64,000 nt of DNA, from the NCBI RefSeq assembly GCF_019430945.1, contig NZ_JAHYCB010000001.1, forward strand, positions 496,001 to 560,000, read 5' to 3'. Positions 1 through 64,000 of this stretch are shown here, one piece after another. The position numbers and the translations under genes were made by a program. How positions within the stretch are numbered: the first letter of the stretch is position 1; every line of letters begins with the position of its first letter. The DNA is from Neorhizobium populisoli. GTDB taxonomy: Bacteria; Pseudomonadota; Alphaproteobacteria; Rhizobiales; Rhizobiaceae. The notes under the pieces are model-generated. The model worked only from the letters and a program-made list of their open reading frames with translations, had not been told where the DNA came from and searched no databases.

Positions 1-848
<848 letters not shown>

Positions 849-1019
849 CTAAAAAAGCCCTCAGCTTGCTATCGATGCCGCCCGATTTCCCGGGACGGGC
901 GGACCGAAGCTCAGATACGGTCTTAGCCGCGAAATGCGGCGAAAGTTTCCCGGCCCAGCCGGCGGGAACCGGCGGCGGGAGTGGCGCGCGCTTCTTGGAG
1001 CGCGCGCCCTACTCGTTCT

Positions 1020-5153
<4,134 letters not shown>

Positions 5154-5314
5154 CGTCGCTCCTTCAAAATTGCATCCGGGCCTGCAACGGACGGGGTTCG
5201 CTGGCCAGTCGATCCCACGTCAACAATGGAATTTCTCAATCTCGTCCCACTTCTCGAACACGCCAGGCCGGATTGCCTTTTCGGTTCGATTCGGGACTAT
5301 CCTCTTGAGAACCC

Positions 5315-5350
5315 ATTACCCAGGGACCGTTTTCACGGTCCCTGGGTAAT
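5315..5350 (-). promoter_or_regulatory. Perfect 15-bp hairpin in the rplL-rpoB spacer (attenuator or processing site)
   Basis: Arms 5315-5329 (ATTACCCAGGGACCG) and 5336-5350 are exact reverse complements separated by a 6-nt loop. Read on the minus strand the hairpin lies about 50 nt after the rplL stop and about 160 nt before rpoB. No run of U residues follows, so it is not a canonical intrinsic terminator. In E. coli the same spacer holds a partial attenuator and an RNase III site; a similar role is inferred here from position only. Confidence 0.7.
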
Positions 5351-5402
5351 AAGTTCGGGGAAACGGGTGGGAGAAGCGAACTTCTCCCACCGCATTCCGA
5401 TA

Positions 5403-5780
<378 letters not shown>

Positions 5781-5848
5781 TTTGATAGTTCCTTATCAAT
5801 GTTCGGTTCGAAACGAACGAGGTTGGGTTTGAACAGCGAAGTTCCGCC

Positions 5849-6370
5849 TTATGCGGCTTCTTCGTCCTTCTTGGCATAAGCTGCGAACACGCGGGCAAGC
5901 TGAGCTGCCGGTGCCTGAACGACGCCTGCGATGCGGGTGGCCGGGGTCTGAATCATACCCAGCAGTCTTGCACGCAGCTCGTCCAGCGAAGGCAGGGTCG
6001 CAAGCGACTTGACACCTTCGGCGTTGAGCGTGGTCGTTCCCATGGCGCCACCGAGGACAACGATCTTGTCGTTGGTCTTGGCGAAGTCCGAGACGACCTT
6101 CGGAGCCACAATCGGGTCGACGCTGTAAGCAATCAGCGTCTGGCCTTTGAAGAGATTTGTCATCCCTTCGGCGTCCGTGCCCTGAAGAGCGATCTTGGCC
6201 AGGCGGTTCTTCGCGACTTTGACGGTGCCGCCAGCAGCGCGCATCTTCGAACGGAAGTCGTTCATCTGCGCAACTGTGACACCAGCATAGTGGGCCACGA
6301 CAACCGAACCAGAAGCCTTGAAGACTTCGCTCAGCTCCGTGACGAATTCGCGTTTTTCCGCTCTTTCCAC
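5849..6370 (-). CDS. rplJ: Ribosomal protein uL10
   Basis: 173-aa base of the ribosomal stalk; it binds 23S rRNA and carries the L12 dimers. Start codon is GTG at 6370. The RNA-binding core ([14 protein letters not shown]) is conserved and the C-terminal helix ([16 protein letters not shown]) is the L12-docking tail. The upstream 378-bp spacer contains a structured leader where L10 or L10-L12 is expected to bind and repress its own translation. Family and synteny make the call secure. Confidence 0.97.
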
Positions 6371-6375
6371 TGTCT

Positions 6376-6580
6376 GTCTCCAGTAGGTAGGACCGCAATC
6401 CTGCAGGCCCTACCGGGTTTGCCTTTGCCTCAAGGGGCCTTACTCAGGATCTGTCGATCCCTTGATGAGGACCCCAAGCGACGCTTGAGGATCCTGTCCC
6501 CCCGCACTGTCGCCGAATGGCTCCAGGCACAAGGCACACTAGGCTCGAACCGAACTCGGGGACGCTTGGCGTCCTTAAAA
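6376..6580 (-). promoter_or_regulatory. Putative L10 (rplJL) mRNA leader
   Basis: The 378-bp spacer 6371-6748 between rplA and rplJ has no gene but several stem-loops on the minus strand. These include a 6-bp GGACGC/GCGTCC hairpin with a 3-nt loop (6560-6574), a CCTCAAGC/GCTTGGGG stem around 6467-6490, and a GTAGG/CCTAC stem just before the rplJ start. Long structured leaders that bind L10(L12) precede rplJ in most bacteria, so an autogenous control element is the natural reading. I could not match it against the Rfam L10_leader model. The part 6600-6748 shows only short GC-rich palindromic stretches. Confidence 0.6.
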
Positions 6581-6748
6581 CTCGTGTTCTTACCCGTCTC
6601 ATGCAGGTCAGATGATTAAGGCTGTCATCCCGAGGGATTTAAGCCACCCGCAATCTCGGACAGGAGTTCCGGATTTCTCCGGAAATCCCCGGCCCCGAAG
6701 GACCGAGAATTCAATCGGCCGGCGCCCGAAGGCACCGGCAATTCATAA

Positions 6749-7444
6749 TCAGGCCGTAACGGTCGACGGATCGATCTTGACGCCCGGACCCATGGTCGAG
6801 GAGATCGCAACGCGCTTGACGTAGTTGCCCTTGGCGCCAGCCGGCTTCGCCTTGATGACGGCGTCGGCAAATGCCTTGATGTTTTCTTCCAGAGCCTTGG
6901 CTTCGAACGAGGCCTTGCCGATGCCGGCGTGGATGATACCAGCCTTCTCGACGCGGAACTCGACAGCACCACCCTTGGAAGCCTTGACGGCACCGGTGAC
7001 GTCCATGGTGACGGTACCGACCTTCGGGTTCGGCATCATGCCGCGCGGGCCGAGAACCTTACCGAGGCGGCCGACGAGCGGCATCATGTCCGGGGTCGCG
7101 ATGCAGCGATCGAAGTCGATCTTGCCGCCCTGGACGATTTCGACGAGGTCTTCTGCGCCGACGATGTCAGCACCAGCAGCCTTGGCTTCGTCAGCCTTGG
7201 CGCCACGTGCGAAGACAGCAACGCGAACGTCACGGCCGGTGCCGTTCGGCAGATTGACGACGCCACGAACCATCTGGTCGGCATGACGCGGGTCAACGCC
7301 GAGGTTCATGGAGATTTCAACGGTTTCGTCGAACTTCGCGGTCGCACGAACCTTGACCATCGAGATGGCGTCGGTGAGCGCTACGAGCTTGGTCGGATCA
7401 ACGCCTTCGCGGATCTTCTGAATACGCTTTGCAAGCTTTGCCAT
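6749..7444 (-). CDS. rplA: Ribosomal protein uL1
   Basis: 231-aa large-subunit protein of the L1 stalk, which handles E-site tRNA release. The conserved [20 protein letters not shown] motif is present, as is the alternating two-domain layout. It starts one base after the rplK stop, so the two genes are translationally linked. L1 typically represses rplKA by binding the rplK leader. Confidence 0.98.
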
Positions 7445-7445
7445 G

Positions 7446-7877
7446 TTATGCCACCACTTCCAGGCCCATGGCGCGGGCAGAGCCCTCGATCATGGCCATT
7501 GCGCCTTCGAGATCGGCAGCGTTGAGATCCTTCATCTTCGCCTTGGCGATCGTTTCGATCTGAGCCTTGGTCAGGGTGCCAGCCTTGGCGCCCTTGCCCG
7601 GGGTCTTCGAACCGGAGGTGATCTTCGCTTCCTTCTTCAGCCAGTACGAAACCGGCGGCTGCTTCATAGCAAACGTGAAGGACTTGTCCTGGAAATAGGT
7701 GATGACGACCGGGATCGGCATGCCCTTTTCCATTTCCTGCGTGGCGGCATTGAACGCCTTGCAGAATTCCATGATGTTGATGCCACGCTGACCAAGTGCA
7801 GGACCGATCGGCGGGGACGGATTAGCCGACCCTGCCTTCACCTGCAGCTTGAGTTGGCCCATAACTTTCTTAGCCAT
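7446..7877 (-). CDS. rplK: Ribosomal protein uL11
   Basis: 143-aa protein of the GTPase-associated centre. The N-terminal proline-rich segment ([20 protein letters not shown]) and C-terminal rRNA-binding domain are intact and full length. It is the first gene after nusG, with a 181-bp hairpin-rich spacer upstream, and is followed at once by rplA. Confidence 0.98.
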
Positions 7878-7897
7878 TGCTCTCTGCCTTTCGTAAC

Positions 7898-8043
7898 GGA
7901 CCGGTCTCCCGGTCCTTTATGCCGGGCATGCCCGGCGGCTGCGGTTGCGTGGTGCGGATCGTTGAGGTCCGGCTAAGACCCCTCACCTTCCACGCGGGTT
8001 GCGGCAAACGCCGCACGAGGCCTGCTGAAAAACAGCAGACCTC
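7898..8043 (-). promoter_or_regulatory. Structured nusG-rplK spacer (rplK leader and possible nusG terminator)
   Basis: Several stem-loops lie in this spacer. An 11-bp stem (8017-8043, loop AAAAA on the plus strand) stands just after nusG. GCGGC/GCCGC lies near 8000-8013. A 16-bp perfect palindrome GCCGGGCATGCCCGGC is at 7921-7936, and a 7-bp GGACCGG/CCGGTCC hairpin with a 4-nt loop is at 7898-7915, about 20 nt before the rplK ATG. The last is in the usual position of an L1-binding operator. Function is inferred from position. Confidence 0.5.
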
Positions 8044-8058
8044 ATTCTTAAAAATCTA

Positions 8059-8589
8059 TCAGACCTTCTCGACCTGAGCGTATTCCAGCTCGACCGGGGT
8101 GGCGCGACCGAAGATCGAGACTTCCACCTTGAGGCGGGAGCGCTCTTCGTCGACATCCTGAACGACGCCGTTGAACGACGCGAACGGGCCGTCGGAAACG
8201 CGAACCTGTTCGCCGATCTCGAAGGAGATCGAGGACTTCGGCCGCTCGACACCTTCCTGGACCTGACCCAGAATGCGATCGGCTTCGAAGTCCGGGATCG
8301 GAACCGGCTTGTTGTCGGAACCGAGGAAGCCCGTCACCTTCGGCGTGTTCTTGATGAGGTGATAAGCCTCGTCCGTCAGGTTCGCCCGAACCATGACATA
8401 GCCCGGGAAGAACTTGCGCTCGGAATCGACCTTGCGGCCGCGGCGCACTTCCACGACCTTCTCGGTCGGCACGAGGATCTTCTCGAACAGGTGCTCAAGC
8501 CCTTTCTGGCGAGCCTTGTTCTCGATGTCCTCGGCAACCTTCTTTTCAAAGTTTGAATATGCGTGGACGATGTACCAGCGCGCCGCCAT
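8059..8589 (-). CDS. nusG: Transcription termination/antitermination factor NusG
   Basis: 176-aa protein with an NGN domain (MAARWYIVHAYSNFEKKVAE at the start, FFPGYVMVRANL in the middle) and a C-terminal KOW domain (GPFASFNGVVQDVDEERSRL). It binds RNA polymerase and couples to Rho or ribosomal S10. The ATG is preceded by GGAGAATAAA. It follows secE by 15 bp, the standard secE-nusG pair. Confidence 0.98.
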   Translation of the reverse strand: MAARWYIVHAYSNFEKKVAEDIENKARQKGLEHLFEKILVPTEKVVEVRRGRKVDSERKFFPGYVMVRANLTDEAYHLIKNTPKVTGFLGSDNKPVPIPDFEADRILGQVQEGVERPKSSISFEIGEQVRVSDGPFASFNGVVQDVDEERSRLKVEVSIFGRATPVELEYAQVEKV

Positions 8590-8604
8590 TTTTATTCTCC
8601 AGAA

Positions 8605-8805
8605 TCAAACGCTGACGTTCAGGATCAGGCGCAGAAGCCAACCCATCAACTGATCTGCAGCGAAGAAAAACAGCGCGGCAAATACGACCATAACCAAAAC
8701 CATGGCCGTCGAGATCATGGTCTCACGACGGGAAGGCCAATGAATTTTGGACGCTTCAGAGCGCACCTGGCGCAGAAACGTAACGGGATTGGTTTTCGAT
8801 GCCAT
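8605..8805 (-). CDS. secE: Preprotein translocase subunit SecE
   Basis: 66-aa single-span form of SecE found in most bacteria other than enterics. The amphipathic helix with the conserved WPSRRET motif precedes one membrane span (about residues 33-58). It stabilises SecY in the inner-membrane channel. It lies between tRNA-Trp and nusG, a widely conserved order. Confidence 0.97.
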   Translation of the reverse strand: MASKTNPVTFLRQVRSEASKIHWPSRRETMISTAMVLVMVVFAALFFFAADQLMGWLLRLILNVSV

Positions 8806-9000
8806 CGCTGCCCACGCAATTACGGCGCGTAAAGCTGAACTCTCTCAGCCCCACGCACCGCGTGTCTGTTTTGACCTACATAAACACCGCTTCCCGCTTT
8901 CACAAGAGGAAAACAGCATTCGATTCATTTTACCGTCATATATACGGCTGCCTTGTCAGAGGAATTCTGCTGCGGATCGTTTCGCGCAATCATCTGAAAA

Positions 9001-9076
<76 letters not shown>

Positions 9077-9187
9077 TCAGCTCCCACTTCCGAACCGGAA
9101 CTTCCGATCCCTGTCAGCGGGCTAGGCGCTCCCTTTAAGGCGATGCGTCACGCATTGCAAGAGCATTTTTTCGATTATCTGTGCGTT

Positions 9188-10570
9188 CTATCTCAGCTTT
9201 CCGCCATGCCCATCCGGCAGGTCGGCGAAACCGGCCACGGAAAGCGCTGTTTCCGGCGAGCCACCCAGGATTTCCTTGCCGGCGAGATCGAGAAGGCCTG
9301 TGGATTGTGCGCGCCGCTCCGCCGCCATCGGCAACCGGCGCCAGGCAAACCGCGGCGGTTTCTCGACATATGCACCCGGCTCATTGACCAGACCGTCGCG
9401 AATCCGGGCCACGATTCTCTCGGCCCCGAGGCGCCGTCCTTCCGCGTGATAAAAATTGCCCTTGATTTGCACGCTGCCCGCAAGCGCCTTGATGAAATCC
9501 GCCAAAAGCGTCTGATTGATCTCACTGGGATGACGCCAGAAGCTGTCAATTCCGCTTTGGTGGGTTAGACCCGGAACATCGTAGACCGCGGCTCCCAGCG
9601 CGATCGTTGGCACTCCCGCACGCAAACTGTGAAGCCCTGTCGTCGAATTGACGACGACGACCCCGTGACAGGCACTGAGGATCGCAGGAAGATTGCCGAT
9701 CTCGATGAAACAGACCCTGCCCTGTAGCCGGAACCGATCGGTGAGTTTTTCTACGATCTTCCTCCAGCCCTCAAGATCGTTATCCAGAGGATGCTGCTTG
9801 ATAATGAGCCGGCTGTTTTCCGGCGCATGCCGCGCAAAGGACCCCATCACCTGCTCGAGCATCTGCGACAGATGCCGGTAGGGAGAGTTTGCGCGGATCT
9901 GATAATCGCTCTGAAGCTGCAACGCGATCAGGTAATTCTTCTTGGTGCTGTCTTCGAGCAAGCCTTCCGGCAGATCGTGGCGCTTCCTGAACATGCGGGG
10001 CAACCAGGACAGATAGTCGACAAGAGAATCGTAGTATTTGTCCGACCGATAGAACGGGAACATCCAACGACCGAAATAGGAGGACAGGTTATAGATGACC
10101 TCGTTGGTCGCCTCCTGGCCGAACGTATGGCCGTAGTGGGCGTGAAGGTCCGGCGCTTCGACCTTTGCGGCGATCTGGCGGATATGATCCGGATCGCTGG
10201 GGAAGTGGGAAAACCGCCCCATCCCGTCGCGCTCCAGCGTGATCCAGTCAGGCCGGAGGTAGCCGAATTCCACGGCATGACACCGAACACCGAGTTTCCG
10301 TCCGATACGGGCCGCGAACCGGTGATAGGGCAACCGGTCGGCATAATAGAGAATGTCGGTAATCTCTTCGCGGCGAATCAGGTCAGCCAGAAAACGCGGC
10401 CACTTGCGCAGCGTGCCGCGATAGTTGATAGCACCGCTTTTGCGCCAGTAGAGCTGGTCGCCGAAAGAAAAGTTGACCCGCTTGGTCTCGATCCCCTCCG
10501 CCTCGAACGTATCAGCCAGCTGATACCAGAACGTCGAGGGGGGACCTTGCAGAAACAAAACTTTGGTCAT
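9188..10570 (-). CDS. KpsS-like capsule polysaccharide protein (Kdo-transferase type)
   Basis: 460-aa protein of the Capsule_synth (KpsS/LipB) family. The N-terminus carries the family hallmark LFLQGPPSTFWYQLAD, and the C-terminal half has the GT-B-like signatures KQHPLDND (around residue 265) and VVVNSTTGLHSLRAGVPTIA. KpsS proteins add beta-Kdo residues to the lipid anchor of group 2 type capsules in the cytoplasm. No signal peptide or membrane span is visible. It diverges from a paralogue across a 100-bp spacer. There are no kpsC/D/E/M/T partners in the window, so the pathway must be completed elsewhere. Exact acceptor and role are inferred from the family. Confidence 0.8.
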   Translation of the reverse strand: MTKVLFLQGPPSTFWYQLADTFEAEGIETKRVNFSFGDQLYWRKSGAINYRGTLRKWPRFLADLIRREEITDILYYADRLPYHRFAARIGRKLGVRCHAVEFGYLRPDWITLERDGMGRFSHFPSDPDHIRQIAAKVEAPDLHAHYGHTFGQEATNEVIYNLSSYFGRWMFPFYRSDKYYDSLVDYLSWLPRMFRKRHDLPEGLLEDSTKKNYLIALQLQSDYQIRANSPYRHLSQMLEQVMGSFARHAPENSRLIIKQHPLDNDLEGWRKIVEKLTDRFRLQGRVCFIEIGNLPAILSACHGVVVVNSTTGLHSLRAGVPTIALGAAVYDVPGLTHQSGIDSFWRHPSEINQTLLADFIKALAGSVQIKGNFYHAEGRRLGAERIVARIRDGLVNEPGAYVEKPPRFAWRRLPMAAERRAQSTGLLDLAGKEILGGSPETALSVAGFADLPDGHGGKLR

Positions 10571-10670
10571 GCGGAAGCCAATGCTGCTTGAGACTCGGAG
10601 GCACGTTCAACTAAATTACGAAAGCGAATTCAACTATGAGATTTAACTGTAAGGACCAGCGCCTATTTTC

Positions 10671-12041
10671 ATGAAGGCCCCCTCTCCGTCAATGCTAAAC
10701 GATGAGCTGCCAGCCTCTGACCACAGCATGCGGGACGTATCGTCGCGCAGGTTTCTATTTCTTCAGGGGCCGGCGTCGCCATTCCTGCGCATCCTCGCGA
10801 AAGCTCTTGAAAAGAAAGGCGCTTCCGTCCGTAAAATTTCGGTCTGCATCGGAGATGTGGTGTTTTGGTGGCCGCGTTGGAGCGATTTTTACCGAGGCAA
10901 GGCGATTGACTGGCCGGTGTATCTCGATCGCTACATCAGCGATCACAATATAACCGATCTCGTCATGTTGGGTGATGGCAGGGCGCTTCATGCAGCGGCT
11001 GCGGAACTTGGAATTGAGCGAGGAATCAACGTCCATATCCTCGAACACGGCTATCTTCGGCCCGACTGGCTGACAATAGAACCTGACGGCATGACGGCAC
11101 ATTCGCGCTTTCCGAACCAGCTTGCCGCGCTGCAATCATTTGCAGCCGGTCAGCCGCCTGTCGTGAAGGGCGGGCTGTTCGCTTCAAGCTTCCTGACTTA
11201 CGCGGTCTACGATCTTACCTTCCATATCCCGAATGTATTGCTTGGCTGGCTGCTTCATCCGCATTACCGCGCACACGGCCCGGTACATCCCGTTTTGGAA
11301 TACGGTGGATGGGTATGGAAAGGACTGACGGTGCGTCGTCGCAAGGCACGAGCGGACAAGGCAATCGCAGCAAGCCTGACGCCCAGCCCCGACGGCAAAC
11401 CGCATTTCTTTTTGTTCCCCCTGCAACTGCCGGGAGATTATCAGCTCCGCAATTATGCACCGAGCGGAGACATCTTCCGTATCGTGGAGGCAACGATCGC
11501 CTCCTTCGCGCGGCATGCGCCGAAGCGAAGCCGACTGCTTTTCAAGGTCCATCCGATCGACAACGGCTTGTCGCGGTGGAAGGAGAGGATTGAGGAAGCG
11601 TCGCGACAGCATGGCGTGCCGGAGCGCGTTTTCCTGGCAGATGGCGGGAGCACGGACGCATTGATAGAGGTCGCCGACGGGATCGTAACCGTCAATTCCA
11701 CGGTCGGCCTGACCGCGCTTGGCGCAGGGCGGCCGGTCTTAGCTTTGGGCTCGGCGATATACGACATTGACGGCCTGACGTCGCAGGGAAGCCTTGCGGA
11801 TTTCTGGCGCAATCCTCCGGCACCGGACCGAACGTTGTTCGACACCTTCAACCGCGCGCTTGCCGCCACCACGCAGGTCCGTGGCGGTTTCATCGGCCGC
11901 GAGGCAATCCGTACCGGCGCGGAAAACATTGCCGAGAGGCTGATGGAACCGGAGCCGAGACTGCCGATCGGACTTCGAAAGCCACGGGGTGTGAGGGACT
12001 TCCGTTACGAGAGCGAGCTTTTCGGCGTGGCGCCCCCATGA
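10671..12041 (+). CDS. Second KpsS-like capsule polysaccharide protein
   Basis: 456-aa paralogue of the divergent neighbour. It shares FLFLQGPASPFLRILAK near residue 28, the EHGYLRPDWLTIEPDGM block, the KVHPIDNGLSRWKERIEE motif and VTVNSTVGLTALGAGRPVLA. The N-terminus is about 20 residues longer than in the paralogue; an internal start at Met20 (10728) is possible. The divergent arrangement implies a shared promoter region at 10571-10670. It ends 50 bp before a bidirectional terminator shared with tuf. The function is inferred from the family. Confidence 0.8.
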   Translation: MKAPSPSMLNDELPASDHSMRDVSSRRFLFLQGPASPFLRILAKALEKKGASVRKISVCIGDVVFWWPRWSDFYRGKAIDWPVYLDRYISDHNITDLVMLGDGRALHAAAAELGIERGINVHILEHGYLRPDWLTIEPDGMTAHSRFPNQLAALQSFAAGQPPVVKGGLFASSFLTYAVYDLTFHIPNVLLGWLLHPHYRAHGPVHPVLEYGGWVWKGLTVRRRKARADKAIAASLTPSPDGKPHFFLFPLQLPGDYQLRNYAPSGDIFRIVEATIASFARHAPKRSRLLFKVHPIDNGLSRWKERIEEASRQHGVPERVFLADGGSTDALIEVADGIVTVNSTVGLTALGAGRPVLALGSAIYDIDGLTSQGSLADFWRNPPAPDRTLFDTFNRALAATTQVRGGFIGREAIRTGAENIAERLMEPEPRLPIGLRKPRGVRDFRYESELFGVAPP

Positions 12042-12090
12042 ACGCCTGACTCAGCGGCGGCCACAATTCATCCGAAATGCCGACAAGCAA

Positions 12091-12120
12091 AAAGGCCTCG
12101 CTGTTTCCAGCGAGGCCTTT
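12091..12120. terminator. Bidirectional intrinsic terminator between the kpsS-like gene and tuf
   Basis: Perfect 13-bp inverted repeat AAAGGCCTCGCTG (12091-12103) with a TTTC loop and its complement at 12108-12120, with A residues before and T residues after. It serves the convergent genes on both sides. Confidence 0.9.
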
Positions 12121-12143
12121 CTTATTTCAATGATCGATCGAAA

Positions 12144-13319
<1,176 letters not shown>

Positions 13320-13508
13320 TGAATGCATCCTGTGAACATAAGAGGTGGACCCGGAAGCCGGGTTTGGTGTCGCCGTTTAAGGCTTTCCACCAGAATGCGC
13401 AAGACATAATTACGACGGGCGGCAGGACAAGGGTTCCCGCTATCGAAGTGTGCAAAAACAACGCGAAATTTGCCTGCCATCGCATTCGGCGCAATGCATA
13501 AATGCAAA

Positions 13509-13543
13509 AGCCGCCGCCCCCTGTGACGAGGAGTGCGACGGCT
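13509..13543 (-). terminator. Probable terminator of the 13587-14081 gene
   Basis: On the minus strand AGCCGTCGC pairs with GCGGCGGCT (9 bp, one G-U) and is followed by TTTT. It lies 44 nt after the stop codon of the upstream gene. Confidence 0.55.
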
Positions 13544-13586
13544 CTGTTCATCGGACGATCGACGGTGCCGACCTATCCTTACAAGG

Positions 13587-14081
13587 TTACTTGGCCGGCT
13601 TCAGCGAGGTGAGGATGCCGGTCAGTTCCTTGGCATGCGCTTCCTGTTCGCCCTTGGAACCCCAGTAGGTAGCGACCAGAAGCTTGCCAGGCTTGGCGGC
13701 GATGAGAGCGATGCCGATCGAGACGTCACCGTCCTTGTCCTTGCCGCTCCAATCGAAAGTGACCATGTCCATGCCGTTCAGCTTGTCCTGCCCCTGCTTC
13801 TGGGTCGCGGTGTCAACGGTTACGCCGTTGTTCTGCAGGAACGCGAAAGCATCGTTGATGACCTTTTCGGTGGTCTTGTCGTCGGCGACGTCGAACGCGA
13901 TGTAGATCGCGTCATCATCGGAGTTCGCCTGAATACCGTAATCCGTCTCTTCCGGGCCCCAGGAATCCGGGATCGATATCTGTGCGACCGGATCATCGGT
14001 CGGGAAGAGCAAGGTGGCGGCGAACGAAGCGGACGGCAGCAACATGGTTGCGACTGCCGCGGCGAGAAGAAATTTCTTCAT
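13587..14081 (-). CDS. Hypothetical exported protein
   Basis: 164-aa protein with a clear Sec signal peptide (MKKFLLAAAVATMLLPSASFAA, cleavage after ASFA near residue 21). The mature part is acidic and soluble, with predicted alternating strands (VAQISIPDSWGP, DDAIYIAFDVAD, MDMVTFDWSGKD). I do not recognise a named family. It stands alone between tuf and the tRNA-Gly/Tyr pair, with its own likely terminator. The periplasmic location is inferred from the signal peptide. Function unknown. Confidence 0.75.
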   Translation of the reverse strand: MKKFLLAAAVATMLLPSASFAATLLFPTDDPVAQISIPDSWGPEETDYGIQANSDDDAIYIAFDVADDKTTEKVINDAFAFLQNNGVTVDTATQKQGQDKLNGMDMVTFDWSGKDKDGDVSIGIALIAAKPGKLLVATYWGSKGEQEAHAKELTGILTSLKPAK

Positions 14082-14496
14082 GGATAGGTTTCCATCTCTA
14101 AAGCGATTGAAGCGGTCTTGATATACCGGCGACCGACGTTCTACCGGGCACGATTAAAGACTCTACAGCGCCGCCAGGAGAGAATGATGGATTGTCAAAA
14201 ATAGTCAGAACGCATTTCAGGAACGCAACTTGAAACCCAGCCAGGTGACACGCCCCGATGTGGCATTTCACCTGTTTACCCCTCTCCCCATGCCCAACAT
14301 CAAGTCACGAATGCGGGCGGGGGAAATATAGCATGGCGCGAGAATCTTGGCTATCGATCTCGCAGGAATGAACAGCCTGCAGATCGCCTGCCGCAAAGGC
14401 TCCGGATGCGAAAAATAAACACAGAGCAGGCAACGGAGCGCGCGCAATACGAACGAGTGCTTGCCTGCGTTGACGAGGATTACTTTATGGAAGAGA
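14082..14496. other. Intergenic region without a recognisable gene
   Basis: 415 bp between the exported protein and tRNA-Gly. I see no coding pattern on either strand, no hairpin of note and no repeat. It presumably holds the promoter of the 13587-14081 gene and the 3' flank of the tRNA transcript. Confidence 0.5.
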
Positions 14497-14570
14497 TGGA
14501 GCGGGTAGCGGGAATCGAACCCGCGTATTCAGCTTGGAAGGCTGCTGCTCTACCATTGAGCTATACCCGC
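14497..14570 (-). tRNA. tRNA-Gly(TCC)
   Basis: 74-nt cloverleaf: acceptor GCGGGTA/TACCCGC, anticodon loop CTTCCAA with anticodon TCC, T-loop GGTTCGATTCC, discriminator T and encoded CCA. It lies 24 bp downstream of tRNA-Tyr on the same strand and is probably cotranscribed with it. Confidence 0.96.
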
Positions 14571-14594
14571 GGGGGTGGTCCGATCTGAGACGAA

Positions 14595-14680
14595 TGGTGG
14601 AGAGAGTTGGATTTGAACCAACGTAGGCTGAGCCAACGGATTTACAGTCCGTCCCCTTTAACCACTCGGGCATCTCTCCA
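14595..14680 (-). tRNA. tRNA-Tyr(GTA)
   Basis: 86-nt class II tRNA with an extended variable arm. Acceptor TGGAGAG/CTCTCCA, anticodon loop ACTGTAAAT with anticodon GTA, T-loop GGTTCAAATCC, encoded CCA. It heads a two-tRNA unit with tRNA-Gly. Confidence 0.96.
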
Positions 14681-14882
14681 GTTATTCGTCCGGATCGTTA
14701 GACCAAGTTTGCAAGACTTCGTTGGCTGGTCGCCCCGTCGTCTGCGCCGCGTATATGGCCGGATGATTTCAGTCTGTCAACACGATGAATGTGCAAAAAT
14801 GACGAAAATAATTCAGTCCTTCTTTTCAGCCTGTGGATGAGCGAGGGCTTTGCCGGCGAAGCCTAGATAGCTATAAAGCCTC

Positions 14883-15761
14883 ATGAGCAAGGACAAAACA
14901 CCAGACAAATCCGGCCGTGACAGCCACTATGCAACGCTTCGCCGCAACGTGCGCGATGCCAAGCGTGAGCGGGGCGAAATCCCGACGCCGCAGCAAAAGC
15001 GACAGAAATCCAACAAGGACTGGAAGCCGCCGCAGCTTCAGCCGGAACAGGTCTTCCTTTATGGCCTGCATACGGTGCGCGCGGCGATCGACAATCCGGA
15101 ACGCAGGCTGGTGAAGCTTTCGGTCACCCAGAATGCGTTTGCGCGGCTGGATATCGGCGAAGCGGAAGCATTGAAGTTTCCCGTAGAATTCGTCGCGCCG
15201 CAGGATATCGACAATGTGCTCGGCCCGGAAGCAATCCACCAGGGTGTGATGCTGGAGACCCGAGCGCTGCCGGCACGCCGGCTGGACGCGCTGAAGAACA
15301 GCCCGCTGCTTCTCGTCCTCGATCAGGTCACCGATCCGCACAATGTCGGCGCGATCATGCGCTCCGCCGTTGCGTTCGGCGCCGGCGCCATCATCACCAC
15401 CCAGAGACATAGCCCGACCGAATCCGGCGTGCTTGCCAAGTCGGCCTCCGGAGCGCTTGAACTCATCCCTTATATACAGATCACCAATCTCGCCGATGCG
15501 GTCGCCGAACTTCACAAGCTCGGCTTCCAGACGATCGGCCTTGATTCGGAGGGCCCTGCCCCGATCGAAGGCACGTTCCGGGGTGATCGTGTCGCTCTGG
15601 TGCTCGGTTCAGAAGGAAAAGGTCTCAGGCAGAAAACCCGCGAGACCGTGTCGGATCTGGCGCGACTGGACATGCCCGGCGAGATCAAATCCCTCAATGT
15701 TTCGAATGCTGCAGCTGTGGCTCTCTATGCCACCCGGCAGCATCTGGCGAAGGTCAAGTAG
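14883..15761 (+). CDS. rlmB: 23S rRNA (guanosine-2'-O-)-methyltransferase RlmB, SpoU/TrmH family
   Basis: 292-aa SPOUT methyltransferase that methylates a P-loop guanosine of 23S rRNA (G2251 in E. coli). The first ~55 residues are a basic disordered extension. The substrate-binding domain (EQVFLYGLHTVRAAIDNPER) follows, and the C-terminal knot carries the three SpoU motifs: LDQVTDPHNVGAIMRSA, LVLGSEGKGLRQ and LNVSNAAAVALYA. The divergent tRNA-Gly-tRNA-Tyr pair next to it is a common alphaproteobacterial arrangement. The substrate is assigned from the family; a TrmH-type role on tRNA is less likely. Confidence 0.9.
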   Translation: MSKDKTPDKSGRDSHYATLRRNVRDAKRERGEIPTPQQKRQKSNKDWKPPQLQPEQVFLYGLHTVRAAIDNPERRLVKLSVTQNAFARLDIGEAEALKFPVEFVAPQDIDNVLGPEAIHQGVMLETRALPARRLDALKNSPLLLVLDQVTDPHNVGAIMRSAVAFGAGAIITTQRHSPTESGVLAKSASGALELIPYIQITNLADAVAELHKLGFQTIGLDSEGPAPIEGTFRGDRVALVLGSEGKGLRQKTRETVSDLARLDMPGEIKSLNVSNAAAVALYATRQHLAKVK

Positions 15762-15862
15762 CGAGCTGTATTCCCCGGATCGATGCAAATCATCGATTGC
15801 GAATCCACCCCTGCACAAGGCCCATATGCATATCTCCTAATGTCAATATGCGGGAGAGACGC

Positions 15863-16402
15863 ATGGATCGTGGCGCATGGAAAAAGCCGGTCGTCCTGGA
15901 AATGTACGGAAGGCCCGGAATTATCCGGGTCGGAGATACGCTGGACGCAGCTATTCTTCTCCTCGGCGACTGGCATTCGAGGCGAACCGACGCCCAAGCC
16001 ACCGCCGTTCTGACTTGCCGGGACGTCTTGAAAGGCAAGGCGCAACCGGGTCTGGCCCGGGCGGTGTTTATCGATGCCGTGCTTGATGCCGGTTATCACA
16101 TCCTGCCGGAAACCTTTCTCGAAGAGCGCTGGGGGCCGCCCGTCAGTGCAGAGGGAGATCGCGGCTATATTTTCCCTCGCCCGGATACCCCGATCGCGCT
16201 CCCGCGCAACGCAAGCCCCACCCCGGCCTATGCCCGCAAGGGGATCGCGCCCTCCTCCTCAAATACCGAACATGCGCATATCTCCGAGCTGGTCCGCCAC
16301 CTCGGCGAAACCCTGATGCTGATTGCCGTGAAGATTTTCCGAAGCGGCACCGGCCTGTTTGACATAGAGGTGCGACGCAAGCTGCGCCGACAGATGCGAT
16401 GA
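15863..16402 (+). CDS. DUF982 domain protein with an unusual C-terminal extension
   Basis: 179 aa from the ATG at 15863, chosen because GGGAGAG stands 5 nt upstream; an upstream ATG at 15848 is less well placed. Residues ~6-85 match the DUF982 pattern seen in many rhizobial genomes (KPVVLEM, DTLDAAILLLGDWH, CRDVLKGKAQPGLARAVFID). DUF982 proteins are normally 80-100 aa. Here a further ~90 residues follow, Pro-rich at first (IFPRPDTPIALPRNASPTP) and then a basic helical tail (HISELVRHLGETLMLIAVKI). The function of DUF982 is unknown. The stop lies at 16400-16402, just before cysQ. Confidence 0.7.
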   Translation: MDRGAWKKPVVLEMYGRPGIIRVGDTLDAAILLLGDWHSRRTDAQATAVLTCRDVLKGKAQPGLARAVFIDAVLDAGYHILPETFLEERWGPPVSAEGDRGYIFPRPDTPIALPRNASPTPAYARKGIAPSSSNTEHAHISELVRHLGETLMLIAVKIFRSGTGLFDIEVRRKLRRQMR

Positions 16403-16474
16403 GTGGTTTGCGACTCCCCTGAAGCGTTCAAATATGTCATGGGAAGGCTCCGATCCGTACTTGGCCTGCCTTTC

Positions 16475-17257
16475 ATGAAAGCATTGCTCGACACATTCGA
16501 AAAAGCCGCCCTGCTCGCCGGCCAGACCATCATGGACGTCTATCGCGCCGGGCCGAACACCAGCTACAAGGCCGACCATTCTCCCGTGACGGAAGCGGAC
16601 GAGCGCGCCGAAGCCATCATCCTTGCGGAGCTTGAGCGTCACTGCCCGGAAATTCCGGTCGTCGCCGAAGAATCGGTCGCTGCAGGCCGGATACCGGACA
16701 TCAGCGGCCGGTCTTTCATTCTCGTCGATCCACTCGACGGCACCAAGGAATTCGTCAACAGGCGTGACGATTTTACAGTCAACATCGCGCTGATCGAAGA
16801 CGGCTTTCCGGTGCTGGGCGCCGTTTACGCCCCCGCCCTTTCCGTCGCCTATCTCGGTGGGAGTGGTGAGGCAAGCAAGCTTGTCATCGACGGTCACTTC
16901 CAGGTGACAAGCCGGCAGACTATTGCTGCCCGCCCGGCCAGGACACCTCCAGTCGTAGTCGCGAGCCGGTCGCACAACTCCGCCGAGACGGAGGACTTCC
17001 TTCAGAAATCCGGCGTGTGCGATATCCAGTGCATCGGCTCGTCGCTGAAATTCTGTCTGCTCGCCGAAGGCATAGCCGATCTCTACCCCCGCTTCAGCCG
17101 GACGATGGAATGGGATACCGCCGCAGGCGACGCAGTCCTGCGCGCGGCGGGAGGCCTGACCACCGACATTCACGGCGTGCCGCTGCGATATGGCAAGATC
17201 GGCCCGTATGGCGCCATAGATTTCGTCAATCCGGATTTCATCTCCCGGGGGCGCTGA
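16475..17257 (+). CDS. cysQ: 3'(2'),5'-bisphosphate nucleotidase CysQ
   Basis: 260-aa inositol-monophosphatase-fold enzyme that hydrolyses PAP, the by-product of sulfate assimilation and sulfation, to AMP. Metal-site motifs are intact: EES (in VVAEESVAAGR), DPLDGTKEF and the C-terminal WDTAAGDAVL. The start at Met of MKALLDTFEKAALLAGQ (16475) matches the family length; the frame is open back to a GTG at 16403 and an ATG at 16439, and no upstream site has a convincing RBS, so the start is uncertain. In rhizobia such enzymes also support sulfated surface polysaccharides, consistent with nearby ugd. Confidence 0.88.
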   Translation: MKALLDTFEKAALLAGQTIMDVYRAGPNTSYKADHSPVTEADERAEAIILAELERHCPEIPVVAEESVAAGRIPDISGRSFILVDPLDGTKEFVNRRDDFTVNIALIEDGFPVLGAVYAPALSVAYLGGSGEASKLVIDGHFQVTSRQTIAARPARTPPVVVASRSHNSAETEDFLQKSGVCDIQCIGSSLKFCLLAEGIADLYPRFSRTMEWDTAAGDAVLRAAGGLTTDIHGVPLRYGKIGPYGAIDFVNPDFISRGR

Positions 17258-17475
17258 CGCCAAAGCCGTATCGTCATATCGGCGTCACCTGCCGCGCCAA
17301 TATTCCGCGTCGCATTTCCGCTCTCCCGCTATCTCCAACCAGCGGGGTAAAAGCGCGCAATTCCCAAGTGGAATTAATCCTGTCTCGCATGATGCATTGC
17401 AATAAAAACAGGATGCGCTAGGAAAAACTTGAATTGCGGGCGGATATTCTGCCCAACCGTAAAGAGGACTGCTTT

Positions 17476-18780
17476 ATGCGTATTGTAATGGTCGGATCGG
17501 GTTATGTCGGCCTGGTCTCTGGTGCGTGCTTTGCGGATTTCGGGCACGATGTCATTTGCGTCGACAAGGCTGTGGAAAAAATCGAGGCCTTGAAGAAGGG
17601 CATTATCCCGATCTTTGAACCCGGCCTGGACGCGCTCGTCGAGAGCAATGTGAAGGCCGGCCGCCTGTCCTTCACCACGGACCTGACCGAAGCCGTCGCT
17701 GAAGCAGACGTCGTTTTCATCGCCGTCGGCACGCCTTCGCGCCGCGGTGACGGCCATGCCGACCTTGGTTATGTCTATGCAGCTTCCAGCGAGATCGCTG
17801 CTGCGATCAAGGGCTTTACCGTTATCGTCACCAAGTCGACCGTGCCGGTCGGCACCGGCGACGAGGTCGAGCGCATTATCCGGGAAACCAATCCGGAAGC
17901 CGATTTCGCTGTCGTTTCCAATCCAGAATTCCTGCGCGAAGGCGCGGCGATCGAAGATTTCAAGCGCCCTGACCGTATCGTCGTCGGCCTGTCCGACGAG
18001 CGCGCCCGCGCTGTCATGACGGAAGTCTATCGCCCGCTCTATCTCAACCAGTCGCCGCTGCTCTTCACCTCGCGTCGTACGTCCGAGCTGATCAAGTATG
18101 CCGCAAACGGCTTCCTGGCGATGAAGATCACCTTCATCAACGAAATGGCGGATCTCTGCGAGCGCGTCGGCGCAGATGTACAGGACGTTTCCCGCGGCAT
18201 CGGCCTCGATGGCCGTATCGGCTCGAAGTTTCTGCATGCCGGTCCGGGTTATGGCGGCTCCTGCTTCCCGAAAGACACGCTGGCGCTGGCCAAGACTGCG
18301 CAGGACTATGACGCACCGGTTCGCCTGATCGAGACGACGATTGCCGTCAACGACAACCGCAAGCGTGCAATGGGCCGCAAGGTTATCGCGGCGGTGGGCG
18401 GCGACGTGCGCGGCAAGAAGGTTGCCGTGCTCGGTCTCACCTTCAAGCCGAATACCGACGATATGCGCGACAGCCCGGCCATCGCCGTTGTCCAGACGCT
18501 GAAGGATGCCGGCGCGATTGTCTCCGGCTACGACCCGGAAGGCATGGAAAATGCCAAACAGATGATGGATATCGAGTTTGCCAGCGGCCCCTATCAGGCT
18601 GCGGAAGGCGCCGATGTGGCGGTTCTCGTGACCGAGTGGAACGAATTCCGTGCGCTCGACCTCGAACGACTGAAATCCGTGATGAAGAGCCCGATCCTCG
18701 TCGACCTGCGCAATGTCTATCGTGCGCCGGAAGTCGAGGCGCATGGCTTCACCTATACCGGCGTCGGCAAGGCGGACTGA
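17476..18780 (+). CDS. ugd: UDP-glucose 6-dehydrogenase
   Basis: 434-aa enzyme that oxidises UDP-glucose to UDP-glucuronate with two NAD+. Visible motifs: the Rossmann signature MRIVMVGSGYVGLVSGACFA at the N-terminus, the KSTVPVGTG and NPEFLREGAAIEDF blocks, the active-site GPGYGGSCFPKDT with the catalytic Cys, and the C-terminal GLTFKPNTDDMRDSPA. The start at 17476 is preceded by AAGAGGA. This matches rhizobial RkpK, which feeds UDP-GlcA to capsule, exopolysaccharide and LPS. It stands alone with its own promoter region (17258-17475) and terminator. Confidence 0.96.
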   Translation: MRIVMVGSGYVGLVSGACFADFGHDVICVDKAVEKIEALKKGIIPIFEPGLDALVESNVKAGRLSFTTDLTEAVAEADVVFIAVGTPSRRGDGHADLGYVYAASSEIAAAIKGFTVIVTKSTVPVGTGDEVERIIRETNPEADFAVVSNPEFLREGAAIEDFKRPDRIVVGLSDERARAVMTEVYRPLYLNQSPLLFTSRRTSELIKYAANGFLAMKITFINEMADLCERVGADVQDVSRGIGLDGRIGSKFLHAGPGYGGSCFPKDTLALAKTAQDYDAPVRLIETTIAVNDNRKRAMGRKVIAAVGGDVRGKKVAVLGLTFKPNTDDMRDSPAIAVVQTLKDAGAIVSGYDPEGMENAKQMMDIEFASGPYQAAEGADVAVLVTEWNEFRALDLERLKSVMKSPILVDLRNVYRAPEVEAHGFTYTGVGKAD

Positions 18781-18819
18781 TATCGTCCTGCCTCAAAGAC
18801 GGCCAATATGGACAACGAA

Positions 18820-18845
18820 AAAGCGCCGGGTTTCCCCGGCGCTTT
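18820..18845. terminator. Bidirectional intrinsic terminator between ugd and the RTX gene
   Basis: AAAGCGCCGGG (18820-18830), loop TTTC, and its complement CCCGGCGCTTT (18835-18845), with A residues on one side and TCTTTTT on the other. It serves the two convergent genes. Confidence 0.9.
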
Positions 18846-18867
18846 CTTTTTGGAATGTCGATCAGCT

Positions 18868-19908
18868 TCAGAGATAGAAATCGCCGGCATACATCTTGGT
18901 GACGCCGGTTACCGCGATCTGGAAATCCGCGACCCCGTCGCCATTCACGTCACCGGAAACAATACCGCCGCTGAACCGCAGTTCGCCTGCCTCGCCAGAA
19001 AACGCCTTTGAGCCGATGAATTCGAAATTCTGGTTGCCGCCGAACGTGGTGTCCGCGTCGATGGCGTGCAGGTCGATATAGTCGTCTTCGCTGGCGTAGA
19101 AATCCTGGATGACATCGCGCTTGGATCCGACGGCGCTCTCCGACCACGTCGTGAAGACAAACGTGTCGGCACCCGTGCCGCCATTCAGGTAATCCATACC
19201 GGAACCGCCGTAGAGCTTGTCATTACCGGAACCGCCATAGAGCTTGTCATTGCCGCTGCCGCCGTAAAGCGTGTCATTGCCGGCCTTGCCGTCCAGAATG
19301 TCGTTGCCACCGTCGCCCCAAAGCTTGTTGGCGACGGAGGAACCGTAGATCGTATCCGCTACACCGGTGCCGATGGCATTCTCGATGCTGACCAGCGTTT
19401 CCTTGTAGCTCGTGCCCTTGGTTGCTGCGACACCCTTCTGCAGGTCGATCGACATGCCGCGGCCGGAAAGATCGGAATCCTCGTCCTGCGTCTCATAGCT
19501 GATCGTGTCATTGCCGGAGCCGCCATTGAAATAGTTGCGGAAGCCGACCGAGAAGAAAGCATCGTTCCCCTCTTCGCCGTAATAATCGCTGTGATAGGTC
19601 GATACTTCGAACTTGTCGTTGCCAAGGCCGCCGTAGACGACGTCATAATATTTGGAGGAGGTCGAGAAACCGGTAGCAATATACGAATCGTTGCCGGAAC
19701 CGAGATCGACGCGATTGCCGCCTTCGAAATAGTTGCGCACCAGATCGTTATCTGCGCCCGCATAGACGGTGTTGAAGCCGCCGTATTTGCCGGTGAGGTT
19801 CAGATAGATGCGATCATTGCCGGCATAACCGTAGATGGTGAGGTCGTGGCCGTAATCATCCTGATAGATGGTATTGCTGCTATTCGTACCCTTGACTACT
19901 GCCGCCAC
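18868..19908 (-). CDS. RTX-type calcium-binding secreted protein
   Basis: 346-aa protein made almost wholly of hemolysin-type nonapeptide repeats. The best run, around residues 196-240, reads GGNDILDGKAGNDTLYGGSG and continues with near-identical GNDKLYGGS units. Degenerate copies fill the N-terminal part. The last ~100 residues (DTFVFTTWSESAVGSKRDVI to the C-terminal DFYL) resemble the serralysin-type C-terminus with a type I secretion signal. Start is GTG at 19908, with AGGAGG 5 nt upstream. No signal peptide is present, as expected for type I export. No ABC exporter, membrane fusion protein or enzymatic domain is found nearby. A role as a surface or biofilm Ca-binding protein is inferred. 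Confidence 0.88.
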   Translation of the reverse strand: MAAVVKGTNSSNTIYQDDYGHDLTIYGYAGNDRIYLNLTGKYGGFNTVYAGADNDLVRNYFEGGNRVDLGSGNDSYIATGFSTSSKYYDVVYGGLGNDKFEVSTYHSDYYGEEGNDAFFSVGFRNYFNGGSGNDTISYETQDEDSDLSGRGMSIDLQKGVAATKGTSYKETLVSIENAIGTGVADTIYGSSVANKLWGDGGNDILDGKAGNDTLYGGSGNDKLYGGSGNDKLYGGSGMDYLNGGTGADTFVFTTWSESAVGSKRDVIQDFYASEDDYIDLHAIDADTTFGGNQNFEFIGSKAFSGEAGELRFSGGIVSGDVNGDGVADFQIAVTGVTKMYAGDFYL

Positions 19909-20091
19909 GCTGGCCTCCTGAGAACAGTTTGCCTTCTAAAATTGGGAAGACTGCCGCGATATTATCAGGACAGAATAAACCTAGCCATAACAGGTCGTTG
20001 TCTGCCGTTCATCTAGGTTAATGGCCGAGCCGGCGGCCTTAGTGTGAAAGGAGCCCGTGGCGCGACACTGCGGGCTTCCAGAAGCAACACT

Positions 20092-21189
20092 TCACACATA
20101 GGCCGTGAACATGAAAGTCGCCACCAGCAGCGCCACGATCAACGGCAGCGCCCACATGACCGCCGCGTAGGCCTGTTCCTGAACGTAGCGACCGAACATT
20201 TTCTCGACCACGTTGAACCGCGAGAAGAGGATATTGATGACCAGGGCCGCCGCGAGCGTCAGATAGTTTAACGCAAACAGCCGGTTGACCGTGTTGTCCC
20301 CCACCGACAGCGCCGTAAAGCTGCTGTAGACGGTAAAATTCAGGGCAATGACCGCAAAAAGCCCGCCGATGATGATATTCACCAACTCGAACGTATCGAC
20401 CTGGAAAATTCCATCTTCCGTCCGGTTCAGCCAGATGGCCAGAAGCGGGATGAGCAGCGAAGCCATCAACGGAATAAAGATCGATGCAACGATCAAGCCC
20501 GGCTTTCGCTGCATGTCGAGTGCCGCAACGACCTGAGATTCGGCACTATTGTACCACCCCTTGGCCGCGCCGGTTCGCATATCGACAAGACCGATCATCC
20601 AGTCCTGGATTTCGACGTCCTGAGACGGCCGGCTGAACTCGATATCGGGTTGGGTAATCCGCAGCGCGACCTGACCAACCGGATAATCCTTTACCCGCAC
20701 ACGCACCGGCAGGTCCTGCCGATCGAACGGGAAACGATTGAGGTCGATATCGACGGCGAAATTGCCCGTCACGCGGTGCATCAGCTCCATGCGTCCGGTC
20801 GGGTAGATCCGCAGCCCATAATCGGACTGGCTCGGCTCCCCATCCGCGTTGGCGATCACCAGCGGTGGAACCCAGATGGATTTCATCTTTTCGCGTGCCG
20901 CATCGCCAATCAGCGTCTGCGGCGGCGCACCGGCAGGCGCCGAGGGATCGGAGAGACGCAGATCGTCCCATCGCGCCCGGATATCGATCGTGGCGGAAAA
21001 CTGGCCCTTGTTTTCATCGAAGCCGGAAATGTCGACGAAGGCGATGCCGAGCTGTACCTCGACCGGCAGGCCCTTGTCGGGCGGCAGACCGGTATCATTC
21101 TGCGCCGCCGCAGACGCAACAAAGGCGATCACGGCCAGCCCTAGCGCCAGGAAAAGAGAACGGAAAGGAAGGGTCATCGCCGGCCTCAT
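20092..21189 (-). CDS. Pentameric ligand-gated ion channel (prokaryotic Cys-loop receptor homologue)
   Basis: 365-aa protein with a signal peptide (to about residue 29), an extracellular beta-sandwich domain (~35-225) and four membrane spans. Family hallmarks are visible: W106-V-P108 in the ligand domain, the Pro-loop NRFPFDRQDLPV at 151-162 (no Cys pair, as in other bacterial members), M1 with its central proline (IVASIFIPLMASLLIPLLAI, 233-252), a pore-lining M2 (FELVNIIIGGLFAVIALNF, 267-285), M3 (~303-323) and M4 (~341-363). The M2-M3 stretch resembles GLIC of Gloeobacter. The ATG overlaps the stop of the upstream sensor gene (ATGA), so translation is coupled. Ligand and ion selectivity cannot be read from the sequence. 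A weak AGCCCG/CGGGCT hairpin follows at 20052-20076. Confidence 0.9.
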   Translation of the reverse strand: MRPAMTLPFRSLFLALGLAVIAFVASAAAQNDTGLPPDKGLPVEVQLGIAFVDISGFDENKGQFSATIDIRARWDDLRLSDPSAPAGAPPQTLIGDAAREKMKSIWVPPLVIANADGEPSQSDYGLRIYPTGRMELMHRVTGNFAVDIDLNRFPFDRQDLPVRVRVKDYPVGQVALRITQPDIEFSRPSQDVEIQDWMIGLVDMRTGAAKGWYNSAESQVVAALDMQRKPGLIVASIFIPLMASLLIPLLAIWLNRTEDGIFQVDTFELVNIIIGGLFAVIALNFTVYSSFTALSVGDNTVNRLFALNYLTLAAALVINILFSRFNVVEKMFGRYVQEQAYAAVMWALPLIVALLVATFMFTAYV

Positions 21190-22319
21190 TTCGAAGCGTT
21201 GGCGAGCCGATGGGCCCGGACTTTGTCGTAGAACTGGGCGATCGGCCGCATTTCGTCCGGAAAGCGATCGGCACCGCCGATTTCGGTAAGCGTGTCTCCG
21301 TTGGAAACCTTCTCGAAACCTTCCGACAGAACTTGCAGCGGACGGGTGATGAAACCGCGCAGGATGGTGACCACCACGCCGGCTAGAAGCAGGATGGCGA
21401 TACCGGCAAAAGCGGCCTGCCAGATGAACGTGCGGTCGGCGGCGGCGCGCGAGCCGCTGAAATCCGCCGTGGCGACGATGACCCCAAGCGGCGTGCCGGA
21501 AACATTCGTAAGCGGCAGCAGAACGACGCCGCGGACGATGCCATTCACTTCGCGTACATAAGTGACGGGCTCGTTGACGACGGCAAGGTCTTCCGGTGTG
21601 GCAACGGACGACATCAGAACGCCATTGGTCGATTCGAAGCGGATATATTTGCCGAAACGATTCTGATCCCCGAGACGCTCCGGATCGATGCCCTTGGCCA
21701 ATTCGCGCAGCGGCTTCTCTTCGACAAACACGCCGAGATCGAAATTATATGCCGATTTCAACGAGGCCAGCAGCGGTCCGAAGGCGATGCCGACCTCGAA
21801 ACTGCCGAGATGTTTGCCGCTCGCATCGAAGACCGGCGTGCCGCCGAAAATGCCTGGGCCATTGGCGGCGATCGCCCCGCTTTTCAGCGGAACCTTGTCC
21901 CGGTTGAGTGCAACCACCATGGGCCGCGTCGTCGTCAGGTCGTCGCCGAACTTGTTCGGATCGTGCAGGCGAAGGAAGGATTGTGCCGGCGCAAGATGAA
22001 ACTGCGCCTGGTCGACGCCGTGGCGGTTCTTCTGATTGGTGAACATCTTGCCGAGTTCAGCCATCAGGCCCGCGCGATCCTGCGCAGCGAAGAGCTGCTG
22101 GACACGCGGCAGATCGGCAATCAGCTCGGCCCGCGCCAAAGCCTTGTTTTGTGCGTCGGAAAGCGCTGTTTCGACGATCGACTGCATCAGCGTGAACTGT
22201 TGCTTCTCCACATCGCCGACCATGCCGGCGAAGAGCCGCATGGAGGAGAATGTCGTTGCGCCGATAACCACCGCGATAGCAATCACGATGGCGGCCGGAG
22301 CCGATTTCCTGAATTTCAT
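21186..22319 (-). CDS. dCache-HAMP membrane sensor without output domain
   Basis: 377-aa protein: N-terminal membrane span (~10-31), a long periplasmic double-Cache region (~32-295), a second span (FAGIAILLLAGVVVTILRGF) and a HAMP-like segment (TRPLQVLSEGFEKVSNGDTL) that runs to the end. The block QFHLAPAQSFLRLHDPNKFG followed by DDLTTTRPMVV is typical of the dCache_3 type that precedes chemoreceptor or kinase modules. Here no methyl-accepting, kinase, GGDEF or phosphatase domain follows. Translation stops 4 bp into the ion-channel gene. AGGGGG stands close before the ATG, and a GGCCCG/CGGGCC hairpin lies in the leader (22333-22348). I infer that it senses a small molecule and works with the channel. 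Confidence 0.85.
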   Translation of the reverse strand: MKFRKSAPAAIVIAIAVVIGATTFSSMRLFAGMVGDVEKQQFTLMQSIVETALSDAQNKALARAELIADLPRVQQLFAAQDRAGLMAELGKMFTNQKNRHGVDQAQFHLAPAQSFLRLHDPNKFGDDLTTTRPMVVALNRDKVPLKSGAIAANGPGIFGGTPVFDASGKHLGSFEVGIAFGPLLASLKSAYNFDLGVFVEEKPLRELAKGIDPERLGDQNRFGKYIRFESTNGVLMSSVATPEDLAVVNEPVTYVREVNGIVRGVVLLPLTNVSGTPLGVIVATADFSGSRAAADRTFIWQAAFAGIAILLLAGVVVTILRGFITRPLQVLSEGFEKVSNGDTLTEIGGADRFPDEMRPIAQFYDKVRAHRLANASK

Positions 22320-22566
22320 TTTAACCCCCTAAGGCCCGCCCCCGGGCCTGTAGGGATTTATATCAGATTCTAAGCCAACGAGGATGAGGAAAACCAGGAT
22401 GTCAAAAATGCTCATTCGGGCGACCCGCAATTATTCCACTCCAAATTGCCGGGGGTTTAAGGAGCATCGATGGGTTTCAATGGCTCGACGGGGCGGGCGG
22501 TATATGCCAACGTGGATCGGAATATACGCCCCCTAAAGGCTCATCCGTTTTTCGCTTGGAGATTTC

Positions 22567-22890
22567 ATGAAGATAAAGCGCAAATTTTCGGCAACCACGT
22601 CGCGCGGAACCATGGCTTTCACAGCCAGGCCCTTCATTGCGCTCCCGCTATCGGTTCATTCAGCGCTGCTTTCGATCAACGGCCAAACTTCTACAGAAGC
22701 CAAGGATTTCGTCATCACGGTCAACGGCACGGTCGTGGCAAGCGGCAAAGGAATACCCGGCCATCCATTTGTATTTTCCCCGCCATTCAAAGTTCCGCTC
22801 GGCCGCTCCACCCTTTCGGTCAGTTCCAGTCCCTATGCGGATGGAACAACACTGGAAGGTGAAGTCATATTGGAAATATCCATTCTTTAA
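22567..22890 (+). CDS. Small hypothetical protein
   Basis: 107-aa ORF with GGAG 5 nt before the ATG. The N-terminus is basic (MKIKRKFSATTSRG), with a weak hydrophobic stretch (FIALPLSVHSALLSING) that is not a convincing signal peptide. The rest has a strand-rich pattern (DFVITVNGTVVASGKG, LGRSTLSVSSSPY, GEVILEISIL). I recognise no family. It diverges from the sensor/channel unit across about 250 bp. It may be a real orphan gene or a chance ORF. Confidence 0.4.
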   Translation: MKIKRKFSATTSRGTMAFTARPFIALPLSVHSALLSINGQTSTEAKDFVITVNGTVVASGKGIPGHPFVFSPPFKVPLGRSTLSVSSSPYADGTTLEGEVILEISIL

Positions 22891-22960
22891 AGCGGGCGCC
22901 GGCCACCGAGACGACCCGACGCTGTCCGGCCGAAAAACCGATATCGACAATGGGGAAAAA

Positions 22961-23036
<76 letters not shown>

Positions 23037-23281
23037 AATCTACAGGCGCGGAGTTAGCAGATTTTGTCTTTCTGTAAAGGGAAAATCACCGTGAAGTTGG
23101 AAATCCTTTCCCAATAAAGGGGACGGGACACGTCTTGCCGGCTTGGCAAAGCGCTTGTCTTTACACGGGTTTTTCCTGTACGACAGGCCGCTTGCGACAG
23201 CACGGGATTGTCACGTGACCGTGTTAGTTCAACGGGTTGAAGCGTAAAGCGGCTGCCATGCCGCATTGTTGAAGGCCTTTC

Positions 23282-24055
23282 ATGTCGTCTCAGCCGAAAA
23301 AGCTATCCTTTATCGCCTCCACCGCCTCCGAAGCACAGGCGGGGCTTCAAGAGCTCGAAGGGCTTTACGGGAATGTGCCGGTCGAGGATGCCGATGTGAT
23401 CGTCGCGCTCGGCGGAGACGGTTTCATGCTGCAGACGCTGCACGAGATGTTCACCAGCGGCAAAAGCGTCTATGGCATGAACCGTGGGTCCGTCGGCTTC
23501 CTGATGAACGACTATCGCACGGACGACCTGCGAGACCGGGTCGAGGCGGCTGTCGCCAACGAGTTTCATCCGCTGAAGATGACCACGACCTCAGAGGACG
23601 GCTCCGTTTCCGAAGCGCTGGCGATCAACGAGGTCTATCTCTTCCGGCAATCCTACCAGGCAGCCAAGTTGAGGGTCGTGATCGACGGCCATGTGCGGCT
23701 GGAAGAGCTGATCTGCGACGGACTGATGATCGCGACGCCGGCCGGTTCGACGGCCTATAATCTTTCCGCCCACGGCCCGATCCTGCCGCTGGAGGCGCCG
23801 CTGCTCGCCATGACACCGGTTTCCGCCTTCCGGCCGCGGCGCTGGCGGGGTGCGCTTTTGCCGAATCATGTCTGTGTCGAACTGCATATCCTCGAGCCGG
23901 ACAAACGGCCGGTGAATGCGGTTGCCGACAATAGCGAGGTCAAATCCGTCGTGCATGTGAAGGTGGCGCAATCGACGGACCTGACGGCACGCATCCTCTC
24001 CGATCCGGATCATTCCTGGTCCGACCGGATTCTCGCCGAACAGTTCAACAACTGA
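23282..24055 (+). CDS. nadK: NAD kinase
   Basis: 257-aa enzyme that phosphorylates NAD+ to NADP+ in the cytoplasm. The GGDG motif with the catalytic Asp is at residues ~44-47 (ALGGDGFMLQTLHEM). The NRGSVGFLMN loop and the diagnostic glycine/serine-rich ATPAGSTAYNLSAHGPILPL are intact. The length is in the short bacterial class, lacking an N-terminal extension. It is monocistronic, between tRNA-Thr and the convergent tetR gene. Confidence 0.96.
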   Translation: MSSQPKKLSFIASTASEAQAGLQELEGLYGNVPVEDADVIVALGGDGFMLQTLHEMFTSGKSVYGMNRGSVGFLMNDYRTDDLRDRVEAAVANEFHPLKMTTTSEDGSVSEALAINEVYLFRQSYQAAKLRVVIDGHVRLEELICDGLMIATPAGSTAYNLSAHGPILPLEAPLLAMTPVSAFRPRRWRGALLPNHVCVELHILEPDKRPVNAVADNSEVKSVVHVKVAQSTDLTARILSDPDHSWSDRILAEQFNN

Positions 24056-24099
24056 CTCAAGGTCAGCCGACCGAACGGCAGGCATTATCTCAAGGGTAT

Positions 24100-24768
24100 T
24101 CAGCGACGGCTGGCGAAAGCGCGCAGAAACGTGCGGGTCGCGCTGGCGGCCATCTGGTCTATTTCCGATTCGGGCGTCTGGCGGCCAATCTGCTGGTCGT
24201 AACGTAAGTCGGTGGCCAGAAGCGCCATATATTGGCGGGCTGCAAGGGCCGGATCGTCCAGTTCCAGATATCCGCCATGTGCAAGCTGCGCGAGCCGCGC
24301 CGCAATCGCCGGATATTTCTTGCCCGGACCGTATTCCTTCCAGGTCTCGAAAAGTTCCGGAAACCGGGCACCTTCCGTCTCGACCAGTTTGCGCAGCCAG
24401 CGACCGTTCGGGTCGCAGATTGCCTTGCGCAGGAGTTGGCCGGAGAAAGCTGTCATTTCAGCTTCAAGGTCGGCAGGCGCGACCGGAAACGTGTCCAGCA
24501 CACGGAAAAAGCCGGCGCTCGACCGGTCGGTGATCTCGGCGACCACTACCTTGAAGAGATTGTCCTTGTCGCCAAGCTGATTGTAGATCGTCTGGCGGGA
24601 GACCCCTGCCCTGACCGCGATCGCATCGATACTGGCGCCGGCAAAGCCTTCCTCGGCAAAAACATCGGCCGCAGCATTGAGGATCGCCTGGCGCTTGTTC
24701 TGCGCCGGCGGCCAGGTCCCGGTACCCTTGGAACTATCGTGCGTGAGTTCGGCTGACGAATTTTTCAT
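24100..24768 (-). CDS. TetR family transcriptional regulator (probable repressor of the adjacent MFS pump)
   Basis: 222 aa from ATG 24768. A 15-codon longer form starting at 24813 is open but would read across the operator-like palindrome, so the shorter start is preferred. The DNA-binding domain is clear (QAILNAAADVFAEEGFAGAS, then the helix-turn-helix SIDAIAVRAGVSRQTIYNQL). The C-terminal ligand domain resembles the AefR/AcrR-type class. It diverges from a drug-efflux MFS gene with a palindrome between them, the classical layout of autoregulated TetR/efflux pairs. The inducer is unknown. Confidence 0.88.
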   Translation of the reverse strand: MKNSSAELTHDSSKGTGTWPPAQNKRQAILNAAADVFAEEGFAGASIDAIAVRAGVSRQTIYNQLGDKDNLFKVVVAEITDRSSAGFFRVLDTFPVAPADLEAEMTAFSGQLLRKAICDPNGRWLRKLVETEGARFPELFETWKEYGPGKKYPAIAARLAQLAHGGYLELDDPALAARQYMALLATDLRYDQQIGRQTPESEIDQMAASATRTFLRAFASRR

Positions 24769-24787
24769 GACATGACCATAGCGGCAC

Positions 24788-24816
24788 TTGACTGATTGGA
24801 CAATTGTGTCCAAAAT
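24788..24816 (+). promoter_or_regulatory. Candidate MFS promoter with TetR operator in its spacer
   Basis: TTGACT (24788-24793) and CAAAAT (24811-24816) are separated by 17 bp. The spacer and the first part of the -10 contain the palindrome TTGGACA-ATTG-TGTCCAA (24796-24813, perfect 7-bp arms). A repressor bound there would block RNA polymerase. The element lies 20 bp upstream of the tetR start and 120 bp upstream of the MFS start. Confidence 0.6.
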
Positions 24817-24938
24817 CTTTTACATGATCGCCAGTGCCCATCCTCCCACTCGCGGCAGGCTTTCATATTCATCTCCCATAGTCGTCCTCGCCCTGCCGTT
24901 AACACGGTAGATGTGGTGACGGGAAAGGTTTTTTCCAA

Positions 24939-26141
24939 ATGCAAAGAGAAACGTCTTCGCATGCCCTCGTCCTTGGGCTGCTCTCCGCGATCGGGCTTTT
25001 TGCGCTCGACATGTATCTCCCGGCCCTGCCCACCATCGCTGAAAATCTGAAGGCTGACAGCCACGCGGTTCAGGCAAGCCTCATCTCCTTCTTCGCTGCC
25101 ATGGCGGTTTCGCAGATCGTTTATGGTCCCCTCTCCGACATGTTCGGACGCAAGCGGCCGCTTTACGTCGGGCTCGTGCTTTACGGGATCGGCGCCGTCG
25201 GCTGCGCGCTGTCGCCGTCGATCGAATGGCTGATTGCCTTCCGCTTCCTGCAAGGCATGGGCGCCTGCGCCGGTGTCGTCATCTCGTGGGCAATCGTTCG
25301 CGACCTGCATACCGGCCCGGCCGCAGCGCAGTTGATGTCGCGGCTGATGCTGGTGTTCAGCGTTTCGCCGATCCTCGCTCCGCTGGCCGGCAGCATCGTC
25401 ACCGTGTTCGGCGACTGGCGGCTGATCTTCCTCGTCATGGTCGCGGCCGGCCTGGTCGGTCTCGCCGTGGCGTTCTTCTTCCTGGAAGAAACCCGTCTGC
25501 CGGCGGCCCGCAGCGAAAGCAGCATCGCCAGCGCCTTGAAGTCCTATGGAACGCTGCTCAGCGACCGCTATTACCTCGGCCTTGTGCTGATGGCGTCGTT
25601 CGGCATGTCGAGCTACATGATCTATGTGGCGAACTCCTCCTTCGTGCTGATCGAGCATTACGGGCTGTCGCCATCCTTCTACAGCGTGGTCTTTTCCTGC
25701 AACGCGGTTGCCTTTATCGGCATGTCGCAGCTGAATGGCTGGCTGTCCCGCAAGATCGGCCTGCGGAAGGTCATCCGCGGCGCGGTTGCCGGTTATGCGA
25801 CGATGATGGTGGCGCTGGCGCTCGTCACTTCGCTCGGCGTCGATCGTCTCGACGTCATGGCCGCTTTCCTGTTCGGCGGTTACGGCTTTCTGGGCATGAT
25901 CATTCCGACGGCGGCGGTTCTGGCGCTCGAACATCATGGCCGGATCGCCGGCACGGCATCGGCGATGATGGGCACGATCCAGTTCATCACCTCGGCGATC
26001 GTCGTCGGTCTCGGCGGCCTGTTCGTCGACGGCACCTCGCGGCCGATGGTGACGGTGATCGCAATCTGCTCGGTGGTCGTCTTCCTGCTGTCGCTCGCGG
26101 TACTGCGCAGCCGGCAAGGCGCGATGGCCGCGGCAGAATAG
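24939..26141 (+). CDS. Bcr/CflA family multidrug efflux MFS transporter
   Basis: 400-aa permease with 12 predicted membrane spans. The DHA1 signature region is visible: LFALDMYLPALPTIAENL at span 1, GPLSDMFGRKRPLYVGL for the loop 2-3 motif, and RFLQGMGACAGVVISWAIVR for the antiporter motif. Family members export bicyclomycin, chloramphenicol, florfenicol or sulfonamide-like drugs by proton antiport. The divergent tetR gene and operator suggest induction by a substrate. The actual substrate is not predictable here. Confidence 0.9.
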   Translation: MQRETSSHALVLGLLSAIGLFALDMYLPALPTIAENLKADSHAVQASLISFFAAMAVSQIVYGPLSDMFGRKRPLYVGLVLYGIGAVGCALSPSIEWLIAFRFLQGMGACAGVVISWAIVRDLHTGPAAAQLMSRLMLVFSVSPILAPLAGSIVTVFGDWRLIFLVMVAAGLVGLAVAFFFLEETRLPAARSESSIASALKSYGTLLSDRYYLGLVLMASFGMSSYMIYVANSSFVLIEHYGLSPSFYSVVFSCNAVAFIGMSQLNGWLSRKIGLRKVIRGAVAGYATMMVALALVTSLGVDRLDVMAAFLFGGYGFLGMIIPTAAVLALEHHGRIAGTASAMMGTIQFITSAIVVGLGGLFVDGTSRPMVTVIAICSVVVFLLSLAVLRSRQGAMAAAE

Positions 26142-26166
26142 ACCACCGGAAAACACGCATGAAAAA

Positions 26167-26186
26167 GCCGGGTCTCGCGACCCGGC
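26167..26186. terminator. Bidirectional intrinsic terminator between the MFS gene and prfB
   Basis: GCCGGGTC (26167-26174), loop TCGC, GACCCGGC (26179-26186), preceded by AAAAA and followed by GTTTTT. It serves both convergent genes. Confidence 0.85.
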
Positions 26187-26212
26187 GTTTTTCGTCTTCT
26201 CGATGGGAAAGC

Positions 26213-27344
26213 TTAGTCGACGTCGCCGACATCGACATCCGCCTTGCCGCTGATGCGGTGGGCGAGCGCTGCTTCCATGAACTCGTTGAGATCGCCATCC
26301 AGAACGTCGTCCGGAGCTGTGCTGGCAACGCCGGTGCGCAGGTCCTTCACCAGCTGATAGGGCTGGAGAACGTAGGAACGGATCTGGTGACCCCAGCCGA
26401 TATCCGACTTCGAAGCGGCTTCGGCATTGGCGGCCTCCTCGCGCTTCTTCAATTCGGCTTCGTAGAGACGGGCGCGCAACATGTCCCACGCCTTGGCGCG
26501 GTTCTTGTGCTGCGAGCGCTCCTGCTGGCATTGCACGACGATGCCTGATGGCATGTGCGTGATGCGCACCGCCGAGTCGGTGGTGTTGACGTGCTGGCCG
26601 CCTGCACCCGACGATCGGTAGGTATCGATGCGGCAGTCGCTTTCGTTGATCTCAATGCTGATCGAGTCGTCGATGACCGGATAGACCCAGATCGACGAGA
26701 AGGACGTGTGCCGGCGCGCGTTGCTATCATAGGGCGAGATGCGAACAAGGCGGTGAACGCCTGATTCGGTCTTCATCCAGCCATAGGCATTGTGGCCCTT
26801 GACGAGAATGGTCGCCGACTTGATGCCGGCCTCTTCGCCGTCATGCACTTCCAGAAGCTCGACCTTGAAGCGCTGGCGTTCCGCCCAGCGGGTGTACATG
26901 CGCAGAAGCATGTTCGCCCAGTCCTGGCTTTCGGTACCGCCGGCGCCGGAATGCACTTCGACATAGGTGTCGTTGCCGTCGGCCTCGCCGGACAGCATGG
27001 CTTCCACCTGACGGCGTCCGGCCTCGACCTTCAGCGCCTTCAGCGTGTCCTCGGCCTCCTTGACGATCGCTTCGTCGCCCTCTTCCTCGCCAAGCTCGAT
27101 CAGCTCAATATTATCGTTGAGCTGCTGTTCCATGGCCTTGACGCCACCGATGCCGTCATCGAGCTGCTGGCGCTCGCGCATCAGCTTCTGGGCTTCCTGG
27201 GCATCGTTCCAGAGGTTGGGATCCTCTGACTTGTTATTCAACCAGTCCAGTCGTCTTACCGCCTGATCCCAGTCAAAGATGCCTCCTCAGCAGGCTTATG
27301 GCCTGCTTGATTTCGTCGACTACATTGATGATTTCCGCACGCAT
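26213..27344 (-). CDS. prfB: Peptide chain release factor 2 (expressed by programmed +1 frameshift)
   Basis: RF2 recognises UGA and UAA and triggers peptide release. The gene is split: codons 1-23 ([20 protein letters not shown], then RHL) run from ATG 27344 to an in-frame TGA at 27275-27273. The remaining 353 codons continue in the +1 frame from GAC 27274 ([20 protein letters not shown]). The total is ~376 aa, as in other rhizobia. The peptidyl-hydrolysis motif GGQ is intact in [18 protein letters not shown]. The codon-recognition tripeptide, SPF in E. coli, reads SPY here ([19 protein letters not shown]). Frameshifting lets RF2 levels regulate their own synthesis. It is convergent with the MFS gene, downstream of mrcA. 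Confidence 0.95.
27272..27287 (-). other. Programmed +1 ribosomal frameshift site of prfB
   Basis: On the minus strand the site reads AGGAGG-CAT-CTT-TGA-C. An internal Shine-Dalgarno-like AGGAGG lies 3 nt before the slippery CTT and the UGAC stop context. This is the canonical RF2 arrangement (E. coli: AGGGGG-TAT-CTT-TGA-C). Confidence 0.93.
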
Positions 27345-27452
27345 GGCGTTGGTTTTCACTCTCTATGTCTGGAAGATGAAAGTGCGCCCGACATAGTTGC
27401 CAAAGGCCCGGATGTAAAGCCCGAGCCTTGTTTGCAACGTGTCAGAGAAGGA

Positions 27453-29909
27453 TCAGAACAGCCCCGGCATGCCGGATGTGACGGCCTGCTGCGCCTGCGG
27501 GGAATTCGAGAAGATCTGGTCCTGGGTCATGTATTCGCCATCGCCGATGACCTGGAAGGTGTCGGCCGGGCCGGTGCCGGGCTTGAACGCCTCGACGATC
27601 GTGTTGGCGTCGCCTTCGCTGGCGGCCATGCCGGTCTTGCGGTCGACGGCCACGAGCTGCATGCCTTCCGGCACGTGGAACTTGGCGGGCGGGGTCAGCT
27701 TGGCGGCTTCGGCCAGGAACTTGCCGAAGATCGGCGCTGCCAGACCACCACCCGTACCGGCGCGGCCGAGCGGGGTTGGCGTGTCGAAGCCGATATAGAG
27801 GCCTGCGACGAGGTTAGGGGTATAACCGACGAACCAGGCATCCTTTTCGTCGTTGGTGGTGCCGGTCTTGCCGGCGACGTCGCGATCCTTGACCGGGATC
27901 TTGCCGGCAGCCGTGCCGCGCAGCACGACGCCCTGCATCATCGAGGTGATCTGGTAGGCCGTCATCGGGTCGAGAACCTGTTCGCGGTTGTCGACGACAG
28001 TCGGCTCTTCCTGGTTGGACCAGTCTTTGGCATTGCAGCCGTCGCAATTGCGCTCTTCGTGGCGGAAGATCGTCTTGCCGTAACGGTCCTGAATGCGGTC
28101 GATGACGGTCGGCTTGATCTGCTTGCCGCCATTGGCGAGCACCGCATAGGCGGAGACCATGCGCATGACGGTGGTTTCGCCCGAGCCGAGCGACATGGCC
28201 AGAACCGGCAGCATCTTGTCATAGATGCCGAAACGCTCTGCATATTCCGCGACCAGTTCCATGCCCATATCCTGGGCAAGACGGACGGTCATCTGGTTGC
28301 GCGACTTTTCGATACCGGTGCGCAGCGTCGACGGGCCGCCGGCTTCACCGCCGTAATTGTCCGGACGCCAGACCTGACCGCCCGAGACGATCTCGATCGG
28401 AGCGTCGAGAATGACTGATGCAGGCGTGTAGCCGTTGTCTAGTGCCGCCGAATAAACGAACGGCTTGAAGGACGAGCCCGGCTGGCGCATCGCCTGCGTG
28501 GCACGGTTGAATTCCGACTGGCCGTAGGAGAAGCCGCCGACCATGGCGAGAACGCGGCCGGTGATCGGGTCCATGGCGACAAAGCCGCCCTGCACCTTCG
28601 GCGGCTGGCGCAGCTTGTAGGTCTTGGCCTGCTCGTTGATCGCCTCGACATAGATGACGTCGCCCGGCTTCAGAACGCCGTCCGGCGATTTGGCCGGCTT
28701 GCGGGCATCGTTGGAGTCGCGATAGGCCCATTTCATATCGTCTGCGGCGATCGTACCGATTTCGCGGGCGGGATCGACCTTGCCGGCGCCGTCCGTCGGC
28801 GGCTGCAGGCCGATGCCGACAGCTTTCGCGGTGACATCGGTCACGACAGCCAGCTTCCATTCCGGCACGTCGCTCAGGAATTTCTGTTTGGCGAGTTCCG
28901 GACCCCAGTCGCCCGAAGCGGCGATCTGCGCGATCGGGCCGTGGAAACCACGGCGCTCGTCATAGTCGATCAGGCCGCTCTGCAGCGCGCGGCGAGCAAT
29001 GACCTGCATGTCGGGATCAAGCGAGGTGCGGACGGAAAGACCACCCTCGTAGAGCGACTTTTCGCCGTAACGCTCGATCAGCTGGCGGCGCACCTCTTCG
29101 GAGAAGAAATCGGAGGCGAAAAGATGCGTGCCGGTGCGGCGCTGCTTGACGCCGAGCGGCTGCTGCTTGGCTTCGGCGGCATCGTCCTGGGTGATGTAGC
29201 CGTTTTCGGCCATGCGATCGATGACCCAGTTGCGGCGCTCAAGCGCTGCCTTTTCGCGGCGGAAAGGATGATAGTTGGCAGGGCCTTTCGGCAGGGCCGC
29301 AAGATAGGCGGCTTCTGCCGTCGTCAGCTCGGTGACCGACTTGTCGAAATAGGTCAGCGCTGCACCGGCGATACCGTAGGAATTCAAGCCGAAGAAGATC
29401 TCGTTCAGATAAAGCTCGAGGATCTTGTCCTTAGAATAGGTCTGCTCGATTCGGAAAGAAAGGATGGCTTCCTTGACCTTGCGGTCGATCGTCTGGTCGG
29501 CGGACAGAAGGAAGTTCTTGGCGACCTGCTGGGTAATCGTCGAGGCGCCCTCGGGGCGGCGGCCGGAACCGAAATTCTGCAGGTTGGAGAGAATGGCGCG
29601 GCCAAGGCCGGTGATGTCGATGCCCGGATGGCTGTAGAAGTTCTTGTCTTCCGCCGACAGGAAGGCTGCCTTGACCCGGTCCGGAACCGCCTGGATCGGC
29701 AGGAAAAGGCGCCGTTCGCGGGCATATTCCGCCATCAGGGCGCCGTTGCCGGCATGCACGCGGGTGGCGACCGGCGGTTCGTAGGAAGCCAGAACTTCGT
29801 AGTTGGGCAGGTCCTTGGTCATCCCGGTGAGGTAGATACCTACGCCTGCAGCCACGACCAGAAACAGGACGCAGGCCAGGCCAAAGAGATAACCAATCAA
29901 TCTGATCAT
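27453..29909 (-). CDS. mrcA: Penicillin-binding protein 1A (bifunctional transglycosylase/transpeptidase)
   Basis: 818-aa inner-membrane enzyme that polymerises and crosslinks peptidoglycan. The start was set at ATG 29909 (MIRLIGYLFGLACVLFLVVA), which begins the membrane anchor; an open extension to 29963 has no support. The GT51 domain shows LSAEDKNFYSHPGIDITGLG and the RRPEGASTITQQVAKNFLL block. The transpeptidase domain has the active-site SSFKPF (SxxK), SRN in EKSRNQMTVRL, and KTGTTND. An OB-like insert lies between them. It stands between prfB and amiC, a common alphaproteobacterial order. Confidence 0.95.
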   Translation of the reverse strand: MIRLIGYLFGLACVLFLVVAAGVGIYLTGMTKDLPNYEVLASYEPPVATRVHAGNGALMAEYARERRLFLPIQAVPDRVKAAFLSAEDKNFYSHPGIDITGLGRAILSNLQNFGSGRRPEGASTITQQVAKNFLLSADQTIDRKVKEAILSFRIEQTYSKDKILELYLNEIFFGLNSYGIAGAALTYFDKSVTELTTAEAAYLAALPKGPANYHPFRREKAALERRNWVIDRMAENGYITQDDAAEAKQQPLGVKQRRTGTHLFASDFFSEEVRRQLIERYGEKSLYEGGLSVRTSLDPDMQVIARRALQSGLIDYDERRGFHGPIAQIAASGDWGPELAKQKFLSDVPEWKLAVVTDVTAKAVGIGLQPPTDGAGKVDPAREIGTIAADDMKWAYRDSNDARKPAKSPDGVLKPGDVIYVEAINEQAKTYKLRQPPKVQGGFVAMDPITGRVLAMVGGFSYGQSEFNRATQAMRQPGSSFKPFVYSAALDNGYTPASVILDAPIEIVSGGQVWRPDNYGGEAGGPSTLRTGIEKSRNQMTVRLAQDMGMELVAEYAERFGIYDKMLPVLAMSLGSGETTVMRMVSAYAVLANGGKQIKPTVIDRIQDRYGKTIFRHEERNCDGCNAKDWSNQEEPTVVDNREQVLDPMTAYQITSMMQGVVLRGTAAGKIPVKDRDVAGKTGTTNDEKDAWFVGYTPNLVAGLYIGFDTPTPLGRAGTGGGLAAPIFGKFLAEAAKLTPPAKFHVPEGMQLVAVDRKTGMAASEGDANTIVEAFKPGTGPADTFQVIGDGEYMTQDQIFSNSPQAQQAVTSGMPGLF

Positions 29910-30168
29910 ATCGAAGCTACCGTTCAGCTTTCTTTCATCGGCGCGCAATACGCACCATCGCATGATTTAAGGCGTTTTGCACGGTGATCGAACGAGCGCA
30001 AGGCTCTAGCGGGATCAACCCTGCGTCATTCACTGCGCCAACTCGCCCCGAGTAACCGCTTGAATGTGAGTAAAATAGGGCTCGCCGTCCCGAATTACGC
30101 GTAGGCGCTGTGTGCAACGGAGATTGGTTTTCAGCTGTGGCATGCGGGTCACGCCAATAGCGCGCGTT

Positions 30169-31428
30169 TCAACCGCCGTTTGCCAGCGCTTTTTCCCGAT
30201 ATCGACGAACCGCATCGGCAATACGATCGGTCACCTTGCCGCGCCATGCTTCATCGAGCAGCTGTTTCTCGTCTTCCGGATTGGAAAGGAAGCCAAGTTC
30301 CAGCAGCACGGACGGAATATCCGGCGCGCGCAGCACCTGGAACCCGGCATAGCGATGCGGATTGTTGATCAGCCCGATCTGGCCTTCGAAGGAATTCACG
30401 ACATTGCTCGCCAAAGCTATCGAAAATGCCTGCGTTTCGCGGCGGGCAAGGTCGAGCAGAATATCGGCGACTTCCGGCGGTCCCGCCTGAATACTGAAAC
30501 CGGCAAGCTCGTCGGAGAGATTTTCGCGCTGGGCGAGATTTTCCGCCATGCGGTCCGACGCCTTGTCGGAAAGGGTATAGACGGTGGCGCCGCGGATATC
30601 CTTCTGCCCCAAAGTATCGGCATGCAGGGAGATGAACAGGTCCGCCTTGCCCTGTCGGGCAACCGTGACGCGCTCGGAAAGCGACAGGAAAGTGTCGTCA
30701 TCGCGGGTCAGGAAGGCTTTTACGCCGTCGATCTTGTTCAGCTTTTCCGCCAGAAGCTTGGCGAAACCAAGGGTGATCGTCTTTTCGGGCGTCTTGGTAC
30801 CCGCCCCTGTCGCGCCATTGTCGATGCCGCCATGACCTGCATCGACGGCAACGGTGAAGACATTGTCCTGCTGATCCACCATCGCCAACGGATCGGGCTG
30901 CGCCACCGACTGGTTTGCCCAATCTTGCGTCTTGACCAGATTGGCGAAGGTCTCCTTCGTCGTCATCTCGGCATCGAGCACAAGGCGGAAGCTACCATTA
31001 TCGTTTGCTTGGACATTGGCGACGGCGAGCTTCACCGGACGGCTGGCGGTCAGCACGATTCGGGCGCTGCGCTCGTCCATCGTGCCGTAGCGGATATCCT
31101 TGAACAGGCCACGGGCAGCAAGATCATCGGCCGGAAAGCCGAAAGCCGTCGCCGGCAGGTCGACGATGATACGCTCGGGCGCAGAAACATAATGAACGGA
31201 GAATTCGGGCTTCTTTTCGAAATCGATGACAATGCGAGTGCGTGCCTCGTCTCCGGCGACACGCGCCGCAAAGGCCAGAAGCGGCCGCGACGGCGAAATT
31301 TCCGGCGCCGCAGCCAGCGCCGAGATCGCGCCTACCAAAAAGAGAAAAGCGAGACCGATTCGCGCGAAAAAAACCCGCAGCGTCGCCGCGCAGGCCTTTT
31401 TTACCTTCGCACTCAAATCCGCCTTCAA
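30169..31428 (-). CDS. amiC: N-acetylmuramoyl-L-alanine amidase with AMIN domain
   Basis: 419-aa periplasmic zinc amidase that splits septal peptidoglycan. An N-terminal signal/anchor (IGLAFLFLVGAISALAAAPE) is followed by an AMIN domain (~50-180), which targets the division site. The Amidase_3 domain comes next: VAVDAGHGGIDNGATG with the first His ligand, TPEKTITL with the Glu, ISLHADTLG with the second His, and VLLELGFLSNPEDE with the catalytic Glu. It lies in the same orientation as mrcA, 260 bp upstream of it. The symbol follows the family; amiC rather than amiA/B is inferred from the AMIN domain. Confidence 0.9.
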   Translation of the reverse strand: MKADLSAKVKKACAATLRVFFARIGLAFLFLVGAISALAAAPEISPSRPLLAFAARVAGDEARTRIVIDFEKKPEFSVHYVSAPERIIVDLPATAFGFPADDLAARGLFKDIRYGTMDERSARIVLTASRPVKLAVANVQANDNGSFRLVLDAEMTTKETFANLVKTQDWANQSVAQPDPLAMVDQQDNVFTVAVDAGHGGIDNGATGAGTKTPEKTITLGFAKLLAEKLNKIDGVKAFLTRDDDTFLSLSERVTVARQGKADLFISLHADTLGQKDIRGATVYTLSDKASDRMAENLAQRENLSDELAGFSIQAGPPEVADILLDLARRETQAFSIALASNVVNSFEGQIGLINNPHRYAGFQVLRAPDIPSVLLELGFLSNPEDEKQLLDEAWRGKVTDRIADAVRRYREKALANGG

Positions 31429-32059
31429 AACTGAACCTGCATTCGAAGCCCCGCCGCCGCTTCCTTAATTTACATCAAATTGCCCATTTCAAAGGGCATT
31501 TGCATGTTAAAAAGTGCGAATCATCCGCCCGTCCCAAGACACTCTTAAGCCGTCCAATTCCATCCAGAATATGGCAAACCCGGCTTTTCCCTTGCTATTG
31601 TGACAGATAAACCATACAACGCGCATGAGGGTTAAAGTGTTGACGGGATAGTCTGTGGAAGGCTGCCAGCCGCATTGGAACTGGCGCCGAAGACCGACAG
31701 TCATCCGCCGTCGCCACACTTTGTCCTGATACTCGATCCCATCCGGCGGTGGCCGGAACAATCCCCCGGGTGGCATGCCACCCACGCTCACACGGAGCAC
31801 ACTCATCGGGTCCTGATGATTTGATTTTCGGGGCCTATCGTATCGTCATTCTCGTTTGGTCTTTGATGTCGCGGCACCTTTTTGAAAATCTGGAGAGACT
31901 GAGGGAGCGAGGAGCCCCGTCATCCTTCCGGTTGCCGTCACAAACCCGCCAGGCGAGAATATCTTTATCCGGCGCATCGACCGAATTGCTTGAAAGGCCT
32001 GTTCTCTTCGAGGCGGGCCTTTCTGCACTCCCCCGGCTGCGCCGAGGAGCAGAATTTCA
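31429..32059 (+). promoter_or_regulatory. Long promoter/5' leader region of rne
   Basis: 631 bp without a credible gene. A candidate promoter TTGCTA-17 bp-TACAAC lies near 31590-31618. Further down there are hairpin-prone segments: TCCGGC/GCCGGA around 31743-31757 and the perfect 16-bp palindrome GGGTGGCATGCCACCC at 31768-31783. Long rne leaders in other bacteria are cleaved by RNase E itself to give feedback control; the same role here is inferred. The left end holds the amiC upstream region. Confidence 0.55.
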
Positions 32060-35014
32060 ATGGCAGACAAAATGCTTATCGACGCGTCTCATGAAGAGGA
32101 GACGCGCGTAGTCGTCGTGCGCGGCAACCGGATCGAGGAATTCGATTTCGAGTCGCAGCACAAGAAACAGATACGCGGCAATATCTATCTGGCGAAGGTG
32201 ACGAGGGTCGAACCCTCCCTGCAGGCGGCGTTCGTCGACTACGGCGGCAATCGCCATGGCTTCCTGGCATTCGCTGAAATCCATCCGGATTATTACCAGA
32301 TCCCGCTCGCCGACCGTCAGGCGCTGATGCAGCAGGAAGCGGAAGACCAGCGCAAGATCGCGGAAGCAGAATCTGCCGATCCGGTGGTCGATCTTGCCCA
32401 TGAGGATCAGCCGGATATCGGCATCGTCAACGCGCCCGCTGAAGAAAAGGCCGAGCCGGCGGAAGCCGCTGCCGAGGTTGTTGCGGAAGAAGCGCCGGCC
32501 GAAGAAGCCGCCGAAAAGCCGAAAGCCAAGCCGAAGCGCACCCGTTCCCGCAAGAAGCCGGTTGAAGCTGCCGCAGAAGAGGCTCCCGTCGCGGAAGCGC
32601 CTGCCGAAGAAAGCGCCGCAGCCGAAAATAACGAAAGCTTTGCGGACGACGATTCGAAGCCGGGCGAAATGGCCGCGATGGTCGATACGGACTCGATCTC
32701 GGAAGACGTCGATTCCCGTCGCCGCAATGACGACGATGATGATGACGATGACGAGCATCACGAGAAGGAAGTGATCGAATCCGTCGGCGCCGAAGACGCC
32801 ATGGAAGAGGTTCCGGATCGCGTCGTGCGCAAGCCGCGCAAACAGTACCGCATCCAGGAAGTCATCAAGCGCCGCCAGATCCTGCTCGTGCAGGTCGCCA
32901 AGGAAGAGCGCGGCAACAAGGGTGCCGCTCTCACGACCTACCTGTCGCTCGCCGGTCGTTATTCCGTCCTGATGCCGAACACGGCACGTGGTGGCGGTAT
33001 TTCCCGCAAGATCACTCAGCCGCAGGACCGCAAGCGCCTGAAGGAAATCGCCCGCGAGCTCGACGTGCCGCAGGGCATGGGCGTCATCCTGCGTACCGCC
33101 GGTGCAAACCGCACCCGCGTCGAAGTCAAGCGCGACTTCGAATACCTGATGCGCCTGTGGGAGAACGTCCGCACGCTGACGCTGCAGTCGACGGCTCCGA
33201 CCCTCGTCTACGAAGAAGGCTCGCTGATCAAGCGTTCGATCCGCGACCTCTACAACAAGGACATTTCCGAGATCATCGTGTCCGGCGAAGAAGGCTATCG
33301 TGAAGCGAAAGACTTCATGAAGATGCTGATGCCGAGCCACGCCAAGGTAGTTCAGCCCTATCGCGACCTGCACCCGATCTTCGCCCGCTCGGGCATCGAG
33401 GCGCAGCTCGACCGTATGCTGCAGCCGCAGGTGACGCTGAAGTCCGGCGGCTACTTGATCATGAACCAGACGGAAGCGCTGGTGGCGATCGACGTCAACT
33501 CCGGCCGTTCGACCCGCGAGCATTCGATCGAGGAAACCGCGCTTCAGACGAACCTGGAAGCGGCGGAAGAAGTCGCTCGCCAGCTGCGTCTGCGCGACCT
33601 TGCCGGCCTGATCGTCATCGACTTCATCGATATGGAAGAAAAGCGCAACAACCGCGCCGTCGAGAAGAAGCTGAAGGATTGCCTGAAGAACGACCGCGCC
33701 CGCATCCAGGTCGGCCGCATCTCGCATTTCGGCCTGCTCGAAATGTCGCGCCAGCGTATTCGCGCCTCGGTTCTCGAATCGACGACGCAGGTCTGCTCGC
33801 ATTGCGGTGGCACGGGTCATGTCCGTTCGCAGTCGTCGGTCGCCCTGCATGTATTGCGCGGCATCGAGGAATACCTCCTCAAGAACACCACCCACGACAT
33901 CACCGTCCGCACCACGCCGGACATTGCGCTGTATCTCCTGAACCACAAGCGCCAGACCGTGATGGATTACGAGAACCGTTTCGGCGTCTCCATCTTCATC
34001 GAGTCGGATATCAGCATCGGCTCCGCCCACTTCGCGATCGATCGCGGCGAGCCGGTCGAGAACCCGGTCAAGATCGAAAGCCTGATGCAGTTCGCGGCTA
34101 TCCCCGTCGAAGAGGATGAAGACGACGTCATCATCGAGGCCGATGAGGAAGAAGAGGAAGAACTCGTCGAAGCTAAACCGCAGCAGGCTTCGCAGGATCG
34201 CGCCCAGACCGATGAAAACGGCCGCAAGCGCAAGCGCCGCCGCCGTCGTCGCAACCGCAATGGCGAACGGAATGGTGAAGGCCAATCCGCGCAGGCGAAT
34301 GGCGAAGATGCCGGCGACGACGAGGATGGCGACGAAGGCGACGACGATGCCACCGAAGCAGATGCCGCAGCCGTTTCTGCTGAAGGCGATGTGGATGGCG
34401 AAGGCGACGAAGGTTCGCGCCGCAAGCGCCGCCGCCGTGGCAAGCGTGGCGGCCGCCGCAATCGCAATGGTGAAGAAGGCGAACTGAACGCTTCGGGCGA
34501 AGCCTCGGAAGGCGACGACGCCGATGAGGGTGACGATGACGCATCGGACGCGGAAGCATCCGAAACCGTTGCATTCGAAGCCGTGATCGAAACGGTGGAG
34601 GCGGAAGCCGCACCGGCGGAAGTGCCCGCCGCCAAGCCGCGCCGCTCGCGCCGTGGCAAGGCTGCGACCTCTGCCGAAGCACCCGTCGCGGAAGCCGCTC
34701 CGGTCGTCGAGGCTCCGGTGGAAGCCGTGGTCGAACAGGTGGAAGCCGCACTCGGCGAAGCTCCGCAAGCCGCTGAAGAGCCCGTAGCGGTTGCCGCGGA
34801 ACCCGTGCCTGCTGCAGAGCCTGCGGCTGCAGCACCGGCGGAAACGGCACCGGCGGAAGACGCAAAGCCCGCTCGTGCCAATCGCGCCTCGAACATCTCG
34901 TCCTCGGCTGAAGCGGTCGTGAAGAGCTCCGAGCCGACCGCTGCGCCGGAAGGCGATGGCGAACCCACGAAGCCGAAGAAAGCCGGCTGGTGGCAGCGCC
35001 GGGGCTTCTTCTGA
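32060..35014 (+). CDS. rne: Ribonuclease E
   Basis: 984-aa endoribonuclease, the scaffold of the RNA degradosome. An S1 domain begins near residue 37 and is interrupted at ~90-260 by a long Ala/Glu/Pro-rich acidic insert with an eight-Asp run, a feature of alphaproteobacterial RNase E. The catalytic core is intact: Asp478 in LVAIDVNSGRSTRE and Asp521 in LIVIDFIDMEEKRNN, equivalent to E. coli Asp303 and Asp346. The Zn-link CSHC is at 579-582. The C-terminal ~300 residues are a disordered tail alternating basic RNA-binding stretches (KRKRRRRRRNRNGERNG) and acidic/Ala-rich ones, ending in the conserved GWWQRRGFF, a probable partner-binding peptide. It is followed by a terminator. Confidence 0.97.
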   Translation: MADKMLIDASHEEETRVVVVRGNRIEEFDFESQHKKQIRGNIYLAKVTRVEPSLQAAFVDYGGNRHGFLAFAEIHPDYYQIPLADRQALMQQEAEDQRKIAEAESADPVVDLAHEDQPDIGIVNAPAEEKAEPAEAAAEVVAEEAPAEEAAEKPKAKPKRTRSRKKPVEAAAEEAPVAEAPAEESAAAENNESFADDDSKPGEMAAMVDTDSISEDVDSRRRNDDDDDDDDEHHEKEVIESVGAEDAMEEVPDRVVRKPRKQYRIQEVIKRRQILLVQVAKEERGNKGAALTTYLSLAGRYSVLMPNTARGGGISRKITQPQDRKRLKEIARELDVPQGMGVILRTAGANRTRVEVKRDFEYLMRLWENVRTLTLQSTAPTLVYEEGSLIKRSIRDLYNKDISEIIVSGEEGYREAKDFMKMLMPSHAKVVQPYRDLHPIFARSGIEAQLDRMLQPQVTLKSGGYLIMNQTEALVAIDVNSGRSTREHSIEETALQTNLEAAEEVARQLRLRDLAGLIVIDFIDMEEKRNNRAVEKKLKDCLKNDRARIQVGRISHFGLLEMSRQRIRASVLESTTQVCSHCGGTGHVRSQSSVALHVLRGIEEYLLKNTTHDITVRTTPDIALYLLNHKRQTVMDYENRFGVSIFIESDISIGSAHFAIDRGEPVENPVKIESLMQFAAIPVEEDEDDVIIEADEEEEEELVEAKPQQASQDRAQTDENGRKRKRRRRRRNRNGERNGEGQSAQANGEDAGDDEDGDEGDDDATEADAAAVSAEGDVDGEGDEGSRRKRRRRGKRGGRRNRNGEEGELNASGEASEGDDADEGDDDASDAEASETVAFEAVIETVEAEAAPAEVPAAKPRRSRRGKAATSAEAPVAEAAPVVEAPVEAVVEQVEAALGEAPQAAEEPVAVAAEPVPAAEPAAAAPAETAPAEDAKPARANRASNISSSAEAVVKSSEPTAAPEGDGEPTKPKKAGWWQRRGFF

Positions 35015-35035
35015 GCCGTTTGAATGAGAATACCG

Positions 35036-35065
35036 AAACGGCCGCGTCAGACGCGGCCGTTTTTA
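35036..35065 (+). terminator. Intrinsic terminator of rne
   Basis: ACGGCCGCGT (35038-35047), loop CAG, ACGCGGCCGT (35051-35060), followed by TTTTATTT. It lies about 25 nt after the rne stop. Confidence 0.92.
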
Positions 35066-35113
35066 TTTGCGATCATACGTGAACTCGGTTGGATACGCCT
35101 TCACCAATATGGC

Positions 35114-35500
35114 TTACCGGCTCGGTCGCTCCTCTTCGCGCTCTTCGTCGAACTTCCCTCTCCCGACAAATACCGCTAGGACCTCTCGAGCCCGTGGCTG
35201 GATACGATCCGGCCATCCGGTCGCTATAAACTCCACTGCCGTCATATCTGAAGGAGTGGCATCACAGGCCCGATCCAAAAATTCGGCAAGATCGATTAAC
35301 TCGATGCGTTCTTCATCGTTCAATGCACTGTTCGGATGGAGCTGAGATCCATAGGGAATCCAATCATAGAAGCTTTCGAAGAACTCGACAAAACCGACAT
35401 GCCCTAGGCCTTCAGCACCATCAGCCAGCATCTCGACAGCTTCGATTATCCGATTTCGGATTCGTTGATCGACGATCCTCGCTGAAACCTCTTCCGTCAT
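35114..35500 (-). CDS. Small hypothetical protein (immunity-protein-like character)
   Basis: 128 aa from ATG 35500, chosen because GGAG stands 9 nt upstream. A longer open form begins at 35575 without support. The protein is acidic and helical (NRIIEAVEMLADGAEGLGHV, EERIELIDLAEFLDRACDAT), with a Tyr/Trp-rich middle (ESFYDWIPYGSQLHPN) and no signal peptide or membrane span. I recognise no family. Small acidic solitary proteins of this kind are often orphan immunity proteins of polymorphic toxins, but no toxin gene is adjacent. It is convergent with rne and divergent from the dsbA-like gene. Confidence 0.6.
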   Translation of the reverse strand: MTEEVSARIVDQRIRNRIIEAVEMLADGAEGLGHVGFVEFFESFYDWIPYGSQLHPNSALNDEERIELIDLAEFLDRACDATPSDMTAVEFIATGWPDRIQPRAREVLAVFVGRGKFDEEREEERPSR

Positions 35501-35778
35501 CTGACTTGCTCCAGAGTGCTGCCCACCAAACACAATTTTCAACGAACCCAAACTCACAAACCACTTCAACGGCATAGGAGACTGAATCCGGAAATGCTCC
35601 CAAACCCTTGAGGCAAGAGTCTTTTTGCGGTCACGAGCGGCCCATTACGCAGTTGTGAAGAGCCATCAACCACATGGCAATCAATTTGCGGTTTCGTCTT
35701 CCGTAAGACTGGCTTAGTTTCGGCGCAAACCGACATGATGGTGAGCCGGATTCGCGCCCGCATCTCAAGAGGATATCG

Positions 35779-36540
35779 ATGACCCGCCTTTTCAAGACGA
35801 TTGCCGCCGGCACGATGCTGGCGCTCGCAACTTCGGCCGCCGCTCCGGCATTTGCGCTGGACGACCAGCAGAAAAAGGAGATGGGCGCGTTTATCCGCGA
35901 ATATCTCCTGCAGAATCCGGAGGTGCTGCTGGAAGTGCAGGACGCGCTGCAGTCGAAGCAGCAGAACCAGCGGGTCGAGCAGTCGACCAAGGCGATCGCC
36001 GACAACAAGTCGGCCATCTTCTCCTCCCCGACCGACATCACACTCGGCAATCCTAAGGGCGACGTGACCGTGGTCGAGTTCTTCGACTACAATTGCGGTT
36101 ACTGCAAGCGGGCGCTTTCCGACATGGACGACGTGTTGTCGAAGGACAAGAACGTCAAGTTCATTCTCAAGGAATTCCCGATCCTCGGACCGGATTCGAT
36201 TGCCGCACATCGCGTCGCCAATGCCGTGCGTCTTGTCGCGCCGCAGAAATATTCCGAATTCCACCGCAAGCTGCTCGGCGGCCAGGCACATGCTACGGAA
36301 AAGACGGCAATTGCCGTCGCAGCGTCTCTGGGCGTTGATGAAGCACAGATCCGCAAGTCGATGACCGACAAGCCGAACGACGATATCGTAAAGGAAGCCT
36401 ATCAGCTGGCGAACGATATCGGCATTACCGGCACCCCGACCTATGTGGTCGGCGACGAAGCCGTGTTCGGCGCGGTCGGCCTCGAGACGATCGAGCAGAA
36501 GGTCGCCAACGTCCGCGCATGCGGCAAGGCGACGTGCTGA
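35779..36540 (+). CDS. DsbA-family thiol:disulfide oxidoreductase
   Basis: 253-aa periplasmic protein. Signal peptide to about residue 26 (SAAAPAFA), then a ScsC/BdbD-like N-terminal helical segment with a repeated Gln-rich stretch (ALQSKQQNQRVEQSTKAI). The thioredoxin fold has the active site CGYC in VVEFFDYNCGYCKRALSDM and the cis-proline loop ITGTPTYVVGDE. Two extra Cys sit at the C-terminus (ACGKATC). It oxidises or isomerises disulfides in exported proteins. The N-terminal segment suggests possible oligomerisation, as in ScsC proteins. It precedes aroQ, separated by a terminator. Confidence 0.9.
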   Translation: MTRLFKTIAAGTMLALATSAAAPAFALDDQQKKEMGAFIREYLLQNPEVLLEVQDALQSKQQNQRVEQSTKAIADNKSAIFSSPTDITLGNPKGDVTVVEFFDYNCGYCKRALSDMDDVLSKDKNVKFILKEFPILGPDSIAAHRVANAVRLVAPQKYSEFHRKLLGGQAHATEKTAIAVAASLGVDEAQIRKSMTDKPNDDIVKEAYQLANDIGITGTPTYVVGDEAVFGAVGLETIEQKVANVRACGKATC

Positions 36541-36591
36541 AAGCCATCCGCTGAGCGCGCGACACCCATGACAGGTTCCATGACAGTGGAC

Positions 36592-36620
36592 GCCGCGCCC
36601 TTTCGGCGCGGCGGGGGCTT
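36592..36620 (+). terminator. Intrinsic terminator after the dsbA-like gene
   Basis: GCCGCGCC (36592-36599), loop CTTTC, GGCGCGGC (36605-36612), then GGGGGCTTTTCCTT. It separates the gene from the aroQ operon. Confidence 0.75.
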
Positions 36621-36681
36621 TTCCTTGTCGTCCTAGCGGTCTATAGGTGGCCCTGAATTTCTGGATGGAACAATATCAGTG

Positions 36682-37119
36682 ATGAGCAAGACGGTCTTCG
36701 TCCTCAACGGGCCCAACCTCAACATGTTGGGAAAACGCGAACCGGGCATCTACGGCGGCCAGACCCTCAAGGACGTCGAGAATGATTGCATCGCCGCCGG
36801 CAAGGAACTCGGCCTGACCGTCGACTTCCGGCAGAGCAATCACGAAGGCACGCTCATCGATTGGATTCATGAAGCCGGAGAGAAGGCTGTCGGCGTTGCC
36901 ATCAACGCTGGAGCCTATACGCATACCTCGATCGCATTGCACGACGCCATCAAGGCCATCTCCGTGCCGGTAATCGAGCTTCACATATCGAATGTCCATG
37001 CGCGGGAAGAATTCCGCCATCATTCGGCAATCGCACCAGCGGTAAAGGGCGTGATCTGCGGCTTTGGCACCCAGAGCTACATTCTGGCGCTGCACGCCTT
37101 GAAAACCATTACCGCCTGA
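36682..37119 (+). CDS. aroQ: 3-Dehydroquinate dehydratase, type II
   Basis: 145-aa dodecameric enzyme of the shikimate pathway that converts 3-dehydroquinate to 3-dehydroshikimate. Conserved: [20 protein letters not shown] with the catalytic Tyr, the [17 protein letters not shown] loop, [17 protein letters not shown] and the [18 protein letters not shown] block with the catalytic His. The ATG at 36682 is directly preceded by an alternative GTG. It starts the aroQ-accB-accC-aat group, an arrangement typical of alphaproteobacteria. Confidence 0.96.
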
Positions 37120-37147
37120 CAAGATAAACAGAAGAATAGGGTTTGCC

Positions 37148-37615
37148 ATGTCTGAGAAAAAGAACGGGATCGACAAAGCACTGATCCGCGACCTCGCGAA
37201 CATCCTCAACGATACCGACCTGACCGAGATCGAAGTCGAACAGGACGACCTGCGCATTCGCGTATCGCGCGCCGGCACGACGCAATACGTTCAGGCGCCG
37301 ATGGCGCAGGCTTACGCTCCGGCAGCCGTCGCGGCCGCTCCGGCAGCCGCCGCTGCAGCGCCCGCTGCCGCAGCTGACAACAAGAACGCCGTCACCTCAC
37401 CGATGGTCGGCACCATCTACCTCGCTCCGGCCCCCGGCTCGCGCAACTTCATCGAAGTCGGCGCCACCGTGAAGGAAGGCCAGACCCTCCTGATCGTCGA
37501 GGCCATGAAAACGATGAACCAGATCCCGTCGCCCCGCTCGGGCAAGATCACGGAAATCCTGGTGAGCGACTCGCAGCCTGTCGAGTATGGCCAGCCGCTC
37601 GTCATCATCGAATAA
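37148..37615 (+). CDS. accB: Biotin carboxyl carrier protein of acetyl-CoA carboxylase
   Basis: 155 aa. The N-terminal helical part binds AccC. An Ala/Pro-rich linker (~residues 52-78) follows, and then the biotinyl domain with the biotinylation motif EAMKTMN, where Lys is the attachment site. It carries CO2 between biotin carboxylase and carboxyltransferase in fatty acid synthesis. It follows aroQ by 28 bp and precedes accC by 10 bp. Confidence 0.97.
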   Translation: MSEKKNGIDKALIRDLANILNDTDLTEIEVEQDDLRIRVSRAGTTQYVQAPMAQAYAPAAVAAAPAAAAAAPAAAADNKNAVTSPMVGTIYLAPAPGSRNFIEVGATVKEGQTLLIVEAMKTMNQIPSPRSGKITEILVSDSQPVEYGQPLVIIE

Positions 37616-37625
37616 GGTCGAGCTG

Positions 37626-38972
37626 ATGATTTCGAAGATCCTCATAGCCAATCGCGGTGAGATCGCCCTTCGTGTCCTGCGCGCCTGCAAGGAACTCGGC
37701 ATCGCCACCGTCGCTGTGCATTCTACCGCAGACGCCGACGCGATGCATGTGCGCCTTGCCGACGAAAGCGTCTGCATCGGCCCGCCGCCCTCACGCGAAA
37801 GCTATCTCAACATCCACCAGATCGTCGCCGCCTGCGAGATCACCGGCGCCGACGCCGTGCATCCGGGCTACGGCTTCCTGTCGGAAAACGCCAAATTCGC
37901 CGATATCCTCGAGGCGCATGGCATTACGTTCATCGGCCCGACCGCCGAGCACATCCGCCTGATGGGTGACAAGATCACCGCCAAGCAGACGGCTGTCGAA
38001 CTCGGAATTCCGGTCGTTCCGGGCTCCGAAGGCGAAGTGACGCCCGAGAACGCGCTGGAGATCGGACGGCAGATCGGTTTCCCTGTCCTGATCAAGGCGA
38101 CGGCCGGTGGCGGCGGACGCGGCATGAAGGTTGCCAAGACCGAAGCCGATCTCGACGAAGCCTTCAATACGGCCCGCACCGAAGCGCTCAACGCCTTCGG
38201 CAACGGCGCCGTGTATATGGAAAAATACCTCGGCAAGCCGCGGCATATCGAGATCCAGGTCGTCGGCGACGGCGAAGGCAATGCGATCCATCTCGGAGAG
38301 CGTGACTGCTCGCTGCAGCGTCGTCACCAGAAGGTCTGGGAAGAAGCCAACTCCCCTGCCCTCAATGTCGACCAGCGCATGAAGATCGGCCAGATTTGCG
38401 CTGACGCCATGAAGAAGATGAAGTACCGCGGCGCCGGCACGATCGAGTTCCTCTACGAAAACGGCGAGTTCTATTTCATCGAAATGAACACCCGTCTTCA
38501 GGTCGAACATCCGATCACCGAAGCGATCACCGGCATCGACCTGGTGCACGAGCAGATCCGCGTCGCTTCCGGCGCCGGTCTTTCCGTGCGCCAAGAAGAC
38601 ATCGTTTTCCAGGGTCACGCGATCGAGTGCCGCATCAACGCAGAAGACCCGCGCACCTTCGTTCCGTCTCCGGGCACGATCACGCATTTCCATGCGCCGG
38701 GCGGCCTTGGCGTGCGCGTCGATTCGGGCGCCTATGCGGGCTACAAGATCCCGCCTTATTACGACAGCCTGATCGGCAAGCTCATCGTGCACGGCCGCAC
38801 CCGTGTCGAATGCATGATGCGCCTGCGCCGCGTGCTGGACGAGTTCGTCGTGGACGGCATCAAGACGACGCTGCCGCTCTTCCAGGACCTCGTGGACAAT
38901 CCGGACATCGCCAACGGCGATTACGACATTCACTGGCTAGAAAACTATCTGGCCGGCGACAAAGCACACTAA
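37626..38972 (+). CDS. accC: Biotin carboxylase subunit of acetyl-CoA carboxylase
   Basis: 448-aa ATP-grasp enzyme that carboxylates biotin on AccB. The start is at MISKILIANRGEIALRVLRA (37626); the open extension back to 37587 overlaps accB and is not used. Motifs seen: VHPGYGFLSENAKFA, the glycine-rich ATP loop KATAGGGGRGMKVAKTE, the metal-binding FIEMNTRLQVEHPITEAI and the biotin-binding AIECRINAEDP. Normal length. Confidence 0.97.
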   Translation: MISKILIANRGEIALRVLRACKELGIATVAVHSTADADAMHVRLADESVCIGPPPSRESYLNIHQIVAACEITGADAVHPGYGFLSENAKFADILEAHGITFIGPTAEHIRLMGDKITAKQTAVELGIPVVPGSEGEVTPENALEIGRQIGFPVLIKATAGGGGRGMKVAKTEADLDEAFNTARTEALNAFGNGAVYMEKYLGKPRHIEIQVVGDGEGNAIHLGERDCSLQRRHQKVWEEANSPALNVDQRMKIGQICADAMKKMKYRGAGTIEFLYENGEFYFIEMNTRLQVEHPITEAITGIDLVHEQIRVASGAGLSVRQEDIVFQGHAIECRINAEDPRTFVPSPGTITHFHAPGGLGVRVDSGAYAGYKIPPYYDSLIGKLIVHGRTRVECMMRLRRVLDEFVVDGIKTTLPLFQDLVDNPDIANGDYDIHWLENYLAGDKAH

Positions 38973-39029
38973 CCAGATCTGACGCCTGAAGCTGAAAACC
39001 GCTTTGGGCGTCATTTTTCAGGGAGAAGC

Positions 39030-39647
39030 ATGGCAGGGCGGCGCGGCAGGTATTACCCGGCAATTACTCCGGACGTTCTGTTGCGAGCCTATTCCATAGG
39101 CCTGTTTCCCATGGCCGAATCGGCCGAGGATCCGGAAATCTTCTGGGTCGAGCCGGAAATGCGCGGCATCCTGCCACTCGACGATTTTCACGTCTCAAAA
39201 AGCCTTGAAAAGGCGATCCGCAAAAAGCCGTTCGATATCCGCTTCGATACCGCATTCGAAGAGGTCATCGGCATGTGCGCCGAGCCGGCCACGGACCGGC
39301 CGAGTACCTGGATCAATTCCACCATCCGCAAGCTCTATACCGAGCTTCACCGCATGGGCCATGCCCATAGCGTCGAAGCCTGGGACGGCGACGAACTGGT
39401 CGGCGGACTGTATGGCGTATCGCTCGGCGCCGCCTTCTTCGGCGAAAGCATGTTTTCGAGGCGAACCAATGCGTCGAAAATCTCTCTTGTCCATCTGGTC
39501 AAGCGTCTGAAGCAAAAAGGCTTCATCCTGCTCGACACGCAATTCACGACCGAGCATCTGAAAACGTTTGGCGCGATCGATGTGCCGAAAGACGGCTATA
39601 TCAAGCTGCTGCGGGACGCCGTCGATACGCCTCACCGGGAATTCTGA
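39030..39647 (+). CDS. aat: Leucyl/phenylalanyl-tRNA-protein transferase
   Basis: 205-aa N-end-rule enzyme that adds Leu or Phe to proteins with N-terminal Lys or Arg, marking them for ClpS/ClpAP. Conserved: [15 protein letters not shown] at the N-terminus, [40 protein letters not shown] and the [20 protein letters not shown] motif. It lies 57 bp downstream of accC and probably in the same transcript. Confidence 0.95.
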
Positions 39648-39774
39648 GGAAAACGTTTTCCTGCTTCGTGACTGCGGCCGTTGCGCCATTTCAAAAATCA
39701 ACCAGTGCGCTTTCCTTCGTGTTTGCATCGACAATCCGACACGTTAAGGTGGTCTCGTAAACTAGGGATTTTCA

Positions 39775-40707
39775 ATGAGATATGCTTTAGCGACCGCCAT
39801 TATTGTTGCATCACTTTCCAGCCCGGCTGCGGCCAAGACACTTGAAGAGATCTTCCCGGACGCCAGCAAATTTTCCGATGAGGAAAAGGCCTTCTTCAAG
39901 GATTTCGACTTCCAGCAGGGAATTGTGAAGCTGCCGGCCGCCAAGGCCAGCCTCAACGTTCCGAGCAATTTCTACTATCTGTCGCCGGCCGATACCAAGA
40001 AGGTGCTGGTCGATGTCTGGGGCAATCCGGCGACCGCCGCCGGCGATACGCTCGGCATGATCTTCCCGACCAAATATCTCCCCTCGGAGGGGGCTTCCTG
40101 GGGATCGGTGATTGGTTATGATGCCGATGGCTATGTCTCGGACGCGGACGCCGCGACGATCGACTATGACGAACTGCTGCAGCAGATCAAAAGCGGCATT
40201 TCCGAAAACAATGTCGAGCGCGAGAAGCAGGGCTTCGAGCCGATCACCCTGATTGGCTGGGCTTCTCCGCCGCGCTACGACCAACCGGTCCATGCGCTGC
40301 ACTGGGCACGCGACCTGGTGTTCGGCAAGAACATGTCCGCCGCGCACACGCTCAATTATTCGATCCGTATCCTGGGGCGCGAGGGCGTGCTGCAGTTCAA
40401 TTTCGTGGCGAGCCTCGACCAGCTTGCGGAAATCAGGGAAGCCATTCCTTCGGCAACCAAGATGGCATCGTTCGACAAGGGGGCCGGTTATACCGACTTT
40501 CAGAGCGGCGACGCGATTGCTGCTTACGGCATGGCGGGAATGATCGCCGCCGGCGCAGGCGCCAAGGTTGCGGCAAAGTTCGGACTTTTCGCGATCATAC
40601 TGGCTTTGCTGAAAAAGGGCGGCTTCTTTGTCGTGATTGCGGCGATTGCCGGCGGCTATAAAGCCCTGACCGGCCTGTTCAAGCGCAACAAGACACCCTC
40701 TGCGTGA
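39775..40707 (+). CDS. DUF2167 membrane-anchored exported protein
   Basis: 310-aa protein with a signal peptide (ATAIIVASLSSPAAAKT), a DUF2167 soluble domain rich in aromatic motifs (VPSNFYYLSPADTKKVLVDV, ITLIGWASPPRYDQPVHALH), and near the C-terminus one or two hydrophobic spans (FGLFAIILALLKKGGFFVVI) followed by a basic tail. The function of this family is unknown; it occurs in many proteobacteria. The gene is transcribed towards the convergent DUF2155 gene, with only 3 bp between the stops. Confidence 0.85.
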   Translation: MRYALATAIIVASLSSPAAAKTLEEIFPDASKFSDEEKAFFKDFDFQQGIVKLPAAKASLNVPSNFYYLSPADTKKVLVDVWGNPATAAGDTLGMIFPTKYLPSEGASWGSVIGYDADGYVSDADAATIDYDELLQQIKSGISENNVEREKQGFEPITLIGWASPPRYDQPVHALHWARDLVFGKNMSAAHTLNYSIRILGREGVLQFNFVASLDQLAEIREAIPSATKMASFDKGAGYTDFQSGDAIAAYGMAGMIAAGAGAKVAAKFGLFAIILALLKKGGFFVVIAAIAGGYKALTGLFKRNKTPSA

Positions 40708-40710
40708 TGA

Positions 40711-41157
40711 TCAGTTCGTCGCCTTGGCGGGCGGCGGCACGTCGGAATTCTGTTTGCACCCGGTCAGCCAGATATCGTAGATCGGGTGCTCGACGGCGTT
40801 GAGGCCGGGGCTATCGGCAAACATCCAGCCGGTGAAGATGCGGCGGATTTTGCGGTCCAGGGTGATCTCGTCGACCTCGATAAAACCGTCGACCTTCTGG
40901 GCTTCGGTCTCGTCGCGTGAATAGCAAACCTTCGGGGTTACCTGCAGCGCGCCGTACTGGACGGTTTCGTTGACATAAACGTCGAACGTGGTGATGCGGC
41001 CTGTGATCTTGTCAATGCCCTTGAAAACGGCGACGGGATTGGAAATGCGGGCTGCGGAAACGCCATCCGCGGCAAGGATCGAGACGAGCGCCACGAGCGC
41101 GCCGACAGTTCGCTTGCCCCAAGACTTCGCTGGAGAACCCGTCATCAATCCCATCAT
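40711..41157 (-). CDS. DUF2155 exported protein
   Basis: 148-aa protein with an N-terminal signal peptide (VGALVALVSILAADGVSAAR). The mature domain matches the alphaproteobacterial DUF2155 family (AVFKGIDKITGRITTFDVYV, VQYGALQVTPKVCYSRDE), with two Cys residues that could pair. It is usually found next to aat/accC and ndufA12, as here. Periplasmic, function unknown; several authors place it near cell-envelope genes. Confidence 0.85.
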   Translation of the reverse strand: MMGLMTGSPAKSWGKRTVGALVALVSILAADGVSAARISNPVAVFKGIDKITGRITTFDVYVNETVQYGALQVTPKVCYSRDETEAQKVDGFIEVDEITLDRKIRRIFTGWMFADSPGLNAVEHPIYDIWLTGCKQNSDVPPPAKATN

Positions 41158-41245
41158 ATTTCCCGTCTCGACACTTCCCGTCCGCGCCGAGACCTAGAGT
41201 GCGATTGTGGCTAAAAGCGGTGCCGGTGTGAGGCTGATCAGCAGA

Positions 41246-41644
41246 TCAGTTGCCGGGCGTCCAGGCGTCATAATCGCCAGTGACGCGCGGGCGCTCGCCG
41301 GTGGCGGCAAGCGAACCCTGCGGGCGGTAGGCATAAGGCGTGCCGGTGAGGTTGACCTTATGAGCCTGCTGCCATTCACGCGCCTTGTAGTCCTCCTTGG
41401 ACGGAGGCGTGTCGGTGCGGTAATGCATCCAGCCGTGCCAGCCGGCCGGAATGGCGGAAGCTTCCGCGTAATCCTTGTAGATGACCCAACGCTTGGGCTT
41501 GCCCCAGGAGGTCATCGGGCCTTCGTAATAGATATTGCCCAACTCGTCTTCGCCGACCTTCTTGCCGAAGCGCCAGGTGAAGAAACGCGTGCCCATGGTC
41601 TGTCCGTTCCACCAGGTGAAGATCTGCAGCAGGAGGTTTTTCAT
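41246..41644 (-). CDS. NADH:ubiquinone oxidoreductase accessory subunit NDUFA12
   Basis: 132 aa from ATG 41644 with GGAAAG upstream; a 20-codon longer frame is open but out of family range. Homologous to the mitochondrial B17.2 subunit. Motifs: FTWRFGKKVGEDELGNIYYE, the GKPKRWVIYKDYAEAS stretch and the PAGWHGWMHYRTDTPP block. This subunit of complex I is shared by alphaproteobacteria and mitochondria and is encoded away from the nuo operon. It lies upstream of, and in the same direction as, the DUF2155 gene. Confidence 0.93.
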   Translation of the reverse strand: MKNLLLQIFTWWNGQTMGTRFFTWRFGKKVGEDELGNIYYEGPMTSWGKPKRWVIYKDYAEASAIPAGWHGWMHYRTDTPPSKEDYKAREWQQAHKVNLTGTPYAYRPQGSLAATGERPRVTGDYDAWTPGN

Positions 41645-41759
41645 GAGCTTTCCGTCGGCTTGAACAAGCAGGTGAGCAACAGGTTCGGCCGCATGAGCGG
41701 CCATTCCCGCTTATGCCGCCTCAGGGGGCGGATGTCCAGTGATTCCCGTTGTCGCACAC

Positions 41760-42224
41760 CTATTTGAGCTTCATCTTGAAACCCGCATGGCTCTTGGCGA
41801 AACCAAGTCGCTCGTAGAAACGGTGCGCATCGGTTCGGCTTGCATTCGACGTCAGCTGGACGAGCGGGCAGTCACGGCGCCTCGCCTCTTCAATCGCATA
41901 ACCGATCATCTGCGCGCCGATGCCCTTGCCGCGCTGATCGGCTCTCGTCTGAACCGCCTCGATGATCATCGACAGCGATCCGCGGCCGCTCAGCGTTCGG
42001 GTGAAGACGAGCTGGAACGTACCGACGACCTCGCCATCCGCTTCCGCGACGAAAAGCTGTTCATTCTGCGAGGCGTCGATGACGTGAAAAGCCTTGAGAT
42101 AATCCTCGAAAGCGGATTGGTCGGTCGTATCGCCATGGCCGCCCAGATCATCGGCAGCAAAGAGCGCGATCAGCGCGGCAAGATCGGCTTCCCGCGCCCG
42201 GCGGATGAGAATGTTTTCCGACAC
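41760..42224 (-). CDS. GNAT family N-acetyltransferase
   Basis: 154 aa. Start codon is GTG at 42224 with AAGGAAAAG upstream. The acetyl-CoA-binding motif A is clear: VQTRADQRGKGIGAQMIGYA (R/Q-x-x-G-x-G/A type), and the C-terminal strand FYERLGFAKSHAGFK is typical. The substrate is unknown. It is one of four unrelated GNAT genes within 5.4 kb, all on the minus strand. Confidence 0.9.
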   Translation of the reverse strand: MSENILIRRAREADLAALIALFAADDLGGHGDTTDQSAFEDYLKAFHVIDASQNEQLFVAEADGEVVGTFQLVFTRTLSGRGSLSMIIEAVQTRADQRGKGIGAQMIGYAIEEARRRDCPLVQLTSNASRTDAHRFYERLGFAKSHAGFKMKLK

Positions 42225-42288
42225 GTCTTTTCCTTTCAGTCACGCCTATGCAATGAATGTTGCCGGCGGACTTTAAGGGGATTTGGCA

Positions 42289-42711
42289 ATGTTACAAAGA
42301 CTGACGGCACTTTTCTTCACACTCATCGTCCTGTCGTGGCCGATGGTTGCAGCTGCCGAAGGCCGCGGCGCGGTGGGCTTTGCGCAGGCGCCGGAAATGA
42401 GCAGCGGTGTCTGCTTTGCGTCAACCGTGCGCAAGGCGCTCGATTGCGCCAAGAAGAAATGCATCAAGGACGGCGGTACGGCCGAAGATTGCCTGGAGAC
42501 GACCGCCTGCTTCCCCGCCTGGTGGAGCATCGACATCTTCGCCCAATCCAAGGAAGGCCCGCATTGGCATGAGACTTTTTGCGGCTTCGACAGCAAGGAA
42601 GCCGCGATCCAGGCCTCCAAGACCATCTGCAACCTGAAGCGCCGCAAGGACCTTTCGGATTGCAGTCTCGTGACGATCTATAACGAGGAAGGCGAGGCTT
42701 TCGAGCAATGA
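42289..42711 (+). CDS. Cysteine-rich exported hypothetical protein
   Basis: 140 aa. The ATG at 42289 follows AAGGGG; a TTG two codons earlier is in frame but not needed. Signal peptide (LTALFFTLIVLSWPMVAAAE), then a small domain with eight Cys (VCFAST, LDCAKKKC, EDCLETTACF, TFCGF, TICNL, SDCSLV), enough for four disulfides. This pattern is loosely like DUF4189-type proteins, but I am not sure. Probably periplasmic, substrate of the Dsb system. It stands between two minus-strand GNAT genes. Confidence 0.75.
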   Translation: MLQRLTALFFTLIVLSWPMVAAAEGRGAVGFAQAPEMSSGVCFASTVRKALDCAKKKCIKDGGTAEDCLETTACFPAWWSIDIFAQSKEGPHWHETFCGFDSKEAAIQASKTICNLKRRKDLSDCSLVTIYNEEGEAFEQ

Positions 42712-42723
42712 GCTCGAACCAGC

Positions 42724-43230
42724 TCAGACGGTCGCCAGCCGCTTTTCGAGAATGAAGGCCGGCAGGCCGGAATTGGGGGCACCCCATTCCTCCATGCGAT
42801 CGACCTCGGCAAAACCGAGCCGTTCGTAGAAGGATAGCGCCCTCGTATTCTGCAGAGCCACCTCGACGCGCATGATTTCCGCATCCGGGAAGCAGGTCTC
42901 GATCTCCGCGAAGATATCGCGGCCGATGCCCTCATTCTGGCAGGACGGCTTGACGTAGAGCTGATGCAGCATCGCCGTCTTTTCCATCTTGGGATATTTG
43001 GCGGCATAACCGATGCCGCCGATATCCCGGCCGCTGTCAGCCACCAGAAACTCGCCATCCTTCTTCTGGATGCGGGCGCGGATCGCATTCGCGGAATGCC
43101 AGCCGCTCACCATGCGCGCAACCTTGTCGGCGCCGTAGAACGGGTCATAAGTGGCGTGGAATGTCTCGGCCAGAAGGGCGCGGATTTTCTCCACGTCCTC
43201 CTCGCCTGCGGTTCTGACGAAGTAGACCAT
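42724..43230 (-). CDS. GNAT family N-acetyltransferase
   Basis: 168 aa. Motif A is LYVKPSCQNEGIGRDIFAEI, and NTRALSFYERLGFAEVDRME is the C-terminal motif B. It starts 5 bp after the gatB stop, with AAGG in the gap, so it is the distal gene of a gatB transcript. Substrate unknown. Confidence 0.9.
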   Translation of the reverse strand: MVYFVRTAGEEDVEKIRALLAETFHATYDPFYGADKVARMVSGWHSANAIRARIQKKDGEFLVADSGRDIGGIGYAAKYPKMEKTAMLHQLYVKPSCQNEGIGRDIFAEIETCFPDAEIMRVEVALQNTRALSFYERLGFAEVDRMEEWGAPNSGLPAFILEKRLATV

Positions 43231-43235
43231 GGGCC

Positions 43236-44738
43236 TTATTCTTCGATGCCGAGCTTCGCCTTGACGAGCGCCTGGACGGCCTGCGGGTTGGCCTTGCCAC
43301 CCGTCGACTTCATGACCTGGCCGACGAACCAGCCGGCGAGCGTCGGCTTGGCCTTGACCTTCTCGACCTGATCCGGATTGGCGGCGATGATTTCGTCGAC
43401 GGCCTTTTCGATCGCGCCGGTATCCGTCACCTGCTTCATGCCGCGGGTTTCGACGATTTCCGCCGGGTCGCCGCCTTCGGTGAGGACGATCTCGAAGAGG
43501 TCCTTGGCGATCTTGCCGGAAATCGTTTCGGCCTTGATGAGGTCGATGATCGCGCCGAGCTGGGCGGGCGAAACCGGAGTCTCTTCAATATCTTTGCCGG
43601 TTCTGTTCAAGGCGCCCAGCAGGTCGTTAATGACCCAGTTGGCGGCGATCTTGCCATCGCGACCTTCGGCAACGGCTTCGAAATAATCGGCGATCGCCTT
43701 TTCCGAAACGAGGACCGAAGCGTCGTAGATCGACAGGCCGAGCTCGCTGACGAAACGGGCCTTCTTGTCATCCGGCAGTTCGGTCAGGCCGGCGCGCATC
43801 TTCTCGATGAAGGCATCGTCGAATTCGAGCGGCAACAGGTCCGGATCGGGGAAATAGCGATAGTCATGCGCATCTTCCTTAGAGCGCATCGAGCGGGTCT
43901 CGCCCTTGCCCGGATCGAAGAGGCGAGTTTCCTGGTCGATCGAGCCGCCGTCTTCCAGAATGCCGATCTGGCGGCGCGCTTCGTATTCGATCGCCTGGCC
44001 GATGAAGCGGATGGAGTTGACGTTCTTGATTTCGCAGCGCGTGCCGAAACCTTCGCCCGGACGGCGCACGGAAACGTTGACGTCGGCGCGCATCGAACCT
44101 TCGTCCATGTTGCCATCGCAGGTGCCGAGGTAACGGACGATCGAGCGCAGCTTGGTCATATAGGCCTTGGCTTCATCGGACGAGCGCATGTCAGGCTTTG
44201 AGACGATTTCCATCAGCGCCACGCCGGAGCGGTTCAGGTCGACATAGGACATGGTCGGATGCTGGTCGTGCATCGACTTGCCGGCGTCCTGTTCCAGGTG
44301 CAGACGCTCAATGCCGATCTCGATATCCTCGAACTGGCCCTGGCGATCCGGGCCGAGCGAGATGACGATCTGGCCTTCGCCGACGATCGGGTCCTTGAAC
44401 TGCGAAATCTGATAGCCCTGCGGCAGGTCGGGATAGAAATAGTTCTTGCGGTCGAAGAGCGACCGCTTGTTGATCTGCGCCTTCAGGCCGAGACCGGTGC
44501 GAACGGCCTGGGCCACGCATTCCTCGTTGATAACAGGCAGCATGCCAGGCATGGCCGCATCGACGAGCGAGACGTTAGCATTGGCCGGCTTGCCGAATTC
44601 GGTCGAGGCGCCGGAGAAGAGCTTCGAATTCGACAGGACCTGAGCGTGCACCTCCATGCCGATGATGACTTCCCAATCGCCAGTGGCGCCGGGGATGAAG
44701 CGTTTCGGATCGGGCGTGCGGACGTCGACAAGGGTCAT
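43236..44738 (-). CDS. gatB: Asp-tRNA(Asn)/Glu-tRNA(Gln) amidotransferase subunit B
   Basis: 500-aa kinase/tRNA-binding subunit of GatCAB, which activates misacylated Glu-tRNA(Gln) or Asp-tRNA(Asn) and converts it to the Gln or Asn form with ammonia from GatA. The signature [20 protein letters not shown] is near the N-terminus, with [17 protein letters not shown] and [14 protein letters not shown] later. The C-terminal YqeY-like helical tail ([20 protein letters not shown]) is complete. It is separated from gatCA by 2.4 kb of small genes, all consistent with separate transcription. Confidence 0.97.
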
Positions 44739-44878
44739 TTTATGCTCTTGGAATGGTCGTGGCGTTCATTTTGGGAGTAGAGCAAACAGCGGCCGCGTGC
44801 AAGCACAACGCGGCGGCGAGCGAGAATGTCGAAAGGCGGATTAGTTTAAACTTAACCTTAGAGTGCAAATGATAGAAA

Positions 44879-45196
44879 ATGCAATCCGAAAGCCTTTCAA
44901 TCTTTCTTCTGGCTTATCTGCTGGTGAACGTCCTGGCATTCGGCGCGTATTGCTGGGATAAGATCGCCGCCATCGAGGGCCGATGGCGGGTGCGCGAATC
45001 CACCTTGCTGACATTTGCTTTTGTCGGAGGGAGTCTGGGCGCCATCGTTGCACAACAGCTATTCAATCACAAAACCCGCAAAGAACCGTTCAGGACATAT
45101 CTTGCGGCAATCGTGGTGCTTCACATCGTATTGGGCTTGGCGGCACTTTTCCTATTTTCCGGCACTGCAGCCTTCCTTCTGAAGACTATATCCTGA
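44879..45196 (+). CDS. DUF1294 small membrane protein
   Basis: 105 aa with three hydrophobic segments. The DUF1294 pattern is visible: AYCWDKIAAIEGRWRVRE, FVGGSLGAIVAQQLFNHKTR and KEPF. Family members are three- or four-span membrane proteins of unknown function, sometimes fused to cold-shock domains. It ends 2 bp before the stop of a convergent GNAT gene. Confidence 0.88.
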   Translation: MQSESLSIFLLAYLLVNVLAFGAYCWDKIAAIEGRWRVRESTLLTFAFVGGSLGAIVAQQLFNHKTRKEPFRTYLAAIVVLHIVLGLAALFLFSGTAAFLLKTIS

Positions 45197-45198
45197 AA

Positions 45199-45708
45199 TC
45201 AGAGGCCTGGTCCGTACGTATCGACCTCATCTACCACAAGCTGCTTCGACATGCCGACCGACTGGACGTCGCGATCGATCTTCGGGGAATAGGCGACAGA
45301 CAGCCAATTGATCGCATAGCCGTTCTTTTCGAAGAAGCCGACCGCCTCGTTATTGCGCGCGTGCGTTTCGACACGCGCCGTCTCGAAACCCTGATGGATG
45401 ATTTCGGCCTCGATTTCGGCCAGGAGCGCGCGACCAAGCCCGTGCCCCTGATAATGCGGATCGATCCAGAAGTCGGTGATCAGCTCGTCCAGCTTTTCGC
45501 GCGCAGCCCAACCAGTCACGGAACCGAACTGCTCGACAACGGTGATCGTCAGCCAGGACGAACGGGTGAAATTCAGGAAGGCCGCGCGGGCGCTTTCCTG
45601 CATGTCGGTCACCTCACCGATTGAAATCATGGCCTTTTCCCACGAGCGGAAACCGATTTCCGCCAGGATATCCGCTTCGTCTTCCCGCGCATTGCGAATT
45701 GTGGCCAT
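45199..45708 (-). CDS. GNAT family N-acetyltransferase
   Basis: 169 aa with AGGGGAAG before the ATG. Motif A FWIDPHYQGHGLGRALLAEI and motif B NNEAVGFFEKNGYAINWL are typical. The tail after residue ~140 is unusually long. Substrate unknown. Confidence 0.9.
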   Translation of the reverse strand: MATIRNAREDEADILAEIGFRSWEKAMISIGEVTDMQESARAAFLNFTRSSWLTITVVEQFGSVTGWAAREKLDELITDFWIDPHYQGHGLGRALLAEIEAEIIHQGFETARVETHARNNEAVGFFEKNGYAINWLSVAYSPKIDRDVQSVGMSKQLVVDEVDTYGPGL

Positions 45709-46017
45709 GTCTTCCCCTGATGTCCGATCAGTAGAACACTCTGTTTTGGCTTTTACCAGCGGAACATGTCGACAGATGACTTGCTACGCTTGACGGTTGG
45801 GGAAAACCTCGGTAGCGACGATTCCATCGTCAGGCCGCAACCATTCGAGTGGCCTCGCGTCATGGAGTTTTGATGTTCTCGTTCAGAGAGACCTGCTGAG
45901 GGGCCGGCCCGCCTTAAAAGCGCACCGGCCCAGACAAAACGACCACCCCGACGCTGAACAAGCGCCGGCAACGTTTTTGTGCGCCTCCAGGGAGGCGCTT
46001 CTCCGGACATCAATACA
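45709..46017. other. Intergenic region with a GC hairpin
   Basis: 309 bp without a coding pattern between a GNAT gene and the yjhX-like gene. The one clear structure is GCGCCTCC/GGAGGCGC (45981-45998), 20 nt before the yjhX-like start and just after a GTTTTTGT tract. It could form in the mRNA leader and mask or space the start. The remainder should carry the two divergent promoters. Confidence 0.4.
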
Positions 46018-46275
46018 ATGGACATTTCCCGCGCCGAACAGCGCATCCTCCACCTGCTCGCCCAGGGCGGCAGGATCGAGATAACCCGTGACGAAAACCG
46101 AAAGATCGAGAAGCTGCAGCTCGTTACTCGCGAAGGCTGGGCATTTTCAGGTCTAGACTTGATCGTTTTCCGAAAACTCAGGCAGAAGAAAGCAATCAAA
46201 TCCCAAGGCGGCAAGCCGTACCGGATCACCGAAAGGGGATTGGTGCTCGTGAGGGCCGAGCAGGATAATCGGTGA
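46018..46275 (+). CDS. YjhX family (UPF0386) protein
   Basis: 85 aa from ATG 46018; the open frame upstream to 45979 runs through the hairpin. The sequence follows the YjhX pattern: MDISRAEQRILHLLAQGGRI at the start, then TREGWAFSGLDLIVFRKLR and KPYRITERGLVLVRAEQDNR at the end. E. coli YjhX has been described as a toxin of a proposed YjhX/YjhQ pair, where YjhQ is a GNAT-like antitoxin. Two GNAT genes lie nearby, but on the opposite strand. The winged-helix-like pattern also fits a DNA-binding role. Confidence 0.85.
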   Translation: MDISRAEQRILHLLAQGGRIEITRDENRKIEKLQLVTREGWAFSGLDLIVFRKLRQKKAIKSQGGKPYRITERGLVLVRAEQDNR

Positions 46276-46323
46276 ATTAGGAAAAGCCGCGCGTCGCAAC
46301 GGCGCGCGGCAACTTCACACGCG

Positions 46324-46593
46324 CTAGGCAACCGTCAGTTCGACCTTCATCACAGCCCAGTCATCAGCAATCGACCCGGTGCGCGCCTTGCCGGCGCGGC
46401 GATACCAGTAGTCGGCATTCCAATCATCGCCTTCGATGCGATGGCAAAGTGCGTGGCCCCAGTCGAACGGCTTTTCGCCCTCGTGAGCCTGGCAGATATT
46501 GTGAACCGCTTCCCACTCGGCACCCATATGGAAGCCGGCGGCGGCGAGCCTATCGAATGCTTCTATCAGACGTGAGAGATCAGTCGTGGCCAT
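46324..46593 (-). CDS. Conserved small hypothetical protein
   Basis: 89 aa, rich in Trp, His and Asp (FHMGAEWEAVHNICQAHEGE, DWGHALCHRIEGDDWNADYW). No signal peptide or span. It resembles small rhizobial proteins of about 90 aa that I have seen without a function. It begins 21 bp after the GNAT gene stop and may be the last gene of a gatC-gatA-GNAT transcript. Confidence 0.7.
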   Translation of the reverse strand: MATTDLSRLIEAFDRLAAAGFHMGAEWEAVHNICQAHEGEKPFDWGHALCHRIEGDDWNADYWYRRAGKARTGSIADDWAVMKVELTVA

Positions 46594-46614
46594 GCAAGTC
46601 TCCCGGAATGCAGG

Positions 46615-47112
46615 TTACGCGTCGAGCAGCTTCTCCAAATGTACCTTTTCGAGATCGATGCCCATGCTCTTCGAATGCTCCATGCCGCGCCAGACGATGA
46701 CGAATCCGCAACGTTCATAGAGACGTATGCCGCCTGTATTGTTGGCCTGAGTGTGCAGCGTGGCTTTGTCGTGCCCTTCCGACCGAATAAGGTCGCAGAT
46801 GTGCAGCAAAAGCGCCTTGCCGGCTCCCTTGCCCTGGTGATCAGGATGCACCCAAAGATCGGAAATGTAATTCGGCGCTCCATCGCGAGCGCCCCAGCCT
46901 ATGACCTCGCCATCGAGATCGGCAACATAAACTTCGGCTCGCGTCTGTGGCGGAAAGTCGGCATATGCCTTTCTTGTCCGTTCCACGACGTCCACGCCAA
47001 GATCGACGCCTTTGAAAGCGTCGCTGGATAGCCAGGCCGCGAAGCCTGTGCTCACGACCGCCGGATGATCGGCGGTCGTCATCATCCGGATTTTTAGTCC
47101 GCTTACCACCAC
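46615..47112 (-). CDS. GNAT family N-acetyltransferase overlapping gatA
   Basis: 165 aa with a GTG start at 47112, inside the last codons of gatA (10-bp overlap). The upstream start is preferred because the first beta strand [15 protein letters not shown] would be lost with the ATGs at 47085 or 47082. Motif [21 protein letters not shown] and the [15 protein letters not shown] motif are clear. Overlap implies translational coupling with gatA. Substrate unknown. Confidence 0.85.
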
Positions 47113-48584
47113 TTGGCCGGCGAGAACTTACCGGCGGCCTGTTCGATGACATGGGCGGTGCGGAAGAGAGTTTCTTCCTCGAACGGCTTGCCGATGAGCT
47201 GCAGACCGAGCGGCAGGCCCTTCTTGTCGAGGCCGGCTGGAACCGCGATGCCCGGCAGGCCAGCCATGTTGACCGTGACCGTGAAGATGTCGTTCAGGTA
47301 CATGGCGACCGGATCGGCGGCGAGGTTCTCGTCAGCGACGCCGAAGGCGGAGGACGGAGTTGCGGGCGTCAGGATCGCATCGACGCCGGCGTCGAAAACG
47401 ATTTCGAAGTCGCGCTTGATCAGCGTGCGGACCTTCTGGGCCTGCAGGTAGTAGGCGTCGTAATAACCTGCCGAAAGAACGTAAGTGCCGATCATGATGC
47501 GGCGCTTGACCTCGGTGCCGAAGCCGGCGGCGCGGGTCTTTTCGTACATGTCGACGATGTCCTTGCCGTCGACGCGCAGGCCGTAGCGCACGCCGTCGTA
47601 ACGGGCGAGGTTCGACGAGGCTTCGGCAGGCGCAACGATGTAATAGGCCGGCAGGGCGTATTTGGTGTGCGGCAGGGTGATGTCGACGATCTCGGCACCG
47701 GCGTCCTTCAGCCAGGCGATGCCCTGCTGCCAGAGTTTTTCGATCTCTTCCGGCATGCCATCGACGCGGTATTCCTTCGGAATGCCGATCTTCATGCCCT
47801 TGAGCGATTGGCCGAGTGCTGCTTCGTAATCCGGCACCGGCAGATCGACGGAGGTCGTATCCTTGGCATCAACTGAAGCCATGGACTTCAGCATGATGGC
47901 CGCATCGCGCACGTCGCGGGCAATCGGGCCAGCCTGATCGAGCGAGGAAGCAAATGCCACGACGCCCCAGCGCGAGCAGCGGCCATAGGTCGGCTTGATG
48001 CCGACGGTACCGGTGAAAGCGGCCGGCTGGCGGATCGAGCCGCCGGTATCGGTCGCGGTGGCGCCGGCGCAGAGATGCGCGGCAACGGCTGCAGCCGAAC
48101 CGCCGGACGAACCGCCTGGCACGAGCTGCTGGTTGGAGCCGTTCGCCTTCCAGGGGTTGACCACCGCACCGTAATACGACGTCTCGTTGGAAGAGCCCAT
48201 CGCGAACTCGTCCATGTTCAGCTTGCCGAGCATGACCGCGCCGTCATCCCAGAGGTTCTGGGTAACGGTCGATTCGTATTTCGGCTTGAAACCGTCGAGA
48301 ATGTGGCTGCAGGCCTGAGTGTGGACGTCGCGGGTGCCGAACAGGTCCTTGATGCCGAGCGGAATGCCTTCCAGAGCGCCAACCGTGCCGGATGCGCGGC
48401 GGGCGTCGGAAGACTTGGCCATCTCGATCGCCTTTTCCGGCGTCACAGCGACATAGGCGTTGAACACCTCGTTCGCCGCATCGATCGCCTTCAGATAGCT
48501 TGTCGTCAGTTCGACGGAGGTGATTTCCTTGGCCTTCAGCTTCTCGCGGGCTTCGGCAATGGTGAGGCTGGTGAGTTCGGTCAT
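47103..48584 (-). CDS. gatA: Asp-tRNA(Asn)/Glu-tRNA(Gln) amidotransferase subunit A
   Basis: 493-aa glutaminase subunit of GatCAB. The amidase-signature triad is in place: Lys in [13 protein letters not shown], the cis-Ser in [19 protein letters not shown] and the nucleophile Ser in [15 protein letters not shown]. The start at ATG 48584 matches other rhizobial GatA proteins; an in-frame TTG four codons upstream lies in the RBS (GAAGAAGACC). It follows gatC by 57 bp. Confidence 0.97.
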
Positions 48585-48641
48585 GGTCTTCTTCAAATCG
48601 TTCGAATGCGGGAAAAGGTCGGATGCACTTTATTCAAGCGC

Positions 48642-48929
48642 TTATTCGACGACCTTCGGCACCAGGAAGAAATCGCGATCGGTATTCGGCGCGTTGGCAA
48701 CGATATCGGCTGCCTTGCTCCCGTCGTTGACGGTGTCCTTGCGCTTGCGCATGTCCATCGGCGTGACGGATGTCATCGGCTCGACGCCGGAAACATCGAC
48801 TTCGCTCAACTGCTCGACGAAATTGATGATGCCATTGAGTTCGCCGACCATGCGATTGGCATCTTCCTCGGTAACCGCAATGCGGGCAAGGCGCGCGACG
48901 CGCTTCACAGTGGCGAGATCGACGGACAT
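48642..48929 (-). CDS. gatC: Asp-tRNA(Asn)/Glu-tRNA(Gln) amidotransferase subunit C
   Basis: 95-aa clamp protein that wraps GatA and GatB. The start [20 protein letters not shown] at 48929 has TTGGAGCT upstream. The body ([20 protein letters not shown] followed by EPMTSV) and the C-terminal [12 protein letters not shown] are conserved. First gene of gatC-gatA. Confidence 0.96.
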
Positions 48930-49037
48930 GGCATAGCTCCAAGCAAGAAAATTCCTACTCGCTATACTGACCATGCCCGCTTCCCGCAACAGGCAGCGCG
49001 CCTCAAATATGAAGCGCGCCGGGATGTTTGCAAAAGA

Positions 49038-49745
49038 TCAATAGGAAACGCTGCCGCCCGGAGCGGGGACTTCGACGCGGGTGCGAGAGCCTTCCATGCC
49101 CTTGACGAATTTTTCCGCCGTCTGATCAACGCCCGGCAGACCATAGTGGCACGGCAGCGCGTGTTTGAAGTCGAAGAAGCGCTGGCAGGCCAGCGCGGCA
49201 ACGGCACCGCCCATGGTGAAGCGGTCACCGATCGGCACGATGCCGATATCCGGCACATGCAGTTCGTTGATCAGCGCCATGTCGGAGAAAATGTCGGTGT
49301 CGCCCATGTGGAGAACCGACGGCTCGTCTTCGAAATGGATCATCAGGCCGTTGGCATTGCCGAGGCAGTGCGAAACGCCGTCTTCGGTGAGCGAGGCAGA
49401 GGAATGCAGCGCGTTGGTGAAAGTGGCGGTAAAGCCAAAGCCGTCAAAACCGATCGTGCCGCCGGTATTGCCCATTTCGAGCTTCTCGACGCCCTTCTTC
49501 TGCAGCCAGACGCCGAGGTCGTAGTTGGCGAGAACAACGGCACCGGTATCCTTGGCGATCTGCACGGTATCGCCGACATGGTCGCCATGGCCGTGAGTGA
49601 GCAGGATGTGGGTCAGACCTTCCGTCGCGTCCTTGATATCCTGGCCGGCAAAGGCGGGATTGTAGGTCAGGAACGGATCGATCAGGATTTTCGCCTTGGC
49701 GGTTTCGATACGAAACGCGGCATGGCCGAGCCAGGTGATCTTCAT
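49038..49745 (-). CDS. UPF0173 metal-dependent hydrolase (metallo-beta-lactamase fold)
   Basis: 235 aa. [20 protein letters not shown] at the start and [11 protein letters not shown] with the metal-binding HxHxDH are diagnostic. The second-shell ligands follow ([34 protein letters not shown]). Members hydrolyse unknown substrates; the YtkL and related UPF0173 group is widespread. It lies upstream of gatC in the same direction, with a 108-bp gap. Confidence 0.93.
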
Positions 49746-49842
49746 AGGACAACTCCCTTCAGTAGAGTTTGGCGCAAAATCTCAACAAATGCGCGAAATT
49801 TGATAGAAGGAAATCGTCGAGGCGAATGCCTTGGCAAACGAA

Positions 49843-49981
49843 AGGAGGTGAGACGATTGAAGATCCGGCTTACGCTGACGATCAGGTTCAGGACTTTGCG
49901 GTTCACCCTGACAATCAGCTAAGAAAACGGGGGTCGGGCGAAAGCCCGGCTCCCACCGGAAGGGAAGTCGTCTCACCTCCT
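49843..49981 (+). promoter_or_regulatory. Long-range SD/anti-SD stem flanking a short ORF
   Basis: AGGAGGTGAGACGA (49843-49856) and TCGTCTCACCTCCT (49968-49981) are exact 14-nt complements, extendable by U-G and U-A. The left arm is the Shine-Dalgarno region of a 21-codon ORF. The right arm contains TCACCTCCT, identical to the anti-SD end of 16S rRNA. Between the ORF and the right arm lies a GC-rich hairpin GGGGGTCGGGC-GAAA-GCCCGGCTCCC (49929-49954) with a GNRA tetraloop. The layout suggests that the transcript folds to sequester the ribosome-binding site. Confidence 0.75.
49857..49922 (+). CDS. Putative 21-aa cationic peptide ORF
   Basis: TTG start at 49857, preceded at 5-nt spacing by AAGGAGGTGA, close to a perfect complement of the 16S 3' end. 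The peptide has net charge about +5 and a strict alternating pattern: I3, L5, L7, I9, F11, then a turn at R12-T13, then L14, F16, L18, I20, with Thr, Arg and Lys between. This would suit an amphipathic beta-hairpin. Both halves carry an LTLTI or FTLTI motif. I know of no named family. No promoter was recognised. It lies 111 bp from the UPF0173 start and 188 bp before ruvX. Coding is supported by the RBS and the pattern, not by homology. Confidence 0.5.
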   Translation: MKIRLTLTIRFRTLRFTLTIS

Positions 49982-50110
49982 GATCAAAACCATAACATGC
50001 CGCCGGACGATTTCAAAGTTCGACACGCTTCCAGATAACCTATATGCCGCCAAAGAAAAGTGGGACAGGTATAGGACATGCGTTCCTATCCTTTCAGGGA
50101 TGACGAACGC

Positions 50111-50605
50111 ATGACAGTGATGACGATCGAGGAACTGGCCGAGCATCTTCAGCCTGGACAGGCGATTGCCGGGCTCGATCTCGGCACCAAGACGATCGGG
50201 CTTTCCATGTCGGATCTCGGCCGGCGTTTCTCATCGCCCCGGCCGGTCATCAAGCGGGTGAAGTTCACCCAGGATGCGGAGGTCCTGCTGGCTTTTGCGG
50301 AAAAGGAAAAGGTCGCCGGCTTCGTGATCGGCCTGCCGATGAATATGGACGGTTCGGCCGGTCCGCGGGTTCAGGCAACGCGTGCCTTCGTGCGGTCGAT
50401 GAGCGACAAGACTGCCCTTCCCTTCGTTTTCTGGGACGAGCGGCTATCGACGGTCGCAGCCGAACGGGCACTTCTGGAAATGGATGTGTCACGGGCCAAA
50501 CGGGCCGAGCGGATCGATTCCGCTGCGGCCAGCTTCATTCTTCAGGGCGCGCTGGACAGGCTCTTGTCGCTCGGCAGAACGGTAACCGACGAGCGCGACG
50601 CCTGA
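50111..50605 (+). CDS. ruvX: Holliday junction resolvase RuvX (YqgF family)
   Basis: 164 aa from ATG 50111 ([20 protein letters not shown]), which matches related rhizobial proteins; the frame is open to 50078. RNase H-like motifs: [20 protein letters not shown] with the first catalytic Asp, [16 protein letters not shown], and [20 protein letters not shown]. YqgF proteins also act in 16S rRNA maturation. The 3' end overlaps the convergent DUF6105-like gene by 64 bp. Confidence 0.93.
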
Positions 50606-50874
50606 CGCTTCTGCCACCAGGCGGCGATCTGCCTGCGCTTGCGGAAGGCGATGATCGCAAACACAACCAGGCTGTCGAAAGCGATGGCGCGGGCGACGAG
50701 CGGCGGGATGGTTTCCGGCGGAATGCCGAGAATATTGCCATAGATCTGGAAGACCAGGTCATGGGTCTGGCGCGTCAACATGAAGAAGCCGAAGCTCATG
50801 TCGTAATAGGAGAGCCCATACCAGCTCGTCAGCAGCAGGACGGGACCCGCCCACAAGATCAGGAACCACTTCAT
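50542..50874 (-). CDS. DUF6105-like small membrane protein
   Basis: 110 aa with an N-terminal span ([20 protein letters not shown]), the conserved-looking stretch [20 protein letters not shown] and a second hydrophobic segment ([19 protein letters not shown]), ending in a basic tail. I associate the HDLVFQIYG signature with the Rhizobiales DUF6105 family, from memory. Function unknown. Its start overlaps the stop of the next upstream small gene (ATGA). Confidence 0.7.
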
Positions 50875-51050
50875 GCGGTCTTTCCTCTCGGCTCAGCCGG
50901 ATACATTTCCGGCACCACGAGCCATCGCGACAATGCCATGAGGCTCAGGACCAGCGCGGGAACGGCGATATCGAGCGCCAGCATTGCAAAGATTGCCGTC
51001 ATGGCGATCAGCAATGCCCTTTCCCTGACGACGGTTCCGACTGCGAACAT
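50871..51050 (-). CDS. Small membrane protein upstream of and coupled to the DUF6105-like gene
   Basis: 59 codons from ATG 51050 to a TGA at 50873-50871 that overlaps the ATG of the next gene as ATGA. The peptide has a long hydrophobic stretch (ALLIAMTAIFAMLALDIAVP, then ALVLSLMALS) giving one or two spans and a C-terminal [13 protein letters not shown]. The 4-bp overlap and compatible membrane character support a real two-gene unit. The RBS is weak. Confidence 0.5.
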   Translation of the reverse strand: MFAVGTVVRERALLIAMTAIFAMLALDIAVPALVLSLMALSRWLVVPEMYPAEPRGKTA

Positions 51051-51170
51051 AACCGGCCAAACTCGTGGTTAACAATGCGTTAACGACAAACTAGAGCGTG
51101 GCGGATTTCCCGCAACGCAAACCCGGTAATATGGTTAACATCGGAGATGCGGCTGTGGAAAACCCGGCGA

Positions 51171-51815
51171 TCAGCCGTAAATGGCCCGGACAAGGCGGTT
51201 TATGGCGCTTTGGACCTTGTCCCAATCCTTGGCCGACTTGAGCGGCACGCCGGCAAACTGGCCGCTGACGGCAGCCGAAATCACAAGGTGTTGAATAGCT
51301 GCGAAGAGCAGCGCATTGGTGGTCGCGGTATCGACGCCTTTTGGCGGCGTCAGCGAGCCCCGCATCTTTTCAAGCCATTTGCCGAGCGCCTTGGTGCGCG
51401 CCTCCGAAAGCCGGCGTACCTGTGGCGTGTCCTGCGAGACCTCCCAGGCGACGATCTTGCAGACAAGCGGATCGTTGCGCAGCGCTTCCATGAAATAGAT
51501 GGCGAGCTTTTCCATCAGGTCGCCATAGGTCAAAAGGAAGGCTCCGCCGGTATCCTGCGGGATGCGATCGTTGACCCAGGTGCCAAGATCGGCGCCGATC
51601 GCCTCGATCAGGCCATCGAGACCGCCGTAATAGCGATAGATCAGCTGCTTGTCGCAGCCGGCGCGCCGGGCAACAGCATTGATGCCGAAACCCTGGAACC
51701 CCTGCTCCGCCAGGAGATCGCGAGCCGCTACGAAGATCGCCCGTTCGGTGCTGGCGCGGTTACGCAGCTTCGGTGCTGAACCTTCCTTGGCGGTAACGTC
51801 CGGGATCTGCAGCAT
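51171..51815 (-). CDS. TetR family transcriptional regulator
   Basis: 214 aa. The helix-turn-helix region is ARDLLAEQGFQGFGINAVAR followed by RAGCDKQLIYRYYGG, at residues ~30-66. The C-terminal ligand domain is of the broad TetR_C type and unassigned. It diverges from an AEC permease across 180 bp and so could control it. I saw no strong palindrome in that spacer. Confidence 0.9.
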   Translation of the reverse strand: MLQIPDVTAKEGSAPKLRNRASTERAIFVAARDLLAEQGFQGFGINAVARRAGCDKQLIYRYYGGLDGLIEAIGADLGTWVNDRIPQDTGGAFLLTYGDLMEKLAIYFMEALRNDPLVCKIVAWEVSQDTPQVRRLSEARTKALGKWLEKMRGSLTPPKGVDTATTNALLFAAIQHLVISAAVSGQFAGVPLKSAKDWDKVQSAINRLVRAIYG

Positions 51816-51995
51816 GATTCGCCTGTATTAACTATATTGCTCCGTCCCGCGATAATCTGAGGCCCGTTGCATCGCAAGCGTCGGCAGCGGCCATGCACAG
51901 GATTGCGCTCGCTTTGCGTGAATGAGCGCTCGTGCATTGCACTATCGGCACGAGAGGACTAACCAAGCGCAGATTTTCCCGCCGGCGTCCCTCCC

Positions 51996-52931
51996 ATGCT
52001 CATCGTTTTCCAAAGCATTCTTCCCATCTTCCTGCTCGTCCTGCTCGGCATCGCGCTGAAGCGGGCGCCGGTCATCAATGTCGAACTCTGGGATGGGCTG
52101 GAACAGTTCAGCTATTGGGTTCTCTTCCCTGCCCTGCTGTTCATGACGATGGCGAAGGCGGATTTTTCGAACACGCAAAACCTCTCCGTCAGTTTTGCGG
52201 CGATCGTTTCTGTGTGCGTCATGTCCGGCGGGCTGCTCATAGCATGGCCGCTGTTATCCAAGCTGCACGTCAGCCCGGCGGCCTATACCTCGATCTTCCA
52301 GACCGCGACGCGCTGGAACGCCTTCATGGCACTGGCGATCGCCGCCAAGACACATGGACCGGCAGGGCTTGTCATGGTCGGCCTGGTGATGGCGGCGATC
52401 ATCATTCCGCTCAACCTGATCAATGTTACGGTACTCTTGTGGTTTTCCGGCCGCGACCGGAATTACCGGGCGATCCTCTACCGGATCATCACCAACCCGC
52501 TGATCCTTTCGACCGCGCTCGGCATCCTCGTCAATCTCAGCGGCATCCATATTTACGAACCGGTCATGACGACGGTCGACCTTCTGTCGCAAGCCTCGCT
52601 CAGCCTCGGCCTGATCACGGTCGGCGCCGGCCTGAGGATCTTGGATGCGCTGAAACCGAAGCCGGCGACGCTTCTTGCCGTCGTATTGAAGCTGATCGTC
52701 TTCCCGATCGTCGCGGTTGGCGTCGGAACGATCTTCGGCATCAAGGGGGACGGGTTGATACTGCTGGCGTTGTCCGCCGCCGTGCCGACCGCAATGAACG
52801 GCTATCTTCTCGCCAAGCAGCTCAACGGCGATGCAGATCTTTATGCCGCCGCCGCAACAGTGCAGGTCATAGCCTCTTTCGTGACCATCCCCGCCGTGAT
52901 GGCGACCGTGGCTTACGTAGCGGCAGGATAA
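51996..52931 (+). CDS. AEC family permease (auxin efflux carrier type)
   Basis: 311-aa inner-membrane protein with about 10 hydrophobic spans. The AEC halves are visible: MLIVFQSILPIFLLVLLGIA with the N-terminal pattern, WVLFPALLFMTMAKADF, TNPLILSTALGILVNLSGIH and the C-terminal AAVPTAMNGYLLAKQLNGDA. Bacterial members carry malonate, malate or other organic anions; auxin transport is not implied. The 3' end overlaps convergent aidB by 19 bp. Confidence 0.88.
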   Translation: MLIVFQSILPIFLLVLLGIALKRAPVINVELWDGLEQFSYWVLFPALLFMTMAKADFSNTQNLSVSFAAIVSVCVMSGGLLIAWPLLSKLHVSPAAYTSIFQTATRWNAFMALAIAAKTHGPAGLVMVGLVMAAIIIPLNLINVTVLLWFSGRDRNYRAILYRIITNPLILSTALGILVNLSGIHIYEPVMTTVDLLSQASLSLGLITVGAGLRILDALKPKPATLLAVVLKLIVFPIVAVGVGTIFGIKGDGLILLALSAAVPTAMNGYLLAKQLNGDADLYAAAATVQVIASFVTIPAVMATVAYVAAG

Positions 52932-54565
52932 AGCAGGTCGACGATATAACGGGCGTCGAAGCGCGAATCGAGCATTCCGTAGGTGGAGCGCCAGCCGCCC
53001 GCCAGTCGCGTTTCCAGAAAGGCGTCGGCGATCTTGCCTGCACCGAGCCGCACGAGTTCGGCGGCAGCGGCGGCCAGCGCTAGTTGCTCGACCAGAAGAC
53101 GGGCGGCACCTTCATCGGTTTCACAGAGCGCCATGGCGGCGCGCAGCACCTCTACCGTCTTGCGGCCGGATGCGCCGAGATCGCGTTCGAAACCGGCCAG
53201 GACCGTGTCGAACAGGTCCCTGCCCCGCGACAGGACGCGCAGCACGTCGAGCGCCATGACGTTGCCTGAACCTTCCCAGATCGCATTGACCGGCGCTTCG
53301 CGATAATGCCGGGCGATCGGACGCTCTTCCACGTAACCATTGCCACCGAGGCATTCCATCGCTTCATAGATCAGCGACGGGGCGATCTTGCAGTTCCAGT
53401 ATTTGATGACCGGCGTCATGACGCGGGCGAAGGCGGCATCACCGGGATTGGAGGCGGCGCGGTCGAAAGCATCGGCCAGACGGAAGGAAAGCGCCGTGGC
53501 GGCGGCGACATCAAGTGCCATGTCGGCCAGCACCCGCGTCATCAGCGGCTGATCGACGAGCTTCTTGCCGAACACGCTGCGGCCGCGGGTATGATGCACG
53601 GCTTCGGCCAACGAAGCGCGCATGATGCCGGCAGATGCCAGAGCGCAATCGAGCCGGGTCAGCGTCACCATATCGAGAATGGTGCGGATGCCGCCGCCCG
53701 GCTCGCCGAGCAGATAGCCAAAGGCATCCGTGAATTCGACTTCGGAAGACGCGTTGGAACGGTTGCCGAGTTTGTCCTTAAGCCGCTGGAACTGCAGGCC
53801 GTTCGCGGTGCCGTCTTCCAGCATGCGCGGCACGAGAAAACAGCCGATGCCTTCGTTCGTCTTGGCAAGCATGACGAAACCGTCGCTCATCGGCGCCGAC
53901 ATGAACCACTTGTGGCCCGACAGGCGATAGATGCCCTCGCCCACGCGTTCGGCCGTCGAGCGGTTGGCGCGAACATCCGTGCCGCCCTGTTTTTCCGTCA
54001 TGCCCATGCCAAGCGTCGCGGCCGTCTTCTGCAGCGCCGGCTTGTTGGTCGAATCGTATTTGCGCGACAGGATTTTCGGCGCCCATTCCTTCTGGACGCG
54101 CGGCGAGGCCATCAAGGCGGCGACCGAGGCGCTGGTCATGGTCAGCGGACAAAGATGGCCGCATTCGAGCTGCGAGGTCAGATAGAAGCGCGTCGCGCGG
54201 ACCTTGTGCTCGTGGCTCTTGGCTTCGGGTATATTTTCCCAAACGGAGGAATGCAGGCCGGTCTGCATCGAACGACGCATCAGCGCATGCCAGGCCGGAT
54301 GGTATTCGACCACATCCAGCCGCTCGCCGCGCGGACCATGGGTCTTCAGCTTCGGCGGATTTTCGTTGGCCATGCGCGCCAGTTCCTGCGCTTCCGGCGA
54401 GGTGACGTAACGGCCGAGCTGATCGTATTCCTCACGGATCGTGCGGTGCAGCGTGCTCGTCAGATCGACCACAAGCGGATCGGAACGGTAGGCATTGATG
54501 CCGGACCAGAGTTTTGGCTGGTTCAATTCGGCAAATTTTTCTTCGGCGCGCGACATCTGGTTCAT
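52913..54565 (-). CDS. aidB: AidB-type acyl-CoA dehydrogenase (alkylation response)
   Basis: 550 aa. The sequence follows E. coli AidB closely along its whole length: [94 protein letters not shown] and [20 protein letters not shown]. AidB binds FAD and DNA and is induced by alkylating agents in E. coli through Ada. Its protective mechanism is debated. No ada or alkB gene is next to it in this window. An ATG three codons in is a possible alternative start. Confidence 0.93.
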
Positions 54566-54763
54566 GGCTGCGTTCTAGCGGAAGTTAACAACCGTGGGAA
54601 CGGCGCGGAGCCACGAATTCAAGGGTTCTTCACAAAAGGCGATCACCACTTCTCAAATCGCCGGTGGACACGTGCAAAACAAGGCATCGGATATCCTCTT
54701 CAACGCTTGCAGCCCACCCCTACAGACCTTATAGACCGCCGAACGCAAGCGGAGACACCAAAT

Positions 54764-55705
54764 ATGGTCTTCTTCCCCCATCGCCACCTCCTCGGCATCA
54801 AGGGTCTCACCGAACAGGACATCACCTTTCTTCTCGACAAGGCCGACGAGGCCGTGAAGATTTCCCGGCAGCGGGAAAAGAAGACGTCCACGCTTCGGGG
54901 CCTTACCCAGATCAATCTCTTCTTCGAAGCCTCGACGCGGACGCAGTCCTCGTTCGAGCTCGCTGGCAAACGCCTCGGCGCTGACGTGATGAACATGTCG
55001 GTCGGCAATTCATCGGTGAAGAAAGGCGAAACGCTGATCGACACGGCGATGACGCTGAATGCCATGCGCCCCGACGTGCTGGTGCTGCGCCATTCATCGG
55101 CCGGTGCCGCCGCACTTCTGGCCCAGAAGGTCGCCTGCTCGGTGGTCAACGCCGGCGACGGCCAGCATGAACATCCGACCCAAGCACTGCTCGATGCGCT
55201 GACCATCCGCCGCGCCAAGGGCAAGCTATCGCGCATCATCGTGGCGATCTGCGGCGACGTGCTGCATTCGCGCGTAGCGCGCTCCAATATCCTGCTGCTG
55301 AACGCGATGGGTGCGCGAGTGCGGGTCGTAGCACCCTCGACGCTTCTTCCCTCCGGCATTCGCGACATGAGCGTCGAGGTCTACCACTCGATGGAAGAAG
55401 GCTTGAAGGATGCGGATGTCGTGATGATGCTGCGCCTGCAGCGCGAGCGCATGGCCGGCGCCTTCGTGCCGTCGGTGCGCGAATATTTCCGCTTCTACGG
55501 GCTCGATGCCGAAAAGCTGAAAGCAGCCAAGGACGATGCGCTTGTCATGCATCCCGGCCCGATGAACCGCGGCGTCGAAATCGCGTCTGAGGTGGCCGAC
55601 GGTCCGCAGAGCGTGATCGAGGAACAGGTGGAAATGGGGGTTGCGGTGCGCATGGCCGTGATGGAGGCGCTGCTCGTCTCGCAGAACCAGGGAGAGCGCG
55701 CATGA
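54764..55705 (+). CDS. pyrB: Aspartate carbamoyltransferase catalytic subunit
   Basis: 313-aa enzyme that joins carbamoyl phosphate and aspartate, the committed step of pyrimidine synthesis. The carbamoyl-phosphate loop [20 protein letters not shown] is intact, as are [12 protein letters not shown] and [11 protein letters not shown] (aspartate loop). The long open frame upstream to 53306 is antisense to aidB and not part of the gene; the ATG at 54764 has GCGGAGA upstream. Its stop overlaps the start of the pyrC-like gene (ATGA). No regulatory pyrI is present, as in other PyrB-PyrC' type enzymes. Confidence 0.97.
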
Positions 55706-57009
55706 CCTCCGCAACGGTCCTCAAAAACCTTCGCATCATCGACCCGTCGCGCAATCTCGATGAAATCGGCACGATCATCATCGGCGATGATGGCCGCATT
55801 CTTGCCGCCGGCAAGGATGCGCAGAACCAGGGCGCTCCGGAAGGTGCGACCGTTCGCGACTGCAAGGGCCTCGTCGCAACGCCAGGCCTCATCGATGCCC
55901 GCGTCTATGTCGGCGAACCCGGCGCCGAGCACACCGAAACGATCGAATCGGCAAGCCGCGCGGCAGCGGCCGGCGGCATCACGTCCTTCATCATGATGCC
56001 GGATACCGATCCGGTGCTGGACGATATCGCGCTTGTCGAATTCGTGCAGAAGAACGCCCGCGACAAGGCCGTCGTCAACGTCCACGTGGCGGCGGCGCTG
56101 ACCAAGCGCCTTGAAGGCAAGGAAATGACCGAGTTCGGCCTGCTGCAGGAAGCCGGTGCGGTTGCCTTCACCAACGGTCGTCACGGCCTCAACGACAGCC
56201 TGCTGCTGCGCCGTGCGATGACTTATGCGCGCGAATTCGATGCCGTCATCTCGCTTGAACTGAAAGAAAAATACCTCGGCAACGGCGTGATGAACGAAGG
56301 CCTGTTTGCCAGCTGGCTCGGCCTTTCCGGCGTGCCGAAGGAAGCAGAAATCATTCCGCTGGAGCGCGACCTGCGCATCGCGGGTCTGACGCGCGCGAAA
56401 TATCATGCCGCCAAGATTTCCGTGGCGGAATCGGCCGAGGCGATGCGGGTTGCCCGTTCGCGCGGCGCCAATGTCACCTGCGGCGTGTCGATCAACCATC
56501 TGTCGCTCAACGAAAACGACATCGGCGAATATCGCAGCTTCTTCAAGCTTTCGCCGCCGCTGCGTTCCGAAGACGATCGGATCGCCATGGCCGATGCGCT
56601 GGCGGACGGCACGATCGACATCATCGTCTCATCTCACGACCCGCAGGACGTCGATACCAAGCGTCTGCCCTTCGCGGATGCAGCAGACGGCGCGATCGGG
56701 CTTGAAACCATGCTCGCAGCCGCCCTTCGCCTGCATCACAGCGGGCGCGTGCCACTGATGCGCCTGATCGATGCGATGTCTACCCGCCCGGCACAGATTT
56801 TCGGCCTCGATGCCGGCACGCTGAAGCCCGGTGCGAAAGCGGATATCACGCTGATCGATCTCGACGAGCCTTGGCTCGTTTCGAAGGATATGCTTCTCTC
56901 GCGCTCGAAGAATACGCCGTTCGAGGATGCGCGGTTCTCTGGGCGGGCTGTGGCGACTTATGTTTCAGGATCGCTACGCTACACATATTCTCCCGAGAAG
57001 TCGTTTTGA
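55702..57009 (+). CDS. pyrC: Dihydroorotase homologue lacking the metal-binding HxH (PyrC'-type)
   Basis: 435 aa, full length for class I dihydroorotase. In active enzymes the segment after GLIDxHVHLREPG carries His-x-His; here it reads [18 protein letters not shown], with Arg67 and Tyr69 in place of the two His. The usual late SDHAPH motif reads [13 protein letters not shown]. The barrel core and the C-terminal [20 protein letters not shown] are kept. The gene is translationally coupled to pyrB (ATGA). In Pseudomonas, an inactive PyrC' is needed to assemble the PyrB dodecamer; the same structural role is inferred. An active dihydroorotase must be encoded elsewhere. Confidence 0.9.
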
Positions 57010-57416
57010 CCGAACAATTGTTCTACGAGGCGCTGAAGCCCATTGGCCAGGCTGAGTTCGACGGCATAATGGAGAGCGGCTCAAGCGACGATAAAAGGCT
57101 GGCGGCCTTTCGAGCCGCTGACATGATCGATGACTATCATTGGCTAGTGGATCGATTCGAGCGCCTGCTAAGAGCCGAAACAGATCGGTACGTTCTCTCC
57201 GCCGCCATTCTCGGCGTCGGATATATTGCACGACGTTTTCGCTATGCCGACGAACGGAAGCTGAAGAAAATGTTGCAGCCGTTTACAAATGTCGCCAATC
57301 CTATCGGGGAAGTGCAGGACGCGGAAAGAGATATCTATCGTTATCTCTCGAAGCATCGCAGGAAGCGAAAACGTGAAATGCGCAAGGTTCTTGAAGCGTT
57401 ACGCGCAAGAAGTTGA
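57006..57416 (+). CDS. Small hypothetical protein overlapping the pyrC-like gene
   Basis: 136 aa from a TTG at 57006 whose last base pair overlaps the pyrC-like stop (TTGA). GAGAAG stands about 9 nt upstream. The protein is helical ([40 protein letters not shown]), HEAT-repeat-like in rhythm, and ends in a very basic tail ([20 protein letters not shown]). I recognise no family; it has the look of small cytoplasmic or immunity-type proteins. It sits between pyrC-like and plsY, which are otherwise adjacent. Confidence 0.5.
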
Positions 57417-57447
57417 CGGGATAGAGAATAGGCTGCGGGGGACATAC

Positions 57448-58065
57448 ATGACCGATCTTTTCAACTGGCAGATCACCCTGCCCATCGCGGCGGCCGCGCT
57501 GATCCTCGGCTACCTGCTGGGCTCGATCCCCTTCGGCCTGCTTCTGACCCGTGCGGCCGGCCTCGGCGATATCCGTTCGATCGGCTCCGGAAACATCGGT
57601 GCGACCAACGTGCTGCGCACCGGCAACAAGAAGCTCGCCGCGGCAACCTTGCTTCTCGATGCGCTGAAAGCGACCGCAGCGGCCGCGATTGGCTGGTATT
57701 TCTTCGGCAAGGAAGCCGGGCTTCTGGCCGGCTTTGCGGCCTTCATGGGCCATCTTTTCCCGATCTGGCTGGGGTTCAAAGGCGGCAAGGGTGTGGCGAC
57801 CTATATCGGCACCCTGCTCGGCATCGCGCCGGCCATGGTTCTGGTGTTCGCCTTCGTCTGGCTCACCATCGCCAAGCTCAGCAAATATTCGTCGCTCTCC
57901 GCCCTGGTTGCAACGCTTGTCATCCCGGTTGTGCTGTGGTTCATAGGTGAGCCGAAGATCTCGATCGTCATGGCCGTCATGACGCTGATCTCCTGGTACA
58001 AGCACAAGACTAATATCGAACGGCTGATCGCCGGCACGGAAGGCAAGATCGGCCAAAAGGGATAA
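57448..58065 (+). CDS. plsY: Glycerol-3-phosphate acyltransferase PlsY
   Basis: 205-aa membrane enzyme that transfers the acyl group from acyl phosphate to glycerol 3-phosphate, the first step of phospholipid synthesis. The three conserved loops are seen: [36 protein letters not shown] and [20 protein letters not shown]. About five membrane spans. The start at 57448 has GGGGGA upstream. It lies 4 bp before dprA. Confidence 0.96.
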
Positions 58066-58069
58066 GGAC

Positions 58070-59212
58070 ATGCCGGACGGCAGCGCAAGACGAACGGGAA
58101 TTGCGCTGACGGAAAGGCAAAGGATCGCCTGGCTAAGGCTGATCCGCTCCGACAATGTCGGCCCGGCAACCTTCCGCGATCTCATCAATCATTGCGGCAC
58201 GGCGGAAAATGCGATTGCGGCCCTGCCGGAGCTTTCGGCCCGCGGCGGCGCAATGCGGGCGATCCGGATTGCCTCCGAAGCCGAAGCAGAACGGGAACTG
58301 GAAGCCGCCCAAAGGCACGGCGCGCGCTTCATCGGCATCGGCGAACCGGATTATCCGCAGGCGCTACGGCAGATCGACGGCGCCCCTCCGCTTCTCGCCG
58401 CCAAGGGAAATCTCGACGCCACCGCTCATCCGTCCGTCGGGATCGTCGGCTCCCGCAACGCCTCCATCGCCGGAGCGAAATTCGCCGCGATGATCGCCCG
58501 CGATTGTGGCCGGGCGGGCTATACGATCACTTCCGGCCTTGCCCGCGGCATCGATACGGCAGCCCATCGCGCCAGCCTTGAGGCTGGCACGATCGCCGTG
58601 CTGGCCGGCGGGCTCGACCAGCCCTATCCGCCGGAAAACATTCCCCTGCTGGAAGAGATTACCGATGGCGCGGGCCTGGCCGTCAGCGAAATGCCGTTCG
58701 GCTGGGAGCCGCGGGCTCGTGACTTCCCTCGCCGCAATCGTCTGATTTCCGGCATATCGCTGGGTGTCGTCGTGGTGGAGGCCGCCGAGCGCTCCGGCTC
58801 ACTGATCACGGCCCGGCTTGCGACCGAAACCGGGCGGCTGGTCTTTGCCGTACCGGGCTCACCGCTCGACCCGCGGTGCCACGGGACCAATGGCCTGTTG
58901 AAACAGGGCGCGATCGTTACGACCGGCTCGGCGGATGTGATCGAGGCGCTGGCGCCGCTTTCGCAACTGGACCTGTTTTCGGGATCAGTGGTGGAAGAGC
59001 CGGAAAAGATTGCCGACATGCTGCCGCCCGATGACGACGATCGGGCAAGGCTTGTATCGGCGCTTGGCCCCACTCCTGTCGAGGTGGACGACATCATCCG
59101 GCATACCGGCCTGCCGCCCTCCTCCGTCTATCTCATCCTGCTGGAACTCGATCTCGCGGGAAGATTACACCGACACGCTGGTGGGCTTGTCTCGCTCTCG
59201 ATGCAGGAGTGA
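58070..59212 (+). CDS. dprA: DNA processing protein DprA/Smf
   Basis: 380-aa recombination mediator that loads RecA on incoming single-stranded DNA. The N-terminal SAM-like part is followed by the extended Rossmann fold with [55 protein letters not shown] and [22 protein letters not shown]-terminal winged helix ([20 protein letters not shown]) is present. It is coupled to plsY. The last 48 bp overlap the 3' end of a convergent small gene. Confidence 0.95.
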
Positions 59213-59398
59213 GCGGGGACGCCGGCCCGCCTGGACGTCGCCCGCCTCCACATAGGCCATCTCGATCAGGTAGCAGAGCATATCCGCCCCTTCCCCTAAG
59301 GCGACCTGCCGGAGCTCTCCCAGCATCTGTCTTATATACGCGATATTTTCCCTGTTCGGGTCGTCCCGTCGGCCATTCAGTTCGTTATAAGAAACCAT
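59165..59398 (-). CDS. Conserved small hypothetical protein
   Basis: 77 aa from ATG 59398 ([20 protein letters not shown]). The core [20 protein letters not shown] then [20 protein letters not shown] is a long amphipathic helix pair of a kind I know from short rhizobial proteins, function unknown. The ORF is open upstream to 59443 but the upstream part lies in the topA promoter region. Its end overlaps dprA by 48 bp on the opposite strand. Confidence 0.7.
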
Positions 59399-59643
59399 GT
59401 CCCCGTTCCCGCGTGAAGGCACGTTAAGTCCAATTAAATTCACTTTTTATGGTTGATTTGGACCATAGTGCATTTATTTAGAATTGCAACCAATTGCAGA
59501 ACCTCTTGAAGTTGAGCGGTTTTGTTCCCCATATTTGACCGTCGCCTCTTGACCACGGCGCAAGAGCCCTCCATGTCGGAAAGTCAAGATTTTCGCCTGG
59601 GCCGCCGCGGTTCCGGGCAAAGCCTCTATTCCAGAGAAGCAAG

Positions 59644-62328
59644 ATGAATGTTGTTGTTGTAGAATCTCCAGCCAAAGCCAAGACTATCAATAAGTATCTC
59701 GGCTCCGGTTTTAAGGTTCTCGCCTCTTTCGGCCATGTGCGCGATCTTCCCGCCAAGGACGGCTCGGTACTTCCCGACCAGGACTTCGAAATGCTGTGGG
59801 AGGTCGATCCCGCGTCGCAGAAGCGTATGAAGGACATTGCCGACGCCCTGAAGGGTTCCGATGGCCTGTTCCTCGCGACCGACCCGGATCGCGAAGGCGA
59901 AGCCATTTCCTGGCACGTGCTCGACCTGCTGAAGAAAAAGAAGTTGATCGGTGACAAGCCGGTCAAGCGCGTCGTGTTCAACGCGATCACCAAAAAGGCC
60001 GTGCTCGACGCGATGGCCAATCCGCGCGATATCGACGTGCCGCTGGTCGATGCCTATCTGGCACGCCGCGCATTGGACTATCTCGTCGGCTTCAATCTCT
60101 CGCCGGTCCTGTGGCGCAAGCTGCCGGGTGCGCGATCTGCCGGCCGCGTGCAATCGGTGGCGCTGCGCCTCGTCTGCGACCGCGAGTCGGAAATCGAGCG
60201 GTTCGTTTCGGAAGAATACTGGAACCTGTCGGCGCTGCTGCGCACTCCGCGCGGCGACGAGTTCGAAGCCAAGCTGGTTTCCGCAGACGGCAAGCGCCTG
60301 CAGGGTCGCTCGGTCAAGACCGGCGAGGAAGCCAACCGGCTGAAGGCGCTGCTCGACGGCGCCGCCTATACGGTCGACACGGTCGAGGCAAAGCCGGTCA
60401 AGCGCAATCCGGGCCCTCCGTTCACCACCTCGACATTGCAGCAGGCCGCATCGTCGAATATCGGCTTCAACGCGTCGCGCACCATGCAGGTGGCGCAGAA
60501 GCTTTATGAAGGTGTCGATATCGGCGGCGAAACCGTCGGTCTCATTACCTACATGCGTACCGACGGCGTACAGATGGCGCCGGAAGCGATCGAAGCGGCG
60601 CGCGCCGCCATCGTCGATCAGTTCGGCAACCGCTACCTGCCGGAAAAGGCCCGCTTCTATTCCACCAAAGCGAAAAACGCCCAGGAAGCCCACGAAGCGA
60701 TCCGCCCGACCGATTTCAACCGCACCCCGGACCAGGTGAGGAAGTTCCTCGATTCCGACCAGGCGCGTCTTTACGAACTGATTTGGAAGCGCGGCATTGC
60801 CAGCCAGATGGCATCGGCCGAAATCGAGCGCACCACGGTCGAAATCCTGGCCGACAACAATGGCCAGAAGGCCGGCCTGCGTGCCGTCGGTTCCGTCGTT
60901 CGTTTCGACGGCTTCCTCGGCGCCTATGTCGACAGCCGCGAAGATACCGACAAGTCGGATGACGACGAGGAAGATGGTCGCCTGCCGCCGATCAATGCGC
61001 GTGAAAAGCTCGACAAGAATAAAGTGAATGCCAGCCAGCACTTCACCGAGCCGCCGCCGCGTTATTCGGAAGCCTCGCTGATCAAGAAGATGGAAGAACT
61101 CGGCATCGGCCGTCCTTCCACCTATGCCGCGACGCTGAAGACGCTGTCCGACCGTGAATATGTCACGATGGACAAGCGTAAGCTGATCCCGCATTCCAAG
61201 GGCCGGCTGGTCACGGCTTTTCTCGAAAGCTTCTTCACGAAATACGTGGAATACGATTTCACGGCCGATCTCGAGGAAAAGCTCGACAAGATTTCGGCGG
61301 GCGAACTCGACTGGAAGCAGGTTCTGCGCGAATTCTGGCAGGATTTTTTCGGCCAGATCGAAGACACCAAGGAACTGCGCGTCACCAACGTGCTTGACGC
61401 CCTGAACGAGGCACTGGCGCCGCTCGTCTTCCCGAAGCGAGAAGACGGTTCGGACCCGCGTATCTGCCAGGTCTGCGGCACCGGCAACCTGTCGCTCAAG
61501 CTCGGCAAATACGGCGCCTTTGTCGGCTGCTCGAACTACCCGGAATGCAACTACACCCGTCAGCTTTCCTCTGAAGGCGGCGCCGAAGCCGACGCGAACG
61601 GCCTCAACGAGCCGAAGGCGCTCGGTGCCGATCCGCATACCGGCGAGGAACTGACGCTGCGTTCGGGCCGTTTCGGACCTTATATCCAGCGCGGAGAAGG
61701 CAAGGAAGCCAAGCGCTCGTCGCTGCCCAAGGGCTGGAAGCCGGAAGATATCGACCACGAGAAGGCTTTGGCGCTGATCAACCTGCCGCGCGATGTGGGC
61801 CAGCACCCGGAATCGGGCAAGATGGTCTCTGCCGGGCTTGGACGGTATGGACCCTTCCTGCTGCATGACGGCAGCTATGCCAATCTCGAAAGTATCGAGG
61901 ATGTGTTCTCGATCGGTCTCAATCGCGCCGTGACCGTGATCGCCGAAAAGAAGGCGGCGGTGGCGGCCGGCGGCGGGCGCACACGCGGCACACCGGCGGC
62001 GCTGAAGGAACTCGGCGATCACCCGGATGGCGGCGCGATCACCGTGCGCGACGGCAAATACGGCCCCTATGTCAACTGGGGCAAGGTCAACGCGACCCTG
62101 CCGAAGGGCCTCGACCCGCAATCCGTGACGATGGAACAGGCGATGGCCTTCATCATCGAAAAGGGCGGCAAGGCGGCACCGGCCAAGGGGAAGGCAAAGC
62201 CAGCCAAGAAGGCGGCGGCGAAGGCCGAGGGCGACACGAAAAAGTCACCCGCCAAGGCTAAGACGACGGCCGCGAAAAAAGCACCCGCAAAGAAAGCGGC
62301 CCCGAAGGCGAAGAAGACGGAAACGTGA
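59644..62328 (+). CDS. topA: DNA topoisomerase I
   Basis: 894-aa type IA topoisomerase that relaxes negative supercoils. TOPRIM at the N-terminus (MNVVVVESPAKAKTINKYLG; LFLATDPDREGEAISWH). The active-site Tyr is in GLITYMRTDGVQ. A four-Cys zinc ribbon (CQVCGTGNLSLKLGKYGAFV, then GCSNYPEC) starts near residue 610. Further Topo_C repeats follow, then a Lys/Ala-rich tail of about 50 residues (AKGKAKPAKKAAAKAEGDTK), common in alphaproteobacteria. The 245 bp upstream (59399-59643) hold the promoter and no gene. The stop overlaps the rnr start as GTGA. Confidence 0.97.
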   Translation: MNVVVVESPAKAKTINKYLGSGFKVLASFGHVRDLPAKDGSVLPDQDFEMLWEVDPASQKRMKDIADALKGSDGLFLATDPDREGEAISWHVLDLLKKKKLIGDKPVKRVVFNAITKKAVLDAMANPRDIDVPLVDAYLARRALDYLVGFNLSPVLWRKLPGARSAGRVQSVALRLVCDRESEIERFVSEEYWNLSALLRTPRGDEFEAKLVSADGKRLQGRSVKTGEEANRLKALLDGAAYTVDTVEAKPVKRNPGPPFTTSTLQQAASSNIGFNASRTMQVAQKLYEGVDIGGETVGLITYMRTDGVQMAPEAIEAARAAIVDQFGNRYLPEKARFYSTKAKNAQEAHEAIRPTDFNRTPDQVRKFLDSDQARLYELIWKRGIASQMASAEIERTTVEILADNNGQKAGLRAVGSVVRFDGFLGAYVDSREDTDKSDDDEEDGRLPPINAREKLDKNKVNASQHFTEPPPRYSEASLIKKMEELGIGRPSTYAATLKTLSDREYVTMDKRKLIPHSKGRLVTAFLESFFTKYVEYDFTADLEEKLDKISAGELDWKQVLREFWQDFFGQIEDTKELRVTNVLDALNEALAPLVFPKREDGSDPRICQVCGTGNLSLKLGKYGAFVGCSNYPECNYTRQLSSEGGAEADANGLNEPKALGADPHTGEELTLRSGRFGPYIQRGEGKEAKRSSLPKGWKPEDIDHEKALALINLPRDVGQHPESGKMVSAGLGRYGPFLLHDGSYANLESIEDVFSIGLNRAVTVIAEKKAAVAAGGGRTRGTPAALKELGDHPDGGAITVRDGKYGPYVNWGKVNATLPKGLDPQSVTMEQAMAFIIEKGGKAAPAKGKAKPAKKAAAKAEGDTKKSPAKAKTTAAKKAPAKKAAPKAKKTET

Positions 62329-64000
62329 GAGAACCACGCGACAGATCGAGACCATCGGATCGGCGCCCGGACAGAGCCGGGCGCGACAAGGCCAATTCCA
62401 GCGAAAAGCCGGTGATCATCCATGGCGCCGTTCCGCCGCGCGAAGTGTTGCTGGAATTCATTTCCGACAATCCGGACAAGGCTTCCAAGCGTGAAATCGC
62501 CAAGGCTTTTGGCCTGAAAGGCGAGACCCGCGTCGAGCTGAAAGATCTGTTGCGCACACTCGAAGACGACGGCCTTCTCAAGAAGGACCGCAAATCGCTC
62601 AGCCGTCCGGGCGCCCTGCCGCCGGTGACGGTGCTCGACATCACCACCCGCGACAAGGACGGAGAACTGATCGGCCGGCCTACGGAATGGCCGGAAGAAC
62701 AAGGCGCGGCACCGGCTGTGCTGATCCGCCAGTCTTCCGAGAGCCGCGGTAAGGGCAAAGCGCCTGCCGTCGGCCTCAACGACCGCATCCTCGCGAAGAT
62801 CTTTCCGAACAAGGATCGCAGCGGCCCGGCCTATACCGCCCGCGTCATCAAGATCATCGACAAGCGCCGCGGCGCCTCGCTCGGCGTCGTCCACAAGCTT
62901 GCCGATGGCGAACTTCGCCTGCTGCCGATCGACCGGCGCGGTGAGGAAATGGTGATCGAGCATGATGGCATCGGCGATGCCAAGGATGGCGATCTGGTCG
63001 AGTCGGAAGTCGTGCGCTCTGGCCGTTTCGGCCTGCCGCGTGCCCGCGTTCTGACGGTTGTCGGTTCGGTGGGCTCGGAAAGGGCGATCTCGATGATTGC
63101 CATCTATGCTCACGGCATTCCCCACATCTTCCCGAAGCAAGTGATGGATGAGGCAGCCGACGCCAAGCCCGCCAGCATGTCGAAGCGCGAAGACTGGCGC
63201 GACGTGCCGCTGATCACCATCGATCCGGCCGACGCCAAGGACCATGACGACGCGGTCTATGCCGAGCTCGACCCCTCGCCCGACAATCCGGACGGCGTGA
63301 TCGTCACCGTGGCGATCGCCGACGTCTCCTGGTATATCCGGCCGAATTCGGCGCTCGACCGCGAGGCGCTGAAGCGTGGCAACTCAGTCTATTTCCCGGA
63401 TCGCGTCGTGCCGATGCTGCCGGAGCGGATTTCCAACGATCTCTGCTCGTTGCGCGAAGGCGAAGACCGGCCGGCGCTCGCCGTGCGCATGACCTTTTCG
63501 AAGGAAGGCCGCAAGGCAGGCCATACCTTCCATCGCATCATGATGAAGAGTGCCGCCAAACTCTCCTATCAGCAGGCTCAGGCGGCGATCGACGGCAAGC
63601 CGGACGACAAGTCGGGGCCGTTGCTCGACACGATCCTGAAGCCGCTCTGGCATGCCTATGGCGTGCTGAAGCGCGGCCGCGACCGTCGCCAGCCGCTCGA
63701 ACTCGACATGCCGGAGCGCAAGATTCTTCTGAAGCCCGACGGCACGGTCGATCGCGTGCATGTGCCAGAGCGGCTCGACGCGCACAAGCTCATCGAAGAG
63801 ATGATGATCCAGGCGAACGTCGCCGCGGCGGAAACGCTGGAGAAGAAAAAGCAGACGCTGATCTACCGCATCCATGACGGCCCGTCGCTTGCCAAACAGG
63901 AGACGCTGCGCGAATTCCTGGCCACATTGGGCATTCCCATGGCCAAGGGCGGCCAGATGCGCTCCAACTCCTTCAATGGCATCCTGTCGAAGGCGGAAGG
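62325..64000 (+). CDS. rnr: Ribonuclease R (3' part outside the window)
   Basis: First 558 codons of the 3'-5' exoribonuclease, cut at the right edge. It opens with GTG at 62325, overlapping the topA stop, with AAGAAGACGG upstream. The N-terminal basic leader (REPRDRSRPSDRRPDRAGRD) is followed by a winged helix (NPDKASKREIAKAFGLKGET) and cold-shock domains. The RNB catalytic motif is present: LITIDPADAKDHDDAVYAEL with the metal-binding Asp residues. Expressed with topA, this suggests coupled control of supercoiling and RNA turnover genes. The S1 domain lies outside. Confidence 0.95.
   Translation, partial: MREPRDRSRPSDRRPDRAGRDKANSSEKPVIIHGAVPPREVLLEFISDNPDKASKREIAKAFGLKGETRVELKDLLRTLEDDGLLKKDRKSLSRPGALPPVTVLDITTRDKDGELIGRPTEWPEEQGAAPAVLIRQSSESRGKGKAPAVGLNDRILAKIFPNKDRSGPAYTARVIKIIDKRRGASLGVVHKLADGELRLLPIDRRGEEMVIEHDGIGDAKDGDLVESEVVRSGRFGLPRARVLTVVGSVGSERAISMIAIYAHGIPHIFPKQVMDEAADAKPASMSKREDWRDVPLITIDPADAKDHDDAVYAELDPSPDNPDGVIVTVAIADVSWYIRPNSALDREALKRGNSVYFPDRVVPMLPERISNDLCSLREGEDRPALAVRMTFSKEGRKAGHTFHRIMMKSAAKLSYQQAQAAIDGKPDDKSGPLLDTILKPLWHAYGVLKRGRDRRQPLELDMPERKILLKPDGTVDRVHVPERLDAHKLIEEMMIQANVAAAETLEKKKQTLIYRIHDGPSLAKQETLREFLATLGIPMAKGGQMRSNSFNGILSKAE

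Follow-up and report, generated by a model that had tools for sequence, protein, structure and literature searches.

Does a periplasmic sensor protein that carries no output domain, encoded directly ahead of a pentameric ligand-gated ion channel (pLGIC), form one receptor with that channel, or do the two merely share a transcript? Bacterial pLGICs are cousins of the nicotinic and GABA receptors, and for most of them it is, to our knowledge, unknown which signals they respond to in nature and what they do for the cell. The window analysed here, a 64,000-nucleotide stretch of the Neorhizobium populisoli genome, holds sensor and channel as two intact genes on the minus strand (Table 1). An earlier note on this DNA had reported that the stop codon of the sensor gene overlaps the start codon of the channel gene in a 4-bp ATGA; this is so, and the overlap likely reflects translational coupling of sensor and channel. 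As same-strand neighbours consisting of a stand-alone Cache gene and a pLGIC gene, the two form an operon of the kind predicted by Tasneem et al. A scan for promoters and terminators around the pair gave a signal close to that of shuffled sequences, and a plasmid collection contained no match to the channel.

Table 1. Features of the sensor-channel gene pair, with positions in the window; the prime numbers of the pore helix are what we take them to be from the alignment with GLIC.
Feature	Position	Strand	Length or basis
Sensor gene: TM1, double Cache (dCache_3), TM2, HAMP-like tail, no output domain	21186..22319	-	377 aa
Membrane-distal Cache module, sensor residues 47-186, fold like the CitA citrate-binding domain	21762..22181	-	
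Membrane-proximal Cache module, sensor residues 194-286	21462..21740	-	AlphaFold secondary structure
TM2, most hydrophobic part, sensor residues 302-320	21360..21416	-	Hydropathy; model helix 288-339
HAMP-like cytoplasmic tail, sensor residues 321-377, missing in part of the family	21189..21359	-	
ATGA 4-base overlap of sensor stop and channel start	21186..21189	-	
Channel gene: pLGIC subunit, Pro-loop type	20092..21189	-	365 aa
Periplasmic ligand-binding domain, channel residues 37-230	20500..21081	-	Neur_chan_LBD match
Loop F, channel residues 180-186: clade-specific D182, near-invariant S186	20632..20652	-	
Loop C turn, channel residues 211-215: clade-specific Gly-Trp	20545..20559	-	
M1 helix, channel residues 232-253	20431..20496	-	
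M2 pore helix, channel residues 266-290; E268 acidic at -1', F278 at 9'	20320..20394	-	GLIC alignment and conservation
M3 helix, channel residues 300-324	20218..20292	-	
M4 helix, channel residues 334-364	20098..20190	-	

Scans for the ligand-binding domain (PF02931) gave matches in 12 of 297 genomes at the level of the family, 24 of 397 at that of the order, 5 of 385 at that of the class and 7 of 398 at that of the phylum. From these overlapping genome sets came 46 channel places, of which 45, the window included, were examined in context (L091, on a 3-kb contig, was left out). The adjacency of channel and output-less sensor on which the earlier note had built its proposal recurs in 23 of the 45, all in one well-supported clade and all with the sensor directly upstream. 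The other 22 places had no sensor homologue within up to 16 kb, and they include one (L088) where only about 430 bases of contig precede the channel frame and an upstream sensor would not be visible. Scored with a clade profile made from the paired members, the paired channels of this set reach at least 398 bits and the unpaired ones at most 135. As such, pLGICs in general need no sensor, and having this partner is a trait of a single channel clade rather than of bacterial pLGICs at large. The doubt whether rhizobial relatives carry the channel alone is thereby settled in part, in that all 13 channel loci in the window's own family (in 12 of 297 genomes) are paired, whereas other pLGIC clades of the order are not.

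Linkage inside the clade, though not the position of its borders, was measured by searching 84,980 species genomes with the clade's pore-helix signature, a query that finds the clade itself. Of 81 relatives found, the best 80 were kept, and all 80 of these loci have the sensor immediately ahead of the channel. Two of the sensors (L101 and L110) are incomplete where the contig ends, and in L104 both genes are broken. The 80 loci are labelled as 64 from Pseudomonadota, 5 from Myxococcota, 3 from Acidobacteriota, 2 from Verrucomicrobiota and 6 unassigned. All scans combined give 103 paired loci, 92 of them distinct, and 90 once L101 and L104 are left out for the trees and the tail counts. Gene order is fixed, with the sensor first, even though some members are only 20-25% identical to the proteins of the window. 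In 75 of the 92 distinct pairs the channel frame is open from an ATG or GTG that shares 4 bases with the sensor stop. In 16 others the spacing of the nearest in-frame channel start ranges from an overlap of 1 base to a gap of 34 bases, the last pair being the broken L104. No third gene family is common to the loci, none being present in more than 15 of 90. The commonest other neighbour family, in 15 of 90 loci, varies in place and orientation, and an example member has a kinase ATPase domain. Two pairs are present in at least three genomes: G1422 and G075 have one from each of the two groups described below, and G360 has two from group B. At L089, a pLGIC locus outside the clade, a gene for a phosphonate-type binding protein lies 28 bp downstream.

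Counting from the sensor leads to the same picture. When five candidates per genome were scored in 397 genomes of the order, 11 sensor matches of 322-407 residues (after trimming) were found at E<=6e-110, exactly those adjoining clade channels. The next match had an E value of 3.6e-66 in a 675-residue frame, and further down, among the matches listed, the frames were of 583-808 residues with three exceptions. These three exceptions, short frames that might have been solo sensors (288, 225 and 221 aa; E<=1e-10), each run up to the edge of a contig and were set aside. In 57 genomes of the genus, with up to 35 candidates scored per genome, ten channel and ten sensor places (sensor E<=6e-114) lie side by side in the same 9 genomes, and the next sensor match follows at 4.4e-49. 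Weaker Cache matches in other genomes of the genus are mostly in frames of more than 700 residues. Six of them (E 9e-46 to 2e-19) sit in frames of 264-538 aa, none with a gene of this channel clade nearby; by eye, four continue past the second transmembrane helix in the manner of chemoreceptors (two of these run into the end of a contig and one has a masked stretch), and the remaining two end inside the Cache domain and are broken genes rather than complete sensors. An accidental pairing would be expected to show the sensor beside unrelated genes as well, but neither scan revealed an intact output-less sensor of the clade away from a channel; rare solo sensors may still occur elsewhere given five (order) or up to 35 (genus) candidates per genome. 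Exact co-occurrence in 9 of 57 genomes, together with the complete pairing in the family, bears out a stable partner, as the earlier note had envisaged, and a dedicated one.

The window sensor matches dCache_3 at 87.8 bits (cut-off 25.7), as do all 23 members of the sensor family that were scanned (E<=0.01), and an AlphaFold model with a mean pLDDT of 94.8 places two Cache modules between two long helices. At E<=1 the window sensor gave dCache_3, sub-threshold matches to HAMP and DUF4179 and nothing else; VWA and dCache_1, the domains of alpha2-delta subunits, were not found at this threshold, and an MCP signalling domain was found neither in the window sensor nor among the families matched by the 23 members. 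The transmembrane helices are poorly conserved in the family alignment. The earlier statement that the protein ends right after HAMP is too strong, as the HAMP match of the window sensor reaches 16.3 bits against a cut-off of 25 and only 1 of the 23 members scanned has a match at E<=0.01. The cytoplasmic tail is of HAMP-like size (at least 51 residues) in 61 of 90 sensors, 21 residues long in one, and no more than 13 residues in 28. These 28 short-tail sensors are exactly one clade, with a support of 99 in the channel tree and including Bosea, Rhodopseudomonas, Bradyrhizobium and Acidovorax, and they keep the pair nonetheless. The idea that HAMP is the general relay is therefore ruled out, and as the pair persists without this part, a mechanism common to all pairs should lie in the periplasm and the membrane.

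In the channel tree the 90 paired channels are separated by one branch (support 100) from 20 unpaired channels, L079 and L090 having been left out of the 22 as partial, and in the sensor tree the 90 sensors are separated by one branch (SH-aLRT 100) from 19 chemoreceptor-type relatives; both outgroups are small and the trees are of a quick kind. Of 43 channel splits with support of at least 95, 41 recur in the sensor tree, with no conflict at that level and 8 conflicting split pairs at the weaker threshold of 80. The matching trees give no sign of partner exchange, and block transfer of the operon is also expected to produce the same linkage and the same match. Within the pair clade there are two groups, A (31 pairs, including that of the window) and B (59 pairs). 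The effective number of sensor-channel pairs is about 40, which we judged too few for an analysis of coevolution between the proteins.

The nearest relatives of the sensor that were found are dCache_3-HAMP chemoreceptors (MCPs): among the ten long relatives scanned of the 19 collected, MCPsignal and dCache_3 are present in all ten and HAMP in nine. We infer from this kinship that the sensor descends from a chemoreceptor and not the reverse. To call the sensor truncated, as the earlier note did, is thus right by descent, but misleading for an old and stable family that stands apart from its relatives on a fully supported branch. Since the sensors form one side of this branch, a recent frameshift or truncation of a chemoreceptor is ruled out and the reading as a decayed fragment is rejected; relatives likewise have no frameshifted chemoreceptor in its place, and both genes are broken at one locus, L104. 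Sensor and chemoreceptors have near-fixed residues of the distal module in common, R117, D127, R132, N139 and G154 being present in 87-90 of 90 sensors and in 19 of 19 chemoreceptor-type relatives, which suggests that the sensor has kept a ligand pocket of the chemoreceptor type. They differ in that the sensor lacks the signalling domain and, for group A, in one position of the putative pocket. Between group A and group B the putative pockets differ at position 158. The distal module resembles CitA in fold, with a weak sequence match (E 8e-4), and the position aligned with the CitA arginine, which we take to be R107 with a role in citrate binding, is F in 29 of 31 group A sensors and R in 19 of 19 relatives. 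A CitA-like ligand was accordingly dropped, and because of this F in the window's group no ligand is named here.

The window channel matches Neur_chan_LBD at 59.9 bits (Pfam cut-off 26), and a profile built from 79 clade channels and 5 others, 84 in all, aligns with GLIC over the ligand-binding domain and all four transmembrane helices (best E 4.8e-52). Judged by these alignments, it is a full-length pLGIC subunit. Its description as a Cys-loop-receptor homologue holds for the ligand-binding domain and the four transmembrane helices and fails for the loop itself, which is a Pro-loop: the cysteine pair of the animal type is absent, and just 1 of 90 members has a cysteine near the Pro-loop. Such a pair is not known to be required in prokaryotic pLGICs. 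W74, F153-P154-F155-D156 and R228 are kept in 97-100% (weighted) of the 90 paired channels, which thereby show the aPaD motif, the W of strand 2 and the basic residue at the end of the ligand-binding domain named as pLGIC features by Tasneem et al. (PMC549065). All 31 channels of group A and 52 of the 59 in group B have an acidic residue at the -1' position of the pore, which suggests that the clade channels are probably cation-selective.

What sets the paired channels apart lies in loops C and F. W212 of loop C is present in 89 of 90 paired and 0 of 20 unpaired channels, the loop C segment has a length of 31 in 90 of 90 paired channels versus 1 of 20 unpaired ones, and the loop F position D182 is kept in 87 of 90 paired channels (E in the other 3), with a gap in 15 of 20 unpaired ones. 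Loops C and F of known pLGICs are exposed on the outside of the binding domain, within possible reach of a neighbouring protein anchored in the membrane; the changes could instead mark a new small-molecule site. In group A the M1-M2 stretch is also longer, at 29 residues in 31 sequences versus 22-24, and may touch the sensor tail, which is always present in that group; we regard this as a lead only.

That the two genes work together is, on this evidence, close to certain, and that their products form a complex is probable. We consider it rather likely that they are one receptor built from two different subunits, in which a pLGIC forms the pore and a dedicated transmembrane Cache protein without a signalling tail acts as the sensor and modulates the pore upon ligand binding. 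The sensor would bind a small periplasmic molecule and pass the resulting change to the periplasmic domain of the channel, in all likelihood on its outer side near loops C and F, with the outer transmembrane helices perhaps also involved, and so shift the chance that the pore opens. For the step in which the ligand signal passes from sensor to channel, we put the chances somewhat above even.

Roles of the sensor in packing, assembly or expression would leave the same traces, and a channel with a complete ligand-binding domain could bind a ligand of its own. The sensor might accordingly hand a metabolite to the orthosteric site of the channel, or concentrate it there, without being a gating subunit. 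Tasneem et al. proposed this for Cache and periplasmic binding-protein (PBP) partners (PMC549065), and the full ligand-binding domain of the channel with its conserved loops C and F would fit, as would the binding-protein gene beside the pLGIC at L089, outside the clade. The Cache module is, however, held by two transmembrane helices and is no mobile carrier, and its chemoreceptor kin place the same domain ahead of a signalling domain, so that we think this unlikely. We hold it equally improbable that the sensor serves mainly to fold, stabilise or place the channel, ligand sensing being secondary or absent. Sensor-first order, the prevalent 4-base overlap (75 of 92 pairs) and the strict linkage all fit such a role, and Cache-bearing alpha2-delta subunits act in expression and trafficking (PMC9016415, PMC9420018), yet the near-fixed R117, D127, R132, N139 and G154 speak for a pocket that is kept for a ligand.

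A connection with chemotaxis, in which the sensor would team up with complete chemoreceptors or with kinases and the channel would act on motility, was likewise suggested by Tasneem et al. (PMC549065) and accords with the kinship of the sensor to dCache_3 chemoreceptors. In ten pair-bearing genomes picked outside the rhizobia, chemoreceptor domains (MCPsignal) were above cut-off in five and sub-threshold only in one; the remaining four, metagenome bins by their labels with completeness not given, had no MCPsignal match. With these four genomes and the sub-threshold one on the other side of the balance, and with 28 of 90 sensors lacking any cytoplasmic part able to join a HAMP domain or a kinase, this connection seems very improbable. 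Chance neighbourhood or a decaying chemoreceptor is the least credible account of all: the pair is patchy (9 of 57 genomes of the genus) and both genes are broken in L104, but the conservation of gene order over several phyla among such divergent members speaks against it, and accidental neighbourhood is refuted by the linkage data. A two-subunit receptor thus remains the reading we prefer.

The pairing idea is itself already in print. Tasneem et al. (2004, PMC549065) described fusions of Cache with pLGICs and a predicted Rhodopseudomonas operon in which the Cache protein is separate from the channel; they suggested that the two proteins cooperate and proposed ligand concentration and chemotaxis. 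Three Rhodopseudomonas loci (L119, L122 and L132) fall inside the present clade and are probably that gene pair. The accessible text of that account describes the pairing for one bacterium, without a count, a tree of the Cache partner, the HAMP-like tail or a channel signature, and its proposal of chemotaxis contrasts with the presence of the pair in genomes without a detected chemoreceptor. New in the present study are the breadth and strictness of the pairing, the kinship with chemoreceptors and the dispensable tail. In the accessible part of a 2016 survey of Cache domains (PMC4822843), the ion-channel column covers alpha2-delta-type domains in the same protein and is empty for dCache_3, and neighbouring genes lie outside the analysis. 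Among the matches listed in our literature search, which covered mostly journals outside subscription, there was no later report of a Cache protein as the partner of a pLGIC.

In full-length architecture the window channel is the same as GLIC and ELIC; the clade channels differ from these by a distinctive loop C (GW), a distinctive loop F and a dedicated membrane sensor. We know of no dedicated sensor partner of this kind for GLIC. In one other genus, the gene downstream of ELIC-like channels encodes a Cache protein of a different sort. DeCLIC is alike in adding a periplasmic module to a pLGIC (PMC9897478, PMC12664993), but there it is an N-terminal domain of the same chain, in contrast to the separate membrane-anchored protein described here. 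The alpha2-delta subunit of animal voltage-gated calcium channels is likewise a Cache protein that partners an ion channel (PMC9901441); it has dCache_1, other extra domains and a channel of another family, so that the likeness is one of analogy and not of membership.

When the Cache domain was first described, it was as a module shared by subunits of calcium channels and receptors for chemotaxis; in the present pair, a Cache protein with chemoreceptor kin goes together with an ion channel. If the two-subunit reading is true, an auxiliary sensor subunit for the pLGIC receptor family exists in bacteria, and a domain of the chemoreceptor type can control an ion pore in place of a kinase pathway. 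The ligand of the sensor's Cache domain would give a candidate signal for the channel. Tentatively, and with somewhat less than even confidence, we suggest that Cache-gated channels of this kind are widespread, their opening being set by a separate subunit recruited from chemoreceptors rather than by the ligand-binding domain of the pore itself; they would be a bacterial counterpart of the partnership between Cache subunit and ion channel in animal calcium channels.

Within the same order, another genus encodes an ELIC-like pentameric ligand-gated ion channel (pLGIC) in four genomes (loci L069, L072, L073 and L074; E 1.5e-71 against ELIC for the L073 channel), where the gene order is PLP-dependent decarboxylase, ELIC-like channel, other Cache membrane protein and, at the three loci viewed that far (L069, L072 and L073), an MFS transporter or a frame of matching size. 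The decarboxylase gene immediately precedes the channel and carries Pyridoxal_deC at all four loci, and both of the decarboxylases scanned (L073 and L074) exceed the NCBIfam glutamate decarboxylase cut-off. It has already been published that ELIC adjoins a putative glutamate decarboxylase (PMC3119659). Pfam matches were obtained for the Cache membrane protein 3' of the channel in 3/3 scanned (L069, L073, L074) and for the MFS transporter that follows it in 2/2 (L069, L073); at L072 a frame of similar size occupies the transporter's place. The Cache protein downstream of the ELIC-like channel makes this a second pLGIC-Cache neighbourhood, different from the sensor-channel pair.

Other features at and around the pair and its relatives are collected in the table. 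The pLGIC of L089, which lies outside the paired clade, has no Cache sensor and is followed by a binding-protein gene. At 5 of the 90 pair loci, genes related to the CorA-like gene of L153 lie downstream on the same strand; the 6 members have a median gap of 49 bp. At L104, in one genome, frame breaks split both sensor and channel, reflecting either joint decay or sequencing error.

Coordinates of features at the pair and related loci
Feature	Location	Strand	Remark
Related Cache domain	G000:C50:264014-264892 (L205)		window's genome
Sensor residue 158	window 21846-21848		aligned with an arginine of CitA
Split sensor and split channel	L104:3962-6052		
Phosphonate-type periplasmic binding protein	L089:6414-7298	(-)	28 bp downstream (3') of pLGIC
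RTX calcium-binding repeat protein	window 18868-19908	(-)	about 180 bp downstream of channel, same strand
CorA-like transporter	L153:5990-7027	(+)	

The related Cache domain elsewhere in the window's genome sits within a 727-residue ORF that looks, on inspection by eye, like a complete chemoreceptor. Position 158 of the sensor is arginine in all 59 group B sensors and in 19/19 chemoreceptor-type relatives, whereas it is phenylalanine in 29 of the 31 sensors of group A, to which the window's pair belongs. Judged from this residue difference, group A and group B sensors may therefore bind different ligands.
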